Shown: in pieces, positions 1-35,925 of the stretch | Numbering within the stretch: position 1 is the first letter of the stretch | How the letters are laid out: every line of letters starts with the position of its first letter | Assembly (NCBI GenBank): GCA_021786705.1 | Contig: JAJYMV010000086.1 | Coordinates: 1-35,925 of the forward strand | DNA from: a bacterium | GTDB taxonomy: Bacteria > Vulcanimicrobiota > Vulcanimicrobiia > Vulcanimicrobiales > Vulcanimicrobiaceae | Length of the DNA stretch: 35,925 nt | Direction: 5' to 3' | Program-made: the position numbers and the translations under genes | Notes under the pieces: model-generated | What the model was told of the DNA's origin: nothing | Database searches by the model: none | The model's input: the letters and a program-made list of their open reading frames with translations, nothing else

Positions 1-468
1 CGAGAGACGCGCGACGTCAGCGACGGAGAGATTGCGAGCGAGAACGACCGGCCCGTACGGTTCGTAGGTTTGCACTTCGGCGAAATTGCGGTAATTGACG
101 CCACGGTGGTGATAGAGCCGATATTCGAGCTTCGCCATGGGGAGATGAATCGTGGTCGCGACGCTCTCCAGCTCCGAATGGAGATGTTTGACGAGCGACG
201 GCACGAGTGCGACCACGAACGATGGGCGGCTGCGCACCATCACCTTTCCGTGGCGGTCGACGATCAGGCCGCGCGGCGCGGCGACGCGGATGAGCCGAAT
301 TTGGTTCGCTTCAGCCTGCGCGCGGTACTCCGCTCCGTGGACGATCTGCACGTCGACGAGTCGTACCAATAATACTGCGAACACCAGCACGGCAAAGAGC
401 GCGAAGCCGAGAAGCCGCCGTACGGGGCGTTCGAAGCGTTGGCGCAGCCATATGCCGGTATCCCTCAT
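1..468 (-). CDS. mrdA: Penicillin-binding protein 2 (elongation transpeptidase), 5' part only
   Basis: Only the N-terminal 156 codons are inside the window; the gene continues past base 1. PBP2 is the peptidoglycan transpeptidase of the rod-elongation complex, anchored in the inner membrane with its catalytic domain outside. The visible part has a short basic N-terminus, one hydrophobic anchor (about residues 19-36), then the class B PBP dimerisation-domain signature APRGLIVDRHGKVMV at about 65-79, where the family has PRGxIxDRxG. The transpeptidase SxxK motif would lie beyond the edge. The ATG at 468 overlaps the mreD stop in an ATGA. Position directly after mreC and mreD is the classic place for mrdA, which makes PBP2 much more likely than a division-type PBP3. 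Confidence 0.9.
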   Translation of the reverse strand, partial: MRDTGIWLRQRFERPVRRLLGFALFAVLVFAVLLVRLVDVQIVHGAEYRAQAEANQIRLIRVAAPRGLIVDRHGKVMVRSRPSFVVALVPSLVKHLHSELESVATTIHLPMAKLEYRLYHHRGVNYRNFAEVQTYEPYGPVVLARNLSVADVARLS

Positions 469-1007
469 GCGTTATCGCGATGTCGCGAGCGGTACCACCA
501 AGCGAAGAGCCCTAAGAGCAGCGAATCGAGGATCGCCTGCTCGATCGCATCGTGAAAATGCAACGCGCTCCATGCGAAGGGAGAGCCGGTCGCCTGCATG
601 ACCGCCCAGAAAATCGCGTTCCGAACGAAGGTCGCCACGAATGCGAGCGCGGCGTAGAGCAACGGCGAGTTGCTGAAAAAACGCTGCGCGAGGAGCGCGA
701 TCAACACCGCTGCTGCCAGCGTAGCGAGCATCCACGATGCGCCGGTCGTCCCCGACAGCAGGTCTTCGCAGAGCCCGGCGATGAGGCCGAGAAACGCCGC
801 GCGCTGCGGGCCGAGCCGCACCGAATACCAGACGACGACGAGCAGGACGGCACTCGGCGGAACGTCTTTCCAACGAAGGAGCGAGAGCGAGCTCGCTTGG
901 AAGGCGAGCGCGAGCAATACCGCAATCGTCACGTGCCACCACGCGGGGTATCGGTAGGGAGTCTCGGGCTCCCTAACGTGCAACGACGAGGAGTCGATCC
1001 AGGGCAT
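465..1007 (-). CDS. mreD: Rod shape-determining protein MreD
   Basis: A small integral membrane protein of the elongasome (MreBCD-RodA-PBP2). The 180-residue product is strongly hydrophobic, with about five or six membrane segments starting near residue 24, and charged residues only in short loops. MreD proteins are usually 160-180 residues and poorly conserved, so the call rests on size, topology and position between mreC and mrdA. The assigned ATG lies 35 bases inside mreC and has no clear ribosome-binding site; a later start is possible, but the first membrane segment begins soon after, which limits how far it can move. The stop overlaps the mrdA start (ATGA). Confidence 0.85.
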   Translation of the reverse strand: MPWIDSSSLHVREPETPYRYPAWWHVTIAVLLALAFQASSLSLLRWKDVPPSAVLLVVVWYSVRLGPQRAAFLGLIAGLCEDLLSGTTGASWMLATLAAAVLIALLAQRFFSNSPLLYAALAFVATFVRNAIFWAVMQATGSPFAWSALHFHDAIEQAILDSLLLGLFAWWYRSRHRDNA

Positions 1008-1773
1008 TCAAGCGTACCGATGGTTTCAGAATTGCGGTTTGATAGAGACTGGAATCGTTACGGTCGATCTTCACGATGCGACCGATCGGAATCCCGGCGC
1101 GGAACGTGCGCCCGTTTCCGGTTACGACGACCTCTCCGACGCGAAGCGGCGCGTCGAGCGTGACGTAGTCGAGGCGAATGCTCTGCAGATTTCCGCGTGC
1201 GATGCCCCACCAGCGCCCATCGCGCACGACTGCAGGGATACGACTCGAGAAATCGGTGGCGAGCAGCACGGTTGCCTCGAGCGGGGTGACCTGCGTGACG
1301 TGACCGACGACGCCTCCCGGGGCGAGTACGCCGTCGTCGCGGCGAACGCCGGCGAGCGAGCCGCGGTCGATCGTGATGCTGCGCGTCGCCCCCTCGGGCG
1401 GAAAGCCGATCACGCGAGCCTCGATTCCGTTAGGATGTCGGTCGCGCAGCCGCGCGATACCGGCGATCCCGAGCGCGTCGGCGAGCTCTTGGTGCAGGCG
1501 TGCGTTGCGTTCGAGCAGCGCCTGGTTCGACGCGACGAGCGCCGCGTTGCGCGCGTTCAATGACGGGAACGAGAGCACGGCGTTCACGCTCCCGCCGACC
1601 GCGTTCCCGATCCCGGTGACGAGGTTCTCGGAGCCGGCGATGAGATAGGAGGCGGTGACGGCGATCGGGCTGGGTTCGCCGGCGCGCTGCGCTCGAACCT
1701 GAAGGATGGCGAGAACCGCCGCCGCGATGACGATCGCGAGCAAAACGAGCAGCTTGCGCTCGTCAGTGCGCAC
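973..1773 (-). CDS. mreC: Rod shape-determining protein MreC
   Basis: A bitopic membrane protein that scaffolds the cell-elongation machinery outside the inner membrane. It has a basic N-terminus, one membrane span within roughly residues 7-28, a helical linker (SNQALLERNARLHQEL region), and two beta-rich domains with the MreC-type pattern of GSLAGVRRDDGV and VVGHVTQVTPLEATVLLATD. The GTG at 1773 is preferred over the in-frame ATG at 1812, because GAGGG sits 8 bases ahead of it and it overlaps maf by 11 bases rather than 50. That start gives 266 residues, a normal length. It is co-oriented with maf upstream and mreD downstream. No mreB is present in the window. Confidence 0.9.
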   Translation of the reverse strand: MRTDERKLLVLLAIVIAAAVLAILQVRAQRAGEPSPIAVTASYLIAGSENLVTGIGNAVGGSVNAVLSFPSLNARNAALVASNQALLERNARLHQELADALGIAGIARLRDRHPNGIEARVIGFPPEGATRSITIDRGSLAGVRRDDGVLAPGGVVGHVTQVTPLEATVLLATDFSSRIPAVVRDGRWWGIARGNLQSIRLDYVTLDAPLRVGEVVVTGNGRTFRAGIPIGRIVKIDRNDSSLYQTAILKPSVRLNALDRLLVVAR

Positions 1774-2371
1774 GCGCCGTGCCCTCTTTGCCGGGACGAT
1801 AGCCGTGGGCACGAAGCGTGCGAATCACGCGCCCGAGCGGGAGGCCCATCACGGTGTAAAAATCGCCCTCGACGCCGTCGACCAAAGCCGCCGCACGCCC
1901 CTGAATGCCGTATCCGCCGGCCTTATCGAAGGGTTCGCCGCTCGCGATATAGTCGTCGATCTCATCGTCGGCGAGTTCGTGAAAACGCACGCGCGTCGAT
2001 TCGCAAAATTCGATCGCGGGACCCCCGCCGGGGAACGCGATCGCGACGGCGGTGTGCACCAAGTGCTCGCGGCCGGAGAGCGAGGAGAGCATCGCGCGCG
2101 CCTCGCTCGCGTCGCTGGGTTTATTGAGCGCGGTACCGTCGCGATCGACGACGGTATCTGCGGCGAGGATCGGGCGATCGATCCCGGCGCCGATCTTCGT
2201 TACGACATCGCGAAGTTTTTCGCGCGCGTGGCGTTGCGCGAGTTCGCGCGGCGTCAGCGCGGGGTTATCGGGTTCGCCGTACTCGCTGGGAACGACATCG
2301 ACGTGTACGCCGAGCGAGCGCAGCAATTCGAGGCGTCGGGGCGAGGCGCTGGCGAGATAGATGCGGGTCAT
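1763..2371 (-). CDS. maf: Maf-family nucleoside triphosphate pyrophosphatase
   Basis: A cytosolic house-cleaning enzyme that hydrolyses non-canonical or modified NTPs (dTTP, UTP or methylated pyrimidines, depending on subtype) to NMP and pyrophosphate. The 202-residue product opens with the family signature LASASPRRLELL (about 6-17), and contains ADTVVDRDG with the conserved Asp of the active site and the KPSDASEARAMLSSLSGREH stretch that corresponds to the family KPxdxxeA..mL..lsG motif. YGIQGRAAALV near 150 is also typical. Its ATG overlaps the nadD stop by 4 bases. A maf-mreC-mreD order is common in bacteria. Substrate subtype (YhdE or YceF) cannot be fixed by eye. Confidence 0.93.
   Translation of the reverse strand: MTRIYLASASPRRLELLRSLGVHVDVVPSEYGEPDNPALTPRELAQRHAREKLRDVVTKIGAGIDRPILAADTVVDRDGTALNKPSDASEARAMLSSLSGREHLVHTAVAIAFPGGGPAIEFCESTRVRFHELADDEIDDYIASGEPFDKAGGYGIQGRAAALVDGVEGDFYTVMGLPLGRVIRTLRAHGYRPGKEGTARAH
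1782..1786 (-). promoter_or_regulatory. Ribosome-binding site that decides the mreC start
   Basis: On the minus strand the bases read GAGGG, 8 bases before the GTG at 1773. The upstream ATG at 1812 has nothing comparable, so this site argues for the shorter MreC. The site lies inside the 3' end of maf, implying reinitiation or coupled translation. Confidence 0.55.
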
Positions 2372-2982
2372 CCTTCGCGTTCCGGCTGGCCGTAGAGGCG
2401 ATGCGAGCGAATGTATTGCCAGACCGCTTCGGGGACGAGGTAGCGGACGCTGCGTCCCTGCGCGAGGAGGGTGCGAATCAACGTCGCCGATTCGGGAAGC
2501 GCGGGGAGATTGAGCGTTCCGACGCGCTGCCGCAGGTTCGTGGGCAGCGCGGCGATCACGCGGGCGAGTGCGTCGTCGGGGACGCCCGCTCGCGGCGCGA
2601 TCACGAAACGTTCGAGCCCGGCGAGCACTTCGCCGAGCCGCACCCAGTTCGCGTTGACCAGCGAATCGGCGCCGATGATAAACGTAAACGAGGCGTCGGG
2701 ATAGCGCTCGCGCAGTCGGGGCAGCAGATCGGCCGTGTATCCGGTCGCTTCGGGTTGGAGATCGCTATCGTCGAGCGCGAAACCGCGATTCGTCGCAATC
2801 GATCCGAGAATCATCGCGCAGCGGTGTTGGGCGTCGGCGATCGCACCCGCCCGATAGTGTTGGTGCCTAGTGGGAAGAAAGAGCACGCGGTCGAGCCCTT
2901 CGCTCAAGCGGGCCGATTCCGCGACGAAGAGATGCGCGTTATGGATGGGGTCGAAGGTTCCGCCGAATATACCGAGTTTCAT
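2368..2982 (-). CDS. nadD: Nicotinate-nucleotide adenylyltransferase
   Basis: Transfers AMP from ATP to nicotinate mononucleotide to form deamido-NAD in NAD synthesis. The 204-residue protein starts with the nucleotidyltransferase signature GIFGGTFDPIHNAHL (residues 4-18), which contains the HxxH-type (here HNAH) catalytic motif. FIIGADSLVN and the C-terminal SATLIR and GRSVRYLVPEAVWQYI are NadD-specific. It overlaps obgE upstream and maf downstream by 4 bases each. The obg-nadD order is widespread; the ribosome silencing factor gene rsfS that often follows nadD is absent here and is replaced by maf. Confidence 0.95.
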   Translation of the reverse strand: MKLGIFGGTFDPIHNAHLFVAESARLSEGLDRVLFLPTRHQHYRAGAIADAQHRCAMILGSIATNRGFALDDSDLQPEATGYTADLLPRLRERYPDASFTFIIGADSLVNANWVRLGEVLAGLERFVIAPRAGVPDDALARVIAALPTNLRQRVGTLNLPALPESATLIRTLLAQGRSVRYLVPEAVWQYIRSHRLYGQPEREG

Positions 2983-4244
2983 GAATAGGTGAATTCGTAC
3001 GTCCCGATCCGCACGCTATCGCCTTCGCGAACCCCGCGCGCCTGTAATTCTTTCTCCACGCCCATCTTCACCAGCGCGCGTTCGAAACGCGCGAGCGCTT
3101 CGTCGGAATCGAAATTCGTACGTTCGGCGAGTTGCTCGACGCGCTCCCCCGTGACGACGAAGGTGCCGTCGTCTTCGCGGCTGACGGTGAACGTCTCGCG
3201 CGTTGGCAGCGAGATCTGCGCTGGCGTAACGTCGAGCGCCGCGGGAGGCGGGGCGAGCGAGAGCGCGCGCCACATCGCGGCGAGTAATTCGGGGACGCCT
3301 TGATGCGTCGCGGCGCTGATGCCCATCGTTTCGGGATCGCGTTCGCGCAGCTCGGTAAAGCGCTCGCGCGCTTCGGGAAGATCGAGCTTGCTCACCGCGA
3401 CGATCGTCGGCTTCTCTAAAAGCAAGGGATTCCAGGCGCGTAACTCCGCTTCGATCGTCGATCGATCGCTCGCCATCTCTTCGAGGGATTTTGCGCCGTC
3501 GAGAAGATGGACGAGGACGCGCGTGCGTTCGACGTGGCGTAGAAAACGGTCGCCGAGCCCGGCGCCTTCGTGCGCGCCTTCGATGAGGCCGGGAACGTCG
3601 ACGGCGACGAAGGATCGCTCCTCGTCGAGGCGCACCACTCCGAGCTGCGGCTCGATCGTCGTGAACGGATAATCGGCGATCTTCGGACGCGCTGCGGTGA
3701 TCACCGAGAGCAGGGTCGATTTTCCCGCGTTCGGTACGCCGACGATGCCGACGTCGGCGAGAAGCTTGAGTTCGAGGCGAAGGACGCATTCCTCGCCGGC
3801 TTCACCGCGAATCGCGTAATCGGGTGCTTGCCGCGCCGCCGTCGCAAAATGTTGGTTGCCGAGCCCGCCTTTTCCGCCGCGCGCGACGAGCACGCGCTGA
3901 CCGGGCTGCGCGAGATCGGCGAGGAGCGCTTCGCTCTGCGTCTCGGTGCGTTTGTAGACGAGCGTTCCGACGGGGACGGCGATGACGAGGTCCTCACCGG
4001 CGCGCCCGGACTTGTTCGAGGTTCCCCCAGCCTTGCCGGCTTCGGCGGCGAACTTCCGCTTGAAACGAAATTCTACGAGCGTGTTGAGTTCGGGATCGGC
4101 GAGGAGATAGAGGCTGCCGCCATGCCCGCCGTCACCGCCTGCCGGGCCGCCTTTGGGCACGTATTTCTCGCGCCGCCACGCGACGATGCCGTCGCCGCCG
4201 CGGCCGGCGGAGATTTCGATAGTGGCTTCGTCGATAAATTGCAC
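2979..4244 (-). CDS. obgE: GTPase Obg (CgtA)
   Basis: A ribosome-associated GTPase acting in 50S assembly and stress signalling. The three Obg domains are all visible in 421 residues: an N-terminal glycine-rich OBG fold (about 1-158, with GRGGDGIVAWRREKYVPKGG), a central G domain, and a C-terminal OCT domain (about 340-421). In the G domain, P-loop GVPNAGKST and switch II DVPGLIEGA are intact. The G4 motif reads SKLD instead of NKxD, so the first Asn is Ser; this is a substitution to note, and Lys and Asp are kept. A 100-base gap with a hairpin separates it from rpmA; it overlaps nadD by 4 bases. Confidence 0.96.
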   Translation of the reverse strand: MQFIDEATIEISAGRGGDGIVAWRREKYVPKGGPAGGDGGHGGSLYLLADPELNTLVEFRFKRKFAAEAGKAGGTSNKSGRAGEDLVIAVPVGTLVYKRTETQSEALLADLAQPGQRVLVARGGKGGLGNQHFATAARQAPDYAIRGEAGEECVLRLELKLLADVGIVGVPNAGKSTLLSVITAARPKIADYPFTTIEPQLGVVRLDEERSFVAVDVPGLIEGAHEGAGLGDRFLRHVERTRVLVHLLDGAKSLEEMASDRSTIEAELRAWNPLLLEKPTIVAVSKLDLPEARERFTELRERDPETMGISAATHQGVPELLAAMWRALSLAPPPAALDVTPAQISLPTRETFTVSREDDGTFVVTGERVEQLAERTNFDSDEALARFERALVKMGVEKELQARGVREGDSVRIGTYEFTYS

Positions 4245-4288
4245 GTACGTGGTCTATTCCGCAGGCGAGTGAGGGAGCCTTGAAAGAG

Positions 4289-4318
4289 CGACGGGGCGCC
4301 GCATGCGGCACCCCGTCG
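4289..4318 (-). terminator. GC-rich hairpin between rpmA and obgE, possible attenuator
   Basis: An inverted repeat with eight base pairs (CGACGGGG against CCCCGTCG), one C-A mismatch, then a further four or five pairs around a small loop. On the minus strand it is followed by CTCTTTC, which is only a weak T-tract. It lies in the 100-base gap after the rpmA stop. It could terminate part of the transcripts, so that L27 is made in excess over Obg and the downstream enzymes. It might instead be an mRNA-stabilising structure. Confidence 0.45.
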
Positions 4319-4344
4319 AGAAAGCGAGCGTTTCCGCCCCGCGG

Positions 4345-4626
4345 TTATGCGGAGAGCGGTTTGATATCGACGTGCTGCTTATTCCGGCGCGTCGCGAACT
4401 GCACGGTCCCCTCGGTCAGCGCGAAGAGCGTGTGGTCGCGGCCGATGCCGACGTTCTCACCGGGGTAGAACTTCGTGCCGCGCTGGCGAACGATGATGTT
4501 CCCCGCGAGCACGTGCTGCCCACCGAAGCGCTTGACGCCGAGGCGTTGCGAATTGGAGTCCCGGCCGTTGCGGGTAGAGCCCGCGCCCTTCTTGGACGCG
4601 AAAAGCTGCAGATCGAATACGAACAT
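4345..4626 (-). CDS. rpmA: 50S ribosomal protein L27 with cleavable N-terminal extension
   Basis: L27 reaches the peptidyl-transferase centre of the 50S subunit. The 93-residue protein has the canonical [20 protein letters not shown] stretch from residue 11 and [23 protein letters not shown]. Before it lies [10 protein letters not shown], which matches the extension of S. aureus L27 (LNLQFF, cut just before ASKKG by the protease Prp). Cutting after Phe9 would expose ASKKG, the mature N-terminus. It heads the minus-strand operon. The usual partners rplU and prp are not adjacent: the upstream neighbour is a divergent copper-protein gene. The promoter ends only 9 bases before the ATG, and no ribosome-binding site is seen, so a leaderless message is likely. 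Confidence 0.96.
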
Positions 4627-4635
4627 AGCCGCAAG

Positions 4636-4664
4636 AGTATATCGTAGATGGGCTGCTGGGTCAA
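4636..4664 (-). promoter_or_regulatory. Strong sigma-70-type promoter for rpmA, nearly leaderless
   Basis: On the minus strand TTGACC (4664-4659) and TATACT (4641-4636) are separated by exactly 17 bases. The -10 box ends 9 bases before the rpmA ATG at 4626, so transcription would start only about 3-5 bases upstream of the start codon. No Shine-Dalgarno sequence fits in between. This predicts a leaderless or almost leaderless rpmA mRNA. The match to both hexamers and the ideal spacer make this the clearest promoter in the window. Confidence 0.72.
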
Positions 4665-4694
4665 TCTACGGGCGGAGGCGGGGTTTTGTAAGAA

Positions 4695-4721
4695 GGAAAC
4701 ACCTTGCAGCGAACGGACGTC
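4695..4721 (+). promoter_or_regulatory. Possible ECF-sigma-type promoter for the first copper protein gene
   Basis: GGAAAC (4695-4700) and CGTC (4718-4721) are 17 bases apart, the general pattern of extracytoplasmic-function sigma promoters (GGAAC at -35, CGTC at -10). It lies 80 bases before the ATG at 4801. The motif is short and could occur by chance. The rest of the 174-base gap between rpmA and this gene shows only the rpmA promoter and the AAAGGAG at 4781-4787. Confidence 0.28.
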
Positions 4722-4800
4722 GGCTCGCTCGCGTTCCATTGGGGAGGCGCCGCGATGGTGCCGAAGGGACGAACTCGTTGAAAGGAGTCCAACCACCCTC

Positions 4801-5208
4801 ATGCCATTCAAGCCCAAATTTTTGCTGCTTGCCGCGGCGACGATCGCCGGTGCGCTCGCCGCTACGCTTCACGCCGGGGCCGCCCCCGCGACGAAGATCA
4901 CGTCGACGATCGCCGCGCAGGTGGCGGAGGCTCGAACGATCGACGTTACCTCGTACCGTTATTCCTTCGAACCAGAAACGATCGTCGTCCATGAAGGTGA
5001 GCCGGTCACGTTGGTTCTCACCAGCAGAGATGTCACTCACGGTATCGCCGATGCGGATCTCGGCATTGCAAACACCGTCATTTTCAAAGGCAAAAAAAGC
5101 ACCGTCACTTTCACGCCGAAAAAACTCGGCACGTTCAAAGTGCACTGTTCGGTCTTCTGCGGCATCGGTCACGGCGACATGATGCTGACGGTGAAAGTCA
5201 TCAAATAA
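4801..5208 (+). CDS. Secreted CuA-type cupredoxin, first copy
   Basis: A 135-residue exported copper protein. The signal peptide is about residues 1-28 (FLLLAAATIAGALAATLHAGA); there is no further membrane segment. The copper ligands fit a binuclear CuA site: His80, Cys116, Cys120, His124 and Met127, with the C-x3-C-x3-H-x2-M spacing found in cytochrome oxidase subunit II and nitrous oxide reductase. HCSVFCGIGHGDM resembles the CuA loop of ba3-type oxidases. No oxidase subunit I is nearby, so this looks like a free electron carrier or a copper-delivery protein rather than a true CoxB. The reading frame is open back to 4648, but the ATG at 4801 gives the signal peptide and has AAAGGAG 13 bases upstream. 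It converges on the cytochrome gene across a terminator. Confidence 0.85.
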   Translation: MPFKPKFLLLAAATIAGALAATLHAGAAPATKITSTIAAQVAEARTIDVTSYRYSFEPETIVVHEGEPVTLVLTSRDVTHGIADADLGIANTVIFKGKKSTVTFTPKKLGTFKVHCSVFCGIGHGDMMLTVKVIK

Positions 5209-5213
5209 GTAAG

Positions 5214-5250
5214 AAAGAGCGGGCCCCCGATTTCGGGGGCCCGCTCTTTT
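5214..5250. terminator. Perfect bidirectional rho-independent terminator
   Basis: AAAGAGCGGGCCCCCG (5214-5229) pairs with its exact complement at 5234-5249 across a four-base loop (ATTT). It has T-rich sequence on its right (CTCTTTT) and A-rich sequence on its left (AAGAAAGA), so it can stop transcripts from both sides. It ends the copper-protein gene on the plus strand (stop at 5208) and the cytochrome-porin gene on the minus strand (stop at 5275). Confidence 0.93.
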
Positions 5251-5274
5251 CTCGCAACGCTTACCGTTGAGATT

Positions 5275-6450
5275 TTAGTGGTTCTTCCACCACGGCCCGC
5301 CCCACAGGAGCTGATAGCTCCAGACCGGCGTGCCGCCGACCGTCACGGCGTCTTCGATCGTGAACACGACGTTCGGTTCGATATTCACGGCAAGGTCGCC
5401 GATGTAGTAGTTGTTGACTCCGCCCATGCCGTCGTTGGTGTTGTCGTAGCGGAGGTCGAGGTTCGCTTTCGGAAGCACGTTATAGATTGCTTCGAGCGAG
5501 TAGGCATGGCTCTGCGAGGAGATCGCCGGCGTGAGATCCTGCGGGTTGTTATCGTTGCCTTGCAGGTCGACGCCGAGGAGCATATATTTCGGCCCGGTGT
5601 AGGCGACGAGTGCGCCGTAACGCGAGAACGTGTCCTTCGCTCCCGAAGGTAACGGCGTCGTGCCGCCTTCGAAGGCGACGCCGCCCGAGAAGCGCGTCTC
5701 CGGCCACATGTACATCAGCGAGCCGACGACCGATTGTCCGACCGCACCGGCGACCGAACTATCGGTATCGCTGTCGTAGGCTGTCTCGAGCGGGCCTTCG
5801 TTCGTCATGTAGGCGACGTTGCCGATGAGCCCCTTCGAGCCGATCTGGGTGTACGAAGCGCCCCAGCGATTGTCGCCGACGCCGACGCCGTTATTCCCGA
5901 CGCCGAGAGCGGCAAACGAATAGCCCGAGAGCGAGAGATTCATCGCGACCCACGGTGCGAAGAACGGGGTCGGGAACATACCGACCTGCAGGCTGCCGTT
6001 GCCGTGGCTCAGACCGTTATAGGCGATCCAGCCTTGGTCGATCGATGCGGCGGGCATGCCGCCTTCAACGATCGGGACCGAGGCGTAGTACGTGAAGTCT
6101 TTCCCGAGATAACCGGCGCTCAGCAAGTCGATGACGCCGACCATGACTTTATTGCCGAAGGTCGGATCGGGAACGCTCGATTTATTGAGCGTGAATTCCA
6201 GCGCAACGGGAAGGTGCTTGTTGTTCTCCATCTGCGCGTGCGCGTCGAGGACGCGCGCGAAGTTCGTCGCCAGCACGTAACGGCCGGTGGCGTTGAGATT
6301 GGGAACCGAGGTGTGGCACATCTGGCAGCTGACGCCGCCCTGTGCGTTGGCGAAGAGGGGAATTGCGCTCGCCGGACGCGCCGAACCGAGGATGGCGAAG
6401 GCCATCCCCAGAGCGACGATCAGTCCGGTGCGACCGAGTTTTGCGTTCAT
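5275..6450 (-). CDS. Monoheme c-type cytochrome fused to a predicted outer-membrane beta-barrel (Cyc2-like)
   Basis: A 391-residue exported protein. The signal peptide ends near residue 29 (RPASA). Directly after it comes one c-type heme site, CQMCH (42-46), in the context HTSVPNLNATGRYVL. This CxxCH-x3-PxLNxxGR arrangement is what I recall of the heme domain of Cyc2-type porin-cytochromes that oxidise iron at the cell surface. The remaining 330 residues are rich in Gly, Asn, aromatic and alternating hydrophobic residues, with no alpha-helical membrane span, as expected for an outer-membrane barrel (for example LDLRYDNTNDGMGGVNNYYIG). It is shorter than most Cyc2 proteins (about 400-550). The ATG overlaps the upstream cupredoxin stop by 4 bases, so the two are coupled. 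The heme and the export signal are seen; barrel and role are inferred. Confidence 0.65.
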   Translation of the reverse strand: MNAKLGRTGLIVALGMAFAILGSARPASAIPLFANAQGGVSCQMCHTSVPNLNATGRYVLATNFARVLDAHAQMENNKHLPVALEFTLNKSSVPDPTFGNKVMVGVIDLLSAGYLGKDFTYYASVPIVEGGMPAASIDQGWIAYNGLSHGNGSLQVGMFPTPFFAPWVAMNLSLSGYSFAALGVGNNGVGVGDNRWGASYTQIGSKGLIGNVAYMTNEGPLETAYDSDTDSSVAGAVGQSVVGSLMYMWPETRFSGGVAFEGGTTPLPSGAKDTFSRYGALVAYTGPKYMLLGVDLQGNDNNPQDLTPAISSQSHAYSLEAIYNVLPKANLDLRYDNTNDGMGGVNNYYIGDLAVNIEPNVVFTIEDAVTVGGTPVWSYQLLWGGPWWKNH

Positions 6451-6833
6451 TGTTTCACTATTACCGTAAGCTTCATGTTCGCGTGATTGAGACCGCAGAA
6501 AATCGCGCAGGGCAGAACGTAGGTGCCGGCTTTCGTGGGGGTGACGGCGACATTCACAGCCTTGCCCGGTTGGATGCGGGTGAGCGGGATGTGGAGCCGG
6601 TTAGAAACGAGGCCGTGCACTCCTCCTGACGAGGTCAGGTGCAGGGTGGTCGTTTTGCCGACGTGCATCACGATCGTGCTGGGGGTGAACTTGCCGTCCG
6701 AGCTGGCGACGATATTCGTCGTCCCGGCGGCAGCGACTTCGGTGGTGACGCCGGCTGCGCCGGCGGGGCGGGCTCCGGCGCCGAGGGCGACGAGAGCGAG
6801 CGTTGCGATAAAGGTGGTAAGCGTGCGTTTCAT
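6447..6833 (-). CDS. Secreted CuA-type cupredoxin, second copy
   Basis: A 128-residue exported copper protein, paralogous to the one at 4801. The signal peptide is about residues 1-27 (FIATLALVALGAGARPAGA). The ligands are His73, Cys109, Cys113, His117 and Met120: the same spacing as in the first copy, with 36 residues between the first His and first Cys in both. Sequence outside the copper loop is well diverged (LPCAIFCGLNHANM against HCSVFCGIGHGDM). A strong AGGAGG lies 5 bases before the ATG. The stop overlaps the start of the cytochrome-porin gene, making the pair a two-gene operon divergent from fabF. It probably carries electrons in the periplasm to or from that cytochrome, but a copper-chaperone role cannot be excluded. 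Confidence 0.85.
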   Translation of the reverse strand: MKRTLTTFIATLALVALGAGARPAGAAGVTTEVAAAGTTNIVASSDGKFTPSTIVMHVGKTTTLHLTSSGGVHGLVSNRLHIPLTRIQPGKAVNVAVTPTKAGTYVLPCAIFCGLNHANMKLTVIVKQ

Positions 6834-6838
6834 GGGTT

Positions 6839-6844
6839 CCTCCT
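6839..6844 (-). promoter_or_regulatory. Consensus Shine-Dalgarno of the cupredoxin-cytochrome operon
   Basis: AGGAGG on the minus strand, 5 bases before the ATG at 6833. It is the strongest ribosome-binding site seen in this window, where most genes rely on overlap with their upstream neighbour. It predicts high translation of the second cupredoxin and, by coupling, of the cytochrome-porin. I could not identify a convincing promoter in the 102-base divergent gap to fabF. Confidence 0.7.
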
Positions 6845-6935
6845 GTGAGATGAATGCTACGCGCCGCTTACGAAGACGCGATGAGACCTCCGGGAACGGA
6901 TGGGGAAGAAGTAGAGAAGCGGAGAGGGGTCCTCG

Positions 6936-8207
6936 ATGGGGCGACCGTACCTACCAACCGCTTTGGAGAAAAAAAGAGTAGTCGTCACCGGCCTCGGAGC
7001 CGTGACGCCGTTAGGGAACACCCGTGACGAGTTCTGGCGTCGACTGATCGCCGGCGATTCGGGCGTCGGCCCGATCACCGCGTTCGATGCGAGCGCCTTT
7101 ACGACGCGCATCGCCGCCGAAGTCCGCGATTTCGATAGCGACGCATTGCTCGGAAAAAAGGAAGCGCGCCGGATGGATCGCTTCACGCAGTTTGCCGTGG
7201 TCGCCGCGAACGAGGCGATCGCCGACGCAGCCCTGCCGAGCGACGAAGCGACGAAGGAACGCATCGGCGCGGTGATGGGGAGCGGCATCGGCGGCATCAT
7301 CACGTTCTGGTTGGAATCGGAGAAAGCGGCGCTCGCCGGCACCTGGTCGCGTTGCTCGCCCTTCTTTATTCCAATGTTGATGGCGAACGCCGGCCCGGCG
7401 CACATCTCGCTGCGCCACGGTTTTCGCGGCCAGATATTCTCGGTCGCGAGTGCCTGCGCGAGTGCGAACGATGCGATGGCGATCGCCTTCCGGAGTGTAG
7501 CGAACGGCGAAGCGATCGCGATGGTGACCGGCGGCAGCGAAGCCTGCGTCTCGCCGTTGGCGATCGGCGGCTTCTGTTCGATGAAGGCGATGTCGACGCG
7601 GAACGACGAGCCGACGAAAGCGTCGCGTCCCTTCGATAAAGATCGCGATGGCTTCGTTTTGGGCGAAGGCTCGGGCGTATTGATCTTCGAGGAATACGAA
7701 CACGCGCGGGCGCGCGACGCGCATATCTATTGCGAGGTGCTCGGCTACGGTGAATCGGCCGATGCCTACAATATCGTCGCCGTCGATCCCGACGGCCGCG
7801 GCGTGAAGCTGGCCTTCGAACGAGCGTTCGCGCAGGCCGGAATCACGCGCGACGAGGTCGATTATATCAACGCTCATGGAACCGCGACCCCGATCGGTGA
7901 CCCCGCGGAATCGAAGGCGATCGAGGAGAGCTTCGGCGATCATGCGACCGCGATCGCGGTGAGTTCGACGAAATCGATGCACGGGCACGCGCTCGGCGCC
8001 GCGGGAGGCCTCGAAGGCGTCGCGACGGTGCTCGCCGTCGCCAACGATCTCGTCCCGCCGACGATCAATTACGAGCATCCCGACCCGGAGTGTCGGCTCG
8101 ATTACGTTCCCAACGTCGCGCGCAAAATGACGGTCAACGTCGCGTTCTCCAACTCGTTCGGTTTCGGCGGCCACAACAGCGTGTTGGTCTTCGGCAAATT
8201 ACGGTAA
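6936..8207 (+). CDS. fabF: 3-oxoacyl-[acyl-carrier-protein] synthase II
   Basis: Condenses malonyl-ACP with acyl-ACP in the elongation steps of fatty acid synthesis. At 423 residues it is slightly longer than usual (about 410) because of a short N-terminal tail before VVVTGLGAVTPLGN. The catalytic triad is intact: Cys in VASACASANDAM, His in INAHGTATPIGD, and His in STKSMHGHALGAAGG, with the Lys just before it. The ATG has GGAGAGGGG a few bases upstream; a TTG at 6963 would be the alternative. It starts a four-gene operon with rnc 7 bases downstream. The acpP gene that commonly precedes fabF-rnc is missing here. Confidence 0.95.
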   Translation: MGRPYLPTALEKKRVVVTGLGAVTPLGNTRDEFWRRLIAGDSGVGPITAFDASAFTTRIAAEVRDFDSDALLGKKEARRMDRFTQFAVVAANEAIADAALPSDEATKERIGAVMGSGIGGIITFWLESEKAALAGTWSRCSPFFIPMLMANAGPAHISLRHGFRGQIFSVASACASANDAMAIAFRSVANGEAIAMVTGGSEACVSPLAIGGFCSMKAMSTRNDEPTKASRPFDKDRDGFVLGEGSGVLIFEEYEHARARDAHIYCEVLGYGESADAYNIVAVDPDGRGVKLAFERAFAQAGITRDEVDYINAHGTATPIGDPAESKAIEESFGDHATAIAVSSTKSMHGHALGAAGGLEGVATVLAVANDLVPPTINYEHPDPECRLDYVPNVARKMTVNVAFSNSFGFGGHNSVLVFGKLR

Positions 8208-8214
8208 GAGAGCG

Positions 8215-8931
8215 ATGGCCGGGGAGGCGCGGCGTCGCCGCGTGCGTGCGTGGTTGCGCTTGGCGGGGGTTCGCACGGTGGGCGAGCTCGATCGTATCGA
8301 ACTCGCACTGCGGCACGGATCCTTCGCGCGCGAACGCGGCGGCGAAAGCAACGAACGCCTAGAGTTTCTCGGCGATTCGGTGCTCGGATTCATCGTCGCA
8401 ACCTGGCTCTACGAAACCTTTCCCACGCTCACCGAAGGCGAATTGACGCTGCGCAAAGCGCGCATCGTCAAGGATGAAGCGCTCGCGGTCACCGCGGCGC
8501 GATTGGGCTTCGACGACGGCATCGAGTTGGGCGTCGGCATGCGTAACGCCGGCGGTACGGAGAACGCCTCGATCCTCGCCAATACCTTCGAAGCCTTCGT
8601 CGCAGCGCTCTATCTCCAGTTCGGTATTGAGGCCGCACGCAAATTCGTGCTCGAACAGCACGTCGCACGGGTCGATCTCGATCCGCTCGCGCTCGTCGAT
8701 CCGAAGACGCGCCTCCAGCAGTACACGCAGGCGCACGCGCTGGGCTTGCCTTCGTACGACGACCGTGGGGAAGGGACGCCGCAGCACCCCGCCTTCACCT
8801 CGACGGTTTGCATCGATGGGCGCCCGCTGGGAAGTGGGAGCGGCGCGTCGAAACGGGCAGCCCAGCAAGCGGCTGCAATAGCCGCGCTTCGCACGCTTGA
8901 AAGCGCTTCGGGCGCGCAAGGAATTTCGTGA
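8215..8931 (+). CDS. rnc: Ribonuclease III
   Basis: Cuts double-stranded RNA, including rRNA precursors. The 238-residue protein has the RNase III signature NERLEFLGDSVLGF (46-59) and a C-terminal double-stranded RNA-binding domain from about residue 160 (DPKTRLQQY, then a final KRAAQQAAAIAAL helix). The second metal-site motif reads LANTFEAF, with Glu126 kept but Asn123 in the place of E. coli Asp114. To my knowledge this Asn occurs in other active bacterial enzymes, so I do not call it inactive. The fabF-rnc-smc order is a classic conserved cluster. The stop overlaps the smc start by 4 bases. Confidence 0.95.
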   Translation: MAGEARRRRVRAWLRLAGVRTVGELDRIELALRHGSFARERGGESNERLEFLGDSVLGFIVATWLYETFPTLTEGELTLRKARIVKDEALAVTAARLGFDDGIELGVGMRNAGGTENASILANTFEAFVAALYLQFGIEAARKFVLEQHVARVDLDPLALVDPKTRLQQYTQAHALGLPSYDDRGEGTPQHPAFTSTVCIDGRPLGSGSGASKRAAQQAAAIAALRTLESASGAQGIS

Positions 8932-11900
8932 AACTCAGGAAGATCAAGGCGTTTGGTTTCAAGACGTTCGCCGATGCAATAACGCTCGAATTCGCGGGCG
9001 GCATTACCGGTATCGTCGGGCCCAACGGCTCCGGGAAATCGAATATCGTCGACGCCTTCCGTTGGGTTTTGGGCGAGACCAGCACGCGCAGCCTACGCTC
9101 CGACAAGCTCGAAGGCGTCATCTTTGCCGGCACCGACAAGCGCAAGCCGCTCGGGCTCGCCGAGGTATCGCTGACCTTCGATAACACCGACGGCCGCCTC
9201 GCGACCGATTTTCGCGAAGTCGAGATTACGCGCCGCACCTATCGTGCCGGCGAGAGCGAATATTTCATCAATCGTTCGCAGGTGCGTCTGCGCGATATTC
9301 ACGATCTGCTCATGGGAACCGGGCTCGGCCCGGGCTCCTATTCGATCGTCTCGCAAGGCCAGATCGACGCCATTCTCACCAGCAAACCCGCCGAGCGGCG
9401 CGCGCTTTTCGAAGAGACCGCGGGGATCAACAAATTTCTCGCTCGGAAGAACGAGTCGCTGCGTCAGCTCGAAAAGACCGAGCAGAATGCGATCCGCATC
9501 AACGATTTAATCGCCGAAATTGAGAAACGCATTCCCGAACTCGAAACGCAGGTTCGTCGCGCGAAGCGGTACCGCAAAGTGCAGGCGCGCGTTCGCGACC
9601 TGGAGATTCTTTCGTACCTTCGCGCGAGCGCCTCGCGCCGCGAAGAGCGTGCGCGCCTCGCCGACGAGAGCGCGCGAATCGAAGAGCGCCGTGGGAATGC
9701 CGCGGCGAGCGCGGCGAGCCTCGGCGGCCTCTTTTCCGAGGTTCGTAACCGGCTCTATCAGGCCGATCTCGCACTCGAAGACTTGCGCGTAAACGCACAA
9801 GAGCGCCGGGCCGAACTCGCGCGCGTCGAGGCCGATTACGCGGCGGCGCTCGCGCGCCGCGAAGCGCTGGAGGCGCAGAACACGCAGACCTCCGCCGACG
9901 TCGAGCGCGTCGTGCGCGAACGAGAAGAACTCGGCGCGACGATCGAACGGCTGGAGCGCGAGATCGAACCGTTGGTTATCGAACTCGAAGCCGCGCGCGA
10001 ACGCGAGCTCGCCGCACAAGCTACCCTCGCACAGGCGCGCGCGCAGCTCGATGCCATCTTTACGCGCTTGCGCGAAGTAGAAGCCGACGTCGCGCGCGAG
10101 GCAACCGCACGCGCCGAACGGCGCGCGCAGGGCGAGAGCCTTCGCGGGGAGATCGCACGCCTGGAAGGCGAGATCGCCGAGGATGCCGGGCGGCTTGGGG
10201 AGCTCGAACGTTCGGTCGACGAAAGCACGCACCGCTGCGCGCAGCACGAGAGCGTGCTCGCGCAGGCCGAGGAGCAACAGCGCGAGGCGCGCGGTGCGGT
10301 CGAGAGCGCTCAAGCGGTGCACGCGCAGGCGCAGAGCGCCGCCGCCGCGGCGACCGCTGCATTGCGCGAACACGCCGGTGAAGTGAAGGCCGCCGAATCG
10401 CGCTTGCATACGATCGAGGAGCTCGAGAATTCGCTGGAGGGGCACGTTCCGGGAACGCGCGCGGTAATGGAGGCCAAGCAGCGCGGCGAGCTCGGCGGCA
10501 TCGAAGGCATCGTCAGCAATCTCATTACGACCGACGAAAAATATGCCCGCGCGATGGATATTGCGTTCGGCGCGCGTCTTTCGAATATCGTTACGACGAG
10601 TTCGGAGGATGCCGAACGCGGGATCGAATTCCTCAATGCGCGCGAGGCGGGGCGCGCGACGTTCCTTCCGCTCGATACGCTCACGGCGCGCGACGCGCGA
10701 ACGATGACCCCCGAGCTCAGCGCGATTCCCGGCGTGATCGATTACGCGCATCGCCTCGTGCGAACCGACGCACGGTACGAGGGCGTCGTTCGCTTTCTGG
10801 TCGGCAACGTTCTCGTCGTCGATACGTTACAGACCGGCATTCATTTGGTGCGCGAGCGCAAATTGCGCGAGACGATCGTGACGCTGGGCGGCGAGCAGAT
10901 TACCGGCGGCGGCGCGATCACCGGCGGACGTTTTCAGCGCGAACGTTCGCTTCTTTCGCGACGCGTTGCGGCGCAGACATTGCGCGGGCAACTCGATGCG
11001 ATGCATGCGGCGCTCCGCCGGCTCGAGGCCGAGGCGAGTGCGTGCGCGGAACGCATTATCGTTGCGGCGCGCGCGCTCGACCAGGCACGGGAGGCTTCGA
11101 ACGCCTGCGACGTCCACGTGACGGAGCTGCGCGGCGAACTGACCGCACTCGGCGCGACGCTCGAACGCACGAACGCCGAGGTGGGGGCCGTGCGCGCGCA
11201 TATCGACGAGCGACGCGGTGCGCTCGCGGTTGCACGCGAACGCGCGCTCGCGCTCGGCGACGAAACGGCATCGAAGGCCAGCGGCGACGAAGAACGGGAG
11301 CGGCTGGAGGCCGAACTCGCGCAGGCGCGGGCGGGCATCGCGCGCTCCGAGGAGCAGCAGCGCGAAGCGACGCAGGTCGCGGCGGCGCTGCGCGAACGCA
11401 ACGCGGCGTTGCATGCCGAACGCGATGCGGCGGCGGCACGGCTGGGGATGCTCGACCAGAACCAAGAGCGCGCTCGCGATGCGCGCGAGCGGATGCTCGC
11501 CGAGATCGGAACGCTCGCCGACGAAACGCGGCGACTACACGCGCACGCCGAAGGGCTTCGTGCGGGTGTCGCCGAGATCGACGCGCGCCTCGAAAACGCG
11601 CGCCGCGAACGCGAACAGCTCGCCGCGCGGCAATCGCAACTCGAGGGCGAACTCAAGCAAGCGGAGTTCGAAGAGCGCGAGGCATCGCACGAAGGGGAAC
11701 GCGTACGCACGCGGCTCGCGGAGATCGATGCGGAACTCGGCATGCTCGTCGCGCAGTTCGCGCAGAATCCGGCCGGGGACGACGAATGCGCCGACGTCGC
11801 CGCGCGCTACGCCGATGAGAGCGATGAAGTCATCGAAGATCTGCCGCGGCTGCGCGACGAACTCGCTCGATTGAGCGCGAACGTCAACCTCAACGCCGAG

Positions 11901-12491
11901 GCGGAGAGCGAGGAGCTCGCCGAGCGCGATCGTGAGTTGCGCAAGCAGCTCGAAGACGTCATGAAGGCGCGCGAGACGCTTTTGGAATCGATTCGCGAGA
12001 TCGAAAAGCAGACGCAAGTTCGTTTCAACGAAACCTTCGAAAAGGTCGCCGAAGCGTTCACCGAGAGCTTCGACCGCCTCTTCCCGGGCGGACAGGCGAA
12101 AATGTGGCAGACCAATCCCGAGAACATCTCGGAGACCGGCATCGAAATCTCGGCGCAACCTCCGGGCAAGAAAGCGATGCCGCTCGCGGCGCTCTCGGGC
12201 GGAGAACGCGCGATGGTCGCCGCAGCGTTGATTTTCGCACTCATCAAGGTGAAACCGTCGCCGTTCTACCTGCTCGACGAAATCGATGCCGCGCTCGACG
12301 ATGCGAACGTGGAGCGGCTCTCGCAAATGGTGCGCGATCTGCAAGGCGATTCGCAGATGATCGTCGTCACGCACAATCGGAAAACGATGGAGATCGCCGA
12401 TCGCCTCTACGGTGTCTCGATGTCGGAGCCGGGCGTGAGTTCGATTATTTCGGCGGAACTGACCCCCGATCCGGAGTTCGCACTTGCCTGA
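8928..12491 (+). CDS. smc: Chromosome segregation protein SMC
   Basis: The condensin ATPase that compacts and separates chromosomes. The 1187-residue product has every expected part. The N-terminal head has Walker A GPNGSGKSN (31-39). A first long coiled coil runs from about 170 to 500. The hinge lies at about 505-665 (GGIEGIVSNLITTDEKYA, then GGEQITGGGAITGGR). A second coiled coil follows to about 1010, and the C-terminal head has the signature LSGGERAMVAAAL (about 1088) and Walker B FYLLDEIDAALD. The start is GTG, overlapping the rnc stop. The coils are very rich in Arg, Ala and Glu, in line with high GC, and this creates long false reading frames on the other strand. The partner genes scpA and scpB are not in the window. 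Confidence 0.97.
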   Translation: MKLRKIKAFGFKTFADAITLEFAGGITGIVGPNGSGKSNIVDAFRWVLGETSTRSLRSDKLEGVIFAGTDKRKPLGLAEVSLTFDNTDGRLATDFREVEITRRTYRAGESEYFINRSQVRLRDIHDLLMGTGLGPGSYSIVSQGQIDAILTSKPAERRALFEETAGINKFLARKNESLRQLEKTEQNAIRINDLIAEIEKRIPELETQVRRAKRYRKVQARVRDLEILSYLRASASRREERARLADESARIEERRGNAAASAASLGGLFSEVRNRLYQADLALEDLRVNAQERRAELARVEADYAAALARREALEAQNTQTSADVERVVREREELGATIERLEREIEPLVIELEAARERELAAQATLAQARAQLDAIFTRLREVEADVAREATARAERRAQGESLRGEIARLEGEIAEDAGRLGELERSVDESTHRCAQHESVLAQAEEQQREARGAVESAQAVHAQAQSAAAAATAALREHAGEVKAAESRLHTIEELENSLEGHVPGTRAVMEAKQRGELGGIEGIVSNLITTDEKYARAMDIAFGARLSNIVTTSSEDAERGIEFLNAREAGRATFLPLDTLTARDARTMTPELSAIPGVIDYAHRLVRTDARYEGVVRFLVGNVLVVDTLQTGIHLVRERKLRETIVTLGGEQITGGGAITGGRFQRERSLLSRRVAAQTLRGQLDAMHAALRRLEAEASACAERIIVAARALDQAREASNACDVHVTELRGELTALGATLERTNAEVGAVRAHIDERRGALAVARERALALGDETASKASGDEERERLEAELAQARAGIARSEEQQREATQVAAALRERNAALHAERDAAAARLGMLDQNQERARDARERMLAEIGTLADETRRLHAHAEGLRAGVAEIDARLENARREREQLAARQSQLEGELKQAEFEEREASHEGERVRTRLAEIDAELGMLVAQFAQNPAGDDECADVAARYADESDEVIEDLPRLRDELARLSANVNLNAEAESEELAERDRELRKQLEDVMKARETLLESIREIEKQTQVRFNETFEKVAEAFTESFDRLFPGGQAKMWQTNPENISETGIEISAQPPGKKAMPLAALSGGERAMVAAALIFALIKVKPSPFYLLDEIDAALDDANVERLSQMVRDLQGDSQMIVVTHNRKTMEIADRLYGVSMSEPGVSSIISAELTPDPEFALA

Positions 12492-14058
12492 ACGCTCGCG
12501 TGAAGCCGCGCTCTTTTCCGTCTCCGACAAGCACGGCGTCGAAGATGTCGCGCGCGCGTTGCACGAACGCGGCGTCGCCATTTATGCAACCGGAGGCACG
12601 CGTACCTATCTCGTCGATCGCGGCGTTCCCGCGCACGACGTCGAATCGCTCACCGGCTTTCCGGCACTCTTCGGCGGCCGGGTCAAGACGCTTCACCCGA
12701 AGGTCTTCGGCGCGATCCTGTACGATCGCGGAAACGAAGAGCACCGCGCGCAGATCGAACAATATGCGATGCCGAGCATCGTCGCCGTCGTCGTCAATCT
12801 CTATCCCTTCGAGGCGACCGTCGCGCGCGAAGGCACGACGCTCGACGAAGCGATCGAACAGATCGATATCGGCGGGGTTGCGCTCTTACGTGCGGCTGCC
12901 AAAAATGCCGCGCACGTTGCCGTGCTGACCGATCCATCGCAATACCCGAATTATCTCGCCGCACTCGAAAACGGCGAGGTTCCCAACGGATTGCGGCGGC
13001 GGCTTGCGGTCGCGGCATTCGAACGCACCGCTTCGTACGATATCGCGATCTCGCACTATCTCGCGACGAAGGGCGAACTCTTGCCTTCGGATCTTCCGGG
13101 CGCGCTCACGCTCGCGCTGCCGCTCGCGCAGCGGTTGCGCTACGGCACCAACCCGCAGGAGCGTGCGGCATTTTACCTCGGGCGCGAGGACCGCGTTCCC
13201 GAACAGCTCCACGGGAAAGCGCTCTCGTACAACAATTTGCTCGATCTCGACGCGACGCTCCGCCTGCTTTCGCGCGCCGCTCTCGGTGCCGAATACGGCA
13301 GCGAACGCGAACGATTCGTGCGTGCGGCGGTGGTGAAGCATACCGTTCCGTGCGGCGTCGCGCAGCGTTCGACGGTGGGAAAGGCCGTCCGCGATGCGAT
13401 TGCGGCCGATCCGGTCTCGGCGTTCGGCGGAATCGTGGCCACCGATACGCGCATCGATGCCGTAGCGGCGCGCGCGCTCGCCGAAGTCTTTCTCGAGATC
13501 GTCGCCGCGCCGGACTACGATGATGGCGCGCTCGAGATTTTGCGGAAGAAGAAAAACCTGCGGATCATGCGTTTCACGCCCGAACTCCCCGACGAACTCG
13601 CCGCGGAGTTGCGCGTGCGTTCGGCGCTCGGCGGCGTGCTCGCCGAGGAGAACGATCCCAACGCGGAGCCCGAACGCTGGAGCGTGGTGAGCAAACGCGC
13701 TCCCGACGATCGCGAATGGCACGATCTCGCATTCGCGTGGGATATCGTGCGCCACGTCAAGAGCAACGGCATCGTCATCGTCAAGGGCGGCACGACGCGA
13801 GGCATCTGCGCGGGGCAGACCAATCGCGTGAGCGCGGTGCAAATCGCCGCACATCGTGCCGGCGAGCTCGCGGTCGGCGGATCGTGCGCGAGCGACGGAT
13901 TTTTCCCGTTCGCCGATGGGCTTGAAGCGGCAATCGCGGCCGGCGTGACCGCGGTCATCGCTCCGGGTGGTAGCGTTCGCGATGCTGAAGTGATCGCCGC
14001 CGCCGACCGCGCCGGCATCGCGCTCGTCTTCTCGAGTTACCGCTACTTCTTGCACTAA
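12484..14058 (+). CDS. purH: Bifunctional AICAR formyltransferase / IMP cyclohydrolase
   Basis: Performs the last two steps of purine synthesis: formylation of AICAR and ring closure to IMP. The 524-residue length is normal. The N-terminal cyclohydrolase (MGS-like) domain has SVSDKHGV, YATGGTRTYL and GGRVKTLHPKVFGAIL. The C-terminal transformylase domain has YGTNPQERAAFY, VKHTVPCGVA with the catalytic Lys-His pair, and SAFGGIVA. The start is TTG at 12484, overlapping smc by 8 bases; no better start is available without losing the conserved SVSDK. The link of purH to smc is unusual and may only reflect an operon of convenience. The stop is followed by the repeat array. Confidence 0.96.
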   Translation: MPERSREAALFSVSDKHGVEDVARALHERGVAIYATGGTRTYLVDRGVPAHDVESLTGFPALFGGRVKTLHPKVFGAILYDRGNEEHRAQIEQYAMPSIVAVVVNLYPFEATVAREGTTLDEAIEQIDIGGVALLRAAAKNAAHVAVLTDPSQYPNYLAALENGEVPNGLRRRLAVAAFERTASYDIAISHYLATKGELLPSDLPGALTLALPLAQRLRYGTNPQERAAFYLGREDRVPEQLHGKALSYNNLLDLDATLRLLSRAALGAEYGSERERFVRAAVVKHTVPCGVAQRSTVGKAVRDAIAADPVSAFGGIVATDTRIDAVAARALAEVFLEIVAAPDYDDGALEILRKKKNLRIMRFTPELPDELAAELRVRSALGGVLAEENDPNAEPERWSVVSKRAPDDREWHDLAFAWDIVRHVKSNGIVIVKGGTTRGICAGQTNRVSAVQIAAHRAGELAVGGSCASDGFFPFADGLEAAIAAGVTAVIAPGGSVRDAEVIAAADRAGIALVFSSYRYFLH

Positions 14059-14070
14059 GAAGCGTCGACG

Positions 14071-14109
14071 GCCCTGATACGGCTGCTTCGCAGCCTACTC
14101 GGGCTGACA
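14071..14109 (-). repeat. Diverged inverted copy of the long structured repeat
   Basis: Read on the minus strand this begins TGTCAGCCCGAGTAG, against TGTCACGCCGAGTAG in the plus-strand array, and then follows the same plan. The outer stem is GCCC with GGGC (CGCC with GGCG in the array). The inner stem is GGCTGC with GCAGCC around a GAA loop (GCCGCT with AGCGGC around GCA in the array). Both stems therefore differ in sequence but keep their pairing. It starts 12 bases after the purH stop. It lacks a T-tract, so it is not a standard terminator. Confidence 0.75.
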
Positions 14110-14127
14110 ATGCAGCGAGCGCGATTT

Positions 14128-14326
14128 TGTCACGCCGAGTAGCCGCTCTGTCACGCCGAGTAGCCGCTGCAAGCGGCGTATCGAGGCGCCGCCGCTCTGT
14201 CACGCCGAGTAGCCGCTCTGTCACGCCGAGTAGCCGCTCTGTCACGCCGAGTAGCCGCTCTGTCACGCCGAGTAGCGCGGCCTTGTCACGCCGAGTAGCC
14301 GCTGCAAGCGGCGTATCGAGGCGCCG
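14128..14326 (+). repeat. Tandem array of seven TGTCACGCCGAGTAG repeats
   Basis: The core TGTCACGCCGAGTAG occurs seven times, starting at 14128, 14149, 14198, 14219, 14240, 14261 and 14284. Five copies are short, about 21 bases (23 for the sixth), and carry only the left half of the hairpin. Copies two and seven are long (43 bases: 14149-14191 and 14284-14326). They add the right half, GCAAGCGGCGTATCGAGGCG, so that GCCGCT pairs with AGCGGC and CGCC with GGCG. No transposase or phage gene is near. The array ends 12 bases before the HNH gene. Period and composition are unlike a CRISPR, since there are no unique spacers. Confidence 0.92.
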
Positions 14327-14338
14327 CGTCCCCGGGGG

Positions 14339-15280
14339 TTAGCGCTTGAAAACCTCTTCGTAGTGGCGCTCGAGATTTTCAACCTGAGGAAGTGCGTCGA
14401 TGAATGAGGGCGCACGTACTTCGCGTTCGTGCATCTCGTAGTAGATTTTCCCGTTGCTGAAGTCTTCGCGCAGGCGTGGACTCACGACGAATCGGCGATC
14501 GGGACGAATCGACACGTAGCCGGCATCAAAAAGTCGGTGAATATCGGAGCGCAGTGCGATGCCGTTCGATACCTCGTGTCGCAGGCGCTCGGAAAACGGC
14601 ACGATATGCGCGGCGTCAAGGACCGGGAGGGTTCGTTCTCCCGAAACAGCGCATCGCCGATCGTACGCGTCGAGGATAATGGAGCGAAATGTACCTTGCC
14701 CTTGTCGAGGGAGATAGATCGCCGACTTTGCGCGTCCGCCGAACGAGCGTCGCGCGTCGGGGCTTAATGCGGGCGGAGGCAACGCAGCGCCGAGACGAGC
14801 GCGAACCTGAGCCCATACGCGGGCGCCTTCGCCGTCGTTCATGTCGTAATACATTCCCGCTTGAACCTGCGGTTTCCAGTCCCGCGGCGGGTCGATCCAT
14901 TCCGTACGATCGAAAAACGTCGGCTGATCGAGAAAAATACAACCGATTTCGTGGCGGTCGTCGACCGGACGGCCGACGTATTTCGATATTCGCGCGATGA
15001 GCCCGCCGATATGTTCCACGCCGTTTTTTTCACCGAAGAACTCCCAGGCATCGCGGATGCTGTAGCGCACCGAACGCTCGAAAAAACCAACGCCGACGAT
15101 AGCGTTTACCGGGGCCTTCAGCTTCAATAGGAACGGAGCGCCCGGGCGGGGGTTCAGGGTTCCTCCGCCGGGCCTCCAGAAATTTACTTCGTCGAGTCCG
15201 GGGCGGCGGGAGAGAAACTCATACCAATCGCGATCGGTTAGGCCGATGTAGAGGTCGCGTTGTTCCCGGGGAATCTCCAC
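14339..15280 (-). CDS. HNH endonuclease with N-terminal PUA/EVE-like domain, possible modification-dependent restriction enzyme
   Basis: A 313-residue protein with two parts. The C-terminal half (about 195-260) is an HNH nuclease of the putative restriction endonuclease type: FRSIILDAYDRRCAVSG, then DAAHIVPFS with His225, VSNGIALRSDIHRLFDAG with Asn239 and His248. The N-terminal half (about 15-150) reads like a PUA-superfamily (EVE or similar) base-recognition domain: FWRPGG, FLLKLKAPVNAIVGVGFF, AWEFFGEKNG. Such pairings occur in type IV enzymes that cut modified DNA; this function is inferred. The start is GTG at 15280 without an obvious ribosome-binding site. It stands alone on the minus strand between the repeat array and a divergent housekeeping operon, which suggests later insertion. 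No methyltransferase is nearby. Confidence 0.75.
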   Translation of the reverse strand: MEIPREQRDLYIGLTDRDWYEFLSRRPGLDEVNFWRPGGGTLNPRPGAPFLLKLKAPVNAIVGVGFFERSVRYSIRDAWEFFGEKNGVEHIGGLIARISKYVGRPVDDRHEIGCIFLDQPTFFDRTEWIDPPRDWKPQVQAGMYYDMNDGEGARVWAQVRARLGAALPPPALSPDARRSFGGRAKSAIYLPRQGQGTFRSIILDAYDRRCAVSGERTLPVLDAAHIVPFSERLRHEVSNGIALRSDIHRLFDAGYVSIRPDRRFVVSPRLREDFSNGKIYYEMHEREVRAPSFIDALPQVENLERHYEEVFKR

Positions 15281-15327
15281 GCCGGTAACGTACGTGCCCT
15301 TCAGAGAAAGTCATGCCGATACGCCGT

Positions 15328-15334
15328 GAGGAGG
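15328..15334 (+). promoter_or_regulatory. Ribosome-binding site that decides the gloA start
   Basis: GAGGAGG lies 5 bases before the ATG at 15340. The in-frame ATG at 15313 would add nine residues in front of the conserved glyoxalase start and has no such site, so 15340 is preferred. Confidence 0.7.
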
Positions 15335-15339
15335 CTGCG

Positions 15340-15741
15340 ATGCCGAGATTTCTTCATACCTCGATCTTTGTCAACGATATGTCCGAATCCATCGCTTTTT
15401 ATACCGAGAAACTGGGAATGAAGTTGCTCGACGGGCCCTTCCACTACCCCGGGAACGCCGACATGGCGTTTGTTGGAAACGATTGGGACGCGTATATCGA
15501 GTTGGTCTTCGATCTCGAAGAGCATCCACCGTATGAGCTCGGCAATCGTTACGAGCATCTCGCGCTCGAAGTCGAAGGCGAACTCGCGCCCTACGTCGCG
15601 AAGCTCCGCGATCGAGGGGTGCGGGTGCTCAAGGACGTCTATTCGTCGCCGGGCGGGACGCGCGCGATCGCGTTCATCGAAGATCCCAACGGCATTCCGA
15701 TCGAGCTGCTCGAGCCGCGACGCGCGAAAACGCTGGGCTAG
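15340..15741 (+). CDS. gloA: Lactoylglutathione lyase-type glyoxalase I (VOC family)
   Basis: Converts the hemithioacetal of methylglyoxal and a thiol (glutathione in E. coli) to the lactoyl thioester, a cytosolic detoxification. The 133-residue protein is one betaalphabetabetabeta pair and aligns well with E. coli GloA, which I recall at about the same length. The metal ligands are all present: His6, Glu54, His73 and Glu122. Other GloA-like parts are FYTEKLGMKLL, DMAFVG, YELGNRYEHLALEV and EDPNGIPIELLE. Whether this organism uses glutathione or another thiol is unknown. It is the first gene of the long plus-strand operon; hisS starts 21 bases after its stop. Confidence 0.85.
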   Translation: MPRFLHTSIFVNDMSESIAFYTEKLGMKLLDGPFHYPGNADMAFVGNDWDAYIELVFDLEEHPPYELGNRYEHLALEVEGELAPYVAKLRDRGVRVLKDVYSSPGGTRAIAFIEDPNGIPIELLEPRRAKTLG

Positions 15742-15762
15742 CGCGCCGGCCCGCGCCCAGGC

Positions 15763-17070
15763 ATGAATCGGAGCGGACCGCTGCGAAACCGCCCCCCGAT
15801 GCCCAGCCCGATTCTCGCTCCCCGCGGCACCTACGATCTGTTGCCGCCGGCCTCGACGCTCCGCGCCTCGCTCGAAGCGCGCATGCGCGTTTTGGCGCAG
15901 GGGTACGGCTACGGGGAGATTCGCACGCCGATCTTCGAAGCGACCGAGCTCTTCGAGCGCGGCGTCGGTGAGGGCACCGACATCGTCGAAAAAGAGATGT
16001 ACACGTTCGTCGATAAGGGCGAGCGCCGCATGACGTTGCGGCCCGAATTTACCGCGCCGGTGGTGCGCGCCGCACTCGAACACAAACTCTTTTCCGTCGG
16101 TCCGCAACGTTTCTTTTATATCGGTCCGATCTTTCGTTACGAACGCCCGCAGAAAGGCCGTTATCGGCAGCCGCATCAATTCGGTGTCGAATGCTACGGA
16201 TACGCCGAGCCCGAAGCCGACGTCGAAGTCATCTCACTCGCATGGCAACTCGTGCGTTCGCATGGGATCTCCGACGCGCGCCTGCAACTCAACAGCATCG
16301 GCGATGCTGTGTGCCGAGAGCGCTATCGCGAGGCCTTGCTGGCATATCTCCGTCCGCTCGCGCCGACGCTCTCGGAGGATTCGCAGCGGCGCTTGGAGCG
16401 CAATCCGCTACGCGTTCTCGATAGCAAAGATCCGCGTGACGGAGAGGCGGTGAAGAACGCTCCGCATATGCTCGAGCATCTCTGCGATCCGTGCGCGCAG
16501 CATTTTTCCACCGTGCGGGCGCTGCTCGACGCGCTCTCGATCCCCTACGACGTCAACCCGCGCATCGTTCGCGGACTCGATTACTACACGCGTACGGTCT
16601 TCGAGATCGTCTCGAATTCGCTCGGCGCGCAGAGCACGGTCTGCGGCGGCGGGCGCTACGACAACCTCGTCGCCTCGCTCGGCGGCCCCGACGTGCCCGC
16701 GGTGGGCTTCGCGCTCGGGATCGAGCGCTTCGAGATGATCCTTTCGGCGGGCGGTGCGGAGCCCGCTCCGCCGCGCCGCGGGGTCCAAGCGATCGCCTTG
16801 GGAGCGCAGGCGCGCGCGCGTCTCTTGCTGCTCGCCCAGCAGCTTCGCGAACGCGGAACGACCGTCTTTATGGATCTCGCCGACCGAAAGGTCGCCGCGC
16901 AGTTCAAGCTTGCCGAACGGAACGGTGCACGCGCGGGGGTCATCCTCGGCAGCGACGAACTCGCAACGGGAGAACTCGTGGTACGCGATTTGGTAGAGCG
17001 GAGCGACGTGCGTCTTTCGCTCGACGACACCGAACAAATTGCAGCCGTCCTTGAACGAATGGGAGCGTAA
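15763..17070 (+). CDS. hisS: Histidine-tRNA ligase
   Basis: Class II aminoacyl-tRNA synthetase that charges tRNA-His. The protein is 435 residues from the ATG at 15763, or 423 from an ATG at 15799, which begins MPSPILAPRGTYDLLPP and fits the family start better. Neither has a clear ribosome-binding site. Motif 2 is RYERPQKGRYRQPHQFG, the histidine-specific motif is VRGLDYYTRTVFEI, and motif 3 is VGFALGIERFEMIL. A C-terminal anticodon-binding domain follows (about 335-430). The stop overlaps the accB ATG by one base (TAATG). Confidence 0.96.
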   Translation: MNRSGPLRNRPPMPSPILAPRGTYDLLPPASTLRASLEARMRVLAQGYGYGEIRTPIFEATELFERGVGEGTDIVEKEMYTFVDKGERRMTLRPEFTAPVVRAALEHKLFSVGPQRFFYIGPIFRYERPQKGRYRQPHQFGVECYGYAEPEADVEVISLAWQLVRSHGISDARLQLNSIGDAVCRERYREALLAYLRPLAPTLSEDSQRRLERNPLRVLDSKDPRDGEAVKNAPHMLEHLCDPCAQHFSTVRALLDALSIPYDVNPRIVRGLDYYTRTVFEIVSNSLGAQSTVCGGGRYDNLVASLGGPDVPAVGFALGIERFEMILSAGGAEPAPPRRGVQAIALGAQARARLLLLAQQLRERGTTVFMDLADRKVAAQFKLAERNGARAGVILGSDELATGELVVRDLVERSDVRLSLDDTEQIAAVLERMGA

Positions 17071-17513
17071 TGGAACAGGATTTTGAGGCGATAGAACGGC
17101 TGATCGCCGTGATGGAGCAGCACGATCTCGATCGGATGAAAGTCCGCGTCGGCGAGACGCTCTACGAACTCGTCCGTCGCGAAGCCGCGGCTCCGGTGGT
17201 AACGCAGATCGGCCAAGTTCCCGTGCCGGCCGTCGACGGTTCTGGGCCCGCTCCGGTAGCAGGGCCGCCGAAAAACGTCAAGCGCGTCAGCGCTCCGCTT
17301 ACCGGCGTGTTTTATCGTTCCTCTTCCCCCGATTCCGCGGCGTTTGTGAGCGAGGGACAACACGTCGATGTCGGCGACGTCTTGTGTATTCTCGAAGCGA
17401 TGAAGTTATTCAACGAGATTCAGAGCGAATTTGCCGGCACGATCGTTCGCATCATCCCGCAGAACGGCGAACTCGTTTCGCAAGGCGAGGATCTTTTCTG
17501 GATCGAGCCGTGA
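17070..17513 (+). CDS. accB: Biotin carboxyl carrier protein of acetyl-CoA carboxylase
   Basis: Carries the biotin that shuttles carboxyl groups in malonyl-CoA formation. The 147-residue protein has an N-terminal helical region (1-40), a Pro/Ala/Val-rich linker (41-70) and a C-terminal biotinyl domain. The biotin-accepting site is EAMKLF with Lys112, and the thumb region (about 82-92, YRSSSPDSAAF) is that of AccB-type BCCPs. The biotin carboxylase gene accC, its usual partner, is not adjacent; gmhA follows instead, with a GTGA overlap. Fatty acid synthesis is thus linked in position to LPS heptose synthesis. Confidence 0.95.
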   Translation: MEQDFEAIERLIAVMEQHDLDRMKVRVGETLYELVRREAAAPVVTQIGQVPVPAVDGSGPAPVAGPPKNVKRVSAPLTGVFYRSSSPDSAAFVSEGQHVDVGDVLCILEAMKLFNEIQSEFAGTIVRIIPQNGELVSQGEDLFWIEP

Positions 17514-18109
17514 ACGATCTTCCCGCCACGCACCGCCGGCGCGATTTTTCGGTCTTACTCGCCGAGCGGAAAGGCCTTCTCGAATCCCCGCACTACCGCG
17601 CGCAAGTTGAGGCGATCGCCGAAGCGATGGTGGTGGCGTTGCGCGCCGGAAACAAAGTTTTGTGGTGCGGTAACGGGGGAAGCGCCGCCGAGGCGCAGCA
17701 CATGGCGGCCGAACTTTCGGGGAGATTTTTACGCGAGCGCCCGGGCTACTACAGCGAAGCGCTCTCGGTAAACTCCTCGACGCTCACCTGCATCGGAAAC
17801 GATTACGGATACGACGTTGTATTTTCGCGCCAGGTCGAGGCGTTCGCGCGTCCCGGCGACGTCGTTATCGGCATGACGACCAGCGGGAGTTCGCGCAACA
17901 TCGTGCTCGCGCTGGAGGCGGCGAAGCGTAAAGACGCCATTGCCGTCGCCTTTACCGGAAACGGCGGCGGCGAGAGCGCGCGCGTCGCCGACCTCGCGCT
18001 TGTCGGCCCCGACGGATACGCCGCGCTGGTGCAAGAAGTGCATCAAGTGATGGCGCACATTTTGTGCGATCTCGTCGAACAGCGTATGATCTTCGGGGAT
18101 CCTTCGTGA
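17510..18109 (+). CDS. gmhA: Sedoheptulose 7-phosphate isomerase
   Basis: Makes D-glycero-D-manno-heptose 7-phosphate, the first committed step of ADP-heptose synthesis for LPS core. The 199-residue product is a single SIS domain: CGNGGSAAEAQHMAAELSGRF near 48-68, SVNSSTLTCIGNDYGYDVVFSRQ, and TTSGSSRNIVLALEAA. The C-terminal VHQVMAHILCDLVEQ supplies the conserved His and Glu of the active site. The GTG at 17510 overlaps the accB stop by 4 bases; the frame is open further upstream, but that would run through accB. The rfaE1 gene follows with the same kind of GTGA overlap. Confidence 0.95.
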   Translation: MNDLPATHRRRDFSVLLAERKGLLESPHYRAQVEAIAEAMVVALRAGNKVLWCGNGGSAAEAQHMAAELSGRFLRERPGYYSEALSVNSSTLTCIGNDYGYDVVFSRQVEAFARPGDVVIGMTTSGSSRNIVLALEAAKRKDAIAVAFTGNGGGESARVADLALVGPDGYAALVQEVHQVMAHILCDLVEQRMIFGDPS

Positions 18110-19089
18110 GTCTCTCGCTCGCGGTTCCCGACGCACGAACGCTCTTTGAAAAGATGGCGGGAAAGAACATTCTCGTCGTCGGCGATCTCATGCTCGACGA
18201 ATGGATTTGGGGGCGCGTCGACCGAATTTCGCCCGAAGCCCCTGTCCCAGTCGTCGCGGTCAGCAACCATTCTTTTACGCTCGGAGGCGCCGGAAACGTC
18301 GCTCACAATCTTCGCGTCCTCGGCGCGAACGTCTCGTGCGTCGGCGTGGTCGGAAACGACTCGTTCGGCAACGAAGTGCGCGCGATGCTGCGCGCGCAAA
18401 ACATCGATGCCGACGGCGTAATCTCCGTCGACGACCGTCCGACGACGCGAAAAACGCGCGTCGTCGCACAGCACCAACAGGTGGTGCGCGCCGATTGGGA
18501 ATCGGTGGAGCCGTTGAACGCGCTCGATGCGGAGCGGATCGTCGCCATCGTCGCCGCCGCTGCGCGACGAGCCGATGCGGTGATCGTGAGCGACTATGCA
18601 AAGGGTTTGCTGTCGCGAAAAATCGTCGAAGCGGCGAACCTGTGCCCGCTCGTTCTCGGCGATCCGAAGCCGCAACATGCCGCTCTCTTTTCGGGGGTTA
18701 CCTGCGTCGCGCCGAATCTCGGTGAGGCGTCGGCGGCGTCGGGAATTCAAATACGCGACGATGCATCGTTGGAACGAGCGGGAAAGATATTGCTGGAGCG
18801 CTTCGGTTGCCGATACGTCGTCGTCACGCGAGGCGAGCACGGAATGGCGCTCTTCGGCCGCGACGGCGAGCGGCTGGCGATTCCGTCGGTCGCGCGAACC
18901 GTCTTCGACGTCAGCGGGGCCGGCGATACGGTCGTTTCGGTTCTCGCGCTCGCGCTCGCCGTCGGCGCGTCGATCGATCGGGCGATGCAACTTGCCAATT
19001 ACGCTGCGGGCGCGGTGGTCGAAAAACTCGGAACCGCTACCGCCAACGCCGACGAAATTTTGGAGCTTCTCGAACATGCCGACGCCTGA
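18106..19089 (+). CDS. rfaE1: D-glycero-beta-D-manno-heptose-7-phosphate kinase (HldE domain I, separate gene)
   Basis: Phosphorylates heptose 7-phosphate at C1. The 327-residue protein is a PfkB/ribokinase-family kinase: LVVGDLMLDEWIWGRVDRISPEAPVPV at the substrate side, LGGAGNVAHNL (59-69), VTRGEHGMALF, and the catalytic DVSGAGDTVVSVLALAL. In E. coli this activity is fused to the adenylyltransferase in HldE; here the two halves are separate but overlapping genes. The GTG at 18106 (GTGA with the gmhA stop) is preferred over the in-frame start at 18064, which would run through the end of gmhA. Confidence 0.93.
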   Translation: MSLSLAVPDARTLFEKMAGKNILVVGDLMLDEWIWGRVDRISPEAPVPVVAVSNHSFTLGGAGNVAHNLRVLGANVSCVGVVGNDSFGNEVRAMLRAQNIDADGVISVDDRPTTRKTRVVAQHQQVVRADWESVEPLNALDAERIVAIVAAAARRADAVIVSDYAKGLLSRKIVEAANLCPLVLGDPKPQHAALFSGVTCVAPNLGEASAASGIQIRDDASLERAGKILLERFGCRYVVVTRGEHGMALFGRDGERLAIPSVARTVFDVSGAGDTVVSVLALALAVGASIDRAMQLANYAAGAVVEKLGTATANADEILELLEHADA

Positions 19090-19582
19090 GTATCTGTTCG
19101 GACGCTCGCTCGATCTTCCCGAAGCGATCGCCGTTCGCGAGATGTTGCGCGCACGCAACAAAAAAGTCGTTTTCACCAACGGCTGCTTCGATATTCTTCA
19201 CGTCGGACACGCTGAATATCTCGCGTGGGCGCGTTCGCAGGGCGACGCGCTATTTGTCGGGCTCAATAGCGACGACTCGGTGCGCGATTTAAAGGGCGCG
19301 CCGCGCCCGTTCGTTCCCTACGAAGAGCGCGCGCGGCTGCTCTGCGCGTTACGGAGCGTCGACGTGGTGATCGGCTTTTCGGAACGGACGCCCGAGGCGT
19401 TGTTGGAGCGGCTCCGCCCCGACATCCACGTGAAGAGCGCGCAATATCGAGTGGAGGAACTTCCCGAGGCGCGCATCGTTCTGGCGCACGGCGGCGAAGT
19501 GCGGCTCGCGCCGCATCGCGAAGGATCGAGCACGACCGATATCGTCGAACGGATTCGCGCGCATTTTTCGTCGGGGCGCTAG
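19076..19582 (+). CDS. rfaE2: D-glycero-beta-D-manno-heptose 1-phosphate adenylyltransferase (HldE domain II, separate gene)
   Basis: Attaches AMP to heptose 1-phosphate to make ADP-heptose. The 168-residue cytidylyltransferase-fold protein has the signature FTNGCFDILHVGHAEYL (about 33-49) with the HxGH catalytic motif, then GLNSDDSVRDLKG, RPFVPYEERARLL and a C-terminal EGSSTTDIVERI. The ATG at 19076 overlaps rfaE1 by 14 bases. The phosphatase gmhB and the epimerase hldD needed to complete the pathway are not in this window, so they must lie elsewhere or be replaced. Confidence 0.94.
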   Translation: MPTPEYLFGRSLDLPEAIAVREMLRARNKKVVFTNGCFDILHVGHAEYLAWARSQGDALFVGLNSDDSVRDLKGAPRPFVPYEERARLLCALRSVDVVIGFSERTPEALLERLRPDIHVKSAQYRVEELPEARIVLAHGGEVRLAPHREGSSTTDIVERIRAHFSSGR

Positions 19583-19584
19583 CG

Positions 19585-20808
19585 TTGCGGCTCGCGCTCA
19601 CGGTGAACGGTCCCGGTGAAACGGCGGGCTGGGCACGGCCGCTCCTCAGCGCGCTCTACCGGCGGGAACCGGAGATCGAGATCTACGCGTTTCTCGTTCC
19701 CGATGATTTTGCGACCGGTAACGAAGCGCCGATGCTGCGTGCGGCGTTCTCCAAAGCGCAGGTGTTCGAGCCTTCGCGGTATCTCGCATTCGCGTTGGGC
19801 GGAGCACTCGAGGGAGTACCCGATCGCGTGGATGGCGTGCTCTATCTCGGCGGCGACCTCATGCACGCGGCACGCGTACGTGCCCGGCTGCACGGCCTCG
19901 CCGCGACCTATAAGTTTTCGCGCGCGCGTTATGCCTCGTCGGTCGCGCGTGCGTACGCTGTCGATGAAGCGAACGTCGCCCAGCTCGAGGCGTGGGGCGT
20001 TCCCTCGGAGCGGATCGAGCGCATTGGGAACCTCGCGATCGATGGCGCCTTCGAGCAAGCCGCAGAACCGCTTCCGCCATGGTTCGAACGCGGCGGTATC
20101 GTCGTGCTCCCCGGTTCGCGTTCGTACGAAGTCGAACACATGATTCCGTTCTTCTTCACCGCAGCGCTCCGCATGCGTGCGGAACGCCCCTCGATTCCGA
20201 TCGCGTTTGGAATCTCGCCGTTTACGTCGCTCGATGCAGTGGAAGCCGCAATCGAAGCCGGCGGCGACCCGCGAGTTTGGTCGAAGAAAGGCCGTCTCAT
20301 CCGTGAAGGCGAGCGGGCGTGGCTCGCCGAGCGCGATGGCAAGCGGCGCTTCCCCATCGTCCGCGAGAGCCTCGCCGCGGCGGCGGCGAGTGGGCTGGCA
20401 CTGACCCTGCCGGGAACCAAGTGCATCGAACTCGCGGCACTCGGCGTGCCGACGATTGCGATCACGCCGATCAACGCGGCGGAGTTGATTGCCATCAACG
20501 GCCCGCTCACCTACCTCAATCGTATTCCGTGGCTCGGCGCAACGCTCAAACGCGCGGTCGCAGTACGAATTTCGAAGCGATTCCGCTTTCACACGCAGCC
20601 CAATATCGATGCCGGCGAGGAGCTCGTTCGCGAATTTCACGGCACGTTGACGCCCGGACGAATCGCTCGGGTCGCGCTTGCGGCCTTCGACGACGCTTCG
20701 TGGCGAGCGCGCGTTGCAGAGCAAACGAAGGCGCTCTACGCGCAGCATGCGGGTGCGGCGGATCGTTTGGCGGAATCCCTGCTCACCATGCTTCGGGAAA
20801 ACCATTAG
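19585..20808 (+). CDS. LpxB-family glycosyltransferase (lipid-A-disaccharide synthase-like)
   Basis: A 407-residue GT19-like protein. It shows the LpxB plan in diverged form: GPGETAGWARPLL where LpxB has GEASGD, VLPGSRSYEVEHMIPFFFTAA where LpxB has LLPGSRxxEV, and LTLPGTKCIELAALGVPTI for the donor-site SGTATLE motif. LpxB joins UDP-diacylglucosamine to lipid X to form the lipid A disaccharide at the inner membrane. The divergence leaves open whether this enzyme uses that substrate or another nucleotide sugar. The start is TTG at 19585, 2 bases after the rfaE2 stop. No lpxA, lpxC, lpxD or lpxK is in view. Confidence 0.65.
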   Translation: MRLALTVNGPGETAGWARPLLSALYRREPEIEIYAFLVPDDFATGNEAPMLRAAFSKAQVFEPSRYLAFALGGALEGVPDRVDGVLYLGGDLMHAARVRARLHGLAATYKFSRARYASSVARAYAVDEANVAQLEAWGVPSERIERIGNLAIDGAFEQAAEPLPPWFERGGIVVLPGSRSYEVEHMIPFFFTAALRMRAERPSIPIAFGISPFTSLDAVEAAIEAGGDPRVWSKKGRLIREGERAWLAERDGKRRFPIVRESLAAAAASGLALTLPGTKCIELAALGVPTIAITPINAAELIAINGPLTYLNRIPWLGATLKRAVAVRISKRFRFHTQPNIDAGEELVREFHGTLTPGRIARVALAAFDDASWRARVAEQTKALYAQHAGAADRLAESLLTMLRENH

Positions 20809-20810
20809 CC

Positions 20811-21683
20811 ATGCGTCTCTCGGTCGTTATCGCGACCAAGGACCGCGCGAGCTACATCGAGCGCGCGCTCGCATCGTTTGCATTGCAGCAAGGTGCGCCG
20901 AGTTTTGAAGCGATCGTGGTCGATAACGGATCGAGCGATTCGACGCGTTCGGTCGTGATGGCCGCCGCCGAAACGAGCAACTTTCCGATACGGTATCTTT
21001 TCGAGCCTGAACCCAATCGCGGTAAGGCGCGCAATCGAGGAGTCGCGGTAGCCGAAGGGTTCATCGTGCTCTTCTGCGACGACGACGTCGTCGTGCCGCC
21101 GGGGTTTCTCGCCGCGCACGAGGCGGCGCACGACGCGCCGGGCTTGGTCGTGAACGGTGCGATCGTCAACGTTCCCGACTACGAGCATCGTCCCAAGCCC
21201 TCGCTCGGCAATTACTCGGGAGCGTTTCTCTGCACGTGTAACGTTTCGATTCCCAAAGCGGCGATCGACGCCGTCGGCGGCTTCGACGAGTCGTTTCATC
21301 TCTACGGTTGGGAAGATACGGAGTTGGGAGTTCGTTTGCGCGAAAACGGCATGCGCCGACGATTTTCGTGGGACGCCTTTCTCTGGCACATTAAAAAGCC
21401 GAGCGACGAAACGCTCGAAGTACTCGCGCGAAAAGCCGTGGAGAAGGCGCGCATGGCGCGACGCTTTATCGAAAAGAGTCCCTCTTCGCGCGTGCGGGCG
21501 GCGACCGGAGCGCACCGTCTCAACATGCTGCGCGCAAAATATCTGCTGCCCGATGCTCTACTTGCATTCTATGCCGGCGTTGCGAGCGACGAGCGTGCGA
21601 ACCCCGCCGTACGCGCCATCGCGCAGGCCCAGTTTCTCGACGGCATCTACGCACGCGAGTTGTTCAGCGCTCTGGAAAAATGA
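20811..21683 (+). CDS. Family 2 glycosyltransferase, first of three
   Basis: A 290-residue GT-A enzyme, probably adding a sugar to LPS core or another surface glycan on the cytoplasmic face. It begins with LSVVIATKDRASYIERAL, has the nucleotide site VVDNGSSDSTRSVV, the metal-binding CDDDVVVPPG (DxD type), and the acceptor-side GGFDESFHLYGWEDTELGVRL with the catalytic ED pair. The frame is open back to 20319, but that part overlaps the LpxB-like gene in another frame; the ATG at 20811 starts exactly at the conserved domain, 2 bases after that gene. It is clearly paralogous to the GT2 at 22738. The donor and acceptor cannot be told. Confidence 0.88.
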   Translation: MRLSVVIATKDRASYIERALASFALQQGAPSFEAIVVDNGSSDSTRSVVMAAAETSNFPIRYLFEPEPNRGKARNRGVAVAEGFIVLFCDDDVVVPPGFLAAHEAAHDAPGLVVNGAIVNVPDYEHRPKPSLGNYSGAFLCTCNVSIPKAAIDAVGGFDESFHLYGWEDTELGVRLRENGMRRRFSWDAFLWHIKKPSDETLEVLARKAVEKARMARRFIEKSPSSRVRAATGAHRLNMLRAKYLLPDALLAFYAGVASDERANPAVRAIAQAQFLDGIYARELFSALEK

Positions 21684-22699
21684 ATCGCGCACTGCTCTAT
21701 TGCGCCGGCGGGGGACTCGGCGACTCGCTCGTCGCCACGGTCGTCGCCCAGGCGCTGCTCGCGCAATACGATAGCGTCGATGCGCTCACGCTTCCCGGCC
21801 ATCGTACGACGCTCGAACTCGTCCCGGAGATCGATCGCGTGCTCGTCGACGAAGGCGAGCCGATCGATCGTCAGATCGCCGCCTTGCGCGAACGCGCGTA
21901 CGCGGCGTGCGTGGTGACGTGGGCGACGCCGCGCGCGGCCGCAGCGGTCCGCGGCGCCGCGATACCCGTCCGCGTCGGCCAGGCGCGCCGTCTCTACTCG
22001 CGCTCGTTCACGCATCGCGTGGTGGTGCGGAGCGAGATCGGCGACGTCACTTCGCATTGGTCCGATATTCTGCTCGACTATCCCCGCGCGATCGGCTGCG
22101 ATGCCGTCGGTGCGCGGCCGCACCTCCATCCGAGCCCCGACGACGAACGATCCGCCGAAGCGTTGCGCGCGGAGCTCGCGCTGGATCGCGATGCCTATTT
22201 TATCGTGCATTCTACCAACGCCGTCGCGACGCAACGCGGCCTCTGGCCGACGGAAGGGTGGGCGCGCAGCGTGCGCGCGTTGCGCGAGCGCTTCGCTCTT
22301 CCCGTGCTACTCAGCGGCGCCGATTCCGACCACGGAATCGTCGCGCGCATCGTTGCCGAAAGCGGCGATACGGAGGTGCGTTCGGTCGCCGGCCGTCTCT
22401 CTATCGGTGCGCTCGCAGCGCTCGCCCGCGATGCGCGAGCGTTCGTCGGCATCACCACGGGTTCGATGCACGTCGCCGCTGCGGCGGGAGCGCGGACGGT
22501 GGGCATCTTTCCGTTTCAGAGCGACTTTCCCGAACGCTGGGCGCCGCTCTGCGATCGCCGCGCCATCGTTCGCTCCGCGTTCCCGTGCCACGCGGGCGAC
22601 CGAAAGGAGACCTGCGGGGATTACGCGTGTATCGCGGGGCTCGATACCCCGAGGATTCTTGCGGCGGTCGAGGGGCTGCTCGCCCCCGGCCCCGCGTAA
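21680..22699 (+). CDS. Heptosyltransferase-family (GT9) protein, first of two
   Basis: A 339-residue GT-B protein of the ADP-heptose:LPS heptosyltransferase family. The N-terminal domain begins ALLYCAGGGLGDSLVAT, the family phosphate-loop-like start. The C-terminal donor domain has FIVHSTNAVATQRGLWP, VLLSGADSDHG and FVGITTGSMHVAAAAGARTVGIF, where the family has a D/TxGxxHxAAAxGxP motif. The final Cys-rich stretch (CHAGDRKETCGDYACI) resembles the cysteines often found near the end of this family. It overlaps the preceding GT2 by 4 bases. With the ADP-heptose genes just upstream, heptose transfer to the LPS inner core is the likely role. Confidence 0.82.
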   Translation: MNRALLYCAGGGLGDSLVATVVAQALLAQYDSVDALTLPGHRTTLELVPEIDRVLVDEGEPIDRQIAALRERAYAACVVTWATPRAAAAVRGAAIPVRVGQARRLYSRSFTHRVVVRSEIGDVTSHWSDILLDYPRAIGCDAVGARPHLHPSPDDERSAEALRAELALDRDAYFIVHSTNAVATQRGLWPTEGWARSVRALRERFALPVLLSGADSDHGIVARIVAESGDTEVRSVAGRLSIGALAALARDARAFVGITTGSMHVAAAAGARTVGIFPFQSDFPERWAPLCDRRAIVRSAFPCHAGDRKETCGDYACIAGLDTPRILAAVEGLLAPGPA

Positions 22700-22737
22700 G
22701 AGCGGAGTCGAGCATCGACGTCGAAGTGCGGGCAACG

Positions 22738-23646
22738 ATGCGCGCGACCATTCAACTCTGTACCTATAATCGCGCGGCGCTTCTCGAACGCGTCCTCGAT
22801 GCGTGTTTCGAGCAGACGCTGCCCGACGATGCCTACGAAGTCGTTCTCGTGAACGATGGGTCGACCGACGATACCTCCGCGGTCATCGAACGCGCTCGCG
22901 CCCGCGCCGGCTGCACGTTTACGGCGATCGAACAGAAAAATGCCGGGCTCGCGCACGGCCGAAACGTCGGCATCGCACGGGCGACCGGCGAACGCATTAT
23001 CTTCATCGATGACGACGTGTTGCCGTTACCGAATTTCGTCGAAGAGCACCTGCGATCGCACCATCGTCATCCCACGGCAATCGTTCGGGGCGGCGCCATT
23101 AACGTCGAGTCGTTCGACGATCTCCCTCCGCCGGTCTGGAGTTTGAAGGATTACAGCGGCAATTTGTTCTGGACGACCAACGTTTCGGTGCCGCTCGCCA
23201 CGATCCGCGCGATCGGCGGATTCAACGAGTCCTTCGCAGAGTACGGCTGGGAAGATATCGATGTCGGCCTACGCTTGCGCTTCGCCGGCGTTCGCGCCGT
23301 CTTCAATCCGCGCGCGCTCGCGTACCATTATAAACCGCGGCCGCGCGGCGATGAAATCGCGAAAATGGAGCGGCAGGCGCGCGCGCAAGCGCGCACTGCG
23401 GTCACGCTGTCGGCGTTGCACCCGCATTGGCGCACTTATCTTGCAACCGGCGAAAATCCCGTGCAGCGAGGCATGCACGCGGCGTTACGAGCGCTCGGCA
23501 TTCCGCAGCGTTTGCGCGGCGCCGTTGCCGGCATCGGCGGCGACCGGCCGCTGAGCGGTTCGGAATTACGCACGGTGCGACGAATGCTTGCGAGCGCCTA
23601 TTTCGAAGAGCTCGAAAGCGCGATCCGGCTTCGCGGCGCCCGGTGA
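22738..23646 (+). CDS. Family 2 glycosyltransferase, second of three
   Basis: A 302-residue GT-A enzyme: TIQLCTYNRAALLERVL at the start, VLVNDGSTDDTSAVI for nucleotide binding, FIDDDVLPLPNF with the DxD motif, and GGFNESFAEYGWEDIDVGLRLR. It matches the GT2 at 20811 along DYSGNLFWTTNVSVPLATI against NYSGAFLCTCNVSIPKAAI, so the two arose by duplication. The ATG at 22738 is chosen because it abuts the domain. A GTG at 22726 is possible, and the frame is open far upstream through the GT9 gene. A 38-base gap before it is the widest in this part of the operon. Confidence 0.86.
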   Translation: MRATIQLCTYNRAALLERVLDACFEQTLPDDAYEVVLVNDGSTDDTSAVIERARARAGCTFTAIEQKNAGLAHGRNVGIARATGERIIFIDDDVLPLPNFVEEHLRSHHRHPTAIVRGGAINVESFDDLPPPVWSLKDYSGNLFWTTNVSVPLATIRAIGGFNESFAEYGWEDIDVGLRLRFAGVRAVFNPRALAYHYKPRPRGDEIAKMERQARAQARTAVTLSALHPHWRTYLATGENPVQRGMHAALRALGIPQRLRGAVAGIGGDRPLSGSELRTVRRMLASAYFEELESAIRLRGAR

Positions 23647-24623
23647 ACGTACTCCTTTCGCGTACCGATCGAATCGGGGATCTCATTCTTTCAACCCCAG
23701 CGATCGCGACGGTGCGACGCTCGTTTCCCGACGCGCACATTACGATGGTTACGAGTGCGTATAATCGCGTCGTGATGGAACGGAATGCCGACATCGATGA
23801 ACTCGTCTCGCTGCCGCGCGCAGTTCGCCCAGAGCGTTTCGGCGCGAAATTTCGCAACGTCGATCTCGCGATCGCACTGGCGCCGCGCTCGGAGGATCTG
23901 CGCATCGTCGGAGCGACCGGCGCCGAGGTTCGCGTCGGCTACACCTACGCGCGCCGCTATCTCGCCCGGCTGACGGCGCGGCTGTTCGTCAACCGGATGG
24001 CGATCTCCGAAGCCGATCCCGACCTTTGCGAACGCGATCCGCAACGTGTCGTGCGTCACGAAGTGGAGCAGCTCCTCGATCTCGTCGCCTTAGGCGGCGC
24101 CCGCGAGCGGGCGCTCGACCTTCGCCTCGATCTTCGCGACGAGGATCGAGCCGCCGTCGCCTCGTTGCCCGAACATCCAATCGTCCTCCACCTCGCACCG
24201 CGATGGTTTCAGAGCGGCAGTACGCTCGCCTCGACGGTCGCGCTGGCGCGCCGTCTCGCCGGCATGGGGCGGCCGTTGGTGGTGACGGCGAACGCCGAAA
24301 TCGGCGAGAAGATCGACGCATTCTCGGAGGTCGGAGCGGCGGCGATCTTGCGAGACCTACCGTTTTTCCATTGGGCGGCGGTCTTCGAACGCGCGGCGTG
24401 CGTGGTCACTGTCGACACCGGTGCTACTCATGTCGCAAGCGCGATGCGCAGGCCCACGCTCGTCGCCTTCGAACATCGCTACTTCCGATTGGCGTCGCAA
24501 GAATGGGCTCCGTATCGGGTGCCTAGCCGCAGCTTACGAAAACCGCAGAGCGACGACGAAGCCTCCCTCGCGCAATTTCGCGACGAGGTTGCGCTCGGAG
24601 TCGCGGATTTAATCGATGCTTGA
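23643..24623 (+). CDS. Heptosyltransferase-family (GT9) protein, second of two
   Basis: A 326-residue GT-B protein starting VLLSRTDRIGDLILSTPAIATVRRSFP, the typical opening of WaaF/WaaQ-like heptosyltransferases. The C-terminal half has IVLHLAPRWFQSGSTL, FFHWAAVFERAACVVTVDTGATHVASAM with the conserved DTGxxHxAS, and a following VAFEHRYFRLASQEWAPY acceptor or donor loop. The GTG at 23643 overlaps the upstream GT2 stop (GTGA). The frame is open to 23427, but that segment is inside the GT2. Its divergence from the GT9 at 21680 suggests that the two add different residues of the chain. Confidence 0.83.
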   Translation: MNVLLSRTDRIGDLILSTPAIATVRRSFPDAHITMVTSAYNRVVMERNADIDELVSLPRAVRPERFGAKFRNVDLAIALAPRSEDLRIVGATGAEVRVGYTYARRYLARLTARLFVNRMAISEADPDLCERDPQRVVRHEVEQLLDLVALGGARERALDLRLDLRDEDRAAVASLPEHPIVLHLAPRWFQSGSTLASTVALARRLAGMGRPLVVTANAEIGEKIDAFSEVGAAAILRDLPFFHWAAVFERAACVVTVDTGATHVASAMRRPTLVAFEHRYFRLASQEWAPYRVPSRSLRKPQSDDEASLAQFRDEVALGVADLIDA

Positions 24624-25521
24624 TTGTTCCGTCGTTATTCCCACGTTTAACCGCCTCGACACGTTGCGCCATGTCGTGCCGACGTTGTTGTCACAGACGA
24701 TCGATCCGTCGCGATACGAACTGTTGATCTGCGATTCGCTCTCCACCGACGGCACTGCCGAATATCTCGCGGAAGTCGCGCGAAGCTCGCCGAACGTGCG
24801 CCACCTCCCGGGTGGTTACAGCGGGCGCGCGGCTGCGCGCAATGCGGGCATCGCCGCTGCGAACGGCGAGACCGTCCTATTTAACGATGCCGACATTCTC
24901 GCCTCGCCCGATCTTCTTGCCGTACATCTCGAACGGCACGCGCGCGCGAGCCGCATCGCGGTCGTCGGGTGGGAGGTTCAGGTCCGCGATCTCGACGATT
25001 ACGCGCTCAAGCGAGATCGTGCCGATTTGCGCGGCCACCTTCATCCTCCGGGGCGCAAGTATCTCTCGTGGCTCTATTTCCTCACCGGCAACGCATCGGT
25101 ACGCGCTGCGGATCTCCGCGCCGTCGGCGGATTCGATGAGTCGTTTACGGGCTACGGCCACGAAGATCTCGAACTCGGATATCGGCTCGAACGCTCCGGC
25201 GTCCGAATCTGCTACGAGCCGCGGGCGGTGAGCTATCATTGCCAGGACGTGCCGCACGAAGACCAAAAAGGCAAGATGATGCTCGCGGGCCGGTCAACGG
25301 TGCGCTTTTATCGCAAGCATCCCGATTTTGCCGTGCGCTTGCAGTTGGGAATGACGCCGCTCTCACTCGGCCTTCATTCGCTGCTGCAGCGGATGCCCGC
25401 TCTGTTGCGCGCGCTCGACGCGCGAGCGACCCGCTCGAAACTCGCACGCGATATCGTGCAGCAATTTCACTACATCTCGGGCATTAAAGATGCCCTCGCC
25501 GAACCAGAGGAGCGCCCATGA
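24616..25521 (+). CDS. Family 2 glycosyltransferase, third of three
   Basis: A 301-residue GT-A enzyme: CSVVIPTFNRLDTLRHVV, LICDSLSTDGTAEYL, LFNDADILASPDLL (here DAD in place of DDD), and GGFDESFTGYGHEDLELGYRL. The acceptor-side WED of the other two GT2s is HED here. It carries a basic C-terminal region of about 80 residues (KMMLAGRSTVRFYRKHPDF onward) that may dock to the membrane. It overlaps the preceding GT9 by 8 bases and aspS by 4. It is less like the other two GT2 enzymes than they are to each other, so a different linkage or sugar is likely. Confidence 0.86.
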   Translation: MLDCSVVIPTFNRLDTLRHVVPTLLSQTIDPSRYELLICDSLSTDGTAEYLAEVARSSPNVRHLPGGYSGRAAARNAGIAAANGETVLFNDADILASPDLLAVHLERHARASRIAVVGWEVQVRDLDDYALKRDRADLRGHLHPPGRKYLSWLYFLTGNASVRAADLRAVGGFDESFTGYGHEDLELGYRLERSGVRICYEPRAVSYHCQDVPHEDQKGKMMLAGRSTVRFYRKHPDFAVRLQLGMTPLSLGLHSLLQRMPALLRALDARATRSKLARDIVQQFHYISGIKDALAEPEERP

Positions 25522-27296
25522 CTGCGACGCCGGAACGTTTTTCTTGCGGAGCGCTGCGAGCCGACGCTATCGGCCGCACCGCCGAGCTTTTCGGATGGAT
25601 CAACCGGCGCCGCGACCATGGTGGCCTCATTTTCATCGACGTTCGCGACCGTGAAGGCGTGACGCAGATCGTCTTCAATCCCGAGCATCCGAGCTTTCCG
25701 ATGGCCGAGAAACTTCGAAGCGAAGACGTCGTGCGCGTGGTCGGCGCGGTTCGCGCGCGCCCCGAAGGCACCGAGAATGCGAAACTCGCCACCGGCGCGG
25801 TGGAAGTCGGCATCGAGCAGCTCGAAGTCCTCAATCGCTCCGAAGTGCCGCCGTTCCAGGTGAACGCCGAGGACGATGTCGACGAGAGCCTCCGCCTGGA
25901 ATATCGCTATTTGGATCTGCGTCGTCCGCGCATGCAGCGGAATATACGTTTGCGCCATCGCATCGTAAAGGCGTTTCGCGATTATTTCGACGAACGCGAT
26001 TTCGTAGAAATCGAGACGCCGATGTTCATTAAGAGCACGCCCGAAGGTGCGCGCGATTACCTCGTCCCCAGCCGCATGCACCCCGGAACCTTCTACGCAC
26101 TTCCGCAATCACCGCAGCTGCTCAAACAGATTTGCATGATCTCCGGCTTCGGCCGCTACATGCAAATCGCGCGCTGCATGCGCGACGAGGACTTACGCGC
26201 CGATCGTCAACCCGAATTTACGCAGCTCGACGTCGAGCTTTCGTTCGTCACGCAAGAAGAAGTCATGCAAATGATGGAAGGCGCGGTCGCGCATGCGTGG
26301 CGGAGCGTACTCGGAATCGAGCTGCCGACGTTTCCGCGGCTCACGCATGCAGAGGCATTGCGGCGATTCGGCAGCGATAAACCCGACATGCGCTTCGGGC
26401 TCGAACTCGTCGATGCGAGCGCGCGGTTCGTAACGAGCGAATTTGTGGTTTTTCGCGGAGCGCTCGATGCAGGCGGCGCGGTTCTCGCGCTGCGCTACCC
26501 CGGCGGCGCCTCGCTCTCGCGGCGCGATTTCGATGCGCTAACCGAGAGCGCGAAACTCTTCGGCGCGAAGGGTATGGTGTGGATTGCCCTCGGCGCCGAT
26601 GGCGTGAAATCGTCGGCGCAGCGCTTTCTCGACGATGCGACGGTGGAGGGGCTCCGGGCCGATACCGGCGCCGAGCGCGGCGATGCGATCCTGCTTTTTG
26701 CCGACGCGCGCGAGAGCGTCTCGTCGATCGCCGGAAAAATGCGGCTCGAAATCGGAGAACGCTGCGGACTGCGCGATCCGGCGAAATTCTCGTTCTGTTG
26801 GGTGACCGAGTTTCCGTATCTCGAAATGGATGAGGAGAGCGGCAAGCCGGTCCCGGCGCATCACCCATTCAGCGCGCCGATGCCGGGCCAGTGGGATCTG
26901 ATCGATAGCGATCCGTTGGCGATGCGCGCGCAACACTACGACATGGTGCTCAACGGCTTCGAACTCGGATCGGGTTCGATTCGTATCCACGACGTCGAGT
27001 TACAGAAACGGATCTTCACGATGTTGGGTATGAGCGAAGAGGAGATAGAGGATCGCTTCGGCTTCTTCGTTCGCGCGTTGCGCTACGGCGCCCCGCCGCA
27101 CGGCGGGATGGCGCTCGGTATCGATCGCATCGTCATGCTCGCCTGCGGCGAGGAGAACTTGCGTCAGGTCATCGCCTTCCCGAAGAATCAGGTCGGCCGC
27201 GACGTGATGATGGACGCCCCCTCGCCGGTCCCGGAGCGGCTTTTGCGCGATCTTTACCTTCGTAGTGTTGCGTCCTCGGCCGAGAGCGCCCGATAA
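25518..27296 (+). CDS. aspS: Aspartate-tRNA ligase, predicted non-discriminating (Asp/Asn)
   Basis: Class II synthetase of the bacterial type, 592 residues. It has an N-terminal OB-fold anticodon domain (1-110), motif 2 CMRDEDLRADRQPEFTQLD, the bacterial GAD insertion (about 285-425), and motif 3 GGMALGIDRIVML. At the positions that set tRNA specificity it has His34 (RRRDHGG) and Gly84 (RPEG). In P. aeruginosa the equivalent His and Gly mark an enzyme that charges both tRNA-Asp and tRNA-Asn, whereas E. coli has Leu and Lys there. This predicts that Asn-tRNA is completed by GatCAB amidotransferase. The start overlaps the last glycosyltransferase by 4 bases. Confidence 0.95.
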   Translation: MTATPERFSCGALRADAIGRTAELFGWINRRRDHGGLIFIDVRDREGVTQIVFNPEHPSFPMAEKLRSEDVVRVVGAVRARPEGTENAKLATGAVEVGIEQLEVLNRSEVPPFQVNAEDDVDESLRLEYRYLDLRRPRMQRNIRLRHRIVKAFRDYFDERDFVEIETPMFIKSTPEGARDYLVPSRMHPGTFYALPQSPQLLKQICMISGFGRYMQIARCMRDEDLRADRQPEFTQLDVELSFVTQEEVMQMMEGAVAHAWRSVLGIELPTFPRLTHAEALRRFGSDKPDMRFGLELVDASARFVTSEFVVFRGALDAGGAVLALRYPGGASLSRRDFDALTESAKLFGAKGMVWIALGADGVKSSAQRFLDDATVEGLRADTGAERGDAILLFADARESVSSIAGKMRLEIGERCGLRDPAKFSFCWVTEFPYLEMDEESGKPVPAHHPFSAPMPGQWDLIDSDPLAMRAQHYDMVLNGFELGSGSIRIHDVELQKRIFTMLGMSEEEIEDRFGFFVRALRYGAPPHGGMALGIDRIVMLACGEENLRQVIAFPKNQVGRDVMMDAPSPVPERLLRDLYLRSVASSAESAR

Positions 27297-27304
27297 CTAA
27301 AAAG

Positions 27305-27691
27305 GTGAGCGCTTCAGTCGTACGCAGCGCGGTGCTCGGGCTCGTCCTCGCGGGGGCGGTTGCCTTGCTTCGCGGTGCGTTCGTTCGCCCTGCTGCCGCT
27401 GCGGCCGGGCCCTCCTGCGGCGTTCGCGTCGTCCATCTCGCGGGCGGCGTCGTCTTCCGTATTCTTTTTGCGAAGAACGGGGCGGTGCAGCAATACGTCC
27501 TGGTGAGCAGCGACCGAAACCCGGAGTTGGTGAACGATCGCAAAAAGTTTATCGAACGTCAGTTTGGCCCCGAGGCCGTGAACGCTCCGCCGCTCCGCAT
27601 CGTCGCCTTCAAACCGGCGCCGGGGGGCGGAGGTTTGCTCATCCCCGACAAAGCGGTCGATTCATGCGGCCGTACTCTTACGTTCCAGTAG
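27305..27691 (+). CDS. Small exported protein of unknown function (pair member 1)
   Basis: I do not recognise this 128-residue protein. It has an N-terminal signal peptide or anchor (about 8-34, LGLVLAGAVALL, ending in Ala-rich sequence), then a mature part with exactly two cysteines, Cys38 and Cys121, the second in DSCGR. IERQFG lies at 83-88. The next gene has the same plan, so the two look like a diverged duplication with a conserved disulfide. The start is GTG at 27305, 8 bases after the aspS stop; the ribosome-binding site is weak. Its place at the end of the aspS transcript suggests co-transcription. Confidence 0.65.
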   Translation: MSASVVRSAVLGLVLAGAVALLRGAFVRPAAAAAGPSCGVRVVHLAGGVVFRILFAKNGAVQQYVLVSSDRNPELVNDRKKFIERQFGPEAVNAPPLRIVAFKPAPGGGGLLIPDKAVDSCGRTLTFQ

Positions 27692-28053
27692 CGCTCCTTG
27701 CGTGCGCGCTCGCCGGGTGCGCCGCGAGAGAGCCTGCGAGCGGCACGCAATCCTCTGCCGCACCTTCACCGCTGCCCTCGATCGTGCCGCTGCAATCGTG
27801 CGAGACGCGCGAACTGCGTTTCGATGGAGCGGAGGTCGTGTTGGTTGCTAACGTCGACCGCACGCTCGCGTCGTTGACCGTCGTGGCGTCGCGAAGTGCG
27901 GCCGCGCGAAAGCGCGCGACCGCTGAGATCGAGGCGCAACTCGGTATGCCGCACGTCGATCCGCGCATCGAGCAGCGGCCGTGGAAGGACGGGCTCGTCG
28001 AGCTCACCGATCCCTGCGGACGTCTCGTAACGCCCTCGCCCGAACCGACGTAA
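27664..28053 (+). CDS. Small lipoprotein of unknown function (pair member 2)
   Basis: A 129-residue predicted lipoprotein with lipobox LAGC (Cys19), followed by a Ser/Pro/Ala-rich linker (20-43) as in many surface lipoproteins. The globular part has Cys46 and Cys118; the second is in DPCGR, as in the preceding protein (DSCGR), and IEAQLG at 89-94 corresponds to IERQFG there. No known domain is recognised. It overlaps the preceding gene by 28 bases. The stop lies only 2 bases from the stop of the convergent PaiB-like gene, with no terminator hairpin between. Confidence 0.7.
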   Translation: MRPYSYVPVALLACALAGCAAREPASGTQSSAAPSPLPSIVPLQSCETRELRFDGAEVVLVANVDRTLASLTVVASRSAAARKRATAEIEAQLGMPHVDPRIEQRPWKDGLVELTDPCGRLVTPSPEPT

Positions 28054-28055
28054 CG

Positions 28056-28682
28056 CTACGCGCGCCGGTCGTACCACCGTTGCATTTCCTCGGCGCAGGC
28101 GCGATCGGATGGATCGCCGCTCGTCCTCAACCCGGCGATCGCGCCCGCCGCATCGCGTGCCTCTCGGTTTTGGCTCAATTTTGCCTTTCCGTCGACGCGT
28201 TCGACGAACAATTCAAAGGCCACGATGCCGCCGACTTGCTTCTCGACGAACGATCGATCGAGCTTTGCAAATTCCCACGGCGGTTCGAAGCGCGCTTCGA
28301 ACCGCTCGGTGAGGCTTGCGAGAATCGCTTGCGGATCCTTGGCGACGCGGAGATATCCGCGCGCTTGGACCGTCTCGTAATTCCAGGTCGGTACCTGCGG
28401 ATAGGGCGGCTCGTACCACGAAGGCGAGATGTACGCGTGCGCCCCGGTAAAGACGGCGAGTGCGGGCGCGCCGCTCCGAATCGCTTCGGATTGAGGGTTC
28501 GCGCGCGCGATGTGGCCGATCAGCCGCAGGCCGCGCTCGTCGCGCTGCGCGAGCATCGGAAGATGCGTCACGCTCGGAAAGCCGTCGCTCCCCGCCGTCA
28601 CCAGCATGCCGAAGGGATAGCGTGCGATCAGGCGATCGATCTCAACTTCGTCGTCGATTGCAAATGCAGGCGGCTTGTACAT
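28056..28682 (-). CDS. PaiB-family FMN-binding protein
   Basis: A 208-residue protein with the FMN-binding split-barrel fold of PaiB, known in Bacillus as a negative regulator of sporulation and protease genes. Recognisable parts are the N-terminal YKPPAF and PFGMLVTAG, THLPML, AYISPSWYE, VPTWNYETVQARG and the late KLSQN. The name transcriptional regulator is historical: many homologues are probably flavin or heme enzymes, and no DNA-binding motif is visible. AGAGGAA sits about 8 bases before the ATG. A small GCGAC-GAAA-GTCGC hairpin lies in the divergent gap to the MFS gene at 28710-28723. The target is unknown. Confidence 0.85.
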   Translation of the reverse strand: MYKPPAFAIDDEVEIDRLIARYPFGMLVTAGSDGFPSVTHLPMLAQRDERGLRLIGHIARANPQSEAIRSGAPALAVFTGAHAYISPSWYEPPYPQVPTWNYETVQARGYLRVAKDPQAILASLTERFEARFEPPWEFAKLDRSFVEKQVGGIVAFELFVERVDGKAKLSQNREARDAAGAIAGLRTSGDPSDRACAEEMQRWYDRRA

Positions 28683-28759
28683 CGAATTATTCCTCTCGTT
28701 CTAGACAACGCGACGAAAGTCGCTGAAACCCCAGCCCGCCGCGCCTCGGTTTTACGGGC

Positions 28760-29974
28760 GTGAGCAGCGAAGCACTTCCCTTTTCCGTCGCCGATGCGGG
28801 CATCGACCGAAAGGGAATCTCTCTCCTTTCGATCGCTCATATCGTCAACGATGCGAATCAATCCGCCATTCCGGCGATGATTCCGTGGCTGATTAGCCAC
28901 CGCGGGCTCAACCTTGCGACCGCGGCGACGCTCGTTCTCGCGATGAACCTCTCGTCCTCGGTCGTGCAGCCGATTTTCGGGCATTGGTCCGATCGTCGTT
29001 CGATGCCGTGGATCATTCCCGCCGCGCTCGTTCTCGCCTGTAGCGGAACTGCGGCGATCGGGCTCGCGCATTCGTTGCCGATGATGTGGCTGGCGGCATT
29101 GATTGCGGGCATCGGAACCGCGGCGTTCCACCCCGAGAGTTCGCGCTTTGCAAACTTCTTCGCCGGTGCGAAGCGCGCGACGGGGGTGAGCATCTTTACG
29201 CTCGGCGGATACCTCGGCTTCGCCGTCGGTCCGATTCTTACGACGCCGTTGATCCTGCATTTCGGTCTCGAAGGCACGGCGTTTCTCGCGATTCCCGGCG
29301 TCGTACTCGCGACGATCCTTTTGTTTTCGCAGCAGCATTTTCACGCCACGCGCGCGCGTGCGAATCGCGCGGTCACCGCGGGGCCGACGCTGCCCGACGA
29401 TTGGCGCGCGTTCGGTGCGCTTGTCGTTGTGGTGGTGCTCCGTTCGACGACCTTCTTCGCAGGCGTCACGTTTCTCCCGGTCTTTGCTATTGCGGTCGCG
29501 CACGCGAGCAAGACCGGCGGCAGTATCGTGCTTGCGGCGATGCTCCTCGTCGGTTCGTTGGGAACGATGTGGGGAGGCCGGCTCGCCGACCGTTTCGGCC
29601 GCCGCCGCATCATCGCGATCTCGATGTTGGGAACGCTCGTCGGAGCCTCCGCGCTCGCATGGGTCGGAACGCACGCGCCGCAATTGAGTAACGTCGTTCT
29701 CGCGGCATCGTTCTTCGGGCTCGCGGTCGGTCTCTCGGCGGGCGTGATCGTGGTGCTGGGGCAAGAGTATCTCCCCAACCGCATCGGCGTTGCATCGGGG
29801 GTGACGCTCGGGCTCGCGGTCACCATCGGTGGCCTCGCGCAGCCGCTCTTCGGCGCGATCGGCGACCGTTTCGGCAGCGTGCCGATCTTCGAATGCGTCG
29901 CGCTCTTCGCGTTACTCGCTCTCATCGGTACCGCCGTGCTGCCGCGCAAAACGCTCGTCGCGAGCCGACGCTAG
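28760..29974 (+). CDS. MFS transporter, fosmidomycin-resistance (Fsr) type
   Basis: A 404-residue inner-membrane protein with about 12 membrane segments. Fsr-like marks are LLSIAHIVNDANQSAIPAMIP near the start, SSVVQPIFGHWSDR in the first cytoplasmic loop, GIGTAAFHPESSRFA, and GGRLADRFGRRR between segments 8 and 9. E. coli Fsr exports fosmidomycin, but most relatives have no known substrate, so drug efflux is only a guess. The start is GTG; it is divergent from the PaiB-like gene across 77 bases. Its TAG stop shares the palindrome CTAG with the stop of trmL on the other strand. Confidence 0.85.
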   Translation: MSSEALPFSVADAGIDRKGISLLSIAHIVNDANQSAIPAMIPWLISHRGLNLATAATLVLAMNLSSSVVQPIFGHWSDRRSMPWIIPAALVLACSGTAAIGLAHSLPMMWLAALIAGIGTAAFHPESSRFANFFAGAKRATGVSIFTLGGYLGFAVGPILTTPLILHFGLEGTAFLAIPGVVLATILLFSQQHFHATRARANRAVTAGPTLPDDWRAFGALVVVVVLRSTTFFAGVTFLPVFAIAVAHASKTGGSIVLAAMLLVGSLGTMWGGRLADRFGRRRIIAISMLGTLVGASALAWVGTHAPQLSNVVLAASFFGLAVGLSAGVIVVLGQEYLPNRIGVASGVTLGLAVTIGGLAQPLFGAIGDRFGSVPIFECVALFALLALIGTAVLPRKTLVASRR

Positions 29975-30495
29975 AGCAAATTCGGAAAGTCGAGCCGCTG
30001 TAATGCCGCGAAGGCGACGACACCGACGGCGGTGGAGAGATTGATGCTGCGCACCGCGCCCTCGCGCATGGGTATCCGCAACGTTCGATCCGGAAAGCGA
30101 TCGAGCAGCGATTGCGGCAATCCTTTGGTTTCGCGGCCGAAGACCAGCGCGTCGCCGTACGAATAGGGAGCGCGGTCGTAGCGTGCCTGCGCGCGCGTCG
30201 AGAGCAACCACATGCGACGTGCGATCGGTGTCTGCAGAAATGCATCGAGATCGCGGTGCACGACGACGTGCATGCGCTCCCAGTAATCGAGCCCGGCACG
30301 TTTGAGCGAGCGATCGTCGATCGCGAAGCCGAGCGGTTCGACGAGGTGGAGCGCCGCGCCGGTTGCGGCGCAGAGCCGCGCGACGTTTCCGGTGTTCGGC
30401 GGAATCTCCGGTTCGACGAGAACGATGTGGAGCGGTACGTCGGGAAGCGCTTCGACCTCGGTTAGGCGATCGGGTGGTTGTGCCGCGGCGCTCAT
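29971..30495 (-). CDS. trmL: tRNA (cytidine/uridine-34-2'-O)-methyltransferase
   Basis: A SPOUT methyltransferase that modifies the wobble base of tRNA-Leu, acting as a dimer. The 174-residue protein has PEIPPNTGNVARLCAATG, LHLVEPLGF and LKRAGLDYWE in the N-terminal half. The trefoil-knot SAM site is LVFGRETKGLP, IPMREGAVRSINLSTAVGVVAFAAL. The ATG at 30495 overlaps the stop of the C39-like gene (ATGA); an open frame continues upstream, but that part has no TrmL homology and lies inside the peptidase gene. It is the last gene of the minus-strand operon. Confidence 0.93.
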   Translation of the reverse strand: MSAAAQPPDRLTEVEALPDVPLHIVLVEPEIPPNTGNVARLCAATGAALHLVEPLGFAIDDRSLKRAGLDYWERMHVVVHRDLDAFLQTPIARRMWLLSTRAQARYDRAPYSYGDALVFGRETKGLPQSLLDRFPDRTLRIPMREGAVRSINLSTAVGVVAFAALQRLDFPNLL

Positions 30496-31379
30496 GCGAG
30501 AAGATCCGCAAACGGAATGCCGACCGGTGCGAGCACGTAGGCGACGCCGCCGTGCCGCTGCCAACAGCGCTCCAGCGCGCGGCGCGGATAGATGGTGCGA
30601 ATGCGAGGGGCGGCGGGATCGTTCATCACGCAATCGCCGTTCGAGGTGAAGCCGCAGAGCACCGCGAGATGCCCGGCGGAGCGCGGAATCGGGGCGCCGG
30701 GAAGCTCGCCTTGTTCCCACGCATACGAGAGTGCGAGCGGGAGATTGCGTTCGAGAAACTGCTCGGCGATATCGAGCGAGCCGACGTACGCGAGTGCGGC
30801 TCGGAGGCTCTGCGTTCCGGCGTAGGCGACGTTAAATGCCCAGTTGCCGTATCCGCCGTAGACCTCGTCGAAGACCCCTGCGGCGACCTCTTCGATGCGC
30901 GCGTCGATCCCATGAAAGCGCAACAACATCGTCAGCGATGCGGGGCTGCACCACCCCGCTTCGCCTTCGATGACGTATTGCGATTGCAGTGGAACGTCGT
31001 GGATGCGCGCGCCCCCCGCATAGGGGAACGACGGCTGCGGCTGCGTCGGGGTTGCAAGCGCGAGGCTCTGCAAACCGTCGGGGTTGGTGCGCACGTGTAC
31101 CGCATCGAAGGGCACCTCGCTGCGAACGATATCGGTGAGCACGCTGACGCCGAGCAGGTTGCAGGGAAACGAGCGCCGCGACTGCGGCGACCAGCGAGCG
31201 AAGGGCAGCCACGGGCTAACGTGCGCCGCGCCGCTGCGCAGCGAAAATTCAATCTCGCCGCTCTCCGCAAAACTATTCCATGAGAGCACGCATTCCATCG
31301 CCGGCGCGCAACGCAGCGTCGTGACCGCGGCGGCTTCGGTTACGAGTGCGAAGCCGACGGCACGACCTCCCATTGCCAT
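30492..31379 (-). CDS. C39-like peptidase with N-terminal beta domain
   Basis: A 295-residue protein. The C-terminal half is a papain-fold peptidase_C39_2-like domain: the nucleophile Cys144 in GWCSPASLTMLL, a conserved GGYGNWAFNVAYAG stretch, His237 in SAGHLAVLCGF and Asn253-Asp254 in VMNDPAA. The N-terminal 130 residues (SWNSFAESGEIEFSLR, WLPFARWSPQSRRSF, LTDIVRSEVPFDAVHVRT) resemble the beta-rich domain that precedes such peptidases in other bacteria. I see no signal peptide, so a cytoplasmic role is possible. It lies between a peptide-binding lipoprotein and trmL, overlapping the first by 40 bases from the ATG at 31379 (an ATG at 31373 is also possible). Peptide or murein-peptide hydrolysis is the likely role. 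Confidence 0.75.
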   Translation of the reverse strand: MAMGGRAVGFALVTEAAAVTTLRCAPAMECVLSWNSFAESGEIEFSLRSGAAHVSPWLPFARWSPQSRRSFPCNLLGVSVLTDIVRSEVPFDAVHVRTNPDGLQSLALATPTQPQPSFPYAGGARIHDVPLQSQYVIEGEAGWCSPASLTMLLRFHGIDARIEEVAAGVFDEVYGGYGNWAFNVAYAGTQSLRAALAYVGSLDIAEQFLERNLPLALSYAWEQGELPGAPIPRSAGHLAVLCGFTSNGDCVMNDPAAPRIRTIYPRRALERCWQRHGGVAYVLAPVGIPFADLLA

Positions 31380-32953
31380 GCATTCCACGAATCCCCGATG
31401 AACGCCGCCGGCAAGTATCCTCGCACGCGGTCGTCGATTGCGGTGGTCGAACGCTCCCAGTACACGAAAACCATCGGTACGAGTTCGTGGATGCGCTCCT
31501 CCTCGCGCTGGTAGAGTTGCTTCCGTAGCGCGATGTCGAACGTTGAGGCGGCGGCCTGCGAGGTCGCATCGACGATCGGGTCGCGCAACCAATTCGTATT
31601 CGCACCGTTGGGCGGAATGAACGCGCTGTTCCACGAGCCGCTGTTATCGGGGTCGGGGCCGTTGGTATCGATGCTCCACTCCATATCGTAGTGCCCACTG
31701 TAGATCGGGCCGTTCTGCGCGAAAAGAAAACTCGGCGGGAAATTGCGGATGCGCAGATCGATGCCGAGCCGATGCAGCATCGCTTGCATGACGACTTCGG
31801 CGCGTTCGTTCGATTGGCGATTACTTCCGCTAATGATCGTGAGCTGGAGCGGTTTTCCGTCGCGCGTGCGGATGCCGTCCTTGCCGCGGTGCCAGCCTGC
31901 CGCGCGCAACAGTGCGGCGGCGCGAACCGGATCGTAGGGATACGGAGCGATCTTCGGTGCGGCCCACGACTCGGGAAAAATATCCGAGACCGCGGGAAGG
32001 TCGACGCCGTGGTAGATGGTGTCGCGCAGGCGCTTCCAATCGATGCCCTCGGCGATGGCGAGGCGCACCCGTACGTCGCTCAAAATAGGACGACTGCAAT
32101 TAAATCCGAGGTGGCGCCAATTTGCGACGAGCGTGTGCACGACGTGGATGCCCGATATCGAGGCAAGTTCGGGAAGCTGCGTCTCACCGACGGAGGGGTC
32201 GACGTCGATTTCGTGCGTTCGCAACGCGTTGAGCATCGAGTTCGCATTGGGAATGACGACCCAACGAACGCGAGCGAGTTTCGGTTTTCCGCGGAAGTAC
32301 CGCGGGTTCGCCGCAAAGGTGAGCGAAGCACCGTGATGCCAATCTTCGAGGAGGTACGGGCCGCTAGAGAGCGGTGCGTTGTTGAACGAGGCGCGGTTGA
32401 GGCTGGGAAGGCGCGCGAGAAGGTGCGCCGGAAGCGGAGGATAGCCCGAACCGCCGATCGCGAGAACGCCGAGAAATGCCGCCATGGGGTGTTTCAGGCG
32501 GATGACGATGGTGTGGCGCGTCGGAGCGCTCGCCGATGCGATGTCGTCCCATCCGTACCGCGTCTTGACATCGTTGCGCGGATTGAAGACGGCACGATAG
32601 GTGAACATCCAGTCGCGCGCATCGAGCGGTGCGCCGTCGGCCCAGCGCACGCCGTGCCGAAGATGGATCGTAATGCGCTTGCCGTTGGGGCTGATGCCGC
32701 CGTTCCGGAGCGTCGGCACTGCGGTCGCGAGATCGGGAATGTAATTGCCGCGCGCATCGTAGCGAAGGAGATAGCTAAAGAGCATGCCGTCGGCGAGATC
32801 GGCGGCGGCCGAGTGGCCGAAGAGCGGATTGAGATTGTCGGGCTCGTCGGGTTCGCCGAGTCGCAGCGTGTTGGGCGGAGGCACGTTGGCGGCGCATCCG
32901 GCGAAACCGAAGGCGAGTGCGGCGACACAGAACGCGGCGACGATGCGTTTCAT
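31340..32953 (-). CDS. Peptide-binding lipoprotein of ABC transporter family 5
   Basis: A 537-residue solute-binding protein of the OppA/DppA family (SBP_bac_5), anchored by a lipobox LAFGFAGC (Cys20). Family marks include LRLGEPDEPDNLNPLF at the start of the mature protein, ITIHLRHGVRWADGAPLDARDWMFTY, and DVRVRLAIAEGIDWKRL. Such proteins bind di- or oligopeptides, including murein tripeptide in MppA. No permease or ATPase gene is in this window, so it either works with a transporter encoded elsewhere or has a purely binding role. The ATG overlaps the upstream DgcN-like gene by 4 bases (ATGA). Confidence 0.92.
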   Translation of the reverse strand: MKRIVAAFCVAALAFGFAGCAANVPPPNTLRLGEPDEPDNLNPLFGHSAAADLADGMLFSYLLRYDARGNYIPDLATAVPTLRNGGISPNGKRITIHLRHGVRWADGAPLDARDWMFTYRAVFNPRNDVKTRYGWDDIASASAPTRHTIVIRLKHPMAAFLGVLAIGGSGYPPLPAHLLARLPSLNRASFNNAPLSSGPYLLEDWHHGASLTFAANPRYFRGKPKLARVRWVVIPNANSMLNALRTHEIDVDPSVGETQLPELASISGIHVVHTLVANWRHLGFNCSRPILSDVRVRLAIAEGIDWKRLRDTIYHGVDLPAVSDIFPESWAAPKIAPYPYDPVRAAALLRAAGWHRGKDGIRTRDGKPLQLTIISGSNRQSNERAEVVMQAMLHRLGIDLRIRNFPPSFLFAQNGPIYSGHYDMEWSIDTNGPDPDNSGSWNSAFIPPNGANTNWLRDPIVDATSQAAASTFDIALRKQLYQREEERIHELVPMVFVYWERSTTAIDDRVRGYLPAAFIGDSWNAWQWEVVPSASHS

Positions 32954-34005
32954 GCGGTGCGTGCCTCGCGCTTCGAAAGCGATCCGGCGATCGCAGCGTA
33001 GAACGCATCGGCACCGAATCGGAGCAGATCGTCGGCGGGCAGTCCCGTCTCGTCGCGCGCCCGTGCGATCTCGCGTCGCGCCGCGACATCATCGAGGCCG
33101 CGCGTGTTGAGCGCGACGCCGACCACCTTCGCCGGCTTCACCGACGCGAGCAGCGATTCGTGCAAGGCGATGAGGTCGCGATAGGGCAGCGTCGGGGTTG
33201 TGTAGGCGTTAATCGTCGCTCGGTGCGGCATGCAGACGAGCACGAGTGCGTCGGGCGCGCACCCATAGAGCAGCGCGAGCGTCACCGGCGCGTACGCGGG
33301 GTGATTGATCGCTCCTTGCCCTTCGACGACGATGGTATCGGGGCGCTGCGAAGCGGCCTCGAGCACGAGGCGCTCGCAGGCTCCGGCTGCGAAATCGGCG
33401 ATCGTTCGATCGACGGCGATGCCCCAACCCGCAATCGCGATGCCGGTCTGCCCGGTCGGGACGAAGCTCCACGTGCGCCGCGCGCGCTTCGCCGCGGCAC
33501 AGAGTTCGAGCGCGACGGTCATCTTTCCGACGTTGCAATCGTTGCCAACGGTCAAAAGGATCGGCACCGGAATATCGTATGCCGCGCCGGAGAAGACCGG
33601 CGTTGCCGGAACCGCGCGAAGATCGTAGAGGCGAACGCCGCGCTCGCGTGCCGCAGCGGCGATTTCGTCATCCTCGGCGAGCATCGCATGTAGGCCGCTG
33701 ACGATGTCGAGCCCGGCTGCGACCGCTTCGAGTACTCCCGCGCGGAGATCGCCGAGCGCGCCACCGATCGGTGCGGTGCCGATGAGGAGCGCGGTCGGCT
33801 CGAACGCAAGCGCATCGCGCAGCGACGCGACGATGGGAGCATCGCAGTGCGAGAGATGCGGAACGACGTCGCAGACGCGTTTGCCCGCCCGGCTTGGATC
33901 GACGACCGCGACGACCGGGTCGTTGCCGTAGGCGATGACGCCGTGTGCGGTCTTCGCACTCTGCGCGAATGCGTTGGGGGCGAGGACGACGTAGCGGCGG
34001 CTCAC
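32950..34005 (-). CDS. DUF1611 family protein, DgcN-like
   Basis: A 351-residue protein of the DUF1611 family. It has an N-terminal Rossmann-like domain (about 1-140) and a P-loop domain with VGNDCNVGKMTVALEL, near VPTGQTGIAIAGWGI and VVEGQGAINHP. The family includes DgcN, described with DgcA in a bacterial D-glutamate catabolic route; the neighbouring gene here is exactly a DgcA-type enolase-superfamily enzyme, which supports that link. The start is GTG at 34005, overlapping the upstream stop (GTGA). The frame stays open upstream to 35862, through the epimerase and photolyase regions, but that part is not coding. Exact substrate is not certain. Confidence 0.8.
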   Translation of the reverse strand: MSRRYVVLAPNAFAQSAKTAHGVIAYGNDPVVAVVDPSRAGKRVCDVVPHLSHCDAPIVASLRDALAFEPTALLIGTAPIGGALGDLRAGVLEAVAAGLDIVSGLHAMLAEDDEIAAAARERGVRLYDLRAVPATPVFSGAAYDIPVPILLTVGNDCNVGKMTVALELCAAAKRARRTWSFVPTGQTGIAIAGWGIAVDRTIADFAAGACERLVLEAASQRPDTIVVEGQGAINHPAYAPVTLALLYGCAPDALVLVCMPHRATINAYTTPTLPYRDLIALHESLLASVKPAKVVGVALNTRGLDDVAARREIARARDETGLPADDLLRFGADAFYAAIAGSLSKREARTA

Positions 34006-35018
34006 GAAGTGGGAGTTTCGCGGACGCCGAGGCCGGGCCCGCCGGGGAGCACGAGCTTTCCGCGATCGTAGGTGACGCCGACGAACGGGTCGCCTGCGGT
34101 GAGGAAGGGGCCGTCGATATCGGCCCAATCGACGAGCGGGCTGATCTGTGCCGCCGCGGTGGCGAGAATCGCGCTCTCCACCATGCACCCGAGCATCACT
34201 TTCAATCGCAGCGCACGCGCGGTATGAATCATCGCGAGCGCGCCGCGGAGCCCGCCGCATTTCACGAGTTTGATATTGACGCCCGCAACGCAGCCGGCGA
34301 GCCGCGGCAAATCGGCGGCCTCGCACGAGTCCTCGTCGGTAACGATGGGGATTGCGCTGCGCGCGGAGATCGCGCGCAATCCGGCGGGATTGCCGGCGGG
34401 AATCGGTTGTTCGCAAAATTCGATATCGAAACGCGTGAGTTCGGCGAGCATGAGTATCGCTTCGTCGACATCCCAGCCTTCGTTCGCGTCGATACGGATC
34501 GTCCCGGTATAACGCGCGCGTATCGCCTCGATCGTTTCGACTTGTTGGTGCAGCGCTCCGAGCCCGAGCTTGATTTTGAGAATCGGGTGCTCGCGTACTT
34601 CGTCGACCTTCTTCAACGTGCTCTCGGGGTCGGCGATGCCGATGGTGAACGAGGTCGTCGGCGTTCGTTGGGGATCGAGCCCGAAATATTCGTAGAGCGG
34701 TCGCCCCGTCGCCTTGCCGACCCAATCGTGCAGCGCGACGTCGAGCGCGCAGCGCGCGGCCGGTGGAATCGTCGGAGCGAGCAGTTCTTCGAGCCGATAT
34801 GGCGATGCCGCGTCGGCGCGGTACGAAGCGAAAAACGCGAGCAGCGATTCGACCGATTCGCCGTAACGGGCGATCGGCGCGCTCTCCCCGAGCGCGTCGA
34901 TTCCATCGCAGGACATGCGGAGCAACGTCGAGCGCGCAACGGTCGATTCGCCGCGGGTGATTTTGAAAGGGTGCTTCAGCGGGATTCGGAGCTCGCTCGC
35001 CGCAAAGGTTGCGTTCAT
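34002..35018 (-). CDS. Enolase-superfamily dipeptide epimerase / DgcA-type racemase
   Basis: A 338-residue enzyme of the muconate-lactonising subgroup. Catalytic residues are in place: Lys148 and Lys150 (LKIKLG), Asp177 (RIDANEGWD), Glu203 (FCEQPIP), Asp228 (VTDEDSCE) and Lys250 (NIKLVKCGG). Asp300 and Asp302 (DWADIDGP) form a DxD motif of the kind that L-Ala-D/L-Glu epimerases use to hold the amino end of the dipeptide. It may therefore epimerise L-Ala-D-Glu from murein, or act as an N-acetyl-D-glutamate racemase like DgcA. The ATG at 35018 has GGAAGG 8 bases upstream; its first bases lie in the CATG shared with the photolyase start. Confidence 0.87.
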   Translation of the reverse strand: MNATFAASELRIPLKHPFKITRGESTVARSTLLRMSCDGIDALGESAPIARYGESVESLLAFFASYRADAASPYRLEELLAPTIPPAARCALDVALHDWVGKATGRPLYEYFGLDPQRTPTTSFTIGIADPESTLKKVDEVREHPILKIKLGLGALHQQVETIEAIRARYTGTIRIDANEGWDVDEAILMLAELTRFDIEFCEQPIPAGNPAGLRAISARSAIPIVTDEDSCEAADLPRLAGCVAGVNIKLVKCGGLRGALAMIHTARALRLKVMLGCMVESAILATAAAQISPLVDWADIDGPFLTAGDPFVGVTYDRGKLVLPGGPGLGVRETPTS

Positions 35019-35019
35019 G
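35016..35019. promoter_or_regulatory. Shared CATG: face-to-face start codons of the epimerase and photolyase genes
   Basis: The palindrome CATG provides ATG for the epimerase on the minus strand (35018-35016) and ATG for the photolyase on the plus strand (35017-35019). Each start has its own ribosome-binding site with 8-base spacing: AAAGG at 35004-35008 for the photolyase, and GGAAGG on the minus strand for the epimerase. Each site lies inside the other gene, so both 5' leaders, and at least one promoter, must be within opposing coding sequence. Confidence 0.7.
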
Positions 35020-35925
35020 CCGCGAGCCTTCCGCCCATCCGGCCGCACTCCTCGGCGCAGCATCCTTTGGCTGCGTCGCGACCTTCGCTTGCGCGATAAC
35101 GTCGCGCTCGCCGAGGCGGCGGGGGCGAGCGATGAGGTGGCGCTCGCTTTCGTGCTCGCTCCCGCGCTGCTGCGCGGCGAGCGCGTGGGTGCACCCTTGG
35201 TGCAAGCGTTCTTTTCCGCACTCGCCTCGCTGCGCGCGGAGCTGCGCGCGCGCGGCAGCGAGCTCGCGCTGCTCGAAGGCGACTTCGCGGAGCAGTTCGT
35301 CGGCTTCGCGCAGCGTATCGGCGCGACATCGCTCTATTATAATGAAGATTACGAGCCGGAGGCGATCGAACGCGACGCACGCGTGCGCGCGGCACTGGAA
35401 TCGGCGGGCGTCGCCGTGCACTCCTCGCTCGATCACGTCTATTTCGGCGCCGACGAAGTGCGCACCGAGGGCGGCGCGCCGTACCGCATCTTCACGCCGT
35501 ACAAACGCCGGTGGCTCGACCAACACGCGCTCGCACCGCGATTGCCGGTGCGCTCGAATCGAGCGAGTGCGGAGCGACTTCTCGCACGCGCGGAGATCGG
35601 AGCGACGCTCGAACTCCCCGAGCCGGAGACGTACGGGCACCATTCCTCGGCGGCGTATCCGAGCTGCAGCGAAGCCGGCGCGCGCGCGCGCCTCGACGGC
35701 TTTCTCGCGGAGGGTGGCGCGAGTGACGGTTATGCGGTCGGGCGCGATCTGCCGGCAATCGAGGGAACCTCGCGGCTCTCCCCCGATCTGCGCGCCGGGA
35801 CGATCGGCATACGCACCTGCGTCGAGCGAGCGCGCGCGGCGATGGAGGGCGCGAGCGCGCAACGCCGGGCGAGCCTCGAGGTGTGGCTTTCCGAGTTGAT
35901 CTGGCGGGATTTTTACCAGCAGATT
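35017..35925 (+). CDS. phrB: Deoxyribodipyrimidine photolyase / cryptochrome family, 5' part
   Basis: A light-dependent DNA repair flavoprotein; 303 codons are present without a stop, and the gene runs off the right edge (family length about 450-480). The N-terminal antenna domain begins RSILWLRRDLRLRDNVALAEA, and YYNEDYEPEAIERD and YRIFTPYKRRW follow, as in class I CPD photolyases. The FAD domain starts with EGTSRLSPDLRAGTIGIRT, where the family has TSxLSPxLxxGxIS, and ends in view with ELIWRDFYQQI (family ELxWRxFY). Key tryptophans of the electron chain lie past the edge. The ATG at 35017 is used, with AAAGG 8 bases upstream. Photolyase is favoured over a cryptochrome-like receptor, but this cannot be decided from the part seen. 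Confidence 0.93.
   Translation, partial: MPRAFRPSGRTPRRSILWLRRDLRLRDNVALAEAAGASDEVALAFVLAPALLRGERVGAPLVQAFFSALASLRAELRARGSELALLEGDFAEQFVGFAQRIGATSLYYNEDYEPEAIERDARVRAALESAGVAVHSSLDHVYFGADEVRTEGGAPYRIFTPYKRRWLDQHALAPRLPVRSNRASAERLLARAEIGATLELPEPETYGHHSSAAYPSCSEAGARARLDGFLAEGGASDGYAVGRDLPAIEGTSRLSPDLRAGTIGIRTCVERARAAMEGASAQRRASLEVWLSELIWRDFYQQI

Follow-up and report, generated by a model that had tools for sequence, protein, structure and literature searches.

A predicted electron-transfer module of stand-alone CuA-type cupredoxins and a Cyc2-like porin-cytochrome in Eremiobacterota

Organization of the locus

Three genes lie side by side in the window, a stretch of 35,925 nucleotides from the genome (89% complete) of an uncultured Eremiobacterota bacterium of acid soil and mine drainage. 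P0001 (positions 4801 to 5208, forward strand) and P0003 (6447 to 6833, reverse strand) encode predicted exported single-domain CuA-type cupredoxins of 135 and 128 amino acids, respectively, and P0002 (5275 to 6450, reverse strand) a predicted monoheme outer-membrane porin-cytochrome of 391 amino acids. P0003 and P0002 overlap by 4 bp (ATGA, 6447 to 6450), and therefore form one transcription unit. P0001 is convergent to this unit, from which it is separated by a perfect 16-bp GC-rich hairpin with a U tract (5214 to 5249), probably a two-way terminator; the region from 5200 to 5270 folds with a minimum free energy of -41.1 kcal/mol (z -6.8). The original prediction described two cupredoxins flanking a porin-cytochrome. 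This is correct as to position, but P0003 and P0002 are one unit and P0001 stands apart, beyond the hairpin.

The module occupies a conserved slot between fabF and rpmA-obg (973 to 8931 in the window), which we compared with the same slot on contig C33 of genome G029 (locus L109). There the slot holds one cupredoxin and a barrel of the first of three clades described below, and in the window it holds P0003, P0001 and P0002, the latter a second-clade barrel. P0003 groups in our tree with the partners of first-clade barrels (support 89/96). P0001 is nearest to the cupredoxin that partners a second-clade barrel in genome G035, where a cupredoxin of the P0001 branch stands directly upstream of a P0002-type barrel. 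A second-clade barrel may have come into the slot together with its cupredoxin, replacing the resident barrel. Two members of the genus, G005 and G006, lack the module; their case is uninformative, since the flanking fabF is missing as well. Elsewhere in the window, downstream of purH, an open reading frame with repeated VTERLLG units (13955 to 14266) looks like a short intergenic tandem repeat.

Stand-alone CuA-type cupredoxins

To our knowledge, CuA is otherwise nearly confined to terminal oxidases and N2O reductase, where it forms a fixed domain. P0001 and P0003 both contain its five side-chain ligands (H, C-x3-C, H, M) in full: His80 and C116-x3-C120-x3-H124-x2-M127 in the former, His73 and C109-x3-C113-x3-H117-x2-M120 in the latter. 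The first cysteine lies 36 residues from the histidine in each, which is the identical spacing first noticed at this locus. Export and the missing membrane anchor were judged by inspection of the N-termini, which agrees with the earlier description of both proteins as secreted and anchorless.

Both sequences pass the Pfam COX2 cut-off (4e-8 for P0001, 7.3e-5 for P0003) and match Cupredoxin_1 (8.6e-11 and 4e-9). Their nearest solved relative by sequence is the CuA domain of the Thermus ba3 oxidase, which is also the closest structure match of the predicted P0003 fold, superposing at 1.2-1.3 Å. We gathered 81 distinct cupredoxin relatives without requiring CuA ligands, and 80 of them keep all five, so that the site is under selection; within the genus, P0003 and P0002 evolve under purifying selection, with dN/dS of about 0.05-0.17 across the two genes. 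A chance occurrence of the motif was rejected on the strength of the Pfam matches, the ligand conservation and the P0003 fold match. P0001 and P0003 would bind copper as CuA.

Could these proteins be the CoxB subunits of a broken oxidase operon? We rejected this explanation because the stand-alone cupredoxins form one clade, separate from all local CoxB proteins (support 100/100). Neither protein has a membrane anchor or a coxA neighbor, and their scores (47.5 and 34.2 bits for P0001 and P0003) are far below the CoxB equivalog cut-off of 147.7 bits. With the CuA domain of Thermus thermophilus ba3 subunit II (PDB 2CUA) they share the cupredoxin fold and all five side-chain ligands. However, they are stand-alone, exported and devoid of a membrane anchor, and their His-Cys spacing of 36 exceeds that of the aligned Thermus sequence by one residue. 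PmoD, in which a CuA site with other ligands forms at the homodimer interface, shows that CuA is possible outside oxidases (PMC6189053). P0001 and P0003 resemble PmoD/AmoD in having a CuA site that belongs neither to an oxidase nor to N2O reductase, but display the canonical single-domain ligand set. A search of plasmids for relatives of P0003 returned none at 1e-6.

A monoheme barrel distantly related to Cyc2

P0002 has a signal peptide, assigned by inspection, followed by a single CxxCH (C42-QM-C45-H46) in the context AIPLFANAQGGVSCQMCHTSVPNLNATGR. Its heme segment reads AIPLFANAQGG-CQMCH-TSV-PNL-NATGR, which bears out the claim of one CxxCH just past the signal peptide in a PxLNxxGR context. 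An AlphaFold2 model built on an alignment of 46 relatives (pLDDT 88.5) places a short helical heme segment in front of a 16-strand barrel spanning residues 82-385, within the 14 to 18 strands with an N-terminal heme plug anticipated for this protein, and on this basis we rejected a non-barrel periplasmic protein. Foldseek matches the model to general porins of the PDB (E 3e-12), including OprP, which is the published structural match of Cyc2 (PMC8406198). Pfam and NCBIfam searches with P0002 gave no match, hence no unrelated periplasmic family. The barrel-family profile, run against PDB sequences, retrieved cytochromes c only; the matches lie in the C-terminal domain that some members have fused to them, outside the barrel.

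The CxxCH heme site is invariant in all 47 aligned barrels, as are, among others, A29, P31, A34, C42, C45, H46, P50, G56, W141, D300 and R334; no histidine or methionine besides H46, as a candidate second axial ligand of the heme, is invariant in this alignment. P0002 is expected to carry a covalent heme, and its predicted place is the cell surface.

Cyc2 is defined by the motif AXPXFAR[QK][TY] upstream of the heme site (PMC8406198). P0002 has half of it: AIPLFANAQGG keeps AxPxFA and lacks R[QK][TY], and the same is true of its relatives, which read AMPPFAQAYG or AMPIFAKAYG. Other Cyc2 features are present, namely the signal peptide and single N-terminal CxxCH (42-46), the PXL four residues past CxxCH (CH-TSV-PNL) and, in the model, a 16-strand outer-membrane barrel in a protein of 391 amino acids, for a minimum of 365. 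The profile of the P0002 family aligns with that of six motif-true plasmid barrel-cytochromes over 260 columns (hhalign, 98.4%, E 5.7e-15), and P0002 as a single sequence aligns with this Cyc2 profile over residues 7-60 alone. We built a tree of 102 barrels, in which these six plasmid proteins represent Cyc2; they form their own branch, and the P0002 family appears separate from them, with a long branch. Because R[QK][TY] is missing, although AxPxFA and PxL are there, P0002 is a homologue of Cyc2 and not a member by the published definition. The resemblance to Cyc2 that was originally proposed holds for profile homology, PxL and barrel, but not for the strict motif: P0002 is, by sequence, a distant, Cyc2-like protein. 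With the Cyc2 of Acidithiobacillus, Mariprofundus and Gallionellaceae it shares the signal peptide, single N-terminal CxxCH, PxL, 16-strand barrel and profile homology, and should function like them; it differs by its apparently separate Eremiobacterota clade and by its putative relay partner, which is a CuA cupredoxin where Cyc2 has rusticyanin, HiPIP or cytochrome c.

Linkage of cupredoxin, barrel and oxidase genes

A CuA cupredoxin adjoins the porin-cytochrome in 36 of 60 relatives, belonging to three families of the class. The cupredoxin gene is nearly always directly upstream of the barrel gene, on the same strand and at 6-80 bp, the two being 0.8-3.4 kb apart in 3 of the 36. Within the genus, the 7 genomes with complete contigs have the three genes next to one another, and an eighth genome has cupredoxin and barrel on a contig that ends there. 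The genes thus travel together in relatives, as was anticipated. A non-barrel fold, an unrelated periplasmic family and scattered genes, the three outcomes named beforehand as arguing against the module, were all looked for, and none of them refuted it.

In 14 of the 36 genomes, a gene for a CoxB-like protein (ba3-type subunit II) is found 0.6-4 kb from the cupredoxin-barrel pair, and wherever the region was read a COX1 gene stands beside it. The linked oxidase is of the B-family, ba3-like; it accompanies the pair in about half of the pair-bearing genomes outside the window's genus, and at two loci (L092 and L094) the genes form an operon in one direction, coxB-coxA-cupredoxin-barrel. Of 39 non-redundant CuA-linked barrels, 18 have a COX1 of the linked type within 7 kb, versus 2 of 46 others, a count in which some regions were picked for an extra cupredoxin; regions chosen by the barrel only (L134-L212) give 3 of 15. 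Given roughly three COX1 genes in a genome of 2.5 Mb, we estimate chance proximity at around 1%.

In the window's genus, the ba3 genes do not adjoin the module. The remark that no oxidase genes are nearby stands for the window's contig, which has no coxA or other oxidase gene, the three COX1 genes of the genome being on other contigs; it does not extend to the many relatives with a linked ba3-type oxidase. The genome's own ba3-like oxidase is on contig C145, and its subunit II is sister to the module-adjacent one in G035 (support 98/97). Overall, the original observation is confirmed and its electron-transfer interpretation supported, with adjustments concerning strict Cyc2 membership and ba3 linkage.

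Other genes recur in these neighborhoods. In some genera, pairs of radical SAM/SPASM genes, and additional COX1-like genes, occur beside a cupredoxin or a cupredoxin-barrel pair (L106, L107, L129, L130). Genes for universal stress proteins, for a response regulator and for a histidine kinase repeatedly neighbor the module (L091-L110), which suggests shared regulation.

A possible swap between cupredoxin and fused cytochrome c

The barrels fall into three clades: CuA-linked barrels (AMPPFAQAYG...), barrels with a C-terminal cytochrome c domain (FANGQGG...), and barrels with a fused cytochrome c located beside a multicopper oxidase gene (FPGMTRYGMM...). The fused C-terminal domain is recognized by Pfam as cytochrome c. 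P0002 belongs to the second clade (support 100) but is without the fused domain, as is its relative in G035, and these are the two second-clade members that have cupredoxin genes alongside.

Among 62 non-redundant monoheme barrels, 41 have a CuA neighbor and 21 do not, whereas this neighbor is present for one of 38 fused-cytochrome-c barrels and absent for 37 (Fisher P-value 4e-11, uncorrected for relatedness). Such a distribution is expected if cupredoxin and fused cytochrome c share one job. A kinship-aware swap test found 5 independent pairs, 1 of them informative, and was not significant; the swap is suggestive only, because independent changes are few. At this level, the data suggest that the CuA protein replaces the fused cytochrome c domain.

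Heme-barrel-cytochrome c paralogues of P0002 are found at L118 (8189-9826), L119 (7260-9110), L012, L013 and L134-L149, and in the window's genus too. Third-clade barrels stand beside a CopA/CueO-like multicopper oxidase at L114 (7677-9101), L119, L123 and L150-L167, and such a barrel and oxidase are a possible metal-oxidising pair.

Host and distribution

The barrel family is present in 53 of 60 relatives, each with between one and five copies; the five genomes from elsewhere in the phylum gave no match. In a scan of 84,980 species, all named matches were Candidatus Eremiobacterota / Vulcanimicrobiota (WPS-2) and the others metagenome-assembled genomes labeled 'bacterium'. The matches include MAG 14 and MAG 15, both from the acid mine drainage of Cabin Branch. 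For MAG 15, an earlier study describes a Cyc2-like gene and mentions no copper partner (PMC8357290).

Of 41 genomes, 39 encode Omp85 and 40 encode cytochrome c assembly, so that an outer membrane and c-type heme are expected, and a monoderm host was rejected. Neither set of genes was found in the host's own incomplete genome, which we attribute to assembly gaps. We found no RuBisCO gene in ten genomes of the genus; if the electron path proposed below holds, the module would therefore be a supplementary source of energy for a heterotroph.

A candidate path from the cell surface to oxygen

The open reading frames, ligand sets, predicted folds, Cyc2 homology, operon and ba3 linkage, and the outer-membrane and cytochrome c assembly genes of relatives make an inward electron conduit the reading that we consider fairly likely. 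P0002 would form a 16-strand barrel in the outer membrane, its periplasm-proximal N-terminal segment carrying a covalent heme. A soluble reductant, most likely Fe(II) at low pH, would enter the pore and reduce this heme. From there, a soluble CuA cupredoxin of the periplasm (P0003 and/or P0001) would receive the electron and in turn directly reduce the CuA subunit of a ba3-type oxidase, whose reduction of O2 would contribute to the proton-motive force. Where a barrel of the family has a fused C-terminal cytochrome c, that domain would take over the relay. As to the narrower proposal that in Eremiobacterota a free CuA protein is a diffusible shuttle from an outer-membrane monoheme conduit to ba3, replacing a barrel-fused cytochrome c, we consider the chances even. 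Several facts weigh against the conduit, among them the 21 monoheme barrels with no CuA neighbor, which include the six plasmid Cyc2 proteins and the most Cyc2-like barrel of the host genome (L115); the incomplete Cyc2 motif of P0002; and the distance between ba3 genes and module in the window's genus.

The closest known system is the rus operon of Acidithiobacillus (cyc2-cyc1-cup-coxBACD-rus), which clusters Cyc2, rusticyanin and an oxidase (PMC10654088). Both systems combine an outer-membrane monoheme porin, a periplasmic copper protein and a heme-copper oxidase in a gene cluster. However, rusticyanin and AcoP are type 1 copper proteins (PMC4059628), whereas the Eremiobacterota proteins have two-cysteine CuA ligands; the linked oxidase is ba3-like instead of aa3, the gene order differs, and the Eremiobacterota operons examined contain no cyc1-like cytochrome c gene. 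The literature that we found on Cyc2 with cupredoxins, ba3 or CuA mentions rusticyanin, AcoP, sulfocyanin and multicopper proteins only. A CuA partner for a Cyc2-type or other outer-membrane cytochrome, which had been thought new, is absent from this literature; subscription journals and preprints lay mostly outside the search, so that priority is unproven.

Is Fe(II) the donor? By analogy with Cyc2, it probably is. The same conduit could instead serve Mn(II), Cu(I), reduced humics or another diffusible reductant, a possibility that we hold to be clearly the less probable one. Homology to Cyc2 is weak past the heme segment, and the third clade, beside its multicopper oxidase, indicates that clades may serve different metals. 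Yet the heme segment, strand number and context of copper protein and oxidase parallel the rus operon (PMC10654088), and the source sites of near relatives include iron-rich acid mine drainage (compare PMC8357290).

The barrel might also be a copper-permeable porin, with cupredoxins acting as assembly factors that deliver copper, not electrons, to the CuA of ba3. The linkage to ba3 genes would fit, as would the fact that the soluble cupredoxins bear exactly the ligand set of the oxidase's CuA, and in A. ferrooxidans oxidase activity has the support of a cupredoxin, AcoP (PMC4059628). We regard this as improbable, since the CxxCH conserved in every aligned barrel has no role in copper import and a fused cytochrome c in the cupredoxin's place in sister barrels points to an electron relay. 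Two-cysteine binuclear copper sites are typical of electron transfer and not of copper chaperones. Outward flow, to extracellular acceptors or for disposal of periplasmic reductants, is more improbable still: single-heme barrels could in principle work in both directions, but CuA and ba3 oxidase have high potentials and belong to the O2 end of a chain, and the linked oxidase genes make CuA and ba3 the likely electron sink.

If the inward conduit is real, a whole class of bacteria, common in acidic and oligotrophic soils and in mine drainage, would count among the candidate oxidisers of iron (or metal) for which the proposed chain is complete, from the outer membrane as far as oxygen, and CuA would gain a role as a free shuttle beside its known one as a fixed domain. 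The three natural versions of the barrel, with CuA partner, fused cytochrome c or multicopper oxidase neighbor, make the acceptor of a Cyc2-type heme testable with small expressible proteins.

Further Cyc2-type barrels

Barrel-cytochromes are also encoded on plasmids of Caballeronia, Methylocystis, Acidiphilium and others; in some of them the Cyc2 motif is exact (ALPAFARQTG-CVACH-VSF-PEL; AVPSFARQTG-CATCH-TAF-PEL). Those at L213, L214 and L217-L220, from Caballeronia, Methylocystis, Acidithiobacillus ferrooxidans, Polymorphobacter and Acidiphilium, are annotated merely as 'cytochrome C' or 'hypothetical protein'; they are accompanied by c-type cytochrome genes and, in Caballeronia, by a HiPIP gene too. 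On contig C155 of the host genome, L115 (9319-11042) encodes a monoheme barrel that is closer to Cyc2 (AIPIFAREYGVTCEKCH); a YceI-family gene follows, and there is no cupredoxin. A similar pair of barrel and YceI-family genes is found in genome G017 (L127, 8270-9370).

Follow-up and report, generated by a model that had tools for sequence, protein, structure and literature searches.

A candidate salvage operon for D-glutamate-containing peptides combining a C39-like peptidase, an enolase-superfamily epimerase and a DUF1611 protein in Eremiobacterota

What role could a C39-like cysteine peptidase play within one run of overlapping genes that also encodes an enolase-superfamily epimerase, a DUF1611 protein and a peptide-binding lipoprotein? 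It is the C39 gene that makes this run unusual; peptidases of this type are not normally associated with the salvage of D-Glu peptides. The run lies in the window, that is, the whole stretch of 35,925 nucleotides analysed here, which belongs to a metagenome-assembled genome of 2.19 Mb (185 contigs, 89% complete). From position 35018 down to 29971, the genes follow one another in the order epimerase, DUF1611, SBP, C39 and trmL (Table 1), all overlapping head to tail. As read from the sequence, the epimerase/DUF1611 junction is a GTGA overlap and the DUF1611/SBP and C39/trmL junctions are ATGA overlaps; the SBP and C39 genes share 34 or 40 bases, depending on whether C39 starts at 31373 or 31379. 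No permease gene and no S66 gene were found within the run. The five overlapping genes had already been described in the initial annotation, and the coordinates, the Pfam matches above gathering scores and the reading of the junctions confirmed both their arrangement and their identities.

Table 1. Genes of the run and their positions in the window
Gene product	Position	Strand	Remarks
Epimerase, enolase superfamily (DgcA / L-Ala-D/L-Glu epimerase relative)	34002..35018	-	338 aa; Pfam MR_MLE_N/C above gathering score
DUF1611 protein (DgcN-like)	32950..34005	-	GTG start; Pfam DUF1611_N/C above gathering score
SBP_bac_5 family-5 peptide-binding lipoprotein (SBP)	31340..32953	-	537 aa; Pfam SBP_bac_5 (PF00496), 245.6 bits, gathering cut-off 32.4
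C39-like cysteine peptidase (C39)	30492..31379	-	start ATG 31379 or 31373; Pfam Peptidase_C39_2 (PF13529), 47.9 bits, cut-off 24
TrmL/SpoU-type RNA methyltransferase (trmL-like)	29971..30495	-	Pfam SpoU_methylase above gathering score

The conservation of the run was surveyed in 98 related genomes, 79 from its class (families f1 to f3, with the window in f1) and 19 from other classes. The class is one of soil and rock bacteria. DUF1611 scored above the family cut-off in 76 of the 98 genomes, and above 100 bits in 72/79 genomes of the class and 0/19 of the others; the C39 profile was detected in 71 class genomes, undetected in the remaining 8 of the 79, and found in 8/19 others, one of these weakly (21.8 bits). 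From the relatives, 78 loci chosen for holding DUF1611 were fetched and mapped by profile searches. Loci L034–L041, which repeat or nearly repeat genomes among L047–L124, were left out of the residue and locus counts, and the maps of some G+C-rich loci (e.g. L061, L153 and L156), for which the codon-based gene caller chose wrong frames, were not used.

The initial annotation had named a lack of conservation in relatives as a finding that would overturn its proposal, but the neighbourhood proved to be strongly conserved. The order epimerase-DUF1611-SBP-C39 on one strand was kept in 54 of the 78 loci (42/59 in f1, 12/15 in f3 and 0/4 in f2), counted as the order of detected matches, with other genes intervening in some loci. 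The run is far beyond chance, because same-order homologues recur in most of the fetched class loci; one genome of the set, G017, carries it in full. Among loci with sufficient sequence to be testable, the epimerase gene lies directly upstream of DUF1611 in 46/53 (f1), 0/3 (f2) and 12/13 (f3), and the SBP gene directly downstream in 47/57, 0/3 and 14/14, respectively. C39 is located within 3.5 kb in 40/52, 3/3 and 13/13, and trmL near the run in 41/49, 3/3 and 0/13. Judged by gene order, the epimerase, DUF1611, SBP and C39 genes constitute an old four-gene unit and trmL is probably a passenger, because the four persist in f3 while trmL is absent beside the run there; its inclusion in the set, as first annotated, is therefore not supported. 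The trmL-like protein itself scored 178.6 bits, below the cut-off of 190.6 of the TrmL equivalog TIGR00185. Incomplete runs also occur: L149 and L150 keep epimerase-SBP-C39 with DUF1611 missing from the run, and L148 retains only SBP-C39-trmL.

The epimerase exhibits the residue set of enolase-superfamily dipeptide epimerases (K-x-K, the D-E-D metal ligands, a second Lys and DxD). K148, K150, D177, E203, D228, K250 and D300-x-D302 are invariant in 69/69 aligned sequences (the window's included, matches below 290 aa dropped), and the same catalytic residues are present in YcjG, the Bacteroides epimerase 3iji and annotated DgcA. In the DUF1611 protein, the P-loop G154-x-D156...G160-K161 is invariant in 73/73 sequences (the window's included, matches below 300 aa dropped). 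The initial annotation had called the first of this pair a dipeptide epimerase or DgcA and the second DgcN-like; DgcA and DgcN are indeed the best NCBIfam matches, but the pair is not demonstrably DgcA and DgcN. The epimerase reached 228 bits against a cut-off of 400 for the DgcA equivalog NF042940 (228.7 for the G017 copy) and 142.6 against 343 for the L-Ala-D/L-Glu epimerase equivalog NF011708, and the DUF1611 protein 201 bits against 480 for the DgcN equivalog NF041892 (212.6 for the G017 copy). Furthermore, a tree placed 14 class epimerases including the window's, the main group of the class, outside a clade supported at 100/100, to which annotated DgcA, YcjG, 4gfi, the Sphingobium epimerase and two second-locus copies (from L062 and L079) belong. 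Because the window proteins miss all three of these equivalog cut-offs, both L-Ala-D-Glu and N-acetyl-D-Glu are kept as candidates, and the epimerase may act on either of these N-acyl glutamates. In the open-licence literature, as far as titles and abstracts tell, no DUF1611 match concerned such a pathway.

In the C39 protein, with residues numbered from the codon at 31343, Q122, C132 and H225 are conserved in 66/66 sequences and N241 in 65/66 (the window's included, matches below 220 aa dropped); in the alignment, this Gln-Cys-His-Asn is a papain-type catalytic set, consistent with the assignment to Peptidase_C39_2. Pfam at E 0.001 returned C39_2 only, and no NlpC/P60 domain such as defines YkfC. 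The AlphaFold2 model (pLDDT 94.5, pTM 0.92) consists of a β-sandwich followed by a domain confidently predicted to have a papain-like fold. The nearest solved folds to this domain include C39 peptidase domains, C39-like 3erv and, with Z 16.6 and rmsd 2.6 over 151 residues, the pseudomurein endoisopeptidase PeiR, a fold likeness that does not prove a common substrate. The N-terminal β-sandwich modelled alone (pLDDT 90.4) gave no Foldseek match below E 0.001, and its best Z was 6.1. N-terminal hydropathy and length differ between the families: f1 proteins have a short leader before the domain (highest mean hydropathy over 15 residues, 0.21 to 1.61), whereas a longer hydrophobic stretch (1.54 to 2.21) precedes it in 14/14 mapped f3 copies, which suggests a cytosolic peptidase in f1 and an exported or membrane-anchored one in f3. 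We do not claim that C39 stands in for a missing NlpC/P60 peptidase, because NlpC/P60 (PF00877) is present in 67/79 class genomes, usually in one copy. SH3_6 (PF12913) proved uninformative as a YkfC marker, with 0/79 class genomes matching and also 0/14 controls, B. subtilis included. Among the open-licence literature matches listed, none ties C39 to murein peptides.

The SBP carries a lipobox-like AGC near its N-terminus, as read by eye. Its D429, paired by motif only with the amino-group-binding Asp of peptide SBPs, is Asp in 33/69 and Glu in 12/69 sequences (the window's included, matches below 450 aa dropped). Three SBP_bac_5 genes and seven BPD_transp_1 matches above the cut-off were found in the window's genome; the latter include one strong DppBC-like pair, located on another contig (C173), on which no SBP gene was seen by eye among listed ORFs of at least 180 aa. 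G017 yielded 23 BPD_transp_1 matches. In E. coli, MppA is not part of a dedicated operon and works via the Opp or Dpp permease encoded elsewhere.

Further clues to the substrate come from C39 homologues outside the class. A spirochaete survey matched 5/296 genomes, only 2 of them strongly, in addition to contigs L042–L044, so that cross-phylum support for a murein role comes from few genomes. In L044, a Spirochaetaceae contig (genome G100), C39 is preceded by genes for a D-Ala-D-Ala dipeptidase-type M15 protein, alanine racemase, an M20 peptidase, an S66 LD-carboxypeptidase, DAP decarboxylase (lysA, 458.7 bits against a cut-off of 297.9) and an M19 dipeptidase, and is followed by a convergent β-lactamase-like gene and then Opp transporter genes. 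In a second spirochaete (L147), C39 is fused to a β-lactamase domain and neighbours an SH3b1-NlpC/P60 protein, Opp genes, an SBP and alanine racemase; since the NlpC/P60-SH3b1 gene occurs there together with C39, the bond cut by YkfC need not be the one on which C39 acts. In L143, which stems from another class of the phylum and has no DUF1611, C39 is oriented divergently to a run of two genes, the first for a 330-aa protein without Pfam match and the second for an epimerase; in the tree, this epimerase and the dipeptide epimerase 3iji of Bacteroides are sisters (100/99). These gene contexts, independent of Eremiobacterota synteny, point to murein peptides. None of the five genomes harbouring a distant C39 gene (three spirochaetes and two Clostridia-like) gave a DUF1611 match.

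Taken together, we propose that the run is an operon serving the salvage of peptides that contain D-glutamate, murein stem peptides being the likeliest, a reading to which we give about an even chance of being correct. We infer the following flow of steps as the most economical one. The SBP would capture a D-Glu-containing peptide, whose import, through a putative permease encoded elsewhere, would follow. C39 would then cut it, in the cytoplasm in f1 and as an exported or membrane-anchored enzyme in f3, to release N-acyl-D-Glu (L-Ala-D-Glu) or D-Glu. The epimerase would invert the α carbon of the N-acyl-glutamate to the L form for catabolism, its substrate being either L-Ala-D-Glu or N-acetyl-D-Glu that the DUF1611 protein has produced, and through such acetylation the DUF1611 protein could open a further route for free D-Glu. 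We consider it doubtful that C39 itself is the enzyme cutting at D-Glu. Several observations count against this reading: the S66 LD-carboxypeptidase occurs in 12/79 class genomes and in 0/10 of the window's genus, neither SBP nor epimerase adjoins DUF1611 in f2, the runs of L148–L150 are incomplete, and D429 is Asp in less than half of the sequences. Counter-examples no less clear than the murein contexts are C39 homologues in copper-resistance clusters on Deinococcus plasmids, where M23 or amidase genes are present too in 2/4 loci read, and a homologue in the haloarchaeon Haladaptatus, which lacks murein.

The pair could instead serve free D-Glu catabolism in the manner of DgcN-DgcA, the DUF1611 protein N-acetylating D-Glu and the epimerase racemising N-acetyl-D-Glu, while SBP and C39 supply general peptides. 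The best NCBIfam matches, the adjacency of the two genes in 58/66 testable loci of f1 and f3 combined, and the annotated pair in Pantoea and Pseudoalteromonas records fit this explanation, which we nonetheless regard as unlikely given the missed equivalog cut-offs, the position of the main epimerase group in the tree and the persistence of epimerase-SBP-C39 in L149 and L150. A quite unlikely source of substrate would be other D-amino-acid peptides, either non-ribosomal or γ-glutamyl. Separate loci (L062, L079 and L083) combine DUF1611, epimerase and SBP homologues, without C39, with M81/MlrC, serine hydrolases or TonB receptors and resemble D-peptide degradation, as does a similar Sphingobium plasmid locus, and the archaeal C39 gene agrees with a substrate other than murein. 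However, these companion genes are absent from the C39-bearing loci in the maps read, and murein-peptide enzymes abound at the spirochaete C39 locus.

It is also conceivable, though very improbable, that the genes share no pathway and form an ancient block of synteny (photolyase, epimerase, DUF1611, SBP, C39, trmL and aspS) preserved because rearrangement is slow. The gene aspS lies within 8 kb in 11/22 (f1) and 4/4 (f3) testable loci and thus stays close in both families, so regional synteny accounts for some of the conservation, which counts against the murein salvage reading as well. Nevertheless, f3 runs have lost trmL yet keep the four genes, the genes overlap by few bases, and combinations of DUF1611 with epimerase and transporter, and of C39 with epimerase, are found again in unrelated genomic settings.

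Wall material of dead cells is a nitrogen source in nutrient-poor places. If salvage of D-Glu-containing peptides is indeed the function, a class-wide uptake of peptides and D-Glu would account for part of the diet of Eremiobacterota, described in PMC9758169 as common in such places. It would also provide a function for this C39-like peptidase family and for distant DUF1611 proteins, and join two pathways treated apart, that of the dipeptide epimerase and that of acetyl-shielded D-Glu. The cultured Vulcanimicrobium alpinus (WC8-2) appears to carry the run, and its function could therefore be tested in culture.

Compared with known systems, the run shares with the DgcN-DgcA D-glutamate pathway, presented in PMC10845958 as a DUF1611 protein plus an enolase-superfamily racemase, the adjacency of these genes and the catalytic residues of annotated DgcA. 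It differs in that both proteins score below the equivalog cut-offs, a peptidase is added and the gene order is reversed relative to Pseudoalteromonas and Pantoea. On a Pantoea ananatis plasmid, a complete ABC transporter of Opp/Gsi type comes after dgcN-dgcA. There, too, one run unites DUF1611 and epimerase with a peptide-type SBP but, unlike the window's, it also encodes an ATP-binding protein and permeases and lacks a peptidase. Consequently, of the earlier proposal that peptidase and binding lipoprotein extend the DgcA-DgcN pathway, the peptidase remains unusual, whereas the SBP has this precedent. The murein tripeptide recycling of E. coli (YcjG-MpaA-MppA) likewise combines epimerase, peptidase and an SBP relying on permeases encoded elsewhere, although MpaA is a metallocarboxypeptidase and here a cysteine peptidase is encoded in one run with epimerase and SBP. 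More speculatively, and with considerable doubt, the C39-like family could be a third, unrelated way, beside the metallopeptidase MpaA and the NlpC/P60 enzyme YkfC, to cleave murein stem peptides at D-Glu. Its coupling with an epimerase and an acetyltransferase of the DUF1611 type would let both L-Ala-D-Glu and free D-Glu drain to L-Glu, as an ancestral trait of the class. PMC2954226 lists ykfABC(D)-dpp of Bacillus and ykfB-ykfC-oppA of B. cereus as murein peptide genes. In contrast to these, the peptidase here is C39-like and not NlpC/P60 with SH3b domains, DUF1611 is inserted, and the run has neither S66 gene nor permease. By analogy, ykfB-ykfC-oppA is nonetheless the closest known arrangement: an epimerase of the same superfamily, a papain-like cysteine peptidase and an oligopeptide-binding protein are encoded together in both. 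For YkfC of B. subtilis and B. cereus, moreover, the same paper reports predictions of a cytosolic form in some relatives and of an exported form in others, which parallels the two putative forms of C39 in f1 and f3.

The operon is flanked by a divergent photolyase-like gene, with almost zero intergenic space between the two. The first ATG of the photolyase-like gene overlaps the ATG of the epimerase gene, and its true start therefore probably lies further in. Elsewhere in the same genome, on contig C173 (locus L125), a DppBC-like permease pair adjoins a gene that by eye resembles a beta-keto acid cleavage enzyme; by eye, there is no SBP gene beside this pair among the ORFs of at least 180 aa.

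Features within the window and at related loci
Feature	Location	Remarks
Photolyase-like gene	window 35017-35925	divergent from operon; motif recognition
DppBC-like permease pair	L125 (own genome, contig C173) 4633-7427	strong
Region with GNAT and MFS genes	L106 5113-7006	family f2
Region with GNAT and MFS genes	L107 2388-6304	family f2
C39 and beta-lactamase-type domain fusion	L147 8543-11011	one protein, 823 aa; spirochaete

At these two f2 loci, genes encoding an acetyltransferase of the GNAT family and an MFS protein stand between those for the epimerase and DUF1611, and SBP is missing from the run. Among other lineages, the spirochaete fusion gene adjoins an Opp operon, and C39-family homologues on Deinococcus plasmids (L160, L161, L162 and L165) are housed in copper-resistance gene clusters, two of the four containing M23 or amidase genes; in three of these homologues the match takes in the N-terminal domain as well.

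In genome G014 (locus L057), a DUF1611 gene located outside the operon adjoins a DHDPS-family gene (PF00701) and a proline-racemase-like gene, the latter judged by eye. Second loci in relatives G018, G034 and G038 (L062, L079 and L083, respectively) carry homologues of DUF1611, epimerase and SBP, lack C39, and have as neighbours M81/MlrC-like metallopeptidases, serine hydrolases of family PF00144, or TonB/CarboxypepD_reg proteins. These second loci look like systems for D-peptide (microcystin-like) scavenging.
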